Shown: piece after piece, positions 1-64,000 of the stretch | Numbering within the stretch: position 1 is the first letter of the stretch | Layout of the letters: each line of letters opens with the position of its first letter | Source: Mesorhizobium loti | Lineage (GTDB): Bacteria > Pseudomonadota > Alphaproteobacteria > Rhizobiales > Rhizobiaceae | Assembly: GCA_002356515.1 (NCBI GenBank) | Contig: AP017605.1 | Span: 5,255,020 to 5,319,019, forward strand | DNA length: 64,000 bases | Direction of reading: 5' to 3' | Position numbers and translations under genes: made by a program | The notes under the pieces: model-generated | Seen by the model: the letters and a program-made list of their open reading frames with translations, nothing else | Database searches by the model: none | Told to the model about the DNA's origin: nothing

Positions 1-306
1 CGGCCAACCGGCATCGCTGCATTCGCTGGCAGCGCAGATACGCGCCAGGCAGTTACCGATAGTCAATCGGAAGCCGCCCTTGCCGACGAAGCCTTGCAAC
101 AAGCTGCCGTCCGCCGCGCGCCATGTCCGCGCACGGAATTCCGCCCGCAAAAGCGATGGTTCGAGAGAGACCGCAAGATTGGTTTCGCCGGGACGCCCTG
201 TGAGCTGCAGACGGAAGCGCGCCATTGCAGTCGCGTATGCGGTCACAAGATCTGGTTCGTGAAAATAGGCGATCGGCAGGTTGGAGCGGTCAAGCAGATG
301 AGACAT
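1..306 (-). CDS. Partial CDS of unknown function, running off the left edge
   Basis: Reading the minus strand from an ATG at 306 gives an open frame of 102 codons with no stop before the window edge, so the C-terminus is missing. The peptide begins MSHLLDRSNLPIAYFHEP and has normal alphaproteobacterial codon use. I do not recognise the family and see no diagnostic motif. It lies divergently from the hydrolase tail to its right. The plus-strand frames over the same bases are Arg/Ser-rich and look like antisense shadows, which supports this strand. Confidence 0.5.
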   Translation of the reverse strand, partial: MSHLLDRSNLPIAYFHEPDLVTAYATAMARFRLQLTGRPGETNLAVSLEPSLLRAEFRARTWRAADGSLLQGFVGKGGFRLTIGNCLARICAASECSDAGWP

Positions 307-519
307 GCGCTCGCCTGCCTCTACCGGCCTCAGCAAGACAACAAAGGTAAGAAAGGCGAAGCAAGCTCGCGACATTTTCCAGCAGCCACATCGATCTCGG
401 CCTGCCGGTTTTGCCCCGGTTGCCCGTCCAGTAACATCCCGCCAATCGTCGCCCTGCGCAAGCCGCTTGCTGGGGCAGTCCATAAGGCGGCCGCGTGTGC
501 AATTCGCAAGGCCACCGAG

Positions 520-708
520 GTTAAAGCGCTTGGAGTCGAAGAGTTGACCCGCCTCGGCGAATTTGCGCGGGCGATAGCCGAGCGCCTCGATAGACTGCCT
601 GGCGTGCGCGCGAGTTTCGAACTGCATGCCGGCGAGAACCACATGTCGATCCTGCCGGTGACGGTCAACCGCGCTGTGCAGGCGGCGTTCGCGGTGAGAG
701 GCCGCTAG
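520..708 (+). pseudogene. C-terminal remnant of an alpha/beta hydrolase (IroE-like esterase)
   Basis: The last ~60 residues of this frame read like the end of an esterase of the IroE/Fes-like alpha/beta hydrolase group: a helix (EELTRLGEFARAI) then GENHMSILPVTVNRAV, in which the His of GENH would be the catalytic-triad His. Upstream, the frame turns into low-quality sequence with no nucleophile elbow, so only the tail is left. It ends a few bases inside the end of the convergent DUF4432 gene. Such esterases often hydrolyse siderophores, but nothing here proves that substrate. Confidence 0.45.
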
Positions 709-1814
709 GCGCCCGCGGCCTTGATCCTCAAAATCATGTCTTCCTGTTTTGCGGCCATGTCCGCGTCCATCGCGCCAAAGCGAAGGGTGCAGCGGAAAAT
801 CCCTTCCGGAGCGATGCGAACGAGGCGGCCTCTTTCCTCGGCCGCGCGATAGCCATCGGGTTCGGCAGTTGCCGGCAGCACAAGGCCGAGCGCGTCCTGG
901 TCGCGGCCGCGCGTGATCCAGCGCACGGCATAATTCAGTTCATCAGGGCAAAAGCTGACGAAATCCGCTGTCTGGTCAGGGTGGACCTGCAATGCGTGCG
1001 CCCAGCCCTCTGCATCCGCCCTTGCCTTCATTGTCAACACGAGTTCGGGGTCGATCGGCTCGCCCTTGGTCAGCAGACGATGCCGCGAGGGATCGGCGAC
1101 TATGGCATCGCGGTAGGCAAGGTAGCTTTCGCTCGGCGCGAAAAAGGGCGGAAGCACCTGGCGCACGATGATGTCGGCGCGGTCGTCGACCACGCTGTCG
1201 ACCAGACGACCGTCATCTACCGGTCTGAAATTGATGTGCGCCAGATACATCAAATTCATGGGCGAGCGCTTCAGGTTGGTGATGGCGATGTCGACGGCAA
1301 CGCCGGTGGCGTCGCGCTGCAGCCGCACGGTCGGTTGCGTCACATAGTCGTGGCTGAAGGCGACAGTCTGGCGGCAGCGCCCGGTCAGGGCCATGAACGG
1401 CCCTTCGGCATTGTCCCCGATGATCAGCTGGACATCCCCATAGGGTGCATTGGGCAGGTCGCCATGCAACGGATGGCGGTCGTCCGGACCCGGATTGCCC
1501 ATAGCGGTCGCGCCACAGTGAATGAAGAATGCGCCGTAGTTGGAGAGATAGTCCCGGGTCGCAACCGGCTCGTCGAACATCGAGCGCATGGTCAGCGAGC
1601 GGTTGAGGAACGTTGCGTCCCAAATCTGCTGCCCCTGGAACGGCAGCATGACGATTTCGCCCTTCGCGTTGCTGATGCGAAGACCGGCAACGCCGGATCG
1701 ATAGCGAAAGGCGGTGGCGACAAGCCCGCGATATCGCGCCACGGTGGTTTCCAGCGGACCAAACTGTTCGGGCACGAGATCGACGAAGACATGATCGGAA
1801 TATTCGTAATGCAT
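705..1814 (-). CDS. DUF4432 family protein (aldose 1-epimerase-like fold)
   Basis: This 369-residue protein matches the DUF4432 family, cytoplasmic proteins with the galactose-mutarotase-like beta-sandwich thought to bind or epimerise sugars. Family-like stretches include the GxxMLPFQGQQIWDA segment, FIHCGATAMGNPGP, and HGDLPNAPYG near the middle. I chose the ATG at 1814 because AGAGG lies about 8 bases upstream; the frame could open earlier only with a TTG at 1838. It stands alone, facing the hydrolase remnant. The sugar substrate is unknown. Confidence 0.7.
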   Translation of the reverse strand: MHYEYSDHVFVDLVPEQFGPLETTVARYRGLVATAFRYRSGVAGLRISNAKGEIVMLPFQGQQIWDATFLNRSLTMRSMFDEPVATRDYLSNYGAFFIHCGATAMGNPGPDDRHPLHGDLPNAPYGDVQLIIGDNAEGPFMALTGRCRQTVAFSHDYVTQPTVRLQRDATGVAVDIAITNLKRSPMNLMYLAHINFRPVDDGRLVDSVVDDRADIIVRQVLPPFFAPSESYLAYRDAIVADPSRHRLLTKGEPIDPELVLTMKARADAEGWAHALQVHPDQTADFVSFCPDELNYAVRWITRGRDQDALGLVLPATAEPDGYRAAEERGRLVRIAPEGIFRCTLRFGAMDADMAAKQEDMILRIKAAGA

Positions 1815-2115
1815 TGTTTCGACCTCTATCTGCCGCAAGCGCGCATGCCGATAGTCGCAGGAAGTGCCTGGAAATCAACGGCGGTGAGCCTCGGATGCTC
1901 CGCCATACCGGCTGACGCTCTCGACCGGGCGGCCCGGCAGTTTGGAGATCGCCGGACAATTTCCTCGAATGTTGGGTGCTGGCCCGAGCTTGGCGAATTC
2001 CACCGGACACTGGTCCTAAATGTCAGTCGGTACCCGTCAAAGTCGGTAGACTTCTCCCGGTTCGCCAGCTAGGCAGATCGATATCAAAAGAGGGCAGACT
2101 CGGGGATCATCCAAA

Positions 2116-2859
2116 GTGAAAATCAGATACGTCGCCGGCATAAGCTGGCCACGCAGTGGACATCACCTGATGCATCGGCTCGCCCTGAGCTATTTCGGCA
2201 ACGATTTCAATTACTGCCTGTTTTATCCCACTGATAATCCTGATTGTTGCCGCACCTTTCCGTGCATCCGGCCGGGGGTCAAATTCTCGAAGAACCACGA
2301 TTTCGATCTATCGGGCCGGATCCTGCCGGATGTTCCTTATCTGGTCCAGCATCGGTCGTTCATGCCTGGAACCGTATCGGACTTTGAACTGTATCTCCTC
2401 GATGGCGGCGCGGACACCAAGGAAAGCTTTAGAGAATTCGCACTCATCCGAACCGATGGATGGGCTGCCTTCATGGCAAAGTGGGTGGACAACCGGATTA
2501 AATTCGAGCGTCTGTTGGTGGGGTACGAAGATTTTGTGTCCGACCCGCAAGGGACCATGAAGAGGGTCATCCCGTTCTTTGCGCCAGGAGAGAAACCCGA
2601 TGAAGAACGCCTGGCGCGCATTGTGAAGAACGAAACCCACGTCGCCGTCACCAAGCAAGGCGGCGAGGAGTGGACGGCCAATGCCGGTGTCAAGGCGTTC
2701 CGGAAAGTCGAGGCCTTTCGGTTCTATGACGCTGGATTGTTCCGGGAGTTGGAACTCATTGCGCAAGAGAAGCGCCGCGGGATTACCAAAGAAGCCGCAC
2801 AGCGCCCCTCGAGTGGCCGCTTCAGGCTGCCGCTGATGAAAGCCATCTTCGGACGCTAG
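2116..2859 (+). CDS. Sulfotransferase-like protein
   Basis: This 247-residue protein starts with a GTG preceded by GGGGAT. Its N-terminus has a strand followed by a loop, SWPRSGHHLMHRL, resembling the 5'-phosphosulfate-binding loop of PAPS-dependent sulfotransferases. A later segment, RLLVGYEDFVSDPQGTMKRV, resembles the usual 'vrYEDLv.dP' motif near the 3'-phosphate site. No signal peptide or membrane segment is seen. In an island that makes Nod factor the acceptor could be a polysaccharide or lipo-oligosaccharide, but it is not recognisable as NodH or NoeE, and no nod box was found upstream. Confidence 0.6.
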   Translation: MKIRYVAGISWPRSGHHLMHRLALSYFGNDFNYCLFYPTDNPDCCRTFPCIRPGVKFSKNHDFDLSGRILPDVPYLVQHRSFMPGTVSDFELYLLDGGADTKESFREFALIRTDGWAAFMAKWVDNRIKFERLLVGYEDFVSDPQGTMKRVIPFFAPGEKPDEERLARIVKNETHVAVTKQGGEEWTANAGVKAFRKVEAFRFYDAGLFRELELIAQEKRRGITKEAAQRPSSGRFRLPLMKAIFGR

Positions 2860-2948
2860 GCGGCGCCCGCAAAACCGGGGCGGCTCCTCGACGCCTCCGC
2901 GACAGCTTCAAACCAAACGACGGCGCAGACATCAGGTCACCCGCGGCT

Positions 2949-3389
2949 CTATGCAGCAGAAGCCGGCGGCAGTTCGAACAATTTGGCGCCGTTCTCCTGG
3001 CCGCGCTCGACATAGCCGATAATGCCGAACCATCTGGCGACGTCAGGCCCCTGCAGCCAGCTGCGCGAATGGATAGGCAGATTGCCGGCGAGCGCCTGGA
3101 TGTGCCTGATATGCCGCTTGCAGAAGCGCACGGTCGAGGCCCGGAAGAAATCCTCTTGCGCGGCAAACAGCGTATCGGCGGCATCGCTGTTCTCATGCCA
3201 GGCGATGATGGCCACCGCCTTTTCACCCTCGACCAGCGCGTGCGCCCGGCCTTCCTTCAAATTCATCATCAGATTGTCGTAGGCGATCTTGCTGTCCTTG
3301 CCGGCCGCCGCATACTCGTCCGACATCCGCTTGGACAGGCCATGAAACACATCCTCGAGATCCCCGAGCGTCGCTGCACGTGCTCTCAT
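2949..3389 (-). CDS. Conserved small protein, possibly GNAT-like or phage-virion-like
   Basis: This is a 146-residue protein with a strong ribosome site (AGGAGGTGAA directly before the ATG at 3389). It begins MRARAATLGDLEDVFHGLSKR, the style of an acetyltransferase first strand and helix, and continues with GEKAVAIIAWHE. Proteins of this shape also occur as podovirus internal virion protein A. It lacks a clear acetyl-CoA loop (RxxGxG/A), so enzymatic activity is doubtful. It stands alone between the sulfotransferase-like gene and the quorum-sensing genes. Confidence 0.5.
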   Translation of the reverse strand: MRARAATLGDLEDVFHGLSKRMSDEYAAAGKDSKIAYDNLMMNLKEGRAHALVEGEKAVAIIAWHENSDAADTLFAAQEDFFRASTVRFCKRHIRHIQALAGNLPIHSRSWLQGPDVARWFGIIGYVERGQENGAKLFELPPASAA

Positions 3390-3711
3390 TTCACCTCCTG
3401 CAGCCCCATGGGAAGTTTGCCCTAGGGATGAGGGGGCGCCAAGCAAATTGAATCCGGATAGGGGCGGATGAGAGCAAATTGATTTCCGACAGCAAGTCGC
3501 GGTGGAGCTGTATGCGGCAGATCGCCAACGACCTCCAGCCCCCACTTCGCCCCGGAGCGGCAAAATCCGCCGCAATCACCGCAAATTCATCAAGAAACGC
3601 CAATCAGTCCCTCCTTGGCCGCTGGCAAAACACCGGTCCCTATATTAGGATATTACGACTTGCTGAATTGGCTAATACTTGTGTCGCAGCATAGAGGCGG
3701 GGGTCTCTGGC
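3390..3711. other. Intergenic region upstream of luxR-type gene
   Basis: About 320 bases between two divergent genes. It must hold the promoters of both, but I see no clear operator, repeat or small gene; the short frames inside are Ser/Arg-rich and lack ribosome sites. Confidence 0.3.
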
Positions 3712-4434
3712 ATGATCGATTCAGACGTGTTCGATTTTGTCGAACGCTGCAGGAGGCATACAGCAACCGGGCCGCTGCTGGGCGACCTGCTTGAGACTGT
3801 CAGGAATCTTGGCTTCGAGCACCTTATCCTAAGTGGCGTTCCCCTTGGCGGGCAAAAGCTGGCGCCGATGGTTGAGTTGAACGGCTGGCCTGCGGGTTGG
3901 TTCGAGCGCTATGTCGCGGCCGAGCATGCCGCTGTCGACGGCGTTTGCATTTACTCTGCCAAGACGCTGAAGCCTTTTTTCTGGGCCGATGTTCCCGCGA
4001 AATGGTCTGATACGGAAGGCTCTAGACGCGTTGCGGGCGAAGCGACGGAATTTGGTATCTTGAGTGGTTTTGCGGTGCCGATGCTCAGCGTCCACCATTG
4101 GCAGTCCGTCCTGTCCTTCGCCTCCTCGCAAAAGAGTTGCAGCCTGTCGCCACGCCAGCAGGTGCAACTGGTCACCATGGCGGTCTATGCCGGCATGTCG
4201 ATCCAGGCCCTGTCGAATGACGATGGCAGCGACGAAGGCCCGCTGACCGATAGGGAAAAGGAAGTGCTTTTATGGGCCGCGGCCGGCAAAACCTCATCTG
4301 AAACGTCCCAAATTCTCGGCCTGACCGAGCGCACGGTCAAATGGCATTCGACAAGGGCACGCGAGGCGTTTGGCGTGGCGACGACCACCCAGGCTGTCGT
4401 CGAAGCCGTGCGCAGGCGACTGATCCACCCTTAA
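3712..4434 (+). CDS. LuxR-family quorum-sensing regulator
   Basis: A 240-residue DNA-binding protein with an N-terminal autoinducer-binding domain (roughly residues 15-160, with conserved aromatics W-F-Y near NGWPAGWFERYVAAEH) and a C-terminal LuxR-type helix-turn-helix (LTDREKEVLLWAAAGKTSSE through TVKWHSTRAREAFG). I start it at the ATG at 3712; an upstream TTG at 3679 would add a poor leader. The autoinducer-synthase gene follows 180 bases downstream on the same strand behind a palindrome that fits a lux box, so this is probably its cognate activator. In M. loti islands such pairs (TraR/TraI) control excision and conjugation of the element. That role is inferred here. Confidence 0.85.
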   Translation: MIDSDVFDFVERCRRHTATGPLLGDLLETVRNLGFEHLILSGVPLGGQKLAPMVELNGWPAGWFERYVAAEHAAVDGVCIYSAKTLKPFFWADVPAKWSDTEGSRRVAGEATEFGILSGFAVPMLSVHHWQSVLSFASSQKSCSLSPRQQVQLVTMAVYAGMSIQALSNDDGSDEGPLTDREKEVLLWAAAGKTSSETSQILGLTERTVKWHSTRAREAFGVATTTQAVVEAVRRRLIHP

Positions 4435-4436
4435 TG

Positions 4437-4478
4437 CATGTCGCCCAAAAATGACCTCGGTTTTGGGAGAACGACATG
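4437..4478. repeat. Short palindromic intergenic element A
   Basis: Right after the luxR stop lies an imperfect palindrome: CATGTCG ... CGACATG at the ends, with CCCAAAA ... TTTTGGG inside. Elements of this design are dispersed in Mesorhizobium genomes. It could fold in RNA and end luxR transcription. Confidence 0.5.
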
Positions 4479-4487
4479 CCAAGAACC

Positions 4488-4530
4488 TAAAGCGCGTCGC
4501 ATGAATCCGTTTTCAACGCGACGCGCTTTA
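4488..4530. repeat. Palindromic repeat element B (13-bp perfect arms)
   Basis: TAAAGCGCGTCGC (4488-4500) and its exact reverse complement (4518-4530) flank a 17-base loop. This resembles a palindromic element I recall as widespread in Rhizobiales intergenic DNA. Placed between luxR and luxI, it probably forms an RNA hairpin that insulates luxI from luxR transcription. Confidence 0.65.
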
Positions 4531-4538
4531 GCTGCGTC

Positions 4539-4558
4539 AACTGTCCGATCGGACAGGT
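4539..4558. promoter_or_regulatory. Lux box upstream of the AHL synthase
   Basis: CTGTCCGATCGGACAG at 4541-4556 is a perfect 16-bp palindrome, and the 20-bp window 4539-4558 has only one mismatched pair. Its size and dyad fit LuxR/TraR boxes. It ends 56 bases before the luxI start, as expected for a site overlapping the -35 region of an autoinduced promoter. Confidence 0.75.
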
Positions 4559-4614
4559 GACGGACTTTAGGGCGGCTGCAACTATTCCTCCGAGATCGAT
4601 CGGGGGATCGCGCA

Positions 4615-5271
4615 ATGATAAAAGTCCATGTCGTCAATGCGCTGAACAAGCATCTCTACGAAAACGAATTCGACGAGTTTCTGCGCCGTCGGCACGACTT
4701 TTTCGTGCATCAAAAACGCTGGCGCCCTCCAAGTCCAGACGGTCGCGAGCTGGACCAGTTCGATACGGATATGGCGACGTATCTGCTCGGTATCGAAGAC
4801 GGTCGCGTGGTGACCTCGGCTCGACTAATCCCAACGAGCGAGCCGCACATGGTCTCGGAGGTTTTTTCTCACATGTGCGAAAAATCGGGCGTGCCCAGAC
4901 GTCCTGATTGGGCGGAATGGACGCGCACATTCGTCGTTCCCGACAAACGTTCGACCGGGCTGCGGGGGACACTGACGCAGCTGTGTTGCGCGGTGATGGA
5001 ATACGCGCTCGACGAGGGCCTTACCGCGGTGGGCGGCGTCCAGGAAACCTATTTCATGCCGCATCATGGCGCGCTGAAGTGGCGAGCCGAACCCATGGGC
5101 ATGGCCAGGGAACAGAACGGCGAGTGGTACATCGTCGCATACATTCATGTGAATGAGGCGGCGCTGGCCAGTGTCCGCAAGATCCTTGGCATTGATTATT
5201 CGCTGCTCGTGCGCCGAGGAACGCAGTTGCCCTTTATCCAGTGGCCCGAGACCCGCTTGGATGTCGCCTGA
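4615..5271 (+). CDS. Acyl-homoserine-lactone synthase (LuxI/TraI family)
   Basis: This 218-residue enzyme joins an acyl chain from acyl-ACP to S-adenosylmethionine to make an N-acyl-homoserine lactone signal. The LuxI invariant residues are visible in order: R and F in RRRHDFFVHQ, W in KRWRP, the D..D pair in LDQFDTD, R in SARLIPT, and E..R in AEWTRTFV. A GGGGGAT ribosome site precedes the ATG. It sits behind a lux box, so a positive feedback loop with the upstream LuxR is likely. The acyl-chain length cannot be read from sequence. TraI of M. loti R7A is the closest role known to me; identity as traI is not proven. Confidence 0.9.
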   Translation: MIKVHVVNALNKHLYENEFDEFLRRRHDFFVHQKRWRPPSPDGRELDQFDTDMATYLLGIEDGRVVTSARLIPTSEPHMVSEVFSHMCEKSGVPRRPDWAEWTRTFVVPDKRSTGLRGTLTQLCCAVMEYALDEGLTAVGGVQETYFMPHHGALKWRAEPMGMAREQNGEWYIVAYIHVNEAALASVRKILGIDYSLLVRRGTQLPFIQWPETRLDVA

Positions 5272-5375
5272 CGATGCCCTTGTTTCAGGGCCGAGAGCAG
5301 GGATCGGCATCTCATAAGAACGTCGAGGGCAGAGGATCGAAACTGTAGCGACAGGCCATGGAGGGGGGCAAGGAC

Positions 5376-5993
5376 ATGACGATCAACAGAAAATTCTTTT
5401 TTGACCACGCACGACTCGGACTCTTTGATGGAAAAATGTCGAGTTCGCAGGTGGGTGGGATCACTGTGATTCTCGACAAATGGGAACAGGAGATGCCTAC
5501 GGCAGATGATCGTTGGCTGGCCTACATGTTCGCCACGGCACATCACGAAACCGGACGAACAATGCAACCCGTAAGAGAAACGTTTGCGAGCACTGATGCT
5601 CAAGCGATCAAGATTCTCGATAAGGCATTCGCTGCTGGAAAGCTGCCTTGGGTGTCAAGTCCCTATTGGCGGCCGGATGCTCAAGGTATCTCGTGGCTCG
5701 GACGGGGTCTTGTTCAACTGACGCATAAGGCCAACTACGTCAAAATGGCGGCCCTTACAGATCCCAATTTAGCCACGAATCCTAGTCTCGCGATGAATAT
5801 GACGACTGCGGCCGACATCATGTTCCAAGGCATGATTAGAGGCTCTTTCACGGGGAAAAAGTTGGGTGATTTCTTTTCTGGCGCCAAAGAACAGTGGCGC
5901 GAGGCCAGAAAAATCATAAACGGGCTTGAGAAAGCGGATCTTGTCGCAAGCTACGGAAAACAATATTACGCCTGCATAAGCTATACGGTGTAA
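5376..5993 (+). CDS. Lysozyme/chitinase-like glycoside hydrolase (GH19 superfamily)
   Basis: A 205-residue protein resembling GH19-type endolysins and chitinases that cut peptidoglycan or chitin. The catalytic-glutamate region is seen in AYMFATAHHETGRTM, and the family 'GRG.vQLTh..NY' motif in SWLGRGLVQLTHKANY. There is no signal peptide. I prefer the ATG at 5376 because GGAGGGGGG sits 8 bases before it; an ATG at 5358 would put that site inside the gene. It lies about 100 bases after the AHL synthase on the same strand, so quorum control is plausible. Phage-lysin or conjugation-pore roles are both possible. Confidence 0.7.
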   Translation: MTINRKFFFDHARLGLFDGKMSSSQVGGITVILDKWEQEMPTADDRWLAYMFATAHHETGRTMQPVRETFASTDAQAIKILDKAFAAGKLPWVSSPYWRPDAQGISWLGRGLVQLTHKANYVKMAALTDPNLATNPSLAMNMTTAADIMFQGMIRGSFTGKKLGDFFSGAKEQWREARKIINGLEKADLVASYGKQYYACISYTV

Positions 5994-6618
5994 AGGCGGC
6001 GCAAGGATGCTATCGTCGCCTTCTTAGAAGGCGGGAGGCAAGGTAGACAAGGCTGAGTGCTTGGAGCCATGAGTTCCCTGGCCAGAGCAAACCGATCATA
6101 GCTGCCAATTCTGCCTGACCGTCGTGACTTGCCTCGGAGACTCTTTTTCGACCTGACTTTAACCCCTCGTCCCGGGACGTTGCGTTCGCGCTCTTTGACA
6201 CATGTTCCACGTCAAGCGCATCTGGCGAGCTTCAGGAACTATGATTTGGAATACTTCGATGATGAGACATGCAGGTTCGAGCCCACTCCAAACCCCTTCG
6301 GGCCAAAAGTGTTACCCATGTCTCCGGTATGAATCCTAACCTATGTGTCCGGAATGGACCTAAAGTGATGGTGCCAGAGGCGGAATCCAAGTAGAGGAAA
6401 TTTGAATTCGTTTTCAATCGCCTCGGCATGGAGCAATAGCAGCGCGGACCAACAAAAATACCAACAAAATATTTCTGTGGATTGGTTCGGTTCCCGAATA
6501 ATGCCCTATCCATCCATGACACTGCATCAAGGTCGCGGTGCCGTTTCCTCCAATAGCGGGACGAGGAAAGAGCAGCAAATATCCTCCTATTATGCTGGCA
6601 TGGGTCGACCACCCGGAA
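5994..6618. other. Gene-poor stretch with possible IS-end scraps
   Basis: No convincing gene. Near 6306-6360 two related motifs (GTTACCCATGTCTCCGG and TATGTGTCCGGAATGGACC) resemble the ends of insertion sequences, without a transposase beside them. The frames present are low-complexity or antisense in character. Confidence 0.3.
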
Positions 6619-6975
6619 TTGGAGAACTGCAATCAGGTAGTCGGTATCCCAGGTCGCGAGTTTTCGCTTTCCCTTGATGGATTGTTTTCCGGACATGGCT
6701 CGGATGAGGTTGAGGGCGAGGTGGCGGACCATGGCCATGTTTGTGGCGCCGTGGCTGCGGCGCAGGCGGGACTGATCATCCTTGAATTGGACATCGAGAA
6801 CCCAGCGTAGCCCGTTCTCGATCCCCAATGGGGCGGCCTCGGCGAAAGTTTTTGCGGTGAGGATGCGAGAGGAGATGTAGCATCGCCGCTCGACCCTGAC
6901 CTCGGCGCTGGTCTCGATGTGGGTCTCGACCATGTCGATGGGGCTGGGGCCTTTGAAGCGCAACTCAGGGCGCCG
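6619..6975 (-). pseudogene. ISAs1-family transposase, C-terminal remnant
   Basis: About 119 residues match the end of ISAs1-family DDE transposases: the 'ahWgIEN.LHWvLDV.F.ED..R.R.gha..N.A..R..alNlir' region appears as GIENGLRWVLDVQF, then SHGATNMAMVRHLALNLIRA and a K-rich tail ending DTDYLIAVL. The N-terminal DDE core is gone and no terminal repeats are evident. It begins right where the thermonuclease gene ends, so the insertion or deletion reached that gene's 3' edge. Confidence 0.8.
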
Positions 6976-6977
6976 CG

Positions 6978-7760
6978 TTAGCACAACGTCTCGCACGCCA
7001 CGCCGTCGCCGTCCCGATCCAGCTTCCGGCCCCAAGGGCAGTTGCTGAGATACCATTGGGCTTCCTCACAGGAGCCGATCTGCGAACAGGTCCGCCGTGG
7101 CTGGCACGAATAGCTCTGCGCGACCTGTTGGCGGCTGATGCCGAGCGGCTGGCTCGACGGAGCCGCGCCGTCTGCATGCTCCGTGCGCCAATCCCACGGC
7201 GACTGAAACTTGCCGACCCAAATGCCGACTTTCGACGCCTCGGCCGTCGCCTGCTTCTCTGCGTAGGTGCCGTGGCTGTAGCGGGGCCAATCCAGCGCCT
7301 GGCCGTGCTCGACCATCCAGGCGGCAACGCTGGCGCCATCGGCGCGCCGGCAGTCGCCGATATAGCGATGATAGCGGTCCCAGGTCACGAAGGTGCATTG
7401 CACCGGCTTCGAGGCTGCCAGGAAGCCGTCCAGCGCGGCGGCCGATCGCCGCCCGCAAGGATAGTCGGCCCCGCTCGCATTTTTACAAAGCTGCTGGCTC
7501 TCCGGCGCGTCGATGCCGTTGAAGCGGATGCGCTGGCCGTGGATTTCGATCGTGTCGCCGTCGATGACGGATGCCACGCCGGCAATCGTCGCCAGGCCCG
7601 CGCTGGTCCAATTCGGCAGATGGAGCTCGGGCATGTGGTCGCTGTGTTGCATGGCCGTTTGCGCAGCCAGAGCGCCAGCCGCGGCCACAGTCACCAAGAT
7701 CAGGCGCCTTTGCACCACGCCAAGTGGCCTCCGGCGAGGCGATCGCATTCTACGCAGCAT
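6978..7760 (-). CDS. Thermonuclease-family nuclease with excalibur domain
   Basis: A 260-residue staphylococcal-nuclease-like protein. After a basic N-terminus and a hydrophobic anchor (LILVTVAAAGALAAQ), the SNase domain shows VIDGDTIEI, RIRFNGIDAPES and GDCRRADG, with Asp/Arg/Glu catalytic positions present. The C-terminus carries an excalibur calcium-binding motif (DRDGDGVACE). The ATG at 7760 follows the lipoprotein stop by one base and has GAGG upstream; an ATG at 7820 would overlap that gene. It is the third gene of a minus-strand set with two lipoproteins. It probably acts outside the membrane on nucleic acid; a link to DNA transfer is inference. Confidence 0.85.
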   Translation of the reverse strand: MLRRMRSPRRRPLGVVQRRLILVTVAAAGALAAQTAMQHSDHMPELHLPNWTSAGLATIAGVASVIDGDTIEIHGQRIRFNGIDAPESQQLCKNASGADYPCGRRSAAALDGFLAASKPVQCTFVTWDRYHRYIGDCRRADGASVAAWMVEHGQALDWPRYSHGTYAEKQATAEASKVGIWVGKFQSPWDWRTEHADGAAPSSQPLGISRQQVAQSYSCQPRRTCSQIGSCEEAQWYLSNCPWGRKLDRDGDGVACETLC

Positions 7761-7761
7761 G

Positions 7762-8148
7762 CTAGTTCGCCTCATGTCCGGTGCGGCCGCCCGGTTTCGC
7801 TTCGGCGGCACGTTCACCACAAGCCCGGCCTAGGCTGTCAACCCCATTGCGCAGATCGCATGGATGATTGCCAGAGTCCCCGCCGCCACCTTGGCGCGCA
7901 CCTTGGCCTGGCGATGTCAGCGGGATTCCGCGAAAGGCCTGGATGACTCCAGCTGTTCGCTGGCCGTCGCCCTCGATATGCGTGTTCTGATTGTTCGGGT
8001 TGAACGGGTCGACTGTCTGGGCGAGACTATTGGCGCGATTGGCGTCGCCGGCAGAGAGCGTCACGCTGTCATAGTGATTGAGATAATCCGCTGCGCAGCC
8101 GCTCAATGCCAGAACGATGCCAAGGCAGATCGCCAGGTTCCACTGCAT
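7762..8148 (-). CDS. Small predicted lipoprotein
   Basis: A 128-residue protein starting MQWNLAICLGIVLALSGCAADY: a short hydrophobic signal followed by a lipobox (LSGC), so it should be lipidated at Cys18. The mature part is Gly/Gln/Asn-rich (PFNPNNQNTH, QGARQGGGGDSG) and matches no family I know. It is followed by the nuclease gene with a one-base gap and preceded by another lipoprotein gene 5 bases away, so the three are probably one transcript. Confidence 0.65.
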   Translation of the reverse strand: MQWNLAICLGIVLALSGCAADYLNHYDSVTLSAGDANRANSLAQTVDPFNPNNQNTHIEGDGQRTAGVIQAFRGIPLTSPGQGARQGGGGDSGNHPCDLRNGVDSLGRACGERAAEAKPGGRTGHEAN

Positions 8149-8153
8149 GGCCC

Positions 8154-8654
8154 CTAGACCGGCGCCGGGTTTATGCCGGCGGCTCTCAGTTGCGCACCAA
8201 GCTTCGCTCGAGTCCCACACGCGGCCTTGTCGCCGGCGACGCACTTGTTATTCGCGTCTGACCAGTCCAGCAGCGCCGTATTGATCCAGCTGCCAGGTGC
8301 GCGCTGGATCCCATAGGGTGTCGGTGGCGCGCCACCAGCAACGGCTGGAGCTGCCGTGGCACCCTGGCCATGCGGGGCACGCTTCCACCCGCTTAGGATG
8401 AGGCAGTTCTTCATATACTGGTCTTCGGCAGCCAAGTTGCCGAGGGCATTGCCGATTCCGGCCCCCGCAACAAAGCCCGGGGACCCGATAGCAATATAGC
8501 CTTGGTCAACCGACCCCTTATGCATTTCGCATTGAGCGTGGGCGACGTCGAAACTAGGCCCGTAGCCTATTTGCATGTAGTCGGCTTGATTGCTTGTTTG
8601 ACAGCCGCCCAGCGCTGCCGTGGCACCAAGTGCCACAAATGCTTTTATTCTCAT
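8154..8654 (-). CDS. Predicted lipoprotein with Gly-rich central segment
   Basis: A 166-residue protein starting MRIKAFVALGATAALGGCQTS, a clear signal with lipobox LGGC and lipidation Cys at residue 18. A middle segment (GSPGFVAGAGIGNALGNLAAED) is typical of small Gly-zipper envelope proteins. I chose the ATG at 8654 because GGGAGGGCTGGGGG precedes it. First gene of the lipoprotein-lipoprotein-nuclease set. Function unknown; envelope location is well supported. Confidence 0.7.
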   Translation of the reverse strand: MRIKAFVALGATAALGGCQTSNQADYMQIGYGPSFDVAHAQCEMHKGSVDQGYIAIGSPGFVAGAGIGNALGNLAAEDQYMKNCLILSGWKRAPHGQGATAAPAVAGGAPPTPYGIQRAPGSWINTALLDWSDANNKCVAGDKAACGTRAKLGAQLRAAGINPAPV

Positions 8655-9056
8655 CCCCCAGCCCTCCCAAGGCCGAGTTAGCATCTCCTAAAGTTGAATT
8701 TGGTGCAAGAGTGATGAACAAATCTGGTAAATTCCACCTGCTGGCAGTTCGTAGACTTCCCTCTTACGACGGATATACCCCGTTATTTTATCCATCATTC
8801 CGTGGGATTGAAGATGCGAAACAGCGAATTGGCGCAACGGCTATGCAAGGGCTGGACCCCATGGGCAAAGGGTCCAGGCGACCACGATATTGAGAAAATA
8901 TGGTGGGCGGCCCGCGTGTTGCTGCATTTTCCGAAGCTGAACTTCTCGACATGGTTCGACGGCTCGGAAGTCGTCGGCACCTGGCATTGGGGATTTCGTC
9001 AGAAGCGGAATGCTTTTCCCTCTGACCCGATCGAGCATCTCTTACGGGATGTAGAG
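8655..9056. other. Region without a supported gene
   Basis: Two overlapping plus-strand frames (an ATG at 8714 beginning MNKSGKFHLLAVRRLP and an ATG at 8814 beginning MRNSELAQRLC) have reasonable composition but no ribosome sites and no recognisable family. They may be pieces of one broken gene. Confidence 0.25.
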
Positions 9057-9812
9057 CTAAGGATTCCCCCTTACGTCCGCGACATGAGCCCGCAGAGTAG
9101 AGTGAACCCCTAGCATGGGGGGTGGGGGATTTTGTCCTCCTTCGGCGATCAACACTGCAATTTCGGCGGGAGGGGCTCGATCAAAGATGCCGAGACCGAG
9201 ATTACGGCTTTTGAAGGCGTGCAGAATCGACGGGAAGGGTAGCTTCAGATCATGCGGCCGGCAGCATTCGCCACAGCGCCGATTTGATCCGCAGTTGCAA
9301 AGCTCGGCCTCCTTAAACTGGGTTAGCCGATAATAGGGATCAGCTTGGCCCAGTTCATCCAGCATCGCATACTGGCGTCCCGGCCACCGATCAAACACCA
9401 CCAAATGAAGCTGGCGAAGCGCCCATACGCTATAAAGGTCCAGCAACGTGCACAAATCACTGCCTGGCGACCAAGCTTTATCGAGCATGGGGTGATAAGC
9501 GCACACCGAGCCGTCAGGGAAATTGGTATGTCGCGGGCCGATCCATTCGACCTGCCCATCTTGCTGCCAGAACGCCCATCCACGCGGCTCGACCGCTGGC
9601 GTTTCTGGTAGGGCAATAAGGAATATGGCTTCTCGCGATAAGCCATCTATCACTTGGCTGCGAGCGAGAAGCCATACTCCATGGTCATCGGGGAGGAGTG
9701 TTGCGCCGGGGTATGCCCGTTGCACATTCTCTAGCTGCCCGGCGTAGTTGCCGGCGAGGCTGATGCGTCTTTGCGACCGGGATCGATCCTCGAGAAGTGA
9801 GCTGCGCAACAC
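9057..9812 (-). CDS. E2-like (ubiquitin-conjugating-fold) protein with CxCGS...CC motif
   Basis: A 251-residue protein. The centre reads like the stand-alone E2-like proteins of type II CBASS loci: a hydrophobic strand (EAIFLIALPETP), then FPDGSVCAYHP with a candidate catalytic Cys, then a helix ending VFDRWPGRQ. The C-terminal third has CNCGSNRRCGECC, a SEC-C-like zinc knuckle. The only start is a GTG at 9812 with a weak ribosome site, so the N-terminus is uncertain. No cyclase, nuclease or phospholipase neighbour is present. The assignment rests on pattern recognition and is moderate at best. Confidence 0.45.
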   Translation of the reverse strand: MLRSSLLEDRSRSQRRISLAGNYAGQLENVQRAYPGATLLPDDHGVWLLARSQVIDGLSREAIFLIALPETPAVEPRGWAFWQQDGQVEWIGPRHTNFPDGSVCAYHPMLDKAWSPGSDLCTLLDLYSVWALRQLHLVVFDRWPGRQYAMLDELGQADPYYRLTQFKEAELCNCGSNRRCGECCRPHDLKLPFPSILHAFKSRNLGLGIFDRAPPAEIAVLIAEGGQNPPPPMLGVHSTLRAHVADVRGNP

Positions 9813-10267
9813 TTCCGATCCGAAGCATCTCGCGCGCTGGCGCTCGGAATGGCCCGAGATGTGTCTCGCCTGGCAGCCGCCGCCTCAAACCATCGTTGAT
9901 TTGCAGATCCTTGGCGCGCTGTGCAATTTGGCGGACCATGTATCGATCAATGGAGCGGATCAGCTTGCTTCTAATGGCCGCCGTATGCTTTTCGGGCGTC
10001 GCACCTGATTTCCTTCAAAAAGAGATGCAAGAAGCGTTCGATCCGGCACTGACCCTTAAGCGGGGGGCTGGTTTGAGCCGATGCCGGACCGAACTGTCAG
10101 GGCAACGCCGGCTTTCTGGTGGGGCATTGCGACCACGTCGCGGCTAAAACGTGGCGATAATGTGATACGGAATCACCGATTCCAACACGCACTTCGAAAA
10201 TGTGACCTAGACGTTTGAGAAGCGGCGCAGCGCAGCTGGTCGGCGGGGCAGGGGGCCATCAGCCGCT
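9813..10267. other. Decayed region between the E2-like gene and the fixV-nifA relic
   Basis: No intact gene. A minus-strand frame from an ATG at 9939 (84 residues, starting MVRQIAQRAKDLQIND) overlaps the E2-like gene in another frame and could be its frameshifted N-terminus or chance. Confidence 0.25.
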
Positions 10268-10490
10268 CCGCGGTCAAGACCTTGTCGCGATTGTGAATGA
10301 AATCACGCCGGAGTCGCGGTCGGCCCACGTAGATGACATCGTCGCGATGGCGGTCGCCACGCCACTGTGCCAGCTTTGCCAGGAGCTGATTAGGCTGATG
10401 GCCCGGGCCATCAGCACCGGCACCGCGGGGACGCCGGGGCAGACATTCTGCCGTTCGATATCATCTACCGGAGCTATATGAAACTGATGG
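10268..10490 (+). pseudogene. fixV-like LacI regulator, C-terminal relic (inverted copy)
   Basis: This strand encodes DLVAIVNEITPESRSA, then DIVAMAVATPLCQLCQELI and further matches to the last ~70 residues of the intact LacI-type gene at 58050-59081 (GLVAIVNEITPESRAA, TMSVATPQRLLCQELM). It is truncated on the left and frameshifted near the end. The similarity continues through the intergenic DNA to the right, so it is one segmental duplication, inverted relative to the parent. Confidence 0.85.
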
Positions 10491-10515
10491 AATTCTATCA
10501 TGAGCGCAGAGTTTC

Positions 10516-10531
10516 CTTTCGCGAATGAAAG
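10516..10531. promoter_or_regulatory. Relic copy of the CTTTC...GAAAG palindrome
   Basis: CTTTCGCGAATGAAAG, the counterpart of the palindrome at 57998-58013 upstream of the small gene preceding nifA. The outer CTTTC and GAAAG are kept in both copies while the surrounding DNA has diverged. Confidence 0.45.
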
Positions 10532-10633
10532 AAAGCTCGATTGACTCTCCCGCCCCATTCCGGTCTCGTGAATCAACGTGCGGTTGCGGCGTGCAGAAGT
10601 CAGTCGACGGTCGCGATTCATGAAAGGAAACCC

Positions 10634-11350
10634 ATGGCAAGGCATCGCTCCGCTGTGCACTCGACCACGTTGCGGCGCCCCGACTTACGGCCAGGGCGTT
10701 TTTCGCGCTTGCCCGTGACCAGTCAAAATCCGCAACCAAGCGGTGGATCCGGCTTTCAACGCCGCCGACAAGGACGTGCTCGGGGCGTCCGACAACATGA
10801 AAGTGTCGTTCATCGGCGTACCCGTTCGCGTCGATGCGAACGTCGTGGGCACGCCGACCATCGACCGCATTCTGGACAACAAATCAGGTTCCCTCCTCGA
10901 TTACGACCTCCGCCTCCTCACCACAATCGCCAATCTGGTTGGGCAGACAGTGAAGCTGCATCGCATGTTCCTGGCAGCGGGAGCGTCAATCGGCTGAAAC
11001 GACTTTGACTGCTGCCACGGACAGTGTTTTCCGCAACGCCGTGGAAGAGCGGACCGGGCACCAAGGTGCTGCAACTGGGGCCGATGATGCCAGACAAGGC
11101 CGGCCACGCGGCCGACTGAGGCTGCTCCTTGGGCCGCCGCTACGGTCCCGTCCGTCGTCAGGGACCAGGCACCGCTGGCGCCTGCCAGCGCAGCCTCTTT
11201 AAAGGTACGAGTATGTCAAATCGCGAGCGTGTCATCGCGGCCGTGGAGAGATGGCTCGGTGCAGGCAAAGGCGGCGCCTGCTTGGACCGACGCCGCGCCA
11301 GATTGGATACACGCTGAGGAAATACGGCATCAGATCAAGCGTCCTTGAAA
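10634..11350 (+). pseudogene. nifA relic with internal deletions (inverted copy)
   Basis: Pieces of the intact nifA locus appear in order. First comes the start of the small gene that precedes nifA (10634-10725). Then 10743-10966 carries ~75 nearly identical residues of the GAF domain ([15 protein letters not shown] through [11 protein letters not shown]). The sequence then jumps to LAAGASIG and DFDCCHG from the cysteine region, with the whole AAA+ domain missing. At 11215-11350 it ends with scraps of the Fis-type helix-turn-helix (TPRQIGYTLRKYGI). It cannot encode a working activator. Confidence 0.9.
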
Positions 11351-11585
11351 GGCTGACCGAGGCAAATATCAGGGACAAATCAAGCGTTGGTGGTTGGCGG
11401 AGCCTTGGCCCGATGACGAGTGGATGCGGACTGAGCGTCGGGCCAATCCGACCCGGGAGGACAGCCCGCCCGACCTCGCGGGGTCAATGTGCTGACAACG
11501 GCGGTGTGAATGCACTGTTGGTCGGCCATGTGCTCAGACCATCAGTTCATCCCGGATTCCCTCTGCGACTGAAACGGAGAAAAAC

Positions 11586-12695
11586 ATGTCCGATGCAAAA
11601 CTTCAGAGTGTGCTGTCGTCTCTTTCGCAAGTGGCGAGACAGTTAGATGCTCTGCCATCCGATACACCAGCGCCGGATTCAAGTTGGGTAAAACTAAACA
11701 CGAATGAGAACCCCTTCCCGCTTCCGGAAATCATAATGCAAAGTGCGATTGCAGCTCTCGAACGGCAGTATCTATATCCAGAAGACGATAACATCAGCTT
11801 GAGAGAAGCAGCCGCGAATGCCTACAGCGTCTCCATGGATCAGGTGATCGCCGGCAACGGATCGTCTGAACTGCTTGGACTTGTCTACAGAGCATTCCTT
11901 ACCCCGGGGGATAGCGTGGCGATGATGTCGCCAGGCTTTTCGTTCAACCGCAAACTTGCAACGTTGCAGGGTGCTCAATTTGTCGAAATCGAATTTAGCA
12001 AAGATCATTCCTTGCCGATGGAGCAATTGCTCTTCGGTCCTGCAAAGGACGCCAAGTTCATTCTGCTAGCCAATCCGAACAATCCGACTGGAACGTTCGT
12101 TCCGGTGGCCGATATCGAACGCCTGGTAGCGAAATCGGACCGCTTGATCGTGCTGGATGAGGCCTACGTCGACTTTGCACCCGAGAATGGTCTACGCCTC
12201 ATCAATCGCTATTCGAACCTTCTGGTCTTAAGGACATTTTCGAAAAGCTATGCTGCCGCCGGCGTTCGCGTCGGTTTCGGTTTCGGTCATCCTGAAATTA
12301 TCGGCAGGCTACGCAACATCCAGAACGTCTTCAACATGAATGTGATCGGGCAGGCGGTTGGTATCAGCGTCCTTGCGCACCGCGCCGCCTATGCAGACAA
12401 CCACAGACACATCAGGCATGAACGACGGCGAGTGACGCTCGCGCTGTCGCAACTTGGATTTTCCGTAATCCCTTCCCACGCAAACTTCTTGCTTGCCCGC
12501 GTGCCAACGGCACAGGACGGCTCATGGTGGCAATCAGCCTTCGCAAGGCAAAAAATACTTGTTGCCGTCTTTCCAGATAAAGGTTTGGAAAATTACATCC
12601 GCGTCAGCATCGGTACAAAAGAGCAAATGGATGCGTTTCTTCGTGCCGCTAGTCGTATTAGCAGAATATTGAATATGTCAACACCCCCGCATTAG
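11586..12695 (+). CDS. hisC: Histidinol-phosphate aminotransferase
   Basis: A 369-residue fold-type I PLP aminotransferase that converts imidazole-acetol phosphate to histidinol phosphate. HisC features are seen in order: WVKLNTNENPFPLP at the N-terminus, the GNGSSELLG phosphate-binding segment, LLANPNNPTGT, the LDEAYVDFA cofactor-Asp region and RTFSKSYAAAGVRVGF with the PLP Lys. GGAGAAAAAC precedes the ATG. It is not in a his operon; next is a flavin monooxygenase 126 bases on. It may be a symbiosis-island paralogue, and some HisC-like enzymes act on aromatic or phosphonate substrates, so the exact substrate is inferred. Confidence 0.85.
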   Translation: MSDAKLQSVLSSLSQVARQLDALPSDTPAPDSSWVKLNTNENPFPLPEIIMQSAIAALERQYLYPEDDNISLREAAANAYSVSMDQVIAGNGSSELLGLVYRAFLTPGDSVAMMSPGFSFNRKLATLQGAQFVEIEFSKDHSLPMEQLLFGPAKDAKFILLANPNNPTGTFVPVADIERLVAKSDRLIVLDEAYVDFAPENGLRLINRYSNLLVLRTFSKSYAAAGVRVGFGFGHPEIIGRLRNIQNVFNMNVIGQAVGISVLAHRAAYADNHRHIRHERRRVTLALSQLGFSVIPSHANFLLARVPTAQDGSWWQSAFARQKILVAVFPDKGLENYIRVSIGTKEQMDAFLRAASRISRILNMSTPPH

Positions 12696-12821
12696 GTTGC
12701 TAAGGCTCTGCTTTAGCATTTCGCAGCCAATAATCCGAGCGATTACACGAGCGAGAAATCTTTAAATTGCTTGGAATACGCAAGCAACCGGACTTTCTGC
12801 GTCAAAAATGGAGACAATATC

Positions 12822-13844
12822 ATGGATAAGGCCTTTCCTTCAGGCCTAGCTGTCGGCATCTTCGATCATCTGGACGAGGACGGCCCCGATATCGCCCGAC
12901 AGTACGAAGATCGCCTGATGTTAGCGGAGGCGTGCGATCACCTTGGGTTCTATGCATATCATCTCGCAGAGCACCATTGTACCCCACATGGGAGAGGTCC
13001 CTCACCGAATCTGTTCTTGTCGAGCGTAGCCCAGCGAACCCGGCGCCTTCGTGTCGGCCCGTTGGTAATGCTGCTTGCCCTCTATCATCCGCTACGTGCG
13101 TTCGAAGAGATCTGTATGCTGGACCAATTGAGCGGTGGCAGGCTCGAACTTGGGATAGGGCGCGGCTCGCTCCCGATCGAATTGGGTTACTTCGGGATTG
13201 GCTCGGACGCGGCGCCAAACCACTATGCGGAAGCCAGCGAAATTCTTATCAATGCGCTGAAGGGCGGCACGCTATCCTATCAAGGTCGCCATTTTGAGTT
13301 GAACAGCGTTCCGCTGACGCTAAGAACTCATCAGCGTCCACATCCGCCGACTTGGATCGCCACCAATCGACCGGAATCGGCAGTCTGGGCCGCTGCGAAT
13401 GGCGTGAACATCGCGTGCGTGGGACCTTCCTCTTCCGTTCGAAGAATCACTGATGCCTTCCGTCGAGAGCACACCAGTGAGGCGGACGACCAAACGCCAT
13501 TTCTTGGATTGCTCCGAATGGTCGTGATTGGGCGTTCTGAAACAGATGCACGTTCACTCGCCGCACCTGCTTACGAACGGTGGCTCAAGAGCTTTAAATT
13601 CCTTTATGATCTTAATGGCATGCCGACTCCACCAAACCTGCCGCTGACCTTCGATGCAGCAATCGAGAAGGAATTGTGCGTAGTAGGAACGGCAGCTTCT
13701 GCGGGACAAGCTCTTCTTGAACAGCTGGAAGCGGCAGGTGCAAACTACCTCCTTTGTCAACCGGCGTTTGGGAATCTGTCGTTAGATGCTTCCCTATATA
13801 CCGCAACGGCGATTCAATCCGCAATTATGGCTCGAGTTGGCTAA
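12822..13844 (+). CDS. Luciferase-like (LLM-class) flavin-dependent monooxygenase
   Basis: A 340-residue bacterial-luciferase-fold protein using reduced FMN/F420-type flavin. Family marks include YAYHLAEHHCTPHGRGPSPNLFLS, the VGPLVMLLALYHPLRAFEEICMLD region split over residues ~75-105, and GGRLELGIGRGS. I chose the ATG at 12822, preceded by GGAGAC; an upstream ATG at 12771 lacks a ribosome site. It follows hisC on the same strand and may be co-transcribed. The substrate is unknown. Confidence 0.8.
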   Translation: MDKAFPSGLAVGIFDHLDEDGPDIARQYEDRLMLAEACDHLGFYAYHLAEHHCTPHGRGPSPNLFLSSVAQRTRRLRVGPLVMLLALYHPLRAFEEICMLDQLSGGRLELGIGRGSLPIELGYFGIGSDAAPNHYAEASEILINALKGGTLSYQGRHFELNSVPLTLRTHQRPHPPTWIATNRPESAVWAAANGVNIACVGPSSSVRRITDAFRREHTSEADDQTPFLGLLRMVVIGRSETDARSLAAPAYERWLKSFKFLYDLNGMPTPPNLPLTFDAAIEKELCVVGTAASAGQALLEQLEAAGANYLLCQPAFGNLSLDASLYTATAIQSAIMARVG

Positions 13845-14105
13845 CCCCGGTTCGAACGTTCGCTCACCCAACAACGTGCCAAGCGGCATGCGGTCGCTAG
13901 CGACGACTAGATGCGGGTTTCGGATGACCCATCAACCGGTTGGCACAGAGACATGCGGCTTCCTCCTCAAAGCGGCGTGTTGTTGATAGGCGAAAGCGAC
14001 CGTGTATGCCGCATTCTCACCCCTCGGATAGGGCCTTCATGTCCTAGGAGTAGACCCACGATCGCCTTCCAGACTTGATCGGAGCGTTGGATACGTTCGG
14101 CCCGA

Positions 14106-14897
14106 TCAGCTTTTCGGCCCGAGGTCCTTCGATCCGGCAAGCGCATCGAAAACATATTGCTTGCCTTGGCGCACGCTCGCTTCCAGCGACGCTCCAAGAG
14201 CAAGCGAGGCGGCGACTGCGCTGGCCATCATGCAACCCGTTCCGCGCATCCCTCGCGGCAAGCGGGGCGCCTCGAACCGAACTGCAGGTTGGTTCGGCTG
14301 CAAAAGCACGTCTACGCAACGGGTTCCTTGTGCATGGCCGCCCTTGACGAGTACGGCGGTCCTCACCGTCCTCGATAGCTCTTCAGCCTGACGACAAGCC
14401 CCTTCTTCGTCCGCGGCCGGTGACGAGCCGGTAAACGCAGCCAGCTCGACCAGGTTAGGCGTTACAAGCCGGCAGATCGGCATCAGATCGTGGCGCAGCA
14501 TATTAATGGCATCGTCCGCCAGCAGATTGCGTCCCGAGGTAGAGGCCAGGACCGGGTCGAGTACCACAGGCACTTGGCGGTTGACCAAAACAGCGCCGAC
14601 TGCCTCAACAGCCGCCGATGTCCCAATCATGCCTATCTTGACGGCCGCGACAGCGTTGGCAGCGAACGCGGCGCGCATCTGAGCGGCGACAAGCTCCGAC
14701 GGCACAAGCTTGACGTGCTCGACAGCCGAGTGCGTCTGGACTGTCACGGCGGTGATGGCAAGACAACTTCGCACCCCGAAGGCGGAAACCGTTTCTATAT
14801 CGCGGGCAATTCCAGCTCCACCGCTGGAGTCCGACCCGCCAACGACAAGCACATGCGGTTCTCGCCTCAGCGCCATCGCTCCGTCTTTTCGATCCAT
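14106..14897 (-). CDS. thiD: Hydroxymethylpyrimidine/phosphomethylpyrimidine kinase
   Basis: A 263-residue ribokinase-fold enzyme that phosphorylates HMP to HMP-PP for thiamine synthesis. It shows the N-terminal GGSDSSGGAGI motif, KIGMIG, DPVLASTSG, TPNLVELAAFTG and LVKGGHAQG, and the anion-hole segment RGTGCMMASAVAA. It overlaps the end of thiE by 31 bases if it starts at 14897; a second ATG at 14876 would shorten the overlap to 10 bases. Last gene of the thiCOSGED operon, hence under the TPP riboswitch far upstream. Confidence 0.93.
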   Translation of the reverse strand: MDRKDGAMALRREPHVLVVGGSDSSGGAGIARDIETVSAFGVRSCLAITAVTVQTHSAVEHVKLVPSELVAAQMRAAFAANAVAAVKIGMIGTSAAVEAVGAVLVNRQVPVVLDPVLASTSGRNLLADDAINMLRHDLMPICRLVTPNLVELAAFTGSSPAADEEGACRQAEELSRTVRTAVLVKGGHAQGTRCVDVLLQPNQPAVRFEAPRLPRGMRGTGCMMASAVAASLALGASLEASVRQGKQYVFDALAGSKDLGPKS

Positions 14898-15472
14898 TCT
14901 CGTGTGCGCGCTTCGGGATCGGCATTCAGCGTGATGTCGGTCACGACGGCCGCGCTGTCCACGCCAGCCGCAAAGACACCGTCGAGCCGGTCAGGATTGA
15001 GGCCTCCAATGGCGACCAATGGGACAGGTGCGACCCGGCGCTTCCACTCGCGGATTCGTTCGAGCCCTTGCGGCGCCCATTTCATCTTCTTCAGGATGGT
15101 TGGGTAGATGGGACCGAGCGCGATGTAGTCGGGCTCGGCAAACAAGGCCGTCTCCAGTTCGACATGATCATGCGTGCTCAGCCCGAGCCTGACGCCGGCT
15201 GCCCGTATCCGCGCGCGGTCGGCGGTCTGCAAATCCTCCTGGCCGAGATGGACGAAGTTGCAGCCTTCCTCGATTGCCAGGCGCCAATGGTCATTGACGA
15301 TGAGCTGGCTTTGGTGCTCGGCGCACAAGGCCGTTGCCTTCCGGATTTCCGCGCGCAACCCGGCCTCATCCTTGGTCTTGATACGCAGCTGCACCAGCTT
15401 GACGCCGAGCGGCAGCAGCCGTTCGATCCAGGCTGCGCTGTCGACGATTAGGTAGAACGGATCGAGCTTCAT
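14867..15472 (-). CDS. thiE: Thiamine-phosphate synthase
   Basis: A 201-residue TIM-barrel enzyme that couples HMP-PP to the thiazole phosphate to give thiamine phosphate. Diagnostic stretches are [50 protein letters not shown] and VAIGGLNPD. Its start overlaps the thiG stop by four bases (ATGA), a sign of translational coupling. Slightly short, as usual for this family in rhizobia. Confidence 0.93.
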
Positions 15473-16242
15473 GAGAAAACCGCCCTGCCGAATATCGGCG
15501 TCGACGGCACGGCGACCTCGCGTGGCTCGAGCAATCCTGAACTGAAGGCTTCGCGACCGGCATCGACCGCCTTGCCGAACGCACGCGCCATGCCGACCGG
15601 ATCGGCCGCCCTGGCGACCGCCGTGTTCAGGAGCACGGCGTCGAAACCGAGCTCCATGACCGTTGCGGCGTGTGACGGTCGCCCGAGGCCTGCATCCACG
15701 ATCAGCGGGACGTCAGGGAAATGTCCGCGCATCGAGCGCAGTGCCGTCATGTTGACCGGTCCGAGGGCGGAACCGATCGGCGCGCACCACGGCATCAAGA
15801 CCCTGCAGCCCGCCTCCAGCAGCCGTTCGGCCACGACAAGGTCGTCGGTGGTATAGGGGAATACCGAAAAGCCATCTTCGCACAGGATGCGGGCGCCTTC
15901 GACCAGGCCGAACACGTCTGGCTGCAGCGTGTCGTGGCTGCCGATCACTTCGAGCTTGATCCAGCTCGTACCGAAGACGTCGCGCGCCATTTTCGCAGTG
16001 GTGACCGCTTCCTTGACGGAGTGACAGCCAGCAGTGTTGGGGAGGATTCTGACGCCCAGCGAGCGGATCAACGACCAGAATTTCTCGCCGGCCCTGCCAC
16101 CTGCCATCTCACGGCGCAGCGAGACGGTCACCACCGACGTGCCCGATGCCTTGACCGCATCGGCAAGGATGGCCGGCGAAGGATATTGCGCGGTGCCGAG
16201 AAGCAGGCGGGAAGGAAGCGTCGTCCCGAGAAGCTCGAACAT
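15469..16242 (-). CDS. thiG: Thiazole synthase
   Basis: A 257-residue TIM-barrel enzyme that forms the thiazole phosphate from deoxyxylulose phosphate, dehydroglycine and ThiS-thiocarboxylate. It has the [10 protein letters not shown]-terminus, the WIKLEVI segment with the Schiff-base Lys, [11 protein letters not shown] and [14 protein letters not shown], and [10 protein letters not shown] near the end. It follows thiS with a one-base gap. The glycine-derived imine would come from ThiO, encoded two genes upstream. Confidence 0.94.
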
Positions 16243-16409
16243 GCTAGCCTCCCTGCATGGGCGAGAGGATTTCGATCCGATCGCCGTCGCTCAACCGGAA
16301 TTCCGCCCGGCTGGCTTTGTGCACGAGGTCGCTGTTGACGGCGGTCGCCAGCCAATCGCCCTCATAGTCGAGCGCTGCAAGCAGCTCGGCCAGGGTGGTG
16401 GCGGCAACC

Positions 16410-19457
<3,048 letters not shown>

Positions 19458-19466
19458 AATGCATCG

Positions 19467-19495
19467 AATTGAACGGCCCTTCGCTATTTTGTCAA
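19467..19495 (-). promoter_or_regulatory. Sigma-70-type promoter of the thi operon
   Basis: A perfect -35 hexamer TTGACA (19490-19495, minus strand), a 17-base spacer and a weak -10 TCAATT (19467-19472) lie just upstream of the riboswitch. Confidence 0.55.
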
Positions 19496-19657
19496 GCGCA
19501 TTCGTCCCGCAGCGGTGATCGGCGACCAAACAAACCCAGCGGAAAAGCATGGTAGTATCGAGAGCAAGTCACGCTCCAGAGGAGCGGTGAAGCGCCCCCA
19601 AACGACGCTGCTGCCGCCCAGTTGGGTGAGATTGCTATAGAGGTCTGTCTTGCTCAT
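19484..19657 (-). pseudogene. queF-like N-terminal stub
   Basis: A 57-residue frame starting MSKTDLYSNLTQLGGSS with a GGGGAAGGA ribosome site. The start resembles rhizobial QueF, the NADPH-dependent preQ0 reductase (as I recall, MSKTDVSGLSQLG), and the RFTAP that follows resembles QueF's RFTAPEF. The conserved catalytic Cys/Asp region is missing, so a functional reductase is not encoded. It lies directly after queE on the same strand. An alternative is an unrelated small peptide. Confidence 0.45.
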
Positions 19658-19680
19658 CGTCGGCAATCCTTCCCCTTCGG

Positions 19681-20418
19681 CTAGACGCCCCGTTTGTTTC
19701 CCCAGAGCAGAACATGAAGCTGCGGCAGTACACGCGCCTCGAACCACCTGTCACGGGTCACTTTTTCAACCAGCCATTCCATGCGCCTCATCACACCGGC
19801 CATGTCGATGAACGCGTCTTCGTTGCCGGGACGCGGCGGCGTGTGATTGCCGGGCTGCAGATAGACGGGTAATTGCGGGTAGCGCGCCGCGGCGTCTTTG
19901 GCATAGGCATAGTCATCTTCGTCGAAGACGACGAGCTTGAGCGCCGTCTGCGGCTTATCCTGCGCCGCCTCTAAGCAGGCGTCGAACGCGGCCCAATCTG
20001 TCGTCATTTCACTTGAGGGCGGCTTGGGGCTGAGTACCAGCACGTCGAGATCCGCGAACCATTGCTTAGACACCGAACCTTGGGTTTCCAATGCAAAACG
20101 GTACCCCTCACCATGCCTGCGGTCGATCAACTGGCCAAGCGGCTGGATGGCCGGATTGCCGCCCGACAGCGATACCATCACGGGCTGACCGCCGGAAAGT
20201 GCAATGACCTTTTGCCAAACCGCGTCGGGAGACATCATCTCCCAATCATGGCGGAAGCGACGGTCCACCGCATGCAGGCTGTCGCACCAGGAACAGCGAT
20301 AATCGCACCCGCCGGTTCTTACGAACACCGTCGGCAAGCCGATCAGCACGCCTTCGCCCTGAATGGTCGGCCCAAAAATCTCGCTCACCCGGATTCCGGG
20401 ATGCAACGCGCAAGTCAT
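19681..20418 (-). CDS. queE: 7-carboxy-7-deazaguanine synthase
   Basis: A 245-residue radical SAM enzyme converting carboxytetrahydropterin to 7-carboxy-7-deazaguanine. [15 protein letters not shown] leads into the cluster motif [19 protein letters not shown] (C-x3-C-x2-C), followed by [14 protein letters not shown] and ALETQGS. The ATG at 20418 overlaps the queD stop by four bases. Part of a queC-queD-queE operon that makes preQ0. Confidence 0.92.
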
Positions 20419-20774
20419 GGTCGGTATTCCGCCCAGGTTTTCGGCGTCTCGCTCACCCGCACGGCGGAGGTTTCGGGTAGCCGCACCTTGCACCAGTCGT
20501 AGAAGTGCCTGGCCAGACATTCCGCTGTGGCATGGTCATGCCCCAGCACGTCGTTAAGATGCCGATGGTCGAACGTCCCATCGATGTAGTGCTTGAACGC
20601 CGCCAGATCTTGGTAGTCGCGCACAAAGCCGTGTTCGTCCAGTTCGCCACCTGAAAGCTCCACTACGACGATGTAGTTGTGGCCTTGCAGACGTGCGCAC
20701 TGATGATCTGGTGGCAAGGAGGTGAGCTGATGCGAGGCCGAGAAGTGGAACTCTTTGGTAATGCGGAACATCAC
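20415..20774 (-). CDS. queD: 6-carboxytetrahydropterin synthase
   Basis: A 119-residue T-fold enzyme acting on dihydroneopterin triphosphate. The zinc His residues are visible in FHFSASHQL and [11 protein letters not shown], the catalytic Cys lies in [10 protein letters not shown], and the C-terminal half has DHRHLND. Overlaps queC and queE by four bases on either side. A fragment of a second queD lies near 32395-32525. Confidence 0.92.
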
Positions 20775-21469
20775 GCGCTCCTTGTCTGGATAGCGTGGAG
20801 CCAGAAGTCTGCGTCCTCATAATCTGTCGGGTCGGTGATGCCGGCCAGATCGAATGCTTCGCGCCGTTCGACGCATGTCCCGCAGCGACCGCAATGACGT
20901 GCACCGCCCTTGTAGCAGGACCACGTCGCCTCGAACGGTGTGGCGTACTTTGCCCCCTCGCTGACGATGTCGGCCTTCGACATATTCACATACGGAGCGT
21001 ACAGGCGGATATCGGCGTAGCCTGCGAGGGCATGGTTCTGCATCGTCTGAAAGGCGTCGATAAAAGCGGGCCGGCAATCGGGATAGATGAAATGATCTCC
21101 GCCGTGGACGGCAGTGGCCACCGCATCGGCCTTCTGCGCGGCGGCAACCCCGAAGGCGATGGCCAGCATGATGGCGTTCCTATTCGGCACCACCGTGATC
21201 CTCATGGAGTCTTCGGCATAGTGCCCGTCGGGCACGTCCACATTATCAGTCAGCGCCGAGCCGCTCAGGTTCCGGCCAACATCGCGGATATCGACGATCT
21301 GGTGCGGAACAGCCAGCCGCTTGGCGCAGATAGCGGCAAAGCCGAGTTCCTTTTTGTGCCTCTGGCCGTAATCGAACGAAAGCAGGCCAATGAGTTTCTG
21401 CTCGGTCGCCACCTTGTGAGCGAGCGAAACAGAGTCCAATCCGCCGGAGCAGATGACGAGGGCATTCAT
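20771..21469 (-). CDS. queC: 7-cyano-7-deazaguanine (preQ0) synthase
   Basis: A 232-residue PP-loop ATPase that converts CDG to preQ0 with ammonia and ATP. The N-terminus is ALVICSGGLDSVSLAH with the SGGLDS pyrophosphate loop; NRNAIML and the zinc-binding cysteines in SCYKGGARHCGRCGTC are present. I chose the ATG at 21469; the frame extends to 21529 without support. First gene of the operon. PreQ0 can feed tRNA queuosine or DNA deazaguanine modification; neither pathway's last steps are seen intact here. Confidence 0.92.
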   Translation of the reverse strand: MNALVICSGGLDSVSLAHKVATEQKLIGLLSFDYGQRHKKELGFAAICAKRLAVPHQIVDIRDVGRNLSGSALTDNVDVPDGHYAEDSMRITVVPNRNAIMLAIAFGVAAAQKADAVATAVHGGDHFIYPDCRPAFIDAFQTMQNHALAGYADIRLYAPYVNMSKADIVSEGAKYATPFEATWSCYKGGARHCGRCGTCVERREAFDLAGITDPTDYEDADFWLHAIQTRSA

Positions 21470-21882
21470 GGTTTGAATCCTTGTTTTGACCGGGTAAGGC
21501 TGCGACCGGAGATTTCTCTGCGTTCCCACTACTCCACGGAGCCGGTTTTGTGAATGGGGTGGACGCGATTGAGCGCACGTACCTTGTTGTCAGCGTCCCC
21601 AAGATGACTTGCACGCGACTTGTCGCGTATCTTCGACCGCTGGGGTGCTGACGCCGGCACTGCGTATATAGGCGTATAGATGATGCAGAAATCACTGCCG
21701 TGGCGCAGCAGCATTCCCGACACACCTTCGGCTTGTCCGGTTTGCCCCAGAACTTGACGTCCCGAGTTTCGGCGCTAACGCAAGGGTCGACCGGCAGTCC
21801 CAGGGAAAGGCTTCTGCCGCGTGCTTTGCCGTTTTCTGGTCTGCGCATAGATCGCCTCGAGCCGCCCGCGCTTCGTCATTGG

Positions 21883-22510
21883 TCAGAGCCGGGAATTCCT
21901 TTCCGAGGGCGCGGCTCGATAGGGGCCACCATTCTGGTTAAGGAAACGGAAGAGCAGATCGATCAGCCGCTTGGGCGTGTCGATAAAGGCATTCACCTGT
22001 TGCCGGAATTGATCGTAGCGCTGCAGAAAAGCTGTTTCGTAAGGAAGGTACCGTTCGATCGTCCGCCGAAGGCAGGCATAAAGAAATTCGGCGTGCGGGG
22101 TTGCATCGAAGTATCGGTAGAAATCCCCGGTGTCATTCAGCACCCGGACGTTGAATTGCGGCGTCGGTTCCCATTCGACCAATGGCAGAAGGCGCTTCGA
22201 ATTGCTCTCCAGCACGCGCCTGTACTCGTCGATCTGGTCCAGGATCGCGGCCGAGACGGGAAACACCACTCCCGGCGATTGAAGCGGTGCATGGCAAGGA
22301 CGTGGTGGATCAGGTAGCGGTGAATGCGGCCGTTTCCGTCCTCGAACGGATGGATGTAGACAAAGCCGAAGGCGAAGATTGCGGCGGCGACGACTGCATC
22401 AAGGTTTTGCGCTGGGCCTTGATCGAACGCAATCCAGAAACAACTTTCTGAAGGGCGTCGCAAGGCAAGACATTGTCGGCGCTGATCGTCGCCCCAACTG
22501 ATCCAAGCAT
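21883..22510 (-). pseudogene. Fic-family protein, frameshifted
   Basis: One frame holds the Fic active site (HPFEDGNGRIHRYLI, matching HPFx[D/E]GNGRxxR, with the catalytic His) and ends in scrambled sequence. A second frame from ~22269 continues the helical C-terminal half (VSAAILDQIDEYRRVLE, then VRVLNDTGDFYRYFDATPH). A third frame near 22510 (GSVGATISADNVLPCDA) fits the upstream part. So a once-complete AMP-transferase-type gene is split by at least one frameshift near 22265, probably two. A smaller scrap of the same gene is at 30415-30530. Confidence 0.8.
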
Positions 22511-22634
22511 CGGTTCCTGCTTGGGTCCAGCGCCCTAGGCGACGCCATGGTCGGCGAGCGCTCTGGCTGACCTTAATCCATTACCCAAGAATCACAGGGT
22601 TCCATTGCGCTGATCGAGACGGCTTTCTAGCCCT

Positions 22635-22682
22635 ATCCATGCCATGGATGCGTTCCATCCAAACAACCAAGTTTACGGACCT
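22635..22682 (+). promoter_or_regulatory. nod box upstream of noeK-noeJ
   Basis: The bases from 22634 read TATCCAT, then GGATG at 22646-22650, then ATCCAAACAA and GTTTAC, in the spacing of the rhizobial nod box. The 3' end deviates from the consensus (ACCAATC) but the two NodD half-sites are well kept. It lies about 290 bases before noeK, so NodD with plant flavonoids probably drives this operon. Confidence 0.8.
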
Positions 22683-22971
22683 GTCATGATGCTGCATAGC
22701 CAAATACCGGCAGGCACCGATCGATCACTCCACTTCCTTGATCATTAGATGAGCCCGCCAAAAGATTCCATTAGAAGGAGAACTGTGGATGCCCCTGTGC
22801 CAGTGGATGCCCTGCTGTTCGGCGGAACTCTGAGGGGTCCTTACGCCACACCGTGTTGTAGAGACCGCATACCTGAACAGCAGGTGCCTGAGAACGATGG
22901 CGCTTGCAGTAGAAAGTACTAGCCCATTGCAACATTACCCCACCCTGCCTGTCCACTAGCAAAGCGAAATC

Positions 22972-24408
22972 ATGAAATTCGGGTCAAGCGGCGTTCGAGG
23001 TTTGGCTTCGGAATTGGTAGGCAAGGCCAGCGGACTTTATACCGAAGCTTTTGCTTGGCGTTTGATTTCCAGCCGGGTTCAGCCGAATAGTTCAGTCTTC
23101 ATAGGCCGCGACCTACGTGACAGCAGTCAGGCGATAGCCAACAATTGCATGGCGGCGTTGGCCGCAAATGGTTTCCAGCTGATCGATTGCGGCACCATAC
23201 CCACGCCTGCCCTGGCACTATATGCATGCAAACACGGCGCGGCGGCTCTTATGGTCACCGGGTCGCACATTCCAGCCGATCGCAATGGCATTAAATTCTA
23301 TGGCCCGAATGGTGAAATCAGCAAGGCGGATGAGGCCGCGATTACGCGCTTTGTAGCCGAAAGATCAATTGCGTATTGCTTACCAACGGCTTGTCTGGGA
23401 ACGACGTGGCCTATGCACCGTGAAGAAGCGATCGCCTCTTATCGAGAGCGCGCCCATGACATGCTGGAGCCGGGCTCACTTTCCGGCATGAGACTTGGTG
23501 TCTATCAGCACAGTTCGGTCGCGGCGGAACTGTTGGTACAGGTTCTTCGATCGCTCGGTGCCAGCGTGGTCGCCGTCGGGAAAACCGGGACCTTCGTACC
23601 TGTCGATACCGAAGCCGTGGACGCAGCAACAATCGCAAAATTGAAGAAGTGGGTCCGCGAATTCGGTCTCGATGCCATCGTGTCGACCGATGCGGACGCT
23701 GATCGGCCACTCATCGCTGATGAAAATGGCGATCTTCTTCGCGGCGACCTGGTTGGGCTTGCAACGGCTCTTTTCCTGAAGGCAGACACGATCGTGACGC
23801 CAGTGACCTCCAATTCGGGAATTTCGAAGGCCTTGGGTTTCGCGGTCCAGAGGACGAAAGTCGGGTCTCCATTTGTCATTGAAGCAATGGAAGCATTACA
23901 CGGCGCCGGCGGCGTCATCGTCGGCTTTGAGGCCAATGGTGGTGTTCTGCTGGGCTCGGATTGTGTCGTGAATGGGAAGACATTGACTGCACTGCCGACG
24001 CGGGACTCATTCCTCCCGATTTTGGCCGTCCTCAGTACCATGGCGTCGACAAAAAAGAAGCTGTCGCGACTGCGCGGGCTTTGGAATCTTCCTGTGTGCG
24101 CCAGTGACCGGCTTCAGAACTTCCCCGCGGAAAGTTCGCGCAGATTGATGGATCATCTCGCAAGCCGGAACGCACTGCAGCACTTTCTTGCCTCGTTCGG
24201 GACCGTCGCCGAAATTGACGAAACCGATGGCCTCAGGGCGCGGATGCTTTCAGGTGAGATCATACATCTGCGGCCTTCCGGCAATGCCCCGGAACTGCGC
24301 TGCTACTCGGAAGCTTCGACCGAGAGCAGGGCCATGGCGATCGTCGCCTCGACGCTGCAAGGGGCACATGCGTTCGCGCTTACAGACGAGATAGAGGACC
24401 TTCGATGA
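22972..24408 (+). CDS. noeK: Phosphomannomutase (Nod-factor sugar supply)
   Basis: A 478-residue alpha-D-phosphohexomutase turning mannose-6-P into mannose-1-P. FGSSGVRGL opens it, the phosphoserine loop is MVTGSHIPADRNGIKFYG, the metal loop STDADADRPLIAD (DADAD in place of DGDGD), the sugar loop GFEANGGVLLG, and the phosphate site RPSGNAPELR. It overlaps noeJ by four bases. A nod box upstream and this partner point to NoeK, which with NoeJ provides GDP-mannose, later made into GDP-fucose for Nod-factor fucosylation. The NoeL/NolK/NodZ steps are not in the window. Confidence 0.85.
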   Translation: MKFGSSGVRGLASELVGKASGLYTEAFAWRLISSRVQPNSSVFIGRDLRDSSQAIANNCMAALAANGFQLIDCGTIPTPALALYACKHGAAALMVTGSHIPADRNGIKFYGPNGEISKADEAAITRFVAERSIAYCLPTACLGTTWPMHREEAIASYRERAHDMLEPGSLSGMRLGVYQHSSVAAELLVQVLRSLGASVVAVGKTGTFVPVDTEAVDAATIAKLKKWVREFGLDAIVSTDADADRPLIADENGDLLRGDLVGLATALFLKADTIVTPVTSNSGISKALGFAVQRTKVGSPFVIEAMEALHGAGGVIVGFEANGGVLLGSDCVVNGKTLTALPTRDSFLPILAVLSTMASTKKKLSRLRGLWNLPVCASDRLQNFPAESSRRLMDHLASRNALQHFLASFGTVAEIDETDGLRARMLSGEIIHLRPSGNAPELRCYSEASTESRAMAIVASTLQGAHAFALTDEIEDLR

Positions 24409-25820
24409 AAGTGGTTCCGGTCATCATCAGCGGTGGAGCTGGTTCGCGGCTCTGGCCCGCCTCAAGGCAATCGCACCCCAAACCTTTCCTCAAGGTGGCG
24501 GATGGACTTTCGCTCATCCAGCACACCGTGTTGCGCGCCGCTTCGATCCAGCATGTCGTGGAGCTTGTTACCGTGACGTCCACGGGGCACCTCTTCCTTA
24601 CGAGAGACGTTTTCGACGAGCTGGATTCCGTTGTTTTGCCACGCACCTTTCTGCTTGAGCCTGAGGGTCGGGATACCGCCGCCGCCGTCGCTGCGGCAAC
24701 CGTCCATGCCAAGGCAACACAGGGTCCCGATGCTGTTCTGTGTGTTTTTCCCGCCGACCATATGATTGGTGATCTGCCCGCATTTCAAACCGCCATGAAC
24801 CGGGCAATCGAACAGGCGCACCAGGGGCGTATCGCAACCTTGGGCATAACCCCGGATAGGCCAGACACCGCATTCGGCTACATCGAGGCCGACGGTGAGA
24901 AAGTTGTCCGGTTCGTCGAGAAACCGAACGCCGAGACTGCCAAATCTTATGTCGCGTCCAAACGTTTCTTCTGGAACGCCGGCATCTTCTGCTTCAAGGC
25001 GCAGGTCATGCTCGACGAAATGGCTGCGCATTGCCCGCAGGTGATCGATGCCGTTCTCGATAGCTATGATAATGCTCGCGTCAGCCACGGCGAACATGTT
25101 GCCAGCGTCGAACTCTCATCTGAGCACTTCGCCATGGCGCCGCGTATTTCACTCGACCATGCGGTGATGGAAAAAACCCACAATCTGGCTGTCGTTCCCT
25201 GCGAAATGGGGTGGAACGACATTGGATCTTGGAACGCAATGGCCGAACTGGTCGCCGCTGACGGGAGCGGCAACAGGATTCGCGGCGATGTCCATGTGGT
25301 CGACACCGTGGGCAGTTACATAAGCTCGGACAAACGCGTCATCGGCACCGTCGGCATCAGCGACCTGGTGATCGTGGATTCCCCCGATGCATTGCTGGTT
25401 GCATCCCGCGATCGCGTCCAGGACGTCAAGAAACTCTTCGAGGGACTCAAGGCTGCGGGACATGAAGCGCACTTGCTTCACAGTACCGTGCACCGGCCCT
25501 GGGGCACCTACACGGTTCTGGAGGAAAGCGAGCGCTTCAAGATCAAGCGCATCGAGGTGAAGCCGGGCGGACGCTTGAGCCTGCAGATGCACCATCACCG
25601 CTCCGAGCACTGGGTCGTGGTCAGCGGCACTGCGAAAATAGTCAACGGCGACCAGGAGCTACTCCTGACCACTAATCAATCCACCTATATCCCTTGCGGC
25701 CACAAACACCGGCTCGAAAACCCCGGCAATATCGGACTGGTGATGATCGAGGTCCAAAGCGGCGAGTATCTCGGCGAAGATGACATCGTGCGGCTTGAGG
25801 ACGTATACGGTCGAACGTGA
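24405..25820 (+). CDS. noeJ: Mannose-1-phosphate guanylyltransferase / mannose-6-phosphate isomerase
   Basis: A 471-residue type II bifunctional enzyme. The nucleotidyltransferase half starts VPVIISGGAGSRLWPASRQ with the signature loop, then FPADHMI, FVEKPNAETA and FFWNAGIFCF. The C-terminal cupin half (from ~residue 350: HRPWGTYTVLEE, MHHHRSEHWVVVSGTA, YIPCGHKHRLEN) carries the metal-binding His residues for isomerase activity. Translationally coupled to noeK by a 4-base overlap. Its product GDP-mannose is the precursor of GDP-fucose. An exopolysaccharide ManC is the alternative, but the nod box favours NoeJ. Confidence 0.87.
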   Translation: MKVVPVIISGGAGSRLWPASRQSHPKPFLKVADGLSLIQHTVLRAASIQHVVELVTVTSTGHLFLTRDVFDELDSVVLPRTFLLEPEGRDTAAAVAAATVHAKATQGPDAVLCVFPADHMIGDLPAFQTAMNRAIEQAHQGRIATLGITPDRPDTAFGYIEADGEKVVRFVEKPNAETAKSYVASKRFFWNAGIFCFKAQVMLDEMAAHCPQVIDAVLDSYDNARVSHGEHVASVELSSEHFAMAPRISLDHAVMEKTHNLAVVPCEMGWNDIGSWNAMAELVAADGSGNRIRGDVHVVDTVGSYISSDKRVIGTVGISDLVIVDSPDALLVASRDRVQDVKKLFEGLKAAGHEAHLLHSTVHRPWGTYTVLEESERFKIKRIEVKPGGRLSLQMHHHRSEHWVVVSGTAKIVNGDQELLLTTNQSTYIPCGHKHRLENPGNIGLVMIEVQSGEYLGEDDIVRLEDVYGRT

Positions 25821-26310
25821 CAGTCCAACGTCACATGCCCTACGGTGGCTGGCAGACCGAACCTGCGTCTGCATGTGGGCTGTCAGGCGACCGGCGGCTA
25901 GGCAAGGCGAGGCAAACCAGAACAGGTTTTATGAGTATGGCCAGTGAGCGATGTCGCAACGACAGGCTGGCCGAATTGTTGAGACGGCAGTTTTCCGGCG
26001 AGATTGTCAGACGACACTTGCGCATCCGATGTAACGGCATGCGCTGCTACAGCCGCTCGAGTTGCGGAAGGTGATCGGCAATATCAGTCGATCAGATGCG
26101 CGATAAGGTTCGTTGCCATGTACGGCAGGCGCGACATGAGCGGCCTGGCACTCTGACGGGGGTAGGCCAGCATGCGCCGGGCCTGACTGGCGGGGGCTCG
26201 CAAGAGAAACGCGGCACCGGCTGACGAAGATAATACGCTCCTGCGCGCCGGTGACGGACCGGGGCCATTAGGCGTAGGCGCATCGCTATCGCCATGCCAC
26301 GTGGACAATC
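25821..26310. other. Gene-poor stretch after noeJ
   Basis: No supported gene. A minus-strand frame ending at 26084 has a coherent-looking tail (APASQARRMLAYPRQSAR, then YMATNLIAHLID) that may be the end of a lost gene, but it has no start, no ribosome site and no family I know. Confidence 0.3.
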
Positions 26311-26484
26311 CTATTCGGGCTGGGCAGATGGACGGTAATTCCAGCTTTCGACGGCGTTGACTTCGTCGATGCAGACCGGCCCCGATGCACCGCAGTCCTC
26401 GCATTTCATCACAACGCGCGCCTCGTCCGTTTCATATGGCCTAACCTCGCAGCTTGTGCAGAACGGGCAAGGGATCGCTTTCAT
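26311..26484 (-). CDS. Lar-family-like zinc-knuckle protein
   Basis: A 57-residue protein starting MKAIPCPFCTSCEVRPYETDE with a second knuckle in VMKCEDCGASGP and a tail NAVESWNYRP. The CPFC...CxxCG plus 'A...WN.R' layout is that of the Lar restriction-alleviation family, often carried by phages and mobile elements. AGGA lies 12 bases before the ATG at 26484. The frame extends upstream into a short MucR-like piece, so the start is inferred. Confidence 0.6.
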   Translation of the reverse strand: MKAIPCPFCTSCEVRPYETDEARVVMKCEDCGASGPVCIDEVNAVESWNYRPSAQPE

Positions 26485-26544
26485 CGTGACGAATCTTCCT
26501 GATGGCCTCGGGTGGTTCCGCCGAAATCTTTCGCCTAAGCGCTC

Positions 26545-26613
26545 GACTTCGCAAGCGCTGATCGTTGTGCCGTAGTTCGGCGCCACCATTGGGTAGGGAT
26601 ATTTTGTCCACAT
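26545..26613 (-). pseudogene. MucR/Ros-type regulator scrap
   Basis: The 5' part of the frame reads TKYPYPMVAPNYG, strikingly like the 'LP.dYPMVAPNYa..Rs.lAk' region of MucR/Ros zinc-finger regulators. Nothing else of the protein remains, and it runs in frame into the Lar-like gene. Confidence 0.45.
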
Positions 26614-26843
26614 GCCCTCGTACCATCAACGCGGCTAGCCGGTTCTCTCTATCCACAGATCTGGCCTCTCGTGCGGGCCAAGGTTACATCCGTGTCGCCC
26701 AGCATGAGGCCGATCTTCCGCAGAGCGAATCGATTCCGTAGAAATAAGAATTCTGCCACCGCCCCGCCGCCGTAAGGGTATTGAGATACCCTTGGGATTT
26801 TGATCCGACCTGGCAGGCGGCGGGTAATCTTCAGAGGCCGACG

Positions 26844-27104
26844 TCAGGCAGCGTTCGGGATACCCGAGATTTCATCGAAGATACTCCCAGCCAAGCCAAG
26901 CGCCCGAGCGATCCGATCGCGATAGCCCTTGTCGAAACAATGGCCAGATTCGATCAGCCCGACCTCCTCGACTGTCAGACCGCTGGTCACGGCTATGTCC
27001 TCGGTCGAATAGCCAAGATGTTCCCGATATGCCTGAATTACGGGTTTTCCGTTTGAGATTGCGGCAAGCACTGCCTCGGGCAGCGCGAAAGGCGTTGCGG
27101 TCAT
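26844..27104 (-). CDS. Small helix-turn-helix (XRE-like) regulator
   Basis: An 86-residue protein with a strong ribosome site (GGAGGCAAA before the ATG at 27104). The centre, VIQAYREHLGYSTEDIAVTS then GLTVEEVGLIESG, is a compact helix-turn-helix of the XRE kind, followed by RDRIARALGLAGSIFDEI. It resembles antitoxin-type or element-borne repressors; no toxin gene flanks it. Confidence 0.65.
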   Translation of the reverse strand: MTATPFALPEAVLAAISNGKPVIQAYREHLGYSTEDIAVTSGLTVEEVGLIESGHCFDKGYRDRIARALGLAGSIFDEISGIPNAA

Positions 27105-27613
27105 TTTGCCTCCAAATGCAGAGAACGGCCATTCGATGACTCGAAACAAGCGGCGGCCGATGTTGAAATAGGATGCCGAAACAGCCCGAGCCGGCGGCAT
27201 CCAAAAATGCGATCACTCTCGAACGTGTGAGAGGCGCTACGCTAATATGGCGGCCGCCGCCGTTTAGATCAAGAACCTTGGCTCGCTTTACGAGGATTGC
27301 TCCAGTGGCCACAATTCGACGACACAGTGCGCAGCGCCGTCATCACGCTCACATCGATGATTGCGCGGCCGCTTTAACGCGCCGTCGGCTTGCGGCGCGA
27401 TTGAGAAGCCGCGATCTGGCGGTCGGGCACTAGGCGCACCAGCTCGCGGACCAGCGTCAAAGTATCTGCGGGGACTATCTAGCGATGCTTGCCGGCGGCG
27501 TTCATCTTGAGCTTTAATACCGTGTGGTCCCCTCCCGCCCATGCAGGAGGCCGGTGCCCATCGGACAAGACGCTGAGGGACCAACATCTCTCTGTTTCAG
27601 CCCGACTGTTGGC

Positions 27614-27629
27614 TGTCAGATCTGCGACA
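27614..27629 (+). promoter_or_regulatory. NifA upstream activating site
   Basis: TGT-N10-ACA exact match (TGTCAGATCTGCGACA). It lies 86 bases upstream of a -24-like element and in front of the cytochrome c peroxidase gene, a normal distance for NifA action. Confidence 0.6.
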
Positions 27630-27714
27630 CCGGAGTAGGGCTGCGCTTTGCTGCGAATTCCTTCAACCTATTGAATGATGACCAGAAAATCCCCGGAGGT
27701 TCCTTCTGCTCAGT

Positions 27715-27730
27715 TGGCACGACTTTTGAT
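27715..27730 (+). promoter_or_regulatory. Candidate sigma-54 promoter (imperfect -12)
   Basis: TGGCACG, four bases, then TTGAT. The -24 half is perfect, while the -12 has GA where GC is expected. The NifA site upstream supports it; the single mismatch weakens it. Confidence 0.45.
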
Positions 27731-27924
27731 GCTTCTCGAGAGGCGACAGGAGATACCGACTGGCGTTCATCGTGGGTGATATCGCGCAATGCAACGAAGG
27801 AAGACAATATGTCAGGTCCGCGTCAGAATCGATTTTATTCAAAGAGGATTGCCGCCTTTAGCGCAAGGCGTTCACGAACCGCATATCAACAATGGCTTCC
27901 GTGCAAAACGCAGGGAGATCACTT

Positions 27925-28977
27925 GTGAAAATCCTATTCACTACGGTGGCTGTCGCGTTGCCGGCCATCGCTTTTGCTGCGCAAACGATCCCCGTATACC
28001 TCAGAGAAACAGCACGGGCCACCTTCAAGCCTCTACCATCCATCACGCCGACAGTCGCCAACAACCCGATCACACCGGAGAAGATAGCCCTAGGCAAGGC
28101 AATGTTCTTCGATCCACGCGTCTCGGCGTCAGGCGTCTTGTCGTGCAATTCGTGCCACAACTTGGCCACCGGGGGCGACGACAATCAAGAAAGCTCGATC
28201 GGCCATGGTTGGCAGAAGGGACCGCGCAACGCGCCGACGGTACTGAACGCTGTCTTCAACATAGCGCAGTTCTGGGATGGTCGTGCTGAAGACCTGAAGG
28301 TTCAGGCCAAGGCACCGATCCAAGCCGCTGTCGAAATGGCCAACACACCAGGTCAACTCATCGCCACGCTCAAGTCGATGCCGCAATATGTCGAGTGGTT
28401 CAATTCAGCTTTCCCGGGCGAAGCCGATCGCGTCACCTTCGAAAACGTCGCCAAGGCAATCGAAGCCTTTGAGGCGACACTGGTCACACCGGCGCCCTTC
28501 GATGCCTTCCTCAACGGCGATGACGCCGCTATGACTTCCGAGCAGAAACAGGGCCTGACGCTTTTCATGGACAAAGGCTGCTCGTCCTGCCACGGCGGTA
28601 TCAACGTGGGTGGGGAGGGCTATTCCCCATTCGGCCTCGTTGAAAAGCCCAACACCGATGTCCTGCCGGAAAACGACAAAGGCCGATTTGCCGTGACCCA
28701 TGAAGCCGACGATTCCTATGTTTTCCGCGTGGCGCCGTTGCGCAACGTAGCACTCACCGCGCCATACTTTCATTCGGGCAAGGTTTGGGATCTGAAACAG
28801 GCCGTCGCCATTATGGGGACCACCCAGCTCGGCCAAGAATTGACGGAAAAAGAAGTCGACCTGCTCGTTGCCTTCCTTAATTCGCTGACCGGAAAAGTAC
28901 CGGAGGTCGCCTATCCCGTCTTACCCGCCGAAACGCCGACAACGCCTCGACCTGTATTGCATATCCTCCCGCAATGA
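27925..28977 (+). CDS. Di-haem cytochrome c peroxidase (CcpA/MauG family)
   Basis: A ~350-residue periplasmic protein that reduces hydrogen peroxide with electrons from c-type cytochromes. An N-terminal signal (VKILFTTVAVALPAIAFAAQ) is followed by two haem sites, CNSCH in the first half and CSSCH in the second, with GKAMFFDPRVSASG, the APTVLNAVFN segment and APYFHSGKVWDL typical of the family. I favour the GTG at 27925 because GGGAG precedes it; an ATG at 27892 lacks a ribosome site. It stands alone behind a NifA-type promoter, so it may protect micro-oxic, nitrogen-fixing cells from peroxide (inference). Confidence 0.9.
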   Translation: MKILFTTVAVALPAIAFAAQTIPVYLRETARATFKPLPSITPTVANNPITPEKIALGKAMFFDPRVSASGVLSCNSCHNLATGGDDNQESSIGHGWQKGPRNAPTVLNAVFNIAQFWDGRAEDLKVQAKAPIQAAVEMANTPGQLIATLKSMPQYVEWFNSAFPGEADRVTFENVAKAIEAFEATLVTPAPFDAFLNGDDAAMTSEQKQGLTLFMDKGCSSCHGGINVGGEGYSPFGLVEKPNTDVLPENDKGRFAVTHEADDSYVFRVAPLRNVALTAPYFHSGKVWDLKQAVAIMGTTQLGQELTEKEVDLLVAFLNSLTGKVPEVAYPVLPAETPTTPRPVLHILPQ

Positions 28978-28993
28978 TTGGCCGGAGCTGGCT

Positions 28994-29031
28994 AGTGAAG
29001 GTCGCAATCACGAATGATTGCGACCTTCACT
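28994..29031 (+). terminator. Perfect 17-bp hairpin after the peroxidase gene
   Basis: AGTGAAGGTCGCAATCA, a CGAA tetraloop, then the exact reverse complement, 17 bases past the stop codon. There is no T-tract, so it may stabilise the 3' end or act as a Rho-assisted terminator. Confidence 0.6.
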
Positions 29032-29344
29032 GGGACGAGACGATCATGACTTCCGGCGAGGCCTATCCAACTGGAAAGCTAGGGGGACTTTCATTTCCGA
29101 ATTCAATTGAAACGCTAAATGAAAACCTGACCCGTCGACGCCCACTTGCGTCACGACAGCATGACCCGCCTTGCCGGCCACGTCGATCAGACGCTCCGAC
29201 TAGCCGACTGTGTCGTGATGTGTCGTTACATGTACCCCCTACCCCCGCTTTAGATCCGCTGACAAGCTCGCAACCACCTGATCGAGCCATCGCGGACAAT
29301 ATTCCGCGAGCCGCTGGCGTGCGCCCAGCAGAAACCGGATGCCT

Positions 29345-29556
29345 TCAGATCCACCCCTTCAAAACGTGCTCGATGGCGTTGCGACGCGCGAGCCGCTGTT
29401 CCAGCTCTGCAAACGCATCGATATGAAAACAAAGCTGCGGCCAGCCAGCGACGTGGCCCGAGCATTTGTCAATGCACACCGCAAGTGCCGCTTGCTCTCG
29501 GGCTATCTCATCCATATAGCTCGGCGCAACAGAGGAAGCGCCAGTTGTTCAGTCAT
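29345..29556 (-). pseudogene. Small unidentified gene, frameshifted
   Basis: AGGAGGTCGCGGCTGACG precedes an ATG at 29556 (MTEQLALPLL), but the frame soon stops. A +1 shift gives a coherent tail: YMDEIAREQAALAVCIDKC, then LCFHIDAFAELEQRLAR and IEHVLKGWI before a stop. I do not recognise it. The good ribosome site and the clean second frame suggest a recently broken gene rather than noise. Confidence 0.4.
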
Positions 29557-29603
29557 CGTCAGCCGCGACCTCCTGTGCAATTCGTTCTAACAAGGAAGAA
29601 ACT

Positions 29604-30287
29604 ATGAGGCGGCAGACCCGACCGTTCACTGTGGAGGTCAAACAAAAGCGCAATTATCAAAAACGGGGCCATTCCATCTGGAGCGATGTCGATCTCTCCG
29701 CGGCTATAGCCGACACAACAAGGGAGCTCAAAGATATGGATCTGCCAAATCGTCGGCTGATTGACTCTAATGTCATAGCCCTTGATGCTGAACACGCCCA
29801 CAAACCGCGAGCGGAGTATCTCATGGCAAATCCCCTAGAAGCTGAATCAGTAGAAGCTGCAACCGAACACGCTCCCAAAGGAAGGACGCCGGAAACGAAG
29901 AAGAAAACCCAACCTTCGCGGAAGGCCAAGACTGATCCTGGTCGCAAGAATGGCGCCAATGCGGCGTCCCCGGCGGAAGCAACAGCAACAGCAGCGGCCG
30001 TGCGGAGCGCCCGGAAGGTCTACTCCGGAAAAGAGCGCGCCCAAATGCTCGCTCAGGTCGAGACGTCGATCAGCGGCGGCACCACTCTCAAGAGCGCCGT
30101 AAAGCAGGCGGGTATATCGGAACAGACCTATTATCACTGGAAGAAGGCCGCGGCGCCTAGATCCGATGGCGACGATCTGAAGGACCTGGTCGCCCTCGAG
30201 AAAGAAAACAAGCGATTGAAGAGCCTGCTCGCGGAACGCCTACGCACAGAGAACGCGGAACTGAAGAGGAAGCTAGGACTGCAATAA
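29604..30287 (+). CDS. SyrB-like regulator with extended N-terminus
   Basis: A 227-residue protein. Residues ~130-227 match the SyrB family: RKVYSGKERAQMLAQVETS, then ISEQTYYHWKKAA (a helix-turn-helix) and a Leu-rich coiled coil (LEKENKRLKSLLAERL, ENAELKRKLGLQ). This is also the fold of IS3-type OrfA proteins. In Sinorhizobium SyrB represses syrM and thereby nod and exopolysaccharide genes. The first ~75 residues and a Lys/Ala-rich linker are extra. AAGGAAGAAACT precedes the ATG. Whether it still regulates or derives from a transposase accessory gene is open. Confidence 0.75.
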   Translation: MRRQTRPFTVEVKQKRNYQKRGHSIWSDVDLSAAIADTTRELKDMDLPNRRLIDSNVIALDAEHAHKPRAEYLMANPLEAESVEAATEHAPKGRTPETKKKTQPSRKAKTDPGRKNGANAASPAEATATAAAVRSARKVYSGKERAQMLAQVETSISGGTTLKSAVKQAGISEQTYYHWKKAAAPRSDGDDLKDLVALEKENKRLKSLLAERLRTENAELKRKLGLQ

Positions 30288-30336
30288 GGCTTAAGATGCC
30301 GCCATTCGACCAGACGGTAGAACTGTGATCGAAGGC

Positions 30337-30390
30337 TCGCCGGCTGTCGGATGGACGGAGATTTTGCGCACCAGCACCCTGATCCGTCGC
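30337..30390 (-). pseudogene. thiC scrap (second copy)
   Basis: About 50 bases (GTCGGATGGACGGAGATTT and flanks) are nearly identical to 19117-19166 inside thiC, same orientation. Too short to function. Confidence 0.7.
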
Positions 30391-30414
30391 GGCCGGGACA
30401 GGACAAACCACTCC

Positions 30415-30530
30415 CGGCGGATTGAAGCGGCACATGGCAAGCGAGTGTCAATCAGGGATCGGTGAACGCGGCCGAAGGCAAGGATGACAGCATCAAGGTT
30501 TTACGCTGGGCCTTGATCGAAGGCCACCAT
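30415..30530 (-). pseudogene. fic scrap (second copy)
   Basis: Bases here match 22275-22432 of the frameshifted fic gene with an internal deletion; the run ATCAAGGTTTTACGCTGGG and the following CCTTGATCGA are the clearest blocks. It adjoins the thiC scrap. Confidence 0.7.
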
Positions 30531-30590
30531 TCCATCGATGGCCGCGGCGGATTATCAGGGCGAAGTCAATGGGACGCGGATGCTGTGGGA

Positions 30591-32084
30591 TTATAGCCCA
30601 CCCATGCACAGGTACTTCATTTCGAGATAATCCTCGAGGCCGTGGCGCGACCCCTCACGACCGATCCCTGATTGCTTCATTCCGCCAAAGGGTGCGGCCT
30701 CGGATGACATGCGTCCCGTATTGATGCCGACCATTCCGTATTCGAGGGCTTCAGCCACGCGCCACACGCGCTTTAGATTGGAAGCGTAGAAGTAGGCTGC
30801 AAGACCGTAAATCGTGTCATTCGCCTCGCGCACCACCTGGTCGGGATCGTTGAAGCGGATTATGGGAGCCAGCGGTCCGAAGGTTTCTTCCTGAGCGACC
30901 CGCATTGTCCTTTCGACGTCGGTGATCACCGTGGGCTCGAAGAAGGTTCCCGATTCGCCGATACGGTTGCCACCGCAACGGATCTTCCCACCCTGCCGCA
31001 CAGCATCGCGAATATGATCTTCAATCTTTGCAAGCGCGCACTTATCGATCAGGGGACCGATCGCAACTTCTGGCTCGAAACCGTCACCGACGCGCAATGC
31101 ACTGACGCGCTTGGTGAATTTGTCGCAGAATTCATTATACACGCTGGACTGTACGTAAAGCCGATTGGCTGAAACGCAGGTCTGGCCTGCATTCCGAAAC
31201 TTTGCCTGTAGCGCACCATCGACGGCAGCGTCGACGTCTGCATCATCAAAAACAATGAAAGGAGCGTTACCACCAAGTTCGAAGCTGGTTCTTTTGATCT
31301 GATCCGAACACTCCCTCATGAGTAGCCGCCCGACCTCGGTCGACCCAGTGAAGCTGATCTTGCGGACCTTCGGGTTCGAGCAAAGTTCACGCCCAACCGC
31401 ATCGCCTTCCGATGCGTAGATCAAGTTTAGAACGCCATCGGGAAAACCTGCCATCCGGGCAAGCGTGAACATAGCACCCGCGACAAGCGGTGTTTGCTCC
31501 GCGGGTTTCAGAACAATCGCGCAGCCGGCGGCAAGCGCAGGCGAAATCTTGCGAGCCACCATCGAGGCGGGAAAATTCCAAGGAGTAATGGCGCCGACAA
31601 CACCGATCGGCTGTTTGATTACCAGCATACGCCTGTCGTTAGAAGGCGGCGAAATCGTCTCGCCATAGATGCGATTGGCCTCCTCGGCATACCATTGGAG
31701 GTAGGCTGCGGCATGGGCGATTTCAGACTTCGCCTCTGCAAGCGGCTTACCCATTTCAGCCGTCAAAATGGCTGCAAGATCCTCGCTGTGGTCGAGGATC
31801 AGTTGGTGCCATTCCCATAAGATGTCGGAGCGCTCGCGCGCGGTGAGCGCCGCCCAATGTTCCTGCGCAGCTTCAGCCTTATCGATTGCCTTGGAAACGT
31901 CCCGGACATCCATATCTGGAAGCTCAGCCAACAGCTCGCCCGTTGAGGGATTGAACACCGAAAAACGCCTCGTGGATTGCTCCGCCTTCCGACCAGGCAC
32001 ACCGGCCAGATCGTCAAATAGCTCGGGATTTTTGAGACGTCTCGTCAGCGACTGTGTCACGGTCAAACCGTCGTCCCCCTTCAT
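30591..32084 (-). CDS. gabD: NAD(P)-dependent succinate-semialdehyde dehydrogenase
   Basis: A 497-residue aldehyde dehydrogenase oxidising succinate semialdehyde to succinate, the last step of GABA use. It shows the N-terminal FSVFNPSTGELLAELPD, GVVGAITPWNFP, the nucleotide-binding FTGSTEVGR, catalytic Glu in FELGGNAPFIVFDDAD, catalytic Cys in NAGQTCVSANRLYVQ and EETFGPLAPI. I start it at the ATG at 32084, 33 bases after a sigma-54-like element; the longer frame to 32216 would run over that element. It sits alone among pseudogene scraps. In bacteroids it could feed succinate from plant GABA (inference); a related semialdehyde is possible as substrate. Confidence 0.85.
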   Translation of the reverse strand: MKGDDGLTVTQSLTRRLKNPELFDDLAGVPGRKAEQSTRRFSVFNPSTGELLAELPDMDVRDVSKAIDKAEAAQEHWAALTARERSDILWEWHQLILDHSEDLAAILTAEMGKPLAEAKSEIAHAAAYLQWYAEEANRIYGETISPPSNDRRMLVIKQPIGVVGAITPWNFPASMVARKISPALAAGCAIVLKPAEQTPLVAGAMFTLARMAGFPDGVLNLIYASEGDAVGRELCSNPKVRKISFTGSTEVGRLLMRECSDQIKRTSFELGGNAPFIVFDDADVDAAVDGALQAKFRNAGQTCVSANRLYVQSSVYNEFCDKFTKRVSALRVGDGFEPEVAIGPLIDKCALAKIEDHIRDAVRQGGKIRCGGNRIGESGTFFEPTVITDVERTMRVAQEETFGPLAPIIRFNDPDQVVREANDTIYGLAAYFYASNLKRVWRVAEALEYGMVGINTGRMSSEAAPFGGMKQSGIGREGSRHGLEDYLEMKYLCMGGL

Positions 32085-32116
32085 GGTTAAGTTACTAGCT
32101 TCGCAACGTACTAATA

Positions 32117-32132
32117 AGCACAACTTGTGCCA
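32117..32132 (-). promoter_or_regulatory. Candidate sigma-54 promoter of gabD
   Basis: On the minus strand, TGGCACAAGTTGTGCT has the required GG-N10-GC and lies 33 bases before the gabD ATG. No TGT-N10-ACA site was found within 250 bases upstream. The element is also a palindrome (GCACAA-C-TTGTGC), so a repressor site is an alternative reading. Confidence 0.5.
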
Positions 32133-32394
32133 GATGATCGGACGAAATCGTTCCGGCCCTCCGTCATTGCAAGCGCAGCTTCCCGACTGATTAGCCCATA
32201 GCAATGACAGCCTCAATCACGAGTCGCGCTAAGGCTTTCGCTCCATAACAGGCAAGCGCGGATAGAGCTCGTGAAGAGCTGGCATAGGCGGAGTCGATCA
32301 TCGAAATCGCCGACGTTGGCAACAGCACTGCGGTATCATTCTTTGAGCGGCTTCCACGGCCGCTCATATCAGGCATATCGAAAACCGACCGCCA

Positions 32395-32525
32395 TGGTCG
32401 AACGTGCCATCGATGTAGTGGCTTAAGCGCTGCTAAGTCTTGATAGTCGCGCACAAAGCCATGTTTGTTCAGTTCGCCACCCGAAAGCTCCACTGCGACG
32501 ATGTAGTGTGGCCGTGTAGGCGCGC
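32395..32525 (-). pseudogene. queD scrap (second copy)
   Basis: About 130 bases are ~85% identical to 20566-20703 of queD (for example CATCGATGTAGTG, GATAGTCGCGCACAAAGCC, GTTCAGTTCGCCACC), with small deletions that break the frame. Confidence 0.8.
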
Positions 32526-32574
32526 GCACGACAATATCACGCGAGCCCAAACCTTTTCCGACCGGCTCCGTCCC

Positions 32575-32604
32575 AAAAAAAAGGGGGCGGCGTCGGTGCC
32601 GCCC
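32575..32604 (-). terminator. Rho-independent terminator of groESL
   Basis: On the minus strand GGGCGGC-ACCGAC-GCCGCCC is followed by CC and eight T residues, 30 bases beyond the groEL stop codon. Confidence 0.9.
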
Positions 32605-32635
32605 TCTCGGTATCCGAAAGCTGATAGAGGCTAGA

Positions 32636-34656
<2,021 letters not shown>

Positions 34657-34708
34657 TTTTACTATCCCTGGTGCGCAGGTTGAAAGGTTCTCCGTTGCCG
34701 GAGGGTGG

Positions 34709-34735
34709 TTAGCACTCGCTATTGGGGAGTGCTAA
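34709..34735. promoter_or_regulatory. CIRCE element (HrcA operator)
   Basis: Perfect TTAGCACTC-N9-GAGTGCTAA. HrcA repressor binding here gives heat-shock control of groESL. Confidence 0.97.
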
Positions 34736-34996
34736 GATGATCGTGAGATAGGCTGTAGGTTCGTACTTAGTCAAGACGGGCGGGGGGACGGACCGGAGGG
34801 CAAAAGATGTGGAATCGGCGCGGAAGCCGGACCCCCATTTACGGCGCAATCCCACTGCCTACGCGCGTTTCGGCCGTAAGCTTTGGGCCGACTTTTGTGT
34901 CTTATTTGGAATGTGAAATTATGTGAAATTAACGGCCGAGCAGTCGGCCGGAATCGACGGCCAGCCGAACAGTCTTGAGCCTTTTGCAATTCATCC

Positions 34997-35490
34997 CTAA
35001 CCTCGGGTTGCATCGCCAAAAGGAGCGCTCATCGCTTCGGAGAACGTGCGGAACTTCCGGTCCTTGAGGTTGCGTAGTCGCGGCGCGAAGCGTTTGCCGA
35101 TCAGGGCAAACAGCCCGAAGACGTGATCGCTCGCGCCGCCCGTATCGGTGAAGTGTTCCTGGATGTCGAGGATCGTGTCCTGGTCGAACAGCCCATCGAG
35201 CACATAGGCTGCCTCGCTTTCGGTCGGGCTGATCGGCAGGATGCTGAAGTAGCCGTACTGATCTGACAGATGGCTATAGAACTTCGAGCCCGGCTCGCTG
35301 CCATAGTGCAGATTGACGTCGCCGCGCTTCGCCGCTCGGTCGCTCGCGCGAAAGAACTGCCCATCGGATGACGCGGTCGTTCCATTGCCCCAAAATCGAG
35401 AATGTGGATGCCGGGTGTGCGCATCGGTGATGCATGCTTGCGCCGCGCGATAGGTCTCCGACCGGGCATGGAAGGTTCTCATCCAGCCGA
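34997..35490 (-). pseudogene. Tn3-family transposase (TnpA) fragment
   Basis: About 160 residues of a Tn3-type DDE transposase: TFHARSETYRAAQACITDAH, then SSDGQFFRASDRAA, KRGDVNLHYGSEPGSKFYSH and DTGGASDHVFGLFALIG, which includes catalytic residues of the core. Both ends of the ~1000-residue protein are absent, with only scrambled sequence upstream. No 38-bp terminal repeats were identified. Confidence 0.9.
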
Positions 35491-35779
35491 TCTGGTGAGC
35501 GCTAGTAGCGCGCGGTGGACACGGCAGCGCAGCCTGATGCTGGGTCGACTGGTATGCTTGATCGCTTGTGGCGACACCGTAACCGACGCTCACCTTTCCA
35601 ATTCGGAGATCATGGTTAGAGCTGCCGATTGGCTGCCACCGCTGACGGCTGGTGAGCGGTCTTAAGCGAGCAGGGTCATTTACGTATGGGGCTTCGAGTG
35701 ATGCCACACACGGTGCCTGCAAAAAGGGCAAATCCGACTGCTGAAAACCGCCGCAGTGCAAGCTTGACGGCCTTCTTTC

Positions 35780-36592
35780 CTATACCCGTCCACGCGACCC
35801 AAGCTTTTCCCACAACGAATCAATCGTGGACCGAGGAAGGTGCAGCCGAAAAACATCGGACAAGACTCGCTGCAGTTCGCTCTTCGTTTTGAGGGTTTCT
35901 GTTTCCTCAATTTGGTTCCGAATCAAGCTGAAATCCTTGTTGAACAAGTTCGCAGGCCCTTCGGCTGTCAGCACGCTCATCATGAGGCTGGATGGAAACG
36001 GCGAACGGTCCCAGCGAGCGCAGATGAAGTTGGCGCCCTCAAAATCTGAGGGCAAGGCGGTGGCTCGATCGAAACCATAAAGAGGGAACCATTCATTCCC
36101 GTTCTTGCGTTCAACGACGAGTTCTCCGCTGGCGGAGTCAGCTCGCAGGCGAAACACGTCACGGCCAGCTGTTTGCAGTTCCTCTGTATCGATCCGTAGC
36201 GGTGCAATCGGTGCTGGACCACCGAAGCCAGCGTCGGCGAGCCAGTCGACGCCCTCGATGGTTAAGATGAATGCCTGGTGTGTGCGTGGCCCACCCTCCG
36301 CAGCACCCATACGCACTCTGCAAAGGATGGGCTGGATCGTGAAACCGAGTGCTTCGAGCGCCAAGCCAAACAACTTGTTCAATTCGAAGCAATACCCCCC
36401 TCGCCGGGCATTGATCAGTTTGGCCCAGATCGAATTCTCAGTCAGATTGGGTATATCACCCAACAGCACATCGATGTTTTCAAAGGGAATCGCGCGCATT
36501 TGAGCCTGCTGAAGGGCAACAAGACCGTCGACCGTTGTCGGCACTCGAGCAAGGCCGATACGATTCAGATAGATCGCAATATTGAATGCCAT
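35780..36592 (-). CDS. nat: Arylamine N-acetyltransferase
   Basis: A 270-residue cytosolic enzyme transferring acetyl from acetyl-CoA to arylamines and hydrazines. It has the PFENIDVLLG segment and the catalytic triad Cys in RRGGYCFELN, His in RTHQAFILTI and Asp in WLADAGFGGP. AAGGAC precedes the ATG at 36592. Full length for a bacterial NAT; M. loti is known to have such enzymes. It stands alone beside the Tn3 scrap. Confidence 0.93.
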   Translation of the reverse strand: MAFNIAIYLNRIGLARVPTTVDGLVALQQAQMRAIPFENIDVLLGDIPNLTENSIWAKLINARRGGYCFELNKLFGLALEALGFTIQPILCRVRMGAAEGGPRTHQAFILTIEGVDWLADAGFGGPAPIAPLRIDTEELQTAGRDVFRLRADSASGELVVERKNGNEWFPLYGFDRATALPSDFEGANFICARWDRSPFPSSLMMSVLTAEGPANLFNKDFSLIRNQIEETETLKTKSELQRVLSDVFRLHLPRSTIDSLWEKLGSRGRV

Positions 36593-36915
36593 GGGATGTC
36601 CTTAACACCTAGGATTCGTATTCGTTGAACGCCTGCCGAAAGCGCGATGACGTCCCAGGGTTCACGGAGCAGAGTAAGGTGGCCATCTCCCCCTATAGAA
36701 GTGAACATGCCGACCATTCCTCGTGTTCGCACTGAACCAAAGCGGCGGTTCGAGCGCTGCAAATACCCCTCGTGATCCGGAAACGCGGGCATTGCTCGTA
36801 GGGCACTGAACATCACGGTGCTGCAAAAACGGGTACACAAAGGACTTCCGATCCACAGCGGATTGCAACAGTCGACCTTCTCAGGCCTCCGCTCATGGTG
36901 ACTCGCTGTGGCTCA
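36593..36915. other. Intergenic region between nat and hemN
   Basis: No supported gene. A minus-strand frame with VGMFTSIGGDGHLTLLREPW has decent composition but no ribosome site and no known family. Confidence 0.25.
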
Positions 36916-38235
36916 CTACGATTGGTCGAGATAAGCGTCGAACGCGGCAGCAACAGAGCGAAGCAAAATGCGATGGCCATGCCGCACGCGGATGAAGCCA
37001 TTCTCGACGTCCACTATCCCGTCGTCGGCCAGCATCGCCAAGCGCTCAGCTGAATCGAGAAAATGGGTCCAATCAAATCCGTGGGCGGCACAGATTGCCG
37101 GTACGTCGGCCTCGAGATCACACATCAGTCGCTCGATGATTGCGCCTCGGACGCGGTCTTCGCCGATGAGACGGTAGCCCTTCGACGTTGCCAAGCGACC
37201 AGCTGCGATATGCTGACTATAGGCCTCCAGCGCGCCTGCGTTCTCGACGTAACCCTCTCCAACACGCCCGATAGCCGACGCACCAAAGGCGATCAGGGTT
37301 TTGCAGGTGTCGGCAGAGTAACCTTGGGAGTTGCGCCGCAGGCGACCGGTTTTCTGAGCCAATGCGAGCTCGTCGTCCGGCAAGGCGAAGTGGTCGACCC
37401 CAATCTCTCGGTAGCCGGCAGCAACCAGCGTCTCGGCGACGGCCGCAGCTTGTTCGGCGCGGGCAGCGCTGTCCGGTAGTCCTGCCTTTTCGATGAGGCG
37501 CTGATGTTTATTAGAAGACGGCGTGTGAGCGTATCCGAACACGGCAATCCGCTGCGGGCGCATCGCCACCGCCACCGTGGCGGTCTGGACGCAGGACTGC
37601 ATCGTCTGATTGGGAAGACCGTAGATGAGATCGATGTTAATGCGGTTTATTCCCTGCTGGCGCAGGTTTTCGACGGCAGTCGCCGTCTGCTCTACACTCT
37701 GGATACGATTGATCGCTTTTTGAACACTGGGGTCGAAACTTTGCACGCCGAGGCTCGCGCGGTTCACCCCGGCTGCACTTAAGGCTTCGGCCATCTCCGC
37801 GGTGAACGTGCGCGGATCGATCTCGACGGCGATGGCGGTCTTTTGCCTGAACGCGAAGCGGCGGCGTAGAAGCTCCGTCAAGGCGAGGAATTCCGTTGGC
37901 TCAAGGAGCGTGGGCGTTCCGCCGCCAAAGTGCACGTCGCTCACGGGCAGCGCCTGCGGCGTTAGCTCTGAGACCAAATGGATCTCGCCGCGCAGCGCCG
38001 CCACGTAATTTTGGTTCGGCGGGTCCCGCTGGGTGATGGTAGTAGGGCAGCCGCAATACCAGCACATCGACCGGCAGAACGGAATATGGATATAGAGCGA
38101 TACGGGATCGTTAGCCGATAGGCCGCCGAGCCATTCCCCATAGGCCTCCGCGCCGATCGCTGCGGAGAACTGCGGTGCAGTTGGATAATTGAAATACCAA
38201 GGCAGGCACGCCTCGCTATGTTTTGTCTGTAGCAT
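36916..38235 (-). CDS. hemN: Oxygen-independent coproporphyrinogen III dehydrogenase
   Basis: A 439-residue radical SAM enzyme decarboxylating coproporphyrinogen III to protoporphyrinogen IX without oxygen. It has SLYIHIPFCRSMCWYCGC with the C-x3-C-x2-C cluster, VHFGGGTPTLL, EIDPRTFT, RASLGVQSFD, INIDLIYGLPNQT, and GVDHFALPDDELA in the distal part. Slightly shorter than E. coli HemN. Anaerobic haem synthesis is needed in micro-oxic nodules. I found no clear FixK/FNR box upstream. Confidence 0.93.
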   Translation of the reverse strand: MLQTKHSEACLPWYFNYPTAPQFSAAIGAEAYGEWLGGLSANDPVSLYIHIPFCRSMCWYCGCPTTITQRDPPNQNYVAALRGEIHLVSELTPQALPVSDVHFGGGTPTLLEPTEFLALTELLRRRFAFRQKTAIAVEIDPRTFTAEMAEALSAAGVNRASLGVQSFDPSVQKAINRIQSVEQTATAVENLRQQGINRINIDLIYGLPNQTMQSCVQTATVAVAMRPQRIAVFGYAHTPSSNKHQRLIEKAGLPDSAARAEQAAAVAETLVAAGYREIGVDHFALPDDELALAQKTGRLRRNSQGYSADTCKTLIAFGASAIGRVGEGYVENAGALEAYSQHIAAGRLATSKGYRLIGEDRVRGAIIERLMCDLEADVPAICAAHGFDWTHFLDSAERLAMLADDGIVDVENGFIRVRHGHRILLRSVAAAFDAYLDQS

Positions 38236-38499
38236 AGCCGTTTCTCATCTTGATGTTAGCTCCATACCTGCCGCGCTCTCCTATGTCTCTGATCTTCAAC
38301 TGTCGCGGCGCAACTTGTATTTCCGTCGTGCCAATTAGCCTGTGTACAATAGTCTCCATGGAAGCGCGCACGGGTGCGCTTTATTGGGGCGCTGTTGGCG
38401 AAGGGCGGATTTGGTCGGCGCATCTGGTGCAGGTGTTCGATTCCACCCGTAGTGCGCGCCACGTCTCCGCCCTCGCCGCCGGCTTCATCTCGCTTCAAT

Positions 38500-39038
38500 C
38501 CACACGGTCCTAAGGCTTGCGCACTATTGTCCATGAGTTTTTGAGACATGTGGGTGTATTCGAGGGCGTAACGGCGGGCGTATCCCTGCAGGTTGCCCTC
38601 GGCCTCGGACAGTGCATCGACATCGAGGATGGTGCGCCATTGCGGCTTGCCTGACCTGTAGGATTCCCAGTTCGCACGCCGCCACAAGGCTTGCACGTGC
38701 GTCCCGTCCTGCCAGAGTTGTCGATCATGTCGCCTTGCGCAAGGGGGCGAAGCAATACGATCGGTGGCCTGTAGGATCTTCAGAATGTCGGCTTGGTATT
38801 CTCTGTAGCGCGGATCTTTCGACAGCTTATTGACGGTCGATAGGTTATGCGCCCTGACCCAGGTCATCGCCTCGACGTCGTCGACCTCGTTCAGATAGGC
38901 GCGGGGGTCGGTGGCATCGTTAGGAGCCTCGTTGGGGTTGGAACCGATCGCCTCGGCGATGGTGGTCATCTGGGGCTGGGCGGAAGCCGTCATGGCGGTC
39001 GCCGTAGCTAAGGCCGTCGCCGTCATTAAGCTGTTCAT
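38500..39038 (-). pseudogene. Prolyl oligopeptidase (S9A), truncated N-terminal remnant
   Basis: It starts with a signal peptide (MNSLMTATALATATAMTASA) and continues DPRAYLNEVDDVEAMTWVRA, LWRRANWESYRSGKPQW and RTILDVDALSEAEG, the start of the beta-propeller of family S9A. The frame is disrupted around the segment following DRIASP, and the remaining ~500 residues with the Ser-Asp-His triad are missing. It lies upstream of, and divergent from, the RiPP precursor gene, so it may once have been its processing protease (inference). Confidence 0.75.
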
Positions 39039-39244
39039 AGATGTACTGCTGATGGTTAGCTCTTTCGAAAGCCTCGAAAAACGTAGCCGAAGCGATGGAA
39101 ATGAACCGCTTCGCCTCTTCTAGGCAAGAGCTGTGCCAGTAAGACACGCTTGAATTCAATGGATTATTCTGGGGCGGTGGGCGGCCGTCTAGGATAAGTC
39201 GCACCGTAATTGTCGCAAGCGCGACACGCTTGTCGCTTGGGAGC

Positions 39245-39460
39245 ATGCTGCCCAAGCGACAGAGGCGAACGCCACCAGCTTGTTTTGAGACGTGATTCGC
39301 CTCAGGTAGCCGTTGCTCATGCCCGCGATGAAAGCACCGGTGCCGAAGCCGCCAATAAAATGCCGTAGACGATCCGTCCGCTCTTCAATTGATTCCGGAC
39401 GACGAGAGGGAGCAGCGCCAGTATGGAAATGCTGGCCAAGCCGAAAATCAGAGATCGCTT
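39245..39460 (-). pseudogene. MFS exporter fragment (EntS/MFS_3-like)
   Basis: Minus-strand translation from 39460 gives KRSLIFGLASISILALLPLV, then KSGRIVYGILL, and after a frameshift near 39340 GGFGTGAFIAGMSNGYL: two membrane segments of a major-facilitator protein in the style of enterobactin-type exporters. The rest of the gene is gone. It lies between the S9A relic and the RiPP precursor. Confidence 0.6.
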
Positions 39461-39514
39461 GTGAGAGCGAGATGGCTGGATAGCTCGGACACTGAGCAGA
39501 GGCGGGAATTAGCT

Positions 39515-39904
39515 ATGGCGCGAGCTGACGTAGAGCGATTCATCAACGAGTTGGGAAAAAAAGGCAGTCCGCTTGAAAACCTCAAACGGCGTGCTGGAGG
39601 GCTTGCATCGATTGTAGAATTTGCAAACGACCTCGACTACAACATCACACTCGACGAGGTTAAAGGTTTTATCCGATCGAACAGCCGAGAAAAACCAAAT
39701 AGCAAGAAGCTTCGCGCGACTGCGGGCCGCAAGGGTGGTTCGAGTGTTTCGACCTTGACCAGCCTTGTACACACCAATGCGTTGGCTAATTGCGCTCCGT
39801 GTACGTCCATGAGCCCTGTTAAAGTCGATGGAAAAACTGCAGCGGTCGCGGTCGCGGTCGCGGTCGTTGTCGTTGTTGTGATAGTTGTAGCTGTCGCGAG
39901 CTAG
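39515..39904 (+). CDS. Nif11-type RiPP precursor peptide with Val/Ala core
   Basis: A 129-residue precursor. Residues 1-55 (MARADVERFINELGKKGSPL, then RAGGLASIVEFANDLDY and ITLDEVKGFI) match the Nif11 leader domain that docks RiPP-modifying enzymes. A Gly-Gly at 74-75 (GRKGG) is a likely leader cleavage site. The following part has a CAPC pair at 93-96 and KVDGK at 103-107. It ends in a run of twenty residues of only Ala, Val and one Ile before a final Ser, alternating Ala-Val at first. The ATG at 39515 has only a weak ribosome site; the frame opens at 39389. A PoyD-type epimerase gene starts 42 bases after the stop. The product was not recognised as a known RiPP. Confidence 0.8.
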   Translation: MARADVERFINELGKKGSPLENLKRRAGGLASIVEFANDLDYNITLDEVKGFIRSNSREKPNSKKLRATAGRKGGSSVSTLTSLVHTNALANCAPCTSMSPVKVDGKTAAVAVAVAVVVVVVIVVAVAS

Positions 39905-39945
39905 CTCTGATCGCATTGGCTCGAAGGAGCCGGTCTGAAGAGAAC

Positions 39946-41463
39946 ATGATCGCAAAGCTTGTCAACGAGATAATGCCATCAGGCGGACAAGGGACCGCTG
40001 CAAGGGCTCATCTCTACCCTCGGAGCGAACGCTGGCGGCAGATTTTTGATCGGCGCACGCCTAAGGAACGGCGCAGTTTGTCACATATCAAGCGCTTCAT
40101 GGAGCGGCTGGCCGGTGATGGGAAATTCCGTACGGCGCTTTCCGAGAACCTCGACAACCCTCGGATAGTGACCGCGCGATACGGCATCGAAGTTGACCCA
40201 ATGGAGATGCTGCCGCTCTGGTGCGGTGACTACCTGAAGTATCGCTTCAAGCCGGAGTCTGCCCCGTGGCCGCTGGCTATGATGTGGGATGAGTATACGC
40301 GGGAGATGTTGCGCCATCGCGACCTCCTGCGCGGCCAAGGCGAAATGTCGACTATCAATCCTCGCTTTCATGCCTGGCGCGAGCGCCAAATCCGGCGCTG
40401 TAACGACGAAATGGGCGAATTGGCGCCGTCAATCGCGCACTCTGTCATCGCTTTCGAGCTGAGCGAAGGCTGCACCGTCGGTTGCTGGTTCTGTGGCCTC
40501 TCGGCGGGTACCTTCAAAGGTTACTATGAATACACTGAGGAGCATGCAGAGGTTTGGCGCGGCGTGCTCCGTGCGGCGAGCGAAATGTTTGGTTCGGCAG
40601 TCCGCACTGGCTTCTGTTACTGGGCCACAGACCCGATCGACAACCCGGAGTACGACCGTTTTCTGTTCGACTACCATCAGATCACGGGCGAATTGCCACA
40701 AACGACGACGGCGGCCCCGCTCAAGGATCAGGCACTCACCAACCGCGTGCTCGAACTGTTCGAACGCTACGGTCGCGTGACCAATCGTTTCTCAGTGCTA
40801 AGCACGGACCATCTTAATCAGATACACGCGGCGTTTTCGCCCGAGGACCTGATGGGGGTCGAACTCATCCTGCAGGGCAAGGACGGGCCGACCGCAAAGG
40901 CTTTCACCGGGCGCGCACGAGCGCGGAAGGAGAAACTCAGGGCAGCCGGCAAAGACGCCGCAATCGCCGTGCCGGAGGGCTGTCCCACGACAATCGCCTG
41001 TGTTTCTGGCTTTCTCGTGAACATGCGGCAGGGACGTTTACAACTGGTGACGCCGGTACCGGGTAGCGAACGCTGGCCTCTCGGGTACCGAATCGTGGCT
41101 CAACGTTTCTTCAGCACGCCCGACGAGTTCCGGGAAGGTCTCGATAGCATCATCGACGAGAATATGCTCGAAAGCCCCCCTCCCAACCGGCCAATTCGCT
41201 TCCGCGGAGACCTGCAATACGAGGCAGGGGACCACTGCTTCCATCTCCGCTCACGCAACAGTGAGCATCGAGTGCTCGACGGGGTGGTTCCGATTCCCAT
41301 TGGCCATCTAATCGCGAGCGGGAACTGTACAGCCTCGGAGCTGATTATGCGGGCCACGGACGGAGCGAGCGTCCTTGCAGTCGCCGACTTGCTCGATCAG
41401 CTATACGCGGCTGGGGTGATCGAAGAGGACCTCGACGACATTTCGCTTGGCAAAACGGGATGA
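39946..41463 (+). CDS. PoyD-type radical SAM peptide epimerase
   Basis: A 505-residue enzyme of the radical SAM RiPP-maturation epimerase family (PoyD, OspD, AvpD), which turn L- into D-residues in a core peptide. It has FELSEGCTVGCWFCGLSAG with the cluster Cys at 176, 180 and 183, the family segment TGFCYWATDPIDNPEYD, and PEGCPTTIACVSGFLVNM with cysteines that could supply the H atom. The C-terminal ~60 residues form a helical/winged domain (PIGHLIASGNCTASELIM). I start at the ATG at 39946; a TTG at 39916 is possible. It lies next to the Nif11-type precursor, so the Val/Ala core is its likely substrate. Confidence 0.85.
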   Translation: MIAKLVNEIMPSGGQGTAARAHLYPRSERWRQIFDRRTPKERRSLSHIKRFMERLAGDGKFRTALSENLDNPRIVTARYGIEVDPMEMLPLWCGDYLKYRFKPESAPWPLAMMWDEYTREMLRHRDLLRGQGEMSTINPRFHAWRERQIRRCNDEMGELAPSIAHSVIAFELSEGCTVGCWFCGLSAGTFKGYYEYTEEHAEVWRGVLRAASEMFGSAVRTGFCYWATDPIDNPEYDRFLFDYHQITGELPQTTTAAPLKDQALTNRVLELFERYGRVTNRFSVLSTDHLNQIHAAFSPEDLMGVELILQGKDGPTAKAFTGRARARKEKLRAAGKDAAIAVPEGCPTTIACVSGFLVNMRQGRLQLVTPVPGSERWPLGYRIVAQRFFSTPDEFREGLDSIIDENMLESPPPNRPIRFRGDLQYEAGDHCFHLRSRNSEHRVLDGVVPIPIGHLIASGNCTASELIMRATDGASVLAVADLLDQLYAAGVIEEDLDDISLGKTG

Positions 41464-41649
41464 CGGGCGCGGGCCGCGGGCTTTTTTGTCCGCAACGCCA
41501 CTGCCCTGCGTCCCGCTCGGGTGAAGCGGGCTATCGCGGCCGGCCTCGACGAAATCGAGGTGCTCGCCGAAGGCTTCGCCAATGACAATGGCGCCAAGCT
41601 TACCGGACCGCTCTATGCCGACGGTTGGCATTGAAGTCATTGGCGAGCC

Positions 41650-41800
41650 AGGCCGGCGTGGCGTTCCCCTCACGGATCATCTGGTCCCACCTCCAGGTCA
41701 TCGAACGCGATGTTGCCCGCTCGGCTCTCGCGAATGAAGGCGTGAAGCGGCTGATGACCATTCCCGGCGGGGCTGCGAAGCCCCTGAGCCACGCGACCGA
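41650..41800 (+). pseudogene. IS110-family transposase scrap
   Basis: The segment [20 protein letters not shown] followed by TIPGG resembles the start of the C-terminal domain of IS110-type transposases ('...ca.RLmtiPGvG'). It runs in frame into the nodF relic, so an insertion has replaced the nodF 5' end. Confidence 0.5.
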
Positions 41801-41815
41801 AAGCGGCGCAACAGG

Positions 41816-42049
41816 GAACCGCGTCGAATCGGAGAGCGGCGAGAGCGTGTCCACCATCGGCGAAATAACGACTGCCACGGAACTGACCTCGCTCGGAGTC
41901 GATTCGCTGGGTCTGGCGGATCTCCTCTGGGATGTGGAGCAGGCCTACGACATCAAGATCGACATGACGCGGCTGACGCCTGGTCGAATCTCAAGAATGT
42001 CGGCGACATGGTGGAAGCCGTCCGCGGTTTGCTCGCGAAGGAGGTCTGA
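41816..42049 (+). pseudogene. nodF: nodF relic (acyl carrier protein), frameshifted
   Basis: [20 protein letters not shown] with the phosphopantetheine Ser (DSLG), then [16 protein letters not shown], is the NodF carrier pattern. After a frameshift near 41983 the other frame continues [19 protein letters not shown] with KEV and a stop, the expected NodF end. The first ~20 codons are lost. NodF carries the polyunsaturated acyl chain of some Nod factors. Confidence 0.85.
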
Positions 42050-43260
42050 TTGGACAGGCGAGTCGTCATTACTGGGATAGGGGGGCTTTGCGGCTAGGCA
42101 ACAACGCCGCCTCTATCTGGAAAGAGATGCGCGAAGGTCGCTCCGCCATCCGCCCGATGGTCACTTCCGCGCTTCATGAGATGAAGGGGACTGTCGGTAC
42201 CGAGATCAAGGAGCTGCCCCAGCACGACATCGGCCGCAACCAGCTCGTCTCCAGGACCGCCACAGCTTGCTCGCTGTGCTTGCAGCGCGTGAAGCCATGC
42301 AGCACGCCGGACTTTCCTGCGATAAGGGAAATCCGTATCGCTTCGGCGCGACAGTGGGCGTCTGCGGCTGGGGCTGGGGAACGGTCGAAGAAACCTACCG
42401 TGACCTCCTTTTGGGCGGCGCGAAGCGTGCTGGCATTTACACTGCACCAAGGGGGTTGCCGAGCGCCGCTGCCAGCCAGGTCAGCATGAGTCTCGGCCTG
42501 CGCGGCCCGGTCTTTGCCATCGCCTCCGCATGCGCATCAGCCAACCATGCGATCGCTTCGGCCGCGGATCAGATCAAGCTCGGCCGGGCCGACGTGATGC
42601 TTGCCGGAGGCGCCGAAGCGCCGCTCGTATGCCTTCAGATGAAGGTATGGGAAGCAATGCGCGCGCTCGCTCCAGATACGTGCCGGCCGGCCCTTCTCCG
42701 CCGACAGGAAGGGAGTGGTGATAGGCGAGGGTGCGGGCATGGCCGTGCTGGAAAGCTATGAGCATGCCGCCGTGCGCGGTGCCACAATCCTTGCCGAGAT
42801 CGCAGGCATCGGCCTTTCCGGCGACGCCTTCCACATCGTCGCGCCGTCTGTCGAGGGGCCGGAGGCCGCGATCCGCGCTTGCCTTGCCGACGCCGGGCTG
42901 AATGCGGAGGACGTGGACTACCTAAACGCCCACGGCACCGGCACCAAGGCCAACGATCAGACTGAGACGGCGGCGATCAAGCGCGTCTTCGGAGACTATG
43001 CCTATTCGATGTCTGTCTCGTCCACCAAGTCCATGTACGCGCATTGCCTGGGCGCAGCGAGCGCACTTGAAATGATCGCCTCCGTGATGGCGATCCAGGA
43101 GGGCATTGTGCCGCCGACCGCGAACTATCGCGAGCCAGACCCCGATTGCGACCTCGACGTCACGCCCAATGTGGCGCGCGAGCGCAAGGTCCGCGTGGCA
43201 CTGAGCAACGCTTTCGCCATGGGCGGCATGAACGCAGTTCTGGCGTTCAAGCAAGTGTAG
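42050..43260 (+). pseudogene. nodE: nodE relic (beta-ketoacyl synthase), three frameshifts
   Basis: A TTG at 42050 one base past the nodF stop opens [14 protein letters not shown]. Shifts near 42094, 42255 and 42700 then move the reading through other frames. Together they give a full NodE-like synthase: [19 protein letters not shown] with the active Cys, [14 protein letters not shown] with the first His, and [18 protein letters not shown] with the second His region (Ala replaces the usual Gly in SxxKsxxGH), ending [17 protein letters not shown]. The gene is full-length but cannot be translated as one protein. Confidence 0.9.
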
Positions 43261-43420
43261 AAGGCATGCGAGATGCCTCCAGTAACTCTATCTCTCGTTT
43301 CCAAATGCTTGCCGGATCACGATTGTGAAGGACGTGCCCTTGGACCGCCTCGGTGAATGCGCCAAGTGGCAGCGGAAGCTGGACAAGCCGGGGCCCCATC
43401 TTTTGCAAAATTCTCAACTG
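43247..43420 (-). pseudogene. LysR-type regulator C-terminal scrap
   Basis: The minus strand reads [19 protein letters not shown], then [22 protein letters not shown], resembling the end of LysR regulators of the NodD/SyrM sort ('W...rD.dPas.WmR'). The rest of the gene is absent. Confidence 0.4.
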
Positions 43421-43552
43421 TTGAAGCGACGTCGACGTACCGCTACCCGGAAGGTTAAGCGAGCCCTTCGAGTTCGGCTCGATGGCCTGTCCAAAGCTGT
43501 ATCCGATAATATCTGAAAGGCGCATGGCCGCCAGTGACCGCTTCCGTGGAAG

Positions 43553-43729
43553 ACCGGCCGCAACGCGCTCGTCACCGGAGCAAGTGGTGGAATCGGCGAG
43601 GCCGTGGCGCGGACGCTGCACGCGCAGGGCGCAACCGTCGGCCTGCACGGAACGCGTGTCGAAAAGCTCGAGATGTTGGCTGCCGAGCTTGGCGGGCGGA
43701 CAAGACTGTTTCCGGCGATTGCCGGGTGA
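43553..43729 (+). pseudogene. nodG: nodG relic (3-oxoacyl-ACP reductase N-terminus)
   Basis: [20 protein letters not shown] followed by [20 protein letters not shown] is the Rossmann start of a NodG/FabG reductase, with the TGxxxGIG cofactor loop. A stop follows after ~58 residues, before the catalytic Ser-Tyr-Lys. Third member of a decayed nodFEG cluster. Confidence 0.85.
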
Positions 43730-44024
43730 TCGCGCTGAGGCACCAGAGCGGCAGATTTTTTTGCAGAGGTAATCTCGGACTGAATACGCGTTCCCATTCA
43801 CATTAGCTGTGGATAACAAGGCTGAATTAACATGCAAAATCTGCGCATCTAAATCGATTTGAGCACTCACGGACGTTGCGGACCAGAATCGCCGTCACCC
43901 TGAAATCGACAAGGCATCGGCTATCCCAAAATCGGGGCTTGACGTTACGTAAGGTCCTATGTTTTCCGATGTGCGGGAACGACTTCCAGTCTCAGCCCAA
44001 GGGCGACGAAAATGAGGGGCAGCA

Positions 44025-44216
44025 ATGGTGGCTGGCGAACCTAATGACGTGCGCGTCAAGCGTTGTGGTGGGGGATGGGTTGTTCATATTGTCGAGGACG
44101 GCAAACTGACAGTTCTTCGGTTCAAGACACAGTTTCCCGCCGAAAATTACGCCGATGGCCAACGAGCCAGGCTCGGTCTTGCTGCCAAGCCACCGATCGA
44201 CGAACCTGATATGTAA
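44025..44216 (+). CDS. Small conserved-looking protein of unknown function
   Basis: A 63-residue protein starting MVAGEPNDVRVKRCGGGWVV with IVEDGKLTVLRFKTQFPAEN following. GAGGGG lies five bases before the ATG. The sheet-rich start and NYADGQRARLGL tail give the impression of a small conserved rhizobial protein, but I cannot name a family. Confidence 0.5.
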   Translation: MVAGEPNDVRVKRCGGGWVVHIVEDGKLTVLRFKTQFPAENYADGQRARLGLAAKPPIDEPDM

Positions 44217-44661
44217 CCGGATCAGGCGTCGGATGGCTGGTGAGCCTTGGCGCCGGCGGGAAACACTTGCCGAAGGCCCACCTCAATGCTGCTTGCGGCC
44301 GTTCGGCTAGCCATATTCGCGATGATGGTTGGCACCGCTGCCGATGCGGAAGACGGTAGCCTGCTTGATCGACACGGCGGCAAAGATCATGAAAAGCCAG
44401 GTCGTCAAGGACCCGGCCGCGGCGCTTGAGAAAGCAGCAAGAATTTGCAAGCCGCCACCGCAAGTAACCTGAGACAAGGGTCAGACATGCAAACCGCTGT
44501 TCGCGGATCAGCAGCTGCGAGACATTGCGCCATCCCACGAAGGCCCACGGTGCCCAAGGCGTGGTGGGCATCAGCCTTTCGAAGCTGAGCATCAGCAACT
44601 TCGTCGAGTCTTAGACCAGACGCTCTTCAGTGCCGAGGCTCGCACATCTGTGGAGCGCGGC
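44217..44661. other. Gene-poor stretch before the panD-bio operon
   Basis: Frames on both strands are short or Arg/Ser-rich. A minus-strand frame encodes a hydrophobic stretch (SLTTWLFMIFAAVSIKQATV) that may be the relic of a membrane protein. Nothing is firm. Confidence 0.3.
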
Positions 44662-45114
44662 TCACGCCCCGGAGACCAGGGCAGGAATGACCAAAGGCTC
44701 ATCCGCCTCGTCAAGAATGGCGAAACTGTAACGGCCGTCTGTGTCAATATCGACGGAGTAGCTCAGGCGGTCGAGTATGTGGTTATCCTGGTCGAACGTG
44801 ACGATGCGCGGCTTCAGCGAAGTGATATGCGCTTCGTCCAGGTAGATGGAGTTGCAGACGATAATCGGGTCGTCGGGCTGACAGGTGCGAGCCGCCGCTC
44901 CGTTGAGGATGCAGCACCGTGAGCCGCGCTCGCCGAGGATGACATAGGTCGAAATCCGCGCACCGGAATTCTTGTTCCATATCTCCACGAATTCCATCGG
45001 CAGGATCCCGGCTGCCTCGCAGTGGTCGGGGTCGAGCGTTATCGAACCATGGTAGTTGAGGTTCGCTTCTGTGACGTGGATGCCGTGCAGCTTGCCGGCG
45101 ACTAGTTTTCGCAT
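44662..45114 (-). CDS. panD: Aspartate 1-decarboxylase
   Basis: A 150-residue pyruvoyl enzyme making beta-alanine for pantothenate and coenzyme A. The self-cleavage site is visible as NLNYHGSITLD (Gly-Ser, residues 23-25 region), with EFVEIWNKNSGARISTY, GSRCCILNGAAARTCQPDD and a C-terminal extension longer than in E. coli. It lies 58 bases after bioZ on the same strand and may be the last gene of the biotin operon. No panB or panC is in the window. Confidence 0.92.
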   Translation of the reverse strand: MRKLVAGKLHGIHVTEANLNYHGSITLDPDHCEAAGILPMEFVEIWNKNSGARISTYVILGERGSRCCILNGAAARTCQPDDPIIVCNSIYLDEAHITSLKPRIVTFDQDNHILDRLSYSVDIDTDGRYSFAILDEADEPLVIPALVSGA

Positions 45115-45172
45115 TGGTCGTTGTCCCTGTATTCATCGTTCAAGGTCAGTCTTGGCAGTTCGGTTCGCGCGG

Positions 45173-46156
45173 CTAAATTCCAACGACGAGCGCACCGCCG
45201 CTAAGACCCGCACCCGCGGCCGCCAGAAGAACCTTCTCCCCCGGCCGGAACGGCGCCGCCCGATGGGCGAGCGACAGCGAGAGCGGGATCGTCGCGGCGG
45301 AAGAGTTGCCATACTCGGCGATCGTCTTGACGATCGCTTCATCGGCGATGCCGAGGTTTCGCCCGACCGCATCGAAAATGCGGGCATTGGCCTGGTGCGG
45401 CACGAACCGATCGATGTCCTGCGGCTGCGCTCGGGTTGCGGCGAGCGCGTCCTTTGAACATGCAGTCATCATGTCCACGGCCCTGGCGAACACTTCGCGG
45501 CCGTCGATCATCGTCATTCGGGTTTGCCCGAGATCCAGGCCACTTTGGAACGGGACGTTGCTTCCGCCCGCCGGGATCTGGATCAGCCCGTAGCGCGAGC
45601 CGTCCGAATCCACCGAGGCGCCGAGGATGCCCCGGTCGGGATCCTCGCAGGGACCGATCACCACGGCGCCGGCGGCATCGGCAAACAGCACGGCACTGGC
45701 GCGCTCGGCCGGGTTGATGCGACGGCTGAGGATGTTGGCGGCAATCACAAGGGTCGCCTTGCCATGCAGGCGGGTGAAGCTGTCCGCGAACATCAGGGCA
45801 TAGATGAAGCCGGCGCAGGCGCCGGTCAGATCGATCGCACCCGCGCGTGTCAGTCCCAGCCGATGGGCGACCAGGGGTGCGCTCGGCGGCAGAAGGTGAT
45901 CAGGCGTCGAGGTGGCGAGCAACAGCAGGCCGATGTCGCTGCGGTCAATACCGGCGTTCGCCAGCGCGATGTCGCCAGCCTGCGTGGCAAGGCCGGACAG
46001 CGTGTCTCCGTCCGTTGCCCAGAAGCGCGAACGGATTCCGGTACGCCTTTCGATCCAGCCCGGCTCGAGGCCGAGATTGTTCTCGATCTCGGCATTCGCC
46101 ACCTTGCGCCCAGGCGTATGATGACCGAACCCGAGAATGCGCGACGACTTGCTCAT
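45173..46156 (-). CDS. bioZ: BioZ, FabH-like ketoacyl synthase starting pimeloyl synthesis
   Basis: A 327-residue thiolase-fold enzyme. In Agrobacterium and Mesorhizobium BioZ condenses glutaryl-CoA with malonyl-ACP to begin the pimelate chain of biotin. The triad is seen: Cys in DLTGACAGF, His in [10 protein letters not shown], Asn in [11 protein letters not shown]. The bio gene neighbourhood (overlapping bioA by 4 bases) separates it from housekeeping FabH. Confidence 0.93.
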
Positions 46157-47421
46157 GGCCTAGACCCGAAGCGTTCGGCGGCCTCCTCGATCGCGTCGTA
46201 GAGTGCGTCCAACTCGCCGCCGGTGATGCAATAGGGCGGGAGAAGATAGAGGACATTGCCGAGCGGACGAACAAGCAGGCCGCGCTCGAGGAAGAACGCG
46301 CGCAGTTTCGGACCAATCTCGGCGAGATAGCCGGCGGAACCGGTGCGCAGGTCGAGGGCAGCGATCGTGCCAGTGGCTCGGCAGTCGGTGAAATATGGGT
46401 TGTCCCGGAAGCGTTGCAGCCCGGCGGCCTGCTTCGCGCTCAAAGCCGCGACCCGCTCGGCCACCGGCTCGTCGCGCCAGATCTCGACATTGGCGAGTGC
46501 TGCCGCGCAGGCAATCGGATTGGCGGTGTATGAGCTCGAATGAAAGAAGGTTTTCTTACGGTCTTCGGAATAATGGGCCTGGAAGATGGCATCGGTGGCG
46601 AGCGTGGCCGCCAAAGGGATCGCGCCACCGGTCAAGCCCTTCGACGTGCATAGGATGTCCGGAGAAATGGACGCCTGCTCGCAGGCGAACATGGTTCCGG
46701 TCCGCCCCCAGCCGGTCATTACTTCATCGGCGATCAGCAACGTGCCGGAGGTTTCTGCGATCTTCTTCAATTCGGCCAGAACCCAGGCCGGATACATCAG
46801 CATGCCGCCGGCGCCTAGCACGAGCGGTTCGACGATCAGCGCGGCCGCGCGCCGGTCGCGGGCAACTGCCTCGAACCGATCCAGCGTCTCTTGTTCGCGT
46901 CCCGCGGCCGGGAAGGGGATGGTGTCGACCTCGAACAGCAAAGGTTCGTAGGCGGCGTTAAACGCGCCACGGGCACCGACGCTCATCGTCCCGATGGTGT
47001 CGCCATGATAGCTGTGCTCCATGACGACGATGCGGGAGCGCGGCGCGTCGATGTTGCGGAAATAGCCGAGCGCCATCTTCAACGCGACTTCGACTGAGGT
47101 CGAGCCGCTGTCGGAATAGAACACCCAGTCGAGGCCGGAAGGAGCGAGACCGACAAGCGCCTTGGCCAGACGTTCGGCCGGCTCGTGCGTGAAGCCGGCG
47201 AAGATGATCTGGTCGAGGCTCGCCGCGGTCGTCTCGATGGCCTTGATGATGCGGGGATGGCGGTGGCCGTGGGTGACGACCCACCAGGAGGAAATGGCAT
47301 CCAGGATGCGCGTGCCGTCGGCCTTGTGGAGGTAGGCGCCTTCCGTCCGGACGATTTCAGGGATGGCGAGCTCGAGCGCGTGCTGGGTGAAGGGATGCCA
47401 GACTTGAGACTGCGACATCAT
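46153..47421 (-). CDS. bioA: Adenosylmethionine-8-amino-7-oxononanoate aminotransferase
   Basis: A 422-residue PLP enzyme that uses SAM as amino donor to make DAPA. VWHPFTQ at the start, [46 protein letters not shown] with the cofactor Asp, and [13 protein letters not shown] with the PLP Lys are present. Starts at 47421, overlapping the bioD stop by 4 bases. The longer open frame to 47691 is an out-of-frame read of bioD. Confidence 0.95.
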
Positions 47422-48053
47422 TCGCCTCCCGCGATTGCTGTGAGGTCGAAGCCGGCAATCATCGCTTCCCTCAGCGTCCCGCTCGTCAGCGGATCGATGT
47501 GCGGCAGCCTGCCAAGCTGGCGCACGCCGCTGAATTCCACGATTGTTCTCTGCGTATCGGCCACCTCGTCGCCGATGAAGGCAATGCCGATGAGCGGGAT
47601 GGAACGGGCCCTGAGCGCCTCGATCGACAGCAGGGTGTGGTTGATCGTGCCGAGCTTGGTACGGGCGCACAGGATGACCGGCACCCGCCACTGCGCGAAT
47701 ATGTCGATGAACTTGGTGCGCCGATTGAGCGGCACCATCAGTCCCCCGGCACCTTCGATGACGAGCGGACCCGGCAAGTCCGGAAGCGAGAGCCTTGCCA
47801 CGTCTATCGCGACGCCATCGAGTTCGGCCGAACGATGCGGCGACAGCGGCTCCTTCAGGCGATACACTTCCGGCAGCACGCGCCCCGGCGGAAGGCCGGC
47901 AAGCCGCGCAACAACCTCGCTGTCGGTCTCGCCGTCGAGGCCCGACTGCACCGGCTTCGAGTAGAAGCCGTTGAGGAAGCCGGCCAATCCCGCCGAAAAC
48001 ACCGTCTTGCCGATTCCGGTATCTGTTCCGGTGATGACGATGCGCTTGGTCAT
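47418..48053 (-). CDS. bioD: Dethiobiotin synthetase
   Basis: A 211-residue P-loop enzyme closing the ureido ring of dethiobiotin with CO2 and [23 protein letters not shown] carries the Walker [17 protein letters not shown] the substrate lid, and [12 protein letters not shown] the second phosphate segment. Overlaps bioF and bioA by 4 bases each. Confidence 0.94.
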
Positions 48054-49189
48054 GTCGAGGCCAGCACCTCGACGAGCGCCTCGAGCATGGCCGAAATGTC
48101 GGCTTCGTCGACGTTGAGCGTCAGCGAAATGCGCAGTCGCGATGTGCCCTCGGGTACGGTCGGCGGACGAATGCCGCGTATGTCGAAGCCGCGCGTCTGC
48201 AGCGCCGCCGCCACCGCCATGGTGCGCCTGTTGTCGCCGATGACAAAGGACTGGATCTGCGAGCCGCTGGGCTTCACGCCGCAGCGCTCGGCCAATTGGC
48301 GGCCCGCGAAGGCTACGCGCTCCTGCAGCTGGACACGGCGTTGGGGCTCGTCGGACAGCATGGCCAGCGCTTCGCGCACTGCCACCGCCATCAGAGGCGA
48401 CGGCGCGGTGGCGTAGATGAATGGCCGGCAGCGGTTGACGAGATAGTCGCATAGCGTTCCCGGCCCGGTGACCAGTGCGCCGGACGCGCCGAGCGCCTTG
48501 CCGCATGTGTGAAGTGCGACAGTGTTGTCGCGGCCCTCGAAAGCGGCGGCCAGCCCGCGGCCGTTCGGTCCCCAGATGCCGGTGGCATGCGCCTCGTCGA
48601 CGACGAGGAATGCCTCGTGCCGATCGGCAAGCGCGATAAGGCGCGCCATCGGGGCGCGGTCGCCATCCATGCTGTAGAGGCTTTCGACCGCGATCCAGAT
48701 GCGGCCCATGCCGCCTTCGGCGCGCCAGCGGGTGATCGCATCCTCGACAGCATCGATGTCGTTATGCGCGGCGAGCTTGAACTCGGCGCGGCCAGCGCGG
48801 GCCCCCTCATGCATACTGGCATGAGCAAGGTCGTCGAGGATCAAGAGGTCGCCCTTTTGCGGCAGCGTCGTCAGCAGAGCGAAGTTGGCGATATAGCCGC
48901 TGCCGAAGAACAGCGCGCGTTCGGCGCCGAAGAACGCCGCGGCGTCTGCCTCCAGAGCCTCGTGCTCCGGTGAGTTGCCCCTTAACAACCGCGATCCGGT
49001 CGCGCCGACCGGCGTCCCCCGCGCAATCGCCGCCGCCACCGCTTCGCCAAGTCTTTTGGAGGCGGCAAGCCCGAGATAGTCGTTCGACGAGAAGTCGAGC
49101 CCGGCGCGCGGTGCAAGTGTGCGCAGCCGGTCCTTGCGCGCCAGTCCGCGCAAGGACGCGTCATACCGGACAAGAAGTGCCTCGTTCAT
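48050..49189 (-). CDS. bioF: 8-amino-7-oxononanoate synthase
   Basis: A 379-residue alpha-oxoamine synthase joining pimeloyl-thioester with alanine. It has [55 protein letters not shown] and [19 protein letters not shown] segment (here [13 protein letters not shown] with the PLP Lys). The start at 49189 overlaps bioB by 4 bases. Confidence 0.94.
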
Positions 49190-50181
49190 TGCGTGCCGAT
49201 TTCCATCGGCTCGATGCCGAGACGCTGGAACAGCAGAGTATCCTTGTCTTCGCCGGGATTGTCCGCCGTCAGCAGTGTGTCGCCGACGAAGATCGAGTTG
49301 GCGCCGGCAAAAAAGCACAGCGCCTGCATTTCATCGGTCATGGCGGTGCGGCCGGCGGAAAGACGCACGTGCGACTTCGGCATCATGATGCGGGCCAGCG
49401 CGATCACGCGCACGAATTCGATCGGCTCGATGGGTTTGGCCTCGGCCAGCGGGGTGCCCTCGATCGGGATCAGCATGTTGATCGGAACGCTTTCGGGATG
49501 CTCCGGCAGGTTGGCCAGCGTCACCAGCATGTCGATCCGGTCCACCGGCTCTTCGCCCATGCCGACAATGCCGCCGCAACAGACCTTAATGCCGCTGTCG
49601 CGGACATTGGCGAGCGTATCCAGCCGGTCGGCAAACGTGCGGGTCGAGATGATCTCTGAGTAATAGCGCTCGGAGGTGTCGATGTTGTGGTTGTAGTAGT
49701 CGAGACCGGCCTGTTTCAGACGAGCGGCCTGCTCAAGATCGAGCATGCCGAGCGTCATGCAGGTCTCCATGCCGAGTGCCTTGACGCCTTCGACCATCGC
49801 CACGACCGCATCCATGTCGCGCGCCTTGGGATTGCGCCAGGCGGCGCCCATGCAATAGCGGGTGGCGCCGGCGTCACGCGCCTTAGTCGCCTCCATGATG
49901 ACGCGCCTGACCTCCATCAGCTTCGACGCCTTCAATCCGCTTTCGTGATGCGCCGACTGGCTGCAATAGCCGCAATCCTCCGGACATCCACCCGTCTTGA
50001 TGCTGAGAAGCCGGCTGAGCTGGACCTTGTTGGGATCGAAATTCTGCCGGTGAACGGTCTGCGCCTGAAACAAAAGGTCGTTGAATGGCGCGTCGTGGAG
50101 CGCTTGGGCTTCCGCTCGCGTCCAAGGGGGAAGCGCCCAACCGATTGGATCCGAGGTCAGGTCTGGGCTGAGTTCGTTCAT
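49186..50181 (-). CDS. bioB: Biotin synthase
   Basis: A 331-residue radical SAM enzyme inserting sulfur into dethiobiotin. It has [20 protein letters not shown] with the C-x3-C-x2-C cluster, [23 protein letters not shown] and [20 protein letters not shown] with the [2Fe-2S] Arg region. First gene of bioBFDAZ(-panD); the leader GGAGAACAAGATTTT supplies the ribosome site. No BioR-like operator was found. Confidence 0.96.
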
Positions 50182-50326
50182 AAAATCTTGTTCTCCATAA
50201 TCTTCCGTCCTTGACCTGGAGCGTTGCAGTGGATGCTGAAGACCAGGCGCATGCCAGCGGGAAGTCTTCTATCGAAACGCGACTGGTGGCGCTCTTGAGC
50301 GGACTCTCCAACTGCTGCCCGCAGGC

Positions 50327-50674
50327 TCAACTCACGTCATCCGTGGGGATTACGGTTTCCGTTATATTACTCTGAGCACAGGAATGCTCCTTTCTGATCG
50401 CGTCGCAGGATTCGGTGAAGGCGACGTCCAGCAGATAACCCAGAAGTTCCAGCCCGTGAGAGGCCGCCAACTGGCGCATCTCGTCGAGTCGGCAGATGAT
50501 GACGCCAAGGGCTGCGACGCGGCTTTCTGTGCCTTGCTGGTCCGTCCCTCCCGCCTCCGTTGTTGAAGCGTGTCGCCTGGCGCCGAGAAGGCTTGCGTCG
50601 GCTGTTGGTGGAACCTGGGACGTGCTGACGCAGGTTAGCCTGCGACCAAAGGAGTTCCTGCGATCCCGGTTCAT
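50327..50674 (-). CDS. Small protein trailing the nad operon
   Basis: A 115-residue protein with GGAGAGGAC just before the ATG at 50674, 10 bases after nadC. The N-terminal ~45 residues are Arg/Ser/Thr-rich and probably disordered; the rest, RVAALGVIICRLDEMRQLAA then LELLGYLLDVAFTESCDAIR, looks like a helical bundle. I do not recognise a family. Its position makes it part of the nadABC transcript. Confidence 0.6.
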   Translation of the reverse strand: MNRDRRNSFGRRLTCVSTSQVPPTADASLLGARRHASTTEAGGTDQQGTESRVAALGVIICRLDEMRQLAASHGLELLGYLLDVAFTESCDAIRKEHSCAQSNITETVIPTDDVS

Positions 50675-50684
50675 GTCCTCTCCA

Positions 50685-51566
50685 TCAGTTCAGATGCCTG
50701 TTGCAATTTCGGTCGGCCGGCATGTCGAGACCAATGTCGAGGATGGGCGCGCTGTGGGTAAGCCAGCCGACCGATATGAGGTCGACGCCGGTCGCCGCAA
50801 TTGCCGGGGCGCTCGCCCGCGTCACCCGGCCCGAAGCCTCGGTGATCGCGCGGCCACCGACCATAGCCACAGCCTGCGCAAGGTCCTCGACCGACATGTT
50901 GTCGAGGAGCACGGCGTCGACGCCCGCTGTAAGCGCGATCTCCAACTGGTCCAGCCTGTCGACCTCGACCTCGATCTTGACCATGTGACCGATGGCGCGG
51001 CGCGCCCGCTCGATTGCGGTGCGGATATCGCCGGCAATGGCGATGTGGTTGTCCTTGATCAGCACGGCGTCGTCGAGCGCGAAGCGGTGATTGGCACCGC
51101 CGCCCGCTCGTACCGCATACTTTTCCAGGACACGCAGGCCGGGCGTCGTTTTGCGTGTGCACACGATTTTTGCGTTATGGCCCCTCACCGCGTTTACGAG
51201 CGTAGCCGTTGCCGTCGCGATGCCGCTGAGTTTGCATAAGAAATTGAGCGCCGTCCGCTCCGCCGTCAGCAGGCTGCGCGCCGGCCCGTTTACGATCGCG
51301 ATGGTCTGGCCGGCCGAGACCTTGCCGCCCTCAGGACACCGCAGCTGGATGCTGATCCCGGGATCGACCAGCAGGAAGGCAAACATGACCAAGTCGAGCC
51401 CGGCAACAACGCCTGCCTGCCGGGCATTCAACGCCAGCGTCGCTTTGAAATCGGCGGGGATGATCGCATCGCTCGTGATGTCGCCGGCTCTGCCCAGGTC
51501 TTCAAGCAGGGCAGAACGCACGATGGGCTCCATGATGATCTGGGGAAGTGGTGCAAGTGAAGTCAT
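50685..51566 (-). CDS. nadC: Nicotinate-nucleotide pyrophosphorylase (quinolinate PRTase)
   Basis: A 293-residue enzyme making nicotinate mononucleotide from quinolinate and PRPP. Marks: EDLGRAGDITSDAII, LLTAERTALNFLCKLSGIAT, TRKTTPGLRVLEKYAVRAGG, LIKDNHI, EVEVDRLDQ, and VLLDNMS, ASGRVT and SVGWLTHSA at the end. The ATG at 51566 comes one base after the nadB stop. Confidence 0.95.
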   Translation of the reverse strand: MTSLAPLPQIIMEPIVRSALLEDLGRAGDITSDAIIPADFKATLALNARQAGVVAGLDLVMFAFLLVDPGISIQLRCPEGGKVSAGQTIAIVNGPARSLLTAERTALNFLCKLSGIATATATLVNAVRGHNAKIVCTRKTTPGLRVLEKYAVRAGGGANHRFALDDAVLIKDNHIAIAGDIRTAIERARRAIGHMVKIEVEVDRLDQLEIALTAGVDAVLLDNMSVEDLAQAVAMVGGRAITEASGRVTRASAPAIAATGVDLISVGWLTHSAPILDIGLDMPADRNCNRHLN

Positions 51567-51567
51567 G

Positions 51568-53109
51568 TCAACGGCTCCGTTCGGATGCTTGCCATCTGAG
51601 CGTGACGGCATTCTCAAAAGCTGTGCAGAGCGTCAATCGTGAGGGGAGGGCGGCGGGATCGCGCCCGGGGAAATCGGATCGAAAGTGGGAGCCGCGGCTC
51701 TCCTCGCGCCGAAGGGCGGCGATCGCCATCAACAATGCCACCAGGGCCGGATCGGCCGCGGCCGTCTCGCAAACAGAGATCGGCAGCAGTGTCGCGACCG
51801 TGTCGCACAATGATTTCCCATTCCGAACAATGCCAAGCGCATTGGACACAATTGGGCGAATAGGTGAAGGGTCGGGCCGGATGGGAACAGTTGCCGGAAG
51901 CCTAGGCCACTGCCAACCCGCAGAGGTACCCGCGACGCTTTCAGCCACCCAGGCGGCGGTTGCAACCGCTTCGGTCAGCGAGTTGCTGGCAAGCCGGTTG
52001 GCGCCATGCAGTCCTGTGCATGCGACTTCGCCACAGGCCCACAGGCCGCTAACGGAAGTTCGCCCCTCGGCGTCAACGGCCACGCCGCCCATGTGATAGT
52101 GAGCAGCGGGCCGTACGGGAATGGGTTCCACCGCCGGATCGATGCCGGCATGCTTGCAAATAGCGTCGATTGCCGAAAAGCGTCTTGCGAATTTCTGCCC
52201 GAGACAATGTCGGGCATCGAGATAGACGCCATGCCCGGCTGCGAGCTGATCGGAGATCGCCCGCGCGACCACATCGCGCGATGCGAGTTCTGCCCCGGGC
52301 GTGTCTGCCAGGAAGCGATGGCCGTGCTCATCGATCAGCACCGCGCCTTCGCCACGCACTGCTTCGCTGACAAGCGGCATTGGCCGGCGCGCAATGTCGA
52401 GGGCCGTCGGGTGGAATTGCACGAATTCGAGATCGGCTAGTTCCGCTCCAGCACAGGCTGCCAGCGCCAGGCCGTGCCCGAATGAGGAGAGCGGATTGGT
52501 TGTATCGCAAAACAGGCCGCCTATCCCACCGGTCGCCAGCACCACGCGGCGTGTGGGCAATGCGAACACGGCGCCATGCAGGACAGTCAGCAAGCCAACA
52601 ATGCTGCCCTCCGCGACAACCAAGCGAAGCGCTGTCATGCCTTCCATGATCGTGATCGAACGGGTTCGCCGCGCCACGCCGAGTAGCGCCCGAAACAACT
52701 CGCGGCCAGTTGCGTCGCCGGCGGCGTGCACGATGCGGCGACGCGAATGCGCCGCTTCCAGGCCCAGCTGCAGCCTCCCGTCTAGCGAGCGGTCGAAAGG
52801 AGCACCAAGACGAATGAGATTCTCGACGGCTTGAGGTGCGGCCTCTACCACCCGCCTGGCCATTTGTTCGTCGCAAAGCCCATCGCCGGCAGCAAGCGTA
52901 TCGGCGAGGTGCAGGTCGGGGCTGTCGTCCTCCCCCAGACTCGCTGCGAGCCCGCCCTGGGCTAGAATGCTCGAGCCTTCGGTTCCGAGCGAGGTCCTTG
53001 ACAGAAGGACGACTGGTTGCGGCGCCAAGTGTAGCGCCGTCATGAGCCCGGCGATACCAGCGCCGATGATGACCGGCGCTCCGCCAATGTGATGGATGTC
53101 CGCCGTCAT
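51568..53109 (-). CDS. nadB: L-aspartate oxidase
   Basis: A 513-residue flavoenzyme oxidising aspartate to iminoaspartate. It has the FAD motif [49 protein letters not shown] and the active-site [20 protein letters not shown]. Overlaps nadA by 4 bases. Near-normal length with a somewhat short C-terminal helical domain. Confidence 0.95.
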
Positions 53110-54080
53110 ACAAAGAGCATGCGTTCCACAGCCCAGCGGGCCCGTTCAGCGACATGAGGATCGATCGTGACGACGTGGCGGTTCTCCTCGAGCGCGGTCC
53201 GGATGTTGGCGAGCGTGATGCGCTTCATATGCGGGCACAGATTGCATGGGCGCACGAAATCTACTTCCGGATGCTCGACCGCGACGTTGTCGCTCATGGA
53301 ACATTCCGTCATCAGCACCACACGCGCCGGCCTATGCCGCGCGACATAGTCGGACATCGCCGCCGTCGAGCCGGCGAAGTCGGCTTCCGCGACCACTTCA
53401 GGCGGACATTCGGGATGGGCAAGTACACTGATGCCGGGATGGGCCTCACGCAGCTCGCGGATGTCGGCCGCGGTGAAGCGTTCGTGCACCTCGCAGCGCC
53501 CCTTCCAGGCAATGATCTCGACCTTGGTCTGCGCCGCGATGTTCTTCGCCAGATATTCATCGGGCAGCATGATCACACGCGGCGCGCCGAGCGATTTCAC
53601 CACCGCGAGCGCATTGCCCGAGGTGCAGCAGATGTCGGATTCAGCCTTCACCGCGGCGGAGGTGTTGACGTAGGTCACCACTGGAACGCTCGGATAACGC
53701 TGCCGCATCAGGCGCACGTCTTCGGCGGTGATCGACTCGGCCAGCGAACAGCCGGCGCCGAGATCCGGGATGAGCACGGTCTTGTCCGGATTGAGGAGCT
53801 TGGCGGTCTCGGCCATAAAATGCACGCCCGCGAGCACGATGATTTCGGCATCGACTGTCATCGCCTTGCGGGCCAGCGCCAGGCTGTCGCCGACGATGTC
53901 AGCCACGCAGTGAAAAATCTCCGGCGTCTGGTAGTTATGCGCCAGGATGACCGCATTGCGCTGTCGCTTCAGATTCAGGATTGCGTCGATATCCTCGACG
54001 AAGACCGACCACTCGATCGGTGGGATAACGCGCCGAACGCGGTCGTACAGTGAGGCGCTCGAAGGCAGGACGGCACTCAT
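53106..54080 (-). CDS. nadA: Quinolinate synthase
   Basis: A 324-residue [4Fe-4S] enzyme condensing iminoaspartate with DHAP. It has [67 protein letters not shown] with the first Cys, HPECPPEV, and [14 protein letters not shown] with the third cluster Cys. The ATG at 54080 follows GGAGG. First gene of nadABC, just below the operator region. Confidence 0.95.
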
Positions 54081-54091
54081 CGAGCCTCCAG

Positions 54092-54138
54092 TTATAGTCC
54101 ATCTGATTATAAGATATATATAATCGTTGTGACTATAA
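54092..54138. promoter_or_regulatory. Nested palindromes, probable NrtR operator of nadABC
   Basis: TTATAGTC (54092-54099) pairs with GACTATAA (54131-54138); inside, GATTATA (54105-54111) pairs with TATAATC (54118-54124). The AT-rich block lies between the regulator's stop and nadA. NrtR sites of related bacteria are TTATA-type palindromes, so this probably binds the adjacent regulator. Confidence 0.6.
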
Positions 54139-54144
54139 GGGGTG

Positions 54145-55104
54145 TCAAGCCCGTGCGAGCGGTAATTTTGTGCCGGCCACAGGCCTCTCGTCGAGAATAG
54201 TATGGTGGAAGCGGTAGAGCTGCGCAGGCCGGCCGCCGGTCTCGGCGGTCGTCGCCCCGGTCTTCTCAACCAGTTCCTGCTGCTCTATGAGCCGGCGAAA
54301 GTTCGGCTTGTTGATGAGCCTGCCGGAGAGCGCCTCCACAGTTCGCTGTAGCTGCAAAAGCGTGAAGAGCGGCGGCATCAGTTCGAACACAACAGGCCGG
54401 TATTTAATTTTGGAGCGCAGTCGTGCAATAGCCGTTGCCAGAATGCGGCGGTGATCGGCGATCATCGATCTGCCCGGCACGGAAGGGAGGATGGCCGAAA
54501 CTCCGCCGCGCTTTGCTTCCTCCACCAGGGCGGCTTCGTAGAGCAGCTCGTAGCGCTGCAGCGCGAGTTCTTCGTTCCATGCCCGGCCGTCCAAGGCAAA
54601 GGCAACCGCCGCTCGCCGTCGGCGATCGAAGCGCGTCGCGCCGTCGTCCGCGCCGTCCGCCCATTCGATAAGGCGCGGCCGCAATTCTTCCAGCACTATC
54701 GGGGGCCTGCCGGACCGATGATCCTCCCACGGGAAATAGTCGTACCAGCTGGCCCAACTGCGCCTGCCCGAGGCGCCCGCATCTTCTTCGCGGGTGAGTG
54801 CGAGATAGCTGATCGAGATCACGCGCTGGTTGGCGCCGACCCGATCGCGATCGGCAAAGGTGTAGAGCTGCTCGATATAACCGAGAGGCTGACCGGTCTG
54901 CAGTTCCACCCATGCCCTAAGCCCCGACTGGAGCGAACGATGAGCGAGCTCAAACGGGCCCGAGGGAAGAGCGGCCCCCTGTTCGATGGTCAGAACACAT
55001 GGTCCAGCGTCGTTCACGGCGACCACGACTGCGATCAGGTCGGCGTTGACATTGTTGGTCTTGCCTATGGTTCTGCCTTTCCTTGGTCCTTTGGCCTGAT
55101 CCAT
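54145..55104 (-). CDS. NrtR-like nudix regulator of NAD synthesis
   Basis: A 319-residue protein with an N-terminal nudix-like domain ([20 protein letters not shown], then [20 protein letters not shown] and SISYLALTR) and a C-terminal winged helix ([21 protein letters not shown] region, [20 protein letters not shown]). NrtR proteins sense ADP-ribose or NAD and repress NAD genes. It stands immediately upstream of nadABC on the same strand, with palindromes in between. The strict nudix catalytic box is degenerate, as in other NrtR. Confidence 0.85.
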
Positions 55105-55679
55105 GGTTCCTGAGCCACTTGGGTTAGACCTCCGTGCGAACTGTCTAAACCGATTTAGTTCTGTTCTTTATCATACCAATCGTCGCGTCAACACCACGCG
55201 CTGTGGCGACTTTACCTCTTCGAACCTGCACAAAAATATGCCAAACGCGACACTCGCCGTGGGTGACGCTGGGTGAGGAGAGACGTCGATTGAGCGTCGG
55301 AGGTATCGTAAAAGGCGATCACGCCGCCGGATATGCGTAGCGAAAGGCAGCACGGCGCTTATCTGCCTGACGACCTACACCACTCCGGTAAGGTTGGTTG
55401 ACGGCGCACTGTTCTCCGTTTCAATGGCGAGACATCCGGCACGGGGCCGGCGGAGCGACATGGCCATCGGACCGACCATGACGGCGCTGCGTTTGCGCCA
55501 ACTTGACTGGGATACCAAGCGCCATGCGGTCGAGCGGGCCGTGGATTGCGGCCGGCGCCAACAGGAGGGCTGCAACGCCTCACCGACGGAGGTCCGAGCC
55601 GTACCAATCAACGCTAATTTGTCCCAGCTATTCGCCTCGCGCGCTATCTCGTGGCCCCGCTTGAAATCCGACAGCAGGT
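55105..55679. other. Gene-poor stretch between the nrtR-like gene and nifA
   Basis: About 575 bases, with no supported gene, repeat or operator. A plus-strand frame at 55394-55693 and minus-strand frames over the same bases have antisense-like composition and no ribosome sites. Confidence 0.35.
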
Positions 55680-57503
<1,824 letters not shown>

Positions 57504-57997
57504 CTCGCGCCATGAAATCGATGCCCGAGGCAAGTGCGCCTATTGTCCAGCGCGTGGATGTCCTTGGCGAATCGCATTCGTCGGCGTCTTCGCTCCGCAG
57601 GCCGCTGCACAATCGACGAGTTTGCTCGCCTCGCCCTTGCACGCGGGGATTCATTGAAACACGAAAAGGCGTTGATGAAGATAGTCGTGACGATTGATCC
57701 GTCAGCAAGACGGACGTCTGCAGCCGGCTTTTCGCGCGCAATGAAATTGCCATTGAGATGATAGCTAATGTCGATGCCAGTCAGGCCCCGGCCGCGAGCA
57801 AGTGCGGCCCTGGCAAGATGGGGCGGCGTCATGCGGTCGATAGCAAAGCGGAGCGATGCTTGACGCATGGCTTTCCTCTCTCTTCATGAAGTGCGGGTCG
57901 TCGTTCTCGGCTGACTGGCTTCCGCCGCGCAGCAATCATTCGTTGTTAAACGAGACCGGAATGAGGCAGGTGAGTCAATCAAACTCCCGCTGCTTTT

Positions 57998-58013
57998 CTT
58001 TCATGAATGAAAG
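57998..58013. promoter_or_regulatory. Candidate FixV operator
   Basis: CTTTCAT-GA-ATGAAAG, a 7-2-7 palindrome of LacI-operator style between the LacI-type gene and the nifA unit. A related site is kept in the decayed copy at 10516-10531. Confidence 0.5.
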
Positions 58014-58049
58014 GAAATTAGGCTCTCATGATAGTATTTTATCAGTTTT

Positions 58050-59081
58050 TCAGATGTTTTCCGGCAGATAGATCTCAAACGGCAGAAAAGTCTGCCCAAG
58101 CGTCTCCGAAGTGCCGACCTTGATGGCCTGGGCCATCAGCGTCATCAGTTCCTGGCAAAGCAGGCGCTGGGGCGTGGCGACCGACATCGTGATCATGCCA
58201 TCTGCGAGTGCAGCCCGTGACTCCGGCGTGATCTCGTTAACGATCGCGACGAGACCCCGGCTTTCGCCTTCTTCACGGAGCGCGGAGATCGCTCCCTCCA
58301 TACCTCCGCCGGCCACATAGAAGCCGGTGAGTTCGGGTTCCCGTTGCATGAGATCCAGCGTGGCCTCGTAGGTGATCTGCCGTGCCTCAAGGTTCACGAG
58401 CGGATCGAGCAGCTCGAATGCCGGTGCATTCTCACGGAAATAGGAGCGAAAGCCGACCTCCCGCAGCTCCTGCCCCTGAAAACGGTGGCTGCCGACAAAA
58501 ACCGCCACCTTGCCCGGCCGTCTTGCGACCTTTGAAAGCATCCACGCTGTCGTCCGCCCGACCTTGCGGTTGTCGAGGCCGATATAACCCTCACGAACAC
58601 CTTCGGCGAAATCGGAAAGCAGCGAGAAAACGGGGATGCCTTTTGCCTTGAGTTCTTGGACGGCTGCCGTGATCGCCGGATGGTCCGGCGCCACCATGGC
58701 GATCGCGTGGCAGCGCGCTCCGAATTCCTTGAGCAATGGAATAAGGTCGCATGGCATGTGCGACGGCGCGAATTCGATGAGCGAAGTGCCATGGAAGCAC
58801 TTCGCCGCGTTGACCGCCGCTTCGACCTCACGCGCGAAGCCCTGGTAGAAGTGGTGAGTCGGTTTTCTCAAGATGAAGCCAAGCCGATATTGCGGCAGGT
58901 CCGGCTGCAGGCGCTGCTTGATAAGACCTGCGGCGTGATATCCGATGGCCTGTGCCGCCGCTAAGACCCGCTGCGCAGTCTCCTTCCGCACCGGATGACG
59001 GGCATTCAGAACTCGGTCAACGGTGGCAACACTAACCCCGGCTTCCCGGGCGATATCAGCAATTATGGGTCGCTTCGCCAT
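58050..59081 (-). CDS. fixV: LacI/GalR-family regulator, FixV-like
   Basis: A 343-residue repressor/activator. The N-terminal helix-turn-helix reads IADIAREAGVSVATVDRVLN, followed by the hinge and a periplasmic-binding-protein-like sensor domain (YRLGFILRKPTHHFYQGFAR, then GYIGLDNRKVGRTTAWML and GFYVAGGGMEGAISALRE). M. loti R7A has a LacI/GalR-family regulator, FixV, that activates nifA2 in symbiosis; position directly upstream of nifA fits that protein. The ATG at 59081 (MAKRP) fits LacI N-termini; 59105 is an alternative. Confidence 0.8.
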   Translation of the reverse strand: MAKRPIIADIAREAGVSVATVDRVLNARHPVRKETAQRVLAAAQAIGYHAAGLIKQRLQPDLPQYRLGFILRKPTHHFYQGFAREVEAAVNAAKCFHGTSLIEFAPSHMPCDLIPLLKEFGARCHAIAMVAPDHPAITAAVQELKAKGIPVFSLLSDFAEGVREGYIGLDNRKVGRTTAWMLSKVARRPGKVAVFVGSHRFQGQELREVGFRSYFRENAPAFELLDPLVNLEARQITYEATLDLMQREPELTGFYVAGGGMEGAISALREEGESRGLVAIVNEITPESRAALADGMITMSVATPQRLLCQELMTLMAQAIKVGTSETLGQTFLPFEIYLPENI

Positions 59082-59399
59082 TGTTCGAGTCTGATTAAAC
59101 GACATCAAGAAGAAATCCGGCAAAGGTCGATTCAGTAAAATCTGTCATTCCTGCATTGATCCTGTTCGCTACCGAATTCTGGTCGTGGCATGGTGCGAGG
59201 TAGAAGCCGAAATGTAGAGCCTGGGCGAATTGTTCAGCCGTGCCGACGGCTCCGACCCAGCTCCGCGCCCGGTTCCACGAACCGTCGCAAACTTCGGAGG
59301 CATTAAGCGCATCATCGAGGGCTTGTGTGTCGTGACCGGTGCAAGACCTTCGCAAGGCGCAGATGATTTTGCACCCACTGCATTTCGGGATTGTTGATT

Positions 59400-60833
59400 T
59401 CATCGGCCCGCGAGAGTTTGTTTGGAACCCGCGGCCCGATCGTCCGGCGTTTGGGACCAGCCAGGCGATTCAACCGGCAGCGATGCTGCCGAGTTGCTCG
59501 GCGCGGGCGTTATCAGTGGCTGGCCGGTTGATGTCTCGGCAGGCTGGTGGCCGCAGAATGCAGCTTTCAATTGCGCCTGATCCAGTTCGCCTTCCCAGCG
59601 GGCGACGACGAGCGATGCCACCGCGTTACCGACCAAATTCGTCAGTGCCCTGCATTCCGACATGAAGCGATCGACGCCAAGGATCAGCGCCATTCCAGCA
59701 ACGGGAACTGCCGGCACCACGGAGAGCGTAGCGGCCAACGTGACGAAGCCGGCACCTGTGACACCTGCTGCACCCTTGGAGGAAAGCATCGCGACGAGCA
59801 GCAGCAGGACCTGATCGCCAACTGACAAATCCGTATTCGTCGCCTGCGCGATGAAAAGGGCCGCGAGGGTCATGTAGATATTGGTGCCATCCAGATTGAA
59901 GGAATATCCGGTCGGGATAACCAGGCCCACGACCGAGCGCTTGGCGCCGGCCTTTTCCATTTTCTCCATGAGAGAGGGCAGCGCAGCCTCGGAGGAGGAC
60001 GTTCCGAGGACCAGCAGCAGCTCTTCCTTTATGTAGCGGATAAGAGAAAAGATCGAGAAGCCATTGTAGCGACAGACTGCACCGAGAACCCCGAATACGA
60101 AGAGGAAGGCCGTGAGATAGAAGGTCCCGACCAGCATCGCAAGGTTGGCTACCGAACCGATGCCATATTTGCCAATCGTGAAGGCCATTGCTCCGAAAGC
60201 ACCGATCGGCGCGGCTTTCATCAGGATGCCGACCAATTTGAAAACGGGTGCAGTGAGGTCCTGAAGGAAGGAAAGAACCGATTTGCCCGATTCTCCGACC
60301 ATCGCCAGCGCGATGCCGAAGAGGACGGAGAAGAACAACACCTGTAGAATGTCGCCTTCCACAAAGGCGCCGACAATCGTGGTCGGGATCATGTTCATGA
60401 GGAAGCCGGTCACGGACTGCTCATGGGCCTTTGAGGCATAGCCATTGACGGCTTGGACGTCGAGCGAGGTCAGATCGATGTTGAGGCCGGCGCCAGGCTG
60501 AATGACATTGCCGACGATGAGGCCGACGATAAGCGCGAGCGTCGAGAAGGTGAAGAAATAGACCATCGCCTTGCCGGCAACACGGCCGACCTTCTGAAGA
60601 TCGCTCATGCCGGCAATTCCAGTCGACACGGTCAGAAAGATAACGGGCGCGATGATCATCTTGACGAGCTTGATGAAGGCATCGCCGAGCGGCTTCAGGT
60701 TTTCTCCGATTTGCGGATAAAAATGGCCAACCGCGACTCCGAGCAGGATTGCGACAAGCACCTGCACGTAAGGCTTGGCAAAAAGGGTCTTGCGGGGTGC
60801 GCGCTTTACGCTTGGAGCCAGTGGGGTCAACAT
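59400..60833 (-). CDS. dctA: C4-dicarboxylate transporter
   Basis: A 477-residue sodium- or proton-coupled carrier of succinate, malate and fumarate, the carbon that plants give bacteroids. Multiple membrane helices, [20 protein letters not shown], the serine-rich loop [39 protein letters not shown] and [20 protein letters not shown] are DAACS-family hallmarks. GGGAGAG precedes the ATG at 60833. Divergent from dctBD, with DctD sites and a sigma-54 promoter between them. Confidence 0.96.
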
Positions 60834-60930
60834 GTAAGTTTTCTCTCCCTGACCGGTTTGGGGCGGGCTGTTCCTCCCCGCGGCTTCTCCCATCGCGGCG
60901 CCCCGGTCGAACGCTGCTGCGTTGTTGACC

Positions 60931-60946
60931 GCAATAGCCGTGCCAA
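60931..60946 (-). promoter_or_regulatory. Sigma-54 promoter of dctA
   Basis: On the minus strand TGGCACGGCTATTGC matches the -24/-12 consensus exactly (GG-N10-GC). It lies ~98 bases before the dctA ATG. Confidence 0.9.
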
Positions 60947-61008
60947 GCCAAGAGAGCGCGGAAATCGCCGGAGCCTCAGGTACCTTCAACAAATCGCGCA
61001 GCAAGATT

Positions 61009-61056
61009 GTGCGGTTTTCCGCACGGATCGCCTTCCCTTCTGGCGGAACCCCGCAC
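61009..61056. promoter_or_regulatory. DctD binding sites (UAS) for dctA
   Basis: GTGCGG-TTTT-CCGCAC at 61009-61024 is a perfect palindrome. A weaker match, TGGCGGAACCCCGCAC, lies at 61041-61056. Two tandem DctD sites upstream of the sigma-54 promoter is the known rhizobial dctA arrangement. Confidence 0.85.
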
Positions 61057-61068
61057 TATGGTTCGTCA

Positions 61069-62961
61069 ATGATCGGTTTTAAGAATACGATGGCAGAAGA
61101 AGAAGACATGGGTAATGGCGCCTTCCAGCGCGCCCCATCGGTCTTCCCTGGTAGATCCGGCGGTCGATCTCTCTGGCTTGTGATTTTGCTTGCAATTCTT
61201 GGTGCGGCGCTCTGTTTCGTCGTCTTTGCAACGGGACGCATCGCCGGCACCAGAGCAGAGTATGCCCTACGCGACCGTGCTCTTGCCGCGTTCCCACTTG
61301 CAGCCGACAGTTTGAAAGGAGAGATCGAGAAGCAGCGAATGATTCCGCTGGTTCTGGCACGCGACGGTGCCGTTCAGGAGATGCTTCGCAGTCCGAGCAC
61401 TGCCAACGAAGCCGCGCTTGATGAGAAGCTTCGCGCCATCGCGCGCGACGCCGGCTCTTCTATACTCTACATCATTAATCCTGAGGGCGTAGCGGTTGCT
61501 GCGAGCAACGCCGGCGAGCCGACCAGTTTCGTCGGCAGCGATTACCGCTTTCGCCACTACTTCACCGAGGCGATGGCGGATGGGGCGGCTATGCAATATG
61601 CGCTCGGCACGGTTAGCGCGCGCCCTGGTCTCTATCTGTCGAGCCGGGTCGATGGGCCGGAGGGGCCGCTCGGTGTGGTTGTGGTGAAGGTGGAGCTCGA
61701 CCGCGTCGAGTCGCGTTGGCTGGAGAGCGGCTTCGTGGTCTTCACGACCGATGAGCGAGGCGTGGTTCTTGCCACGAGCGTGCCCCAATGGCGTTTTGGC
61801 GCTCTCTCACCGCTTTCCGCAAAGGAGAAGCAAACCGCTCGCGATCGTCTGCAGCTACCGGGCGTGACTTTCGAGCCGGTGCCGCTTTCCCGCCGCGGCG
61901 ACAACCTGGTCACCGCAACTCCTGAGAGTCGATCAGCCGGTTTCGTTGCGGTTTCGCAGGATCTCGGCAAAGCAGTTCCGGGCTGGCGCATGTCGTTGCT
62001 CATCCCCGCCGACACCGAGATCTCCTCGGCGGTCATGACAGCCCGCGTGACAACGCTGCTTGCCCTCGTTCTCGTTGGATTCGTCATTTTCATCATTGTT
62101 CGACGGCGGCGGGCGGCCCGGCAGCGGCAAGAAGTGCTTGTGTTGCTGAATGCGGAACTGGAGCATCGCGTCGAACTGCGCACGGCGGAGCTCCAGAGCT
62201 CGAACGCAGCGCTCGCCGGTGAGATCGCCGAGCGAGAGAACGCTGAAGCAAGAGTGCGTCGCCTGCGCGACGAACTCGCCCAGGCGAACCGCTTGTCAAT
62301 CCTGGGACAGATAACGGCCGGGGTCGCCCACGAGATCAACCAGCCGGTCGCCGCAATCCGCACCTATGCTGAAAATGCCGCGCGTCTTCTAGGGATCGGC
62401 CGGTCGCAAGAAACCGCCGAGAATCTGACCTCGATCGTCGCCATGACCGGCAGGATCGGCACGATCACTGAAACGCTAAGGTCCTTTTCCCGCCGCGCCA
62501 GCGGATCGATGGGACCGATACTGGCGGACGACGCGATCGACGGCGCTCTGTCGCTTCTTTCAGGCCGAATTCGCGATTCCGGGGTGACGATTGAACGGAA
62601 GCGGATCGATCCGTCTCCAATTGTCATGGCAAGCCGCATGCGACTGGAGCAGATACTCGTCAACCTTCTCCAGAACGCGCTTGACGCTCTGAAGGATCAA
62701 CCGGAGCCCCGCGTCGAGATAGCGCTCGCCGAAAACGGGGAAATGGTCGCTATTTCCCTTCGGGACAACGGCCCCGGCCTTGCCCCCGACATTCGCAGGA
62801 GCCTCTTCATGCCCTTCGTTACCAACAAGGAAAAGGGTCTCGGTCTTGGCCTGGTCATTTCGCAAGAGATCGCACGTGAGCTCGGCGGCTCGTTGCGGCA
62901 TGATGATGCCGGCCACGGGAGAGGGACTTCCTTCACGGTCGAGCTGAGGCGAGCGGCATGA
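61069..62961 (+). CDS. dctB: Dicarboxylate-sensing histidine kinase DctB
   Basis: A ~630-residue membrane sensor kinase. A transmembrane helix ([20 protein letters not shown]) is followed by a periplasmic sensor domain ([35 protein letters not shown]), then a second helix near residue 335. After that come a coiled coil, the phosphoacceptor His in [20 protein letters not shown], and the ATPase with RDNGPGL and [10 protein letters not shown]. It phosphorylates DctD. Start uncertain: ATG at 61069 (used), 61090 or 61108. It overlaps dctD by 4 bases. Confidence 0.93.
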
Positions 62962-64000
62962 GTGCTGAATCAGGACCGGTCATTTTTATCGACGATGACG
63001 AGGATGTGCTTCGCGCAGCCACGCAGATGCTGAAGCTTGCCTCGTTCTCACCGAGCGTGTTCGGTTCGGCCGAGGCCGCACTCGCCAGAATCGACGGGAA
63101 CTTCGATGGCCCTGTCGTGAGTGACATCCGTATGCCCGGGCTGAACGGACTTCAGCTCTTCGAGCGAGTGAAGGCGATCGACCCGGAAATTCCGGTTGTC
63201 CTGATCACCGGGCATGCCGACGTCGAGCTGGCCGTTGCCGCCATCAAGGATGGCGCCTACGATTTCATCTCGAAGCCATATGCGAACGACCGGCTTCTCG
63301 TGACGCTGCATCGCGCTTCGGAAAAACGGCGCCTGGTCCTGGAAAACAGACGTCTTAGGGATGCGGTTGTCCGATCTGCGGGCGATATCCCGCTGATCGG
63401 GGAGGCACCGACCATGATTCGATTGCGCGAAACTCTCCGCCAGATCGCCGATACCGATGTGGATGTCCTTGTGGAAGGCGAGACGGGCACGGGCAAGGAG
63501 GTGGTCGCGGATCTGCTTCACCGCTGGAGCAGACGACGCACGAAGCCCTTCGTTGCCCTGAATTGTGGAGCGCTGCCCGAAAGCGTCATCGATAGCGAAC
63601 TTTTCGGGCACGAGGCAGGCGCCTTTACTGGCGCGCAGAGGCGCAGGACCGGTCGCATCGAGCATTCGAACGGAGGGACGCTCTTCCTCGACGAAATCGA
63701 GTCGATGCCGCCAGCACTCCAGGTGAAGCTTCTGAGGGTGCTTGAGACCCGGCAGATCACGCCGCTTGGCACGAACGAAACCCGCAGCATCGACCTTCGT
63801 GTCGTGTCGGCTACCAAGGCCGATCTCGGCGATCCGGCCGCCCGCGGAGATTTCCGGGAAGACCTTTATTTCCGGCTGAATGTGGTGACGCTCCGCATCC
63901 CGCCGCTTCGCGAAAGGCGCGAAGACATCCCGATGCTCTTTGGGCATTTCCTGGAACGCGCCTCCAAACGCTTCAGCAGGCCAGTTCCGGACATCAGCGC
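62958..64000 (+). CDS. dctD: Response regulator DctD (partial, runs off right edge)
   Basis: 347 codons from the ATG at 62958 to the window end, with no stop. The receiver domain has the acid pocket DDD at 12-14, the phosphorylation site Asp56 in [12 protein letters not shown], Thr in LITGHAD and Lys in FISKPYAND. The AAA+ domain follows with [14 protein letters not shown] (Walker A), [20 protein letters not shown] with the sigma-54 loop GAFTGA, and [11 protein letters not shown] (Walker B). The DNA-binding end is missing. With DctB it activates dctA through the sites at 61009-61056. Confidence 0.95.

Follow-up and report, generated by a model that had tools for sequence, protein, structure and literature searches.

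Which product might be encoded by two adjoining genes of Mesorhizobium loti, one for a small peptide ending in alanine, valine and isoleucine and the other for a radical SAM epimerase, and is this pair still in use? Both genes lie in a stretch of 64,000 nucleotides (hereafter the window, to which all coordinates refer), at approximately 78 kb from nifH in the same genome. Our reading, to which we give a probability of about 0.72, is that they form a minimal D-peptide RiPP unit derived from a fuller cluster, with sigma54/NifA-type control in the relatives and a promoter that has been lost here.

39946..41463, + strand: PoyD-type radical SAM RiPP epimerase, 505 aa from ATG, intact (TIGR04517, profile positions 1-446 of 446)
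40471..40494, + strand: CX3CX2C [4Fe-4S] motif, C176/C180/C183 (invariant in 33/33 aligned homologues, 2 of them cyanobacterial)
40999..41001, + strand: C352, invariant cysteine outside the cluster motif and candidate H-atom donor (33/33 homologues; role by analogy with PoyD Cys372)

The epimerase gene starts 41 nt past the precursor gene, and an alternative upstream TTG start at 39916 is possible. Its product scored 551.2 bits over the full length of the TIGR04517 (rSAM_PoyD) profile, for which the cut-off is 325, and is thus a member of this family. The original prediction of a PoyD-type epimerase directly after the precursor was borne out by this profile search, which it had itself named as a test. 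At a threshold of E 0.001, the 8.45-Mb genome contained no other TIGR04517 match, and a search of PDB sequences returned a chance-level match only (E 0.88). Five cysteines are invariant in an alignment of 33 enzymes, from which broken or partial sequences (L071, L073-L079) and duplicates (L040, L055, L080, L081) were left out: those of the cluster motif, C352 and C224. The role proposed for C352 is drawn by analogy from a report in which the strictly conserved Cys372 of PoyD is the H-atom donor (PMC8326336). According to the same source, PoyD carries a C-terminal RRE and its activity seems to be leader-independent.

In the tree of these 33 enzymes, the window's enzyme stands on one side of a branch supported at 100/100. 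This side, designated form A, consists of stripped two-gene units and includes Mesorhizobium loci and S. fredii NGR234. Neighbouring genes were searched for with the Aminobacter cluster as the tblastn query on the related regions, within the sequence stretches at each locus. A B12 radical SAM C-methyltransferase gene was found beside the epimerase in L061, L064, L036, L074, L076, L037, L039, L041, L042, L056, L057, L081 and L082; a whole GNAT gene in L061, L064, L036, L074, L076, L081 and L082, with pieces in L062 and L057; and an NHLP secretion protein with a peptidase-transporter and a second ABC transporter in L061, L064/L081 and L082, and partly in L062. The full cluster sits on plasmids of Aminobacter and of Mesorhizobium L-2-11. 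Within the stretches scanned, the form-A loci contained no GNAT, C-methyltransferase or NHLP-type exporter, save for a weak match at the truncated copy L075/L033, where a 25-27% identical ABC transporter lies about 3 kb off. L038 and L060 stand outside the form-A clade, yet a C-methyltransferase was not found in the stretches scanned there either. As had been stated from the first inspection, no further maturation enzyme was found beside the window's pair. We also dismissed the idea that a C-methyltransferase or an NHLP exporter is encoded elsewhere in this genome, since none exceeded the cut-off, the best NHLP match reaching 352.7 of 853.3 bits. The simplest reading would be that form A arose by reduction from the fuller form.

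39515..39904, + strand: precursor peptide gene, 129 aa; Nif11-related leader, linker and Val/Ala/Ile tail (ORF call, Nif11 profile, homology to the precursor of L082, alignment of 17 precursors)

The precursor had been described as a Nif11-leader peptide. Its residues 1-48 match positions 1-47 of the 48 of the Nif11 profile (PF07862) with 14.9 bits, which is below the curated cut-off of 23.8, and TIGR03798 gave no match at E up to 1. However, over its first 94 residues it shares 45% identity with the L082 Nif11 precursor, itself scoring 35.5 bits for a cut-off of 32.3, and among the 17 aligned precursors PF07862 was matched in 14 and TIGR03798 in 9 at E up to 0.1. The Nif11 relationship therefore depends on the homologues, the window protein's own similarity being weak. 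A scan of the genome for a second Nif11 precursor returned a single weak match (14.3 bits). No nitrile-hydratase alpha-like leader, as expected of a proteusin, was detected in the window precursor with Pfam and NCBIfam at E up to 1. It also lacks a double-glycine cleavage motif at the leader end, GG sitting two residues later. The GGK of L036, L038 and L082 aligns to GRK, CRN, ARK or NSK in the form-A precursors, in which the leader ends in GR, CR, AR, SR or NS. GG is found at this place in the precursors of the Mesorhizobium/Aminobacter clusters (L036, L082, L061-L064, L074/L076), as well as in L038 and L057, and is also missing from the non-A precursors L037, L039, L041 and L042.

39839..39901, + strand: presumed core tail, 20 residues A/V/I plus Ser (translation, codons, rarity count, alignment, linker-loss precursors)
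39842..39865, + strand: (GCGGTC)x4 hexamer repeat encoding (Ala-Val)x4, residues 110-117 (codon inspection)

Residues 109-128 of the precursor are exclusively Ala, Val or Ile and are followed by Ser129 and the stop codon, in full accordance with the first description of the tail. Such composition is rare: at least 19 A/V/I among the last 22 residues were counted in 3 of 4265 stop-to-stop frames (at least 60 codons; window and 20 related regions), all three being the same precursor (window, L070, L079). The alternation of Ala and Val, which had been taken as a design feature, did not survive inspection of the codons. It is limited to the hexamer repeat in the window tail, and GCGGTC is present in four copies in the window, L012, L023 and L030, three in L013 and two in L015, L031, L040 and L046 (near-identical alleles); we have dismissed it as a sign of L/D design. 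Past the repeat, the Val run is encoded by a mixture of GTC, GTT, GTG and GTA, so that the whole tail is not one simple DNA repeat. Comparison of the cores across Mesorhizobium, as had been proposed, indicated a hydrophobic tail type common to the form-A clade, with a length that varies by hexamers. In nine form-A precursors, dN over the final 13 codons was lower than dS in 8/8 pairs with the window and in 29/36 pairs overall, and equal to or above dS in 7/36, 13 codons being few. Other form-A tails end in AVVIVIVIAIAVAS, AVVIVVVVVVFVAT or AVVLLVVVVVAVAT and the S. fredii tail in AVVQLVVIVVHVSS, which shows that Phe, Gln and His are tolerated. From these features we infer that the Val/Ala/Ile tail is the core peptide.

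It could be argued that the tail merely anchors the peptide in a membrane or is an artefact of the repeat, the true target of the epimerase being the linker or another site. The hexamer origin of the Ala-Val alternation would fit such an explanation, and the leader and linker are likewise conserved among near relatives in the precursor alignment. However, L044, L045 and L059 (S. americanum) have lost nearly the entire linker and have retained a Val-rich tail beside an open epimerase frame, and both Val and Ile are reported as epimerised residues of PlpA in the accessible text of PMC8326336. We consider this explanation very improbable, and the tail is treated below as the substrate.

To look for promoters, sigma54 -24/-12 sites were scored with the general consensus and weights set for this analysis. 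A site of this type was found 71-98 nt before the precursor ATG in 15/16 distinct form-A upstream sequences; 12 of these sites gave dinucleotide-shuffle p values of 0.003-0.010 each, and those of L009, L063 and L068 were called by score, without shuffles. The lone exception is the upstream sequence common to the window and L079. Upstream of the first genes of non-A loci, a -24/-12 site was present within 200 nt in 8/12 and a nifH-type promoter further up in 3/12. The count excludes the downstream members of the precursor tandems in L039 and L043, with 10 nt of upstream sequence, and L075, L077 and L078, which gave no complete precursor. The three nifH-type cases are the Rhizobium loci L037, L041 and L056, which carry TTGGCACGAATCTTGAG 358-552 nt upstream of the precursor. 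In L037 and L056 the start of a truncated nifH follows it after about 100 nt, no nifH start being found in L041, and in L037 and L041 a TGT-N10-ACA motif lies about 100 nt further up; we read TTGGCACGAATCTTGAG as a captured nifH promoter. No promoter-like site was present in 1200 nt upstream of L042. By plain pattern match, NifA-like TGT-N10-ACA sites stand upstream of some promoters and not of all: the surroundings of the form-A promoters in L065, L066/L067, L072, L080, L035, L054 and L058 gave none, and the stretch scanned for L069 was just 219 nt. These motifs suggest that the relatives' pairs may be controlled by NifA. The NifA regulon table of M. loti R7A, as far as the report is accessible (PMC3538637), includes -24/-12 sequences of a similar kind as well as operons preceded by nifH fragments, and the precursor/epimerase pair was not seen in the same accessible part.

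The window departs from this arrangement by a deletion.

39452..39453, + strand: junction of a 38-bp deletion; relatives hold TTGGTACGGAGCTTGCT there (sigma54 -24/-12 type, 90 nt before the precursor ATG; allele alignment)
39211..39226, no strand assigned: TGT-N10-ACA NifA-binding-like palindrome, still present (pattern match)
39124..39138, - strand: divergent sigma54-like site TGGCACAGCTCTTGC facing the S9 peptidase remnant, also in L070
38256..39038, - strand: S9 prolyl-oligopeptidase gene remnant, 122 of 414 profile positions (profile search)

In an alignment of 920 bases, L070, L031, L040, L071 and L073 are 99.5-99.8% identical to the window, apart from 38 bp. The segment with TTGGTACGGAGCTTGCT is present in these five loci and absent from the window and L079. 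It is bordered in the long allele by GAT at each end, and a single GAT is left in the window. The deletion is the derived state, because more distant form-A loci possess the -24/-12 site. The best sigma54 score within 200 nt of the window precursor was 9.7 (shuffle p 0.90), and no + strand site scoring at least 12.9 was found within 1500 nt. Both genes are intact, but with the -24/-12 site deleted the pair is probably no longer driven by a nitrogen-fixation promoter and silent in nodules, although another type of promoter could serve it. The S9 remnant was considered as a leader protease and set aside, since the search detected it in 7 loci, all from the window's own lineage, and in none of the other long loci covered.

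Such a loss raises the question of whether form A is what decay has left of the fuller system and no longer yields a product, here and in many other strains. Several copies are indeed damaged. Besides the promoter deletion of the window and L079, the epimerase frame is broken in L079 itself, which belongs to another genome, and in L071 and L073, which retain the promoter but whose frames are altered near residues 33 and 482; the L063 precursor contains an internal stop, an IS5 lies between the two genes in L054, and split or partial enzymes were found in G005/G008/G037, G106 and several Sinorhizobium plasmid records (copies without form assignment). On the other hand, open pairs with a promoter site were retained in L070, L031, L040, L065, L066, L067, L068, L072, L080, L035 and L058, a whole clade has kept one tail type, and dN stays below dS in the tail codons of 29/36 pairs. 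We view general decay as rather unlikely and keep to a minimal unit that is probably functional in relatives and probably switched off in the window.

The original prediction knew of nothing of this kind in a rhizobial symbiosis region. The search of Mesorhizobium genomes that it proposed has now been run and gives a different picture, the pair being common in such regions. TIGR04517 was matched at E up to 0.001 in 22/146 genomes of the genus, 18 of them above the cut-off. These comprise 22/97 genomes with nifH above its cut-off and 0/49 others (Fisher p = 1e-4, kinship ignored). In the wider samples, each including the window's own genome, matches were found in 7/394 genomes of the family (6 above the cut-off), 4/397 of the order (1 above) and 7/385 of the class (3 above). 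A relative was detected in 60 of 72,556 plasmid records, in 43 of which a single stretch matches at least 80% of the query. These records are from Sinorhizobium (28), Rhizobium (24), Mesorhizobium (5) and Aminobacter (1), that is 58 rhizobial ones, together with 2 from cyanobacteria; nifH above the cut-off was found in 12/17 plasmid records examined and in 11/15 of the rhizobial ones. Annotated plasmid copies mostly bear the name 'radical SAM family RiPP maturation amino acid epimerase' already. The Alphaproteobacteria G1258, G1111 and G1277 have enzymes that are 48-49% identical (one partial) and precursors with AGGKGHHHH, with GNAT in two of them.

Published data on M. huakuii, which concern the non-A form, are compatible with expression in nodules. 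In nodules of an abiEi mutant, the Nif11 protein MCHK_RS31560 and the epimerase MCHK_RS31565 changed by -4.35 and -4.46 log2, respectively, and nif and fix genes fell alongside, according to the accessible part of PMC8436566; the same table contains another Nif11-like leader (-6.00), an N-acetyltransferase (-3.22) and 'maturation protein 1' (-3.03). The drop may simply be a consequence of poor nodules in the mutant. The gene order in CP006583 is that of the table (tyrosinase, multicopper oxidase, Nif11, epimerase), and this replicon holds a second epimerase copy with a score identical to the first. CP006583 is named pMHb in its record and pMHa in the accessible text of PMC8436566. MCHK_12735, a precursor related to the window's pair, is among the differential proteins detected by UPLC-MS/MS of M. 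huakuii bacteroids and stands at 0.50 in a hypE mutant (accessible part of PMC10454058). Mentions of radical SAM, Nif11 or nifS were not found in the text of the NGR234 bacteroid transcriptome paper (PMC3732241), and a peptide epimerase was not seen in the accessible part of the P. phymatum NifA paper (PMC8305402). A literature search, mostly without subscription papers, returned no characterised rhizobial peptide epimerase, and no product, D-residue or activity of any rhizobial member was found in the literature searched.

Comparison with known systems places the pair in a familiar enzymatic context. PoyD of the polytheonamide (poy) system and the cyanobacterial OspD, AvpD and PlpD share with the window's enzyme TIGR04517, CX3CX2C, extra invariant cysteines and branched-chain substrate residues, and a further point of resemblance is the B12 radical SAM C-methyltransferase that adjoins the epimerase in many relatives. 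The window differs from proteusin systems by a leader that is Nif11-related and not nitrile-hydratase-like, and form A by a single modifying enzyme, a 20-residue tail, an exporter that was not found and sigma54-type promoters in relatives. The Nif11/epimerase/GNAT/C-methyltransferase/NHLP clusters of Mesorhizobium L-2-11 and Aminobacter SS-2016, of which M. huakuii 7653R, R. leguminosarum and S. meliloti have partial forms, contain a homologous precursor, an epimerase with 63-79% identity (tblastn) and mostly a sigma54-type promoter. Unlike the window, they have extra enzymes and a different tail, a GG motif in the Mesorhizobium/Aminobacter members, and an exporter in the L-2-11, Aminobacter and G016 clusters. 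The other form-A pairs (Mesorhizobium, S. fredii NGR234) are the same two-gene unit, the L070 enzyme being 100% identical to the window's, and differ by the retained sigma54-type site and by tail lengths that follow hexamer copies. The epipeptide epimerase EpeE (YydG) of Bacillus likewise epimerises Val and Ile of a hydrophobic peptide by radical SAM chemistry, but has no significant homology to proteusin epimerases, two clusters and a substrate with a 32-residue leader, as given in the accessible part of PMC8326336.

The likeness to poy suggests a gramicidin- or polytheonamide-like channel, in which every second tail residue would be inverted and a membrane-spanning beta-helix would kill or permeabilise competitors. 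Membership of the PoyD family and the purely hydrophobic tail are in line with it, and each hexamer unit adds one dipeptide, which would preserve the L/D register. Several observations argue against it. A helix of the gramicidin type with about 20 residues would span some 18-20 Angstrom, so that a dimer would be needed; the tail is thus short for a beta-helix and is not alternating outside the hexamer repeat. The tails of the S. fredii relatives contain Gln and His, no NHLP exporter was found beside form A in the stretches scanned and none is above the cut-off in the window's genome, and the relatives' promoters would point to bacteroids and not to competition in soil. As for the enzyme, PoyD epimerises every second residue starting from the C-terminal end, but the other proteusin epimerases carry out a limited number of epimerisations, in the accessible text of PMC8326336. 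Channel formation is possible and not favoured, and we hold it to be unlikely.

The reading that we prefer is that of a simpler peptide. The tail of the Nif11-derived precursor would be the substrate of the PoyD-type radical SAM epimerase, which would invert the alpha-carbons of its Val, Ala and Ile residues to the D configuration, with or without help from the leader; D-residues in the rhizobial tail peptides are proposed by analogy with characterised systems. The pair probably descends from a fuller alphaproteobacterial cluster composed of a precursor with a GG site, the epimerase, a GNAT, a B12 radical SAM C-methyltransferase and an NHLP exporter, which would have entered rhizobial symbiosis plasmids and islands and then come under sigma54/NifA-type promoters, so that relatives would produce the peptide in nodule bacteroids. 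Because form A has no dedicated exporter and no GG site, its product most likely remains cell-associated and inserts into membranes; it would be an epimerised hydrophobic peptide retained, and presumably acting, at the membranes of the producer. In the window both genes are open and the promoter is deleted, and the locus is probably off in nodules.

The enzyme and precursor classes are thus known ones, in a minimal combination and under apparent symbiosis control. A broader proposal, which we advance tentatively and with more doubt than belief, is that bacteroids across rhizobia make a NifA/sigma54-controlled epimerised hydrophobic peptide acting in or across bacteroid or symbiosome membranes, nitrogen-fixation promoters having been gained more than once (native -24/-12, captured nifH in Rhizobium) and lost repeatedly, here through the promoter deletion. 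Members are present in the model strains NGR234, R. johnstonii 3841, M. huakuii 7653R and probably MAFF303099, and the natural alleles with and without promoter provide a ready-made strain comparison. If the proposal is true, these peptides would be an unrecognised class of D-amino-acid symbiosis factor and, as far as our literature search found, the first D-amino-acid RiPP tied to nitrogen-fixing nodules.

The precursor-epimerase pair has the following neighbours in the window, and its precursor is overlapped by an antisense reading frame:

38256-39038 (-), S9 prolyl-oligopeptidase remnant
39138-39124 (-), divergent sigma54-like site of this remnant
39509-39955 (-), 148-aa antisense ORF spanning the precursor
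41625-43260 (+), acyl-carrier domain (PF00550), then beta-ketoacyl synthase in two frames (profile matches)

The N- and C-terminal domains of the beta-ketoacyl synthase fall in separate ORFs, and the gene looks broken. Among the related loci searched, the S9 remnant was recovered in 7, all belonging to the window's own lineage and none outside it. The antisense ORF mirrors the repetitive codons of the precursor, and there are no grounds for considering it a gene.

Related loci in other genomes and plasmids carry the following features:

L081 2442-4613 and L082 3771-5942, gene for a Dpp7-like S46 family peptidase, located upstream of the complete cluster
L039 5659-7936, four tandem Nif11 precursors, one split, ahead of a single epimerase (S. 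meliloti pHRB800)
L107 1275-6793, precursor-epimerase copy at 410 kb with adjoining divergent tyrosinase and multicopper oxidase genes (M. huakuii 7653R)
L037 7228-7323 and 5804-5709, truncated nifH starts, inverted pair near the precursor (R. johnstonii 3841 pRL10)
L056 4110-4205 and 2684-2589, the same arrangement (R. sullae)

The S46 peptidase gene, which precedes this cluster in L-2-11, Aminobacter and the same-genus genome G016, scored 370.6 bits to the Dpp7-like model, under that model's cut-off. Of the three intact precursors on pHRB800, only the first is preceded by a sigma54-type site at a distance of up to 200 nt. Genes named tyrosinase and multicopper oxidase were strongly lowered in expression in nodules of the M. 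huakuii abiEi mutant (PMC8436566). The truncated nifH starts stand in inverted pairs by the precursor in both Rhizobium loci, an arrangement which suggests that neighbouring operons captured the nifH promoter.
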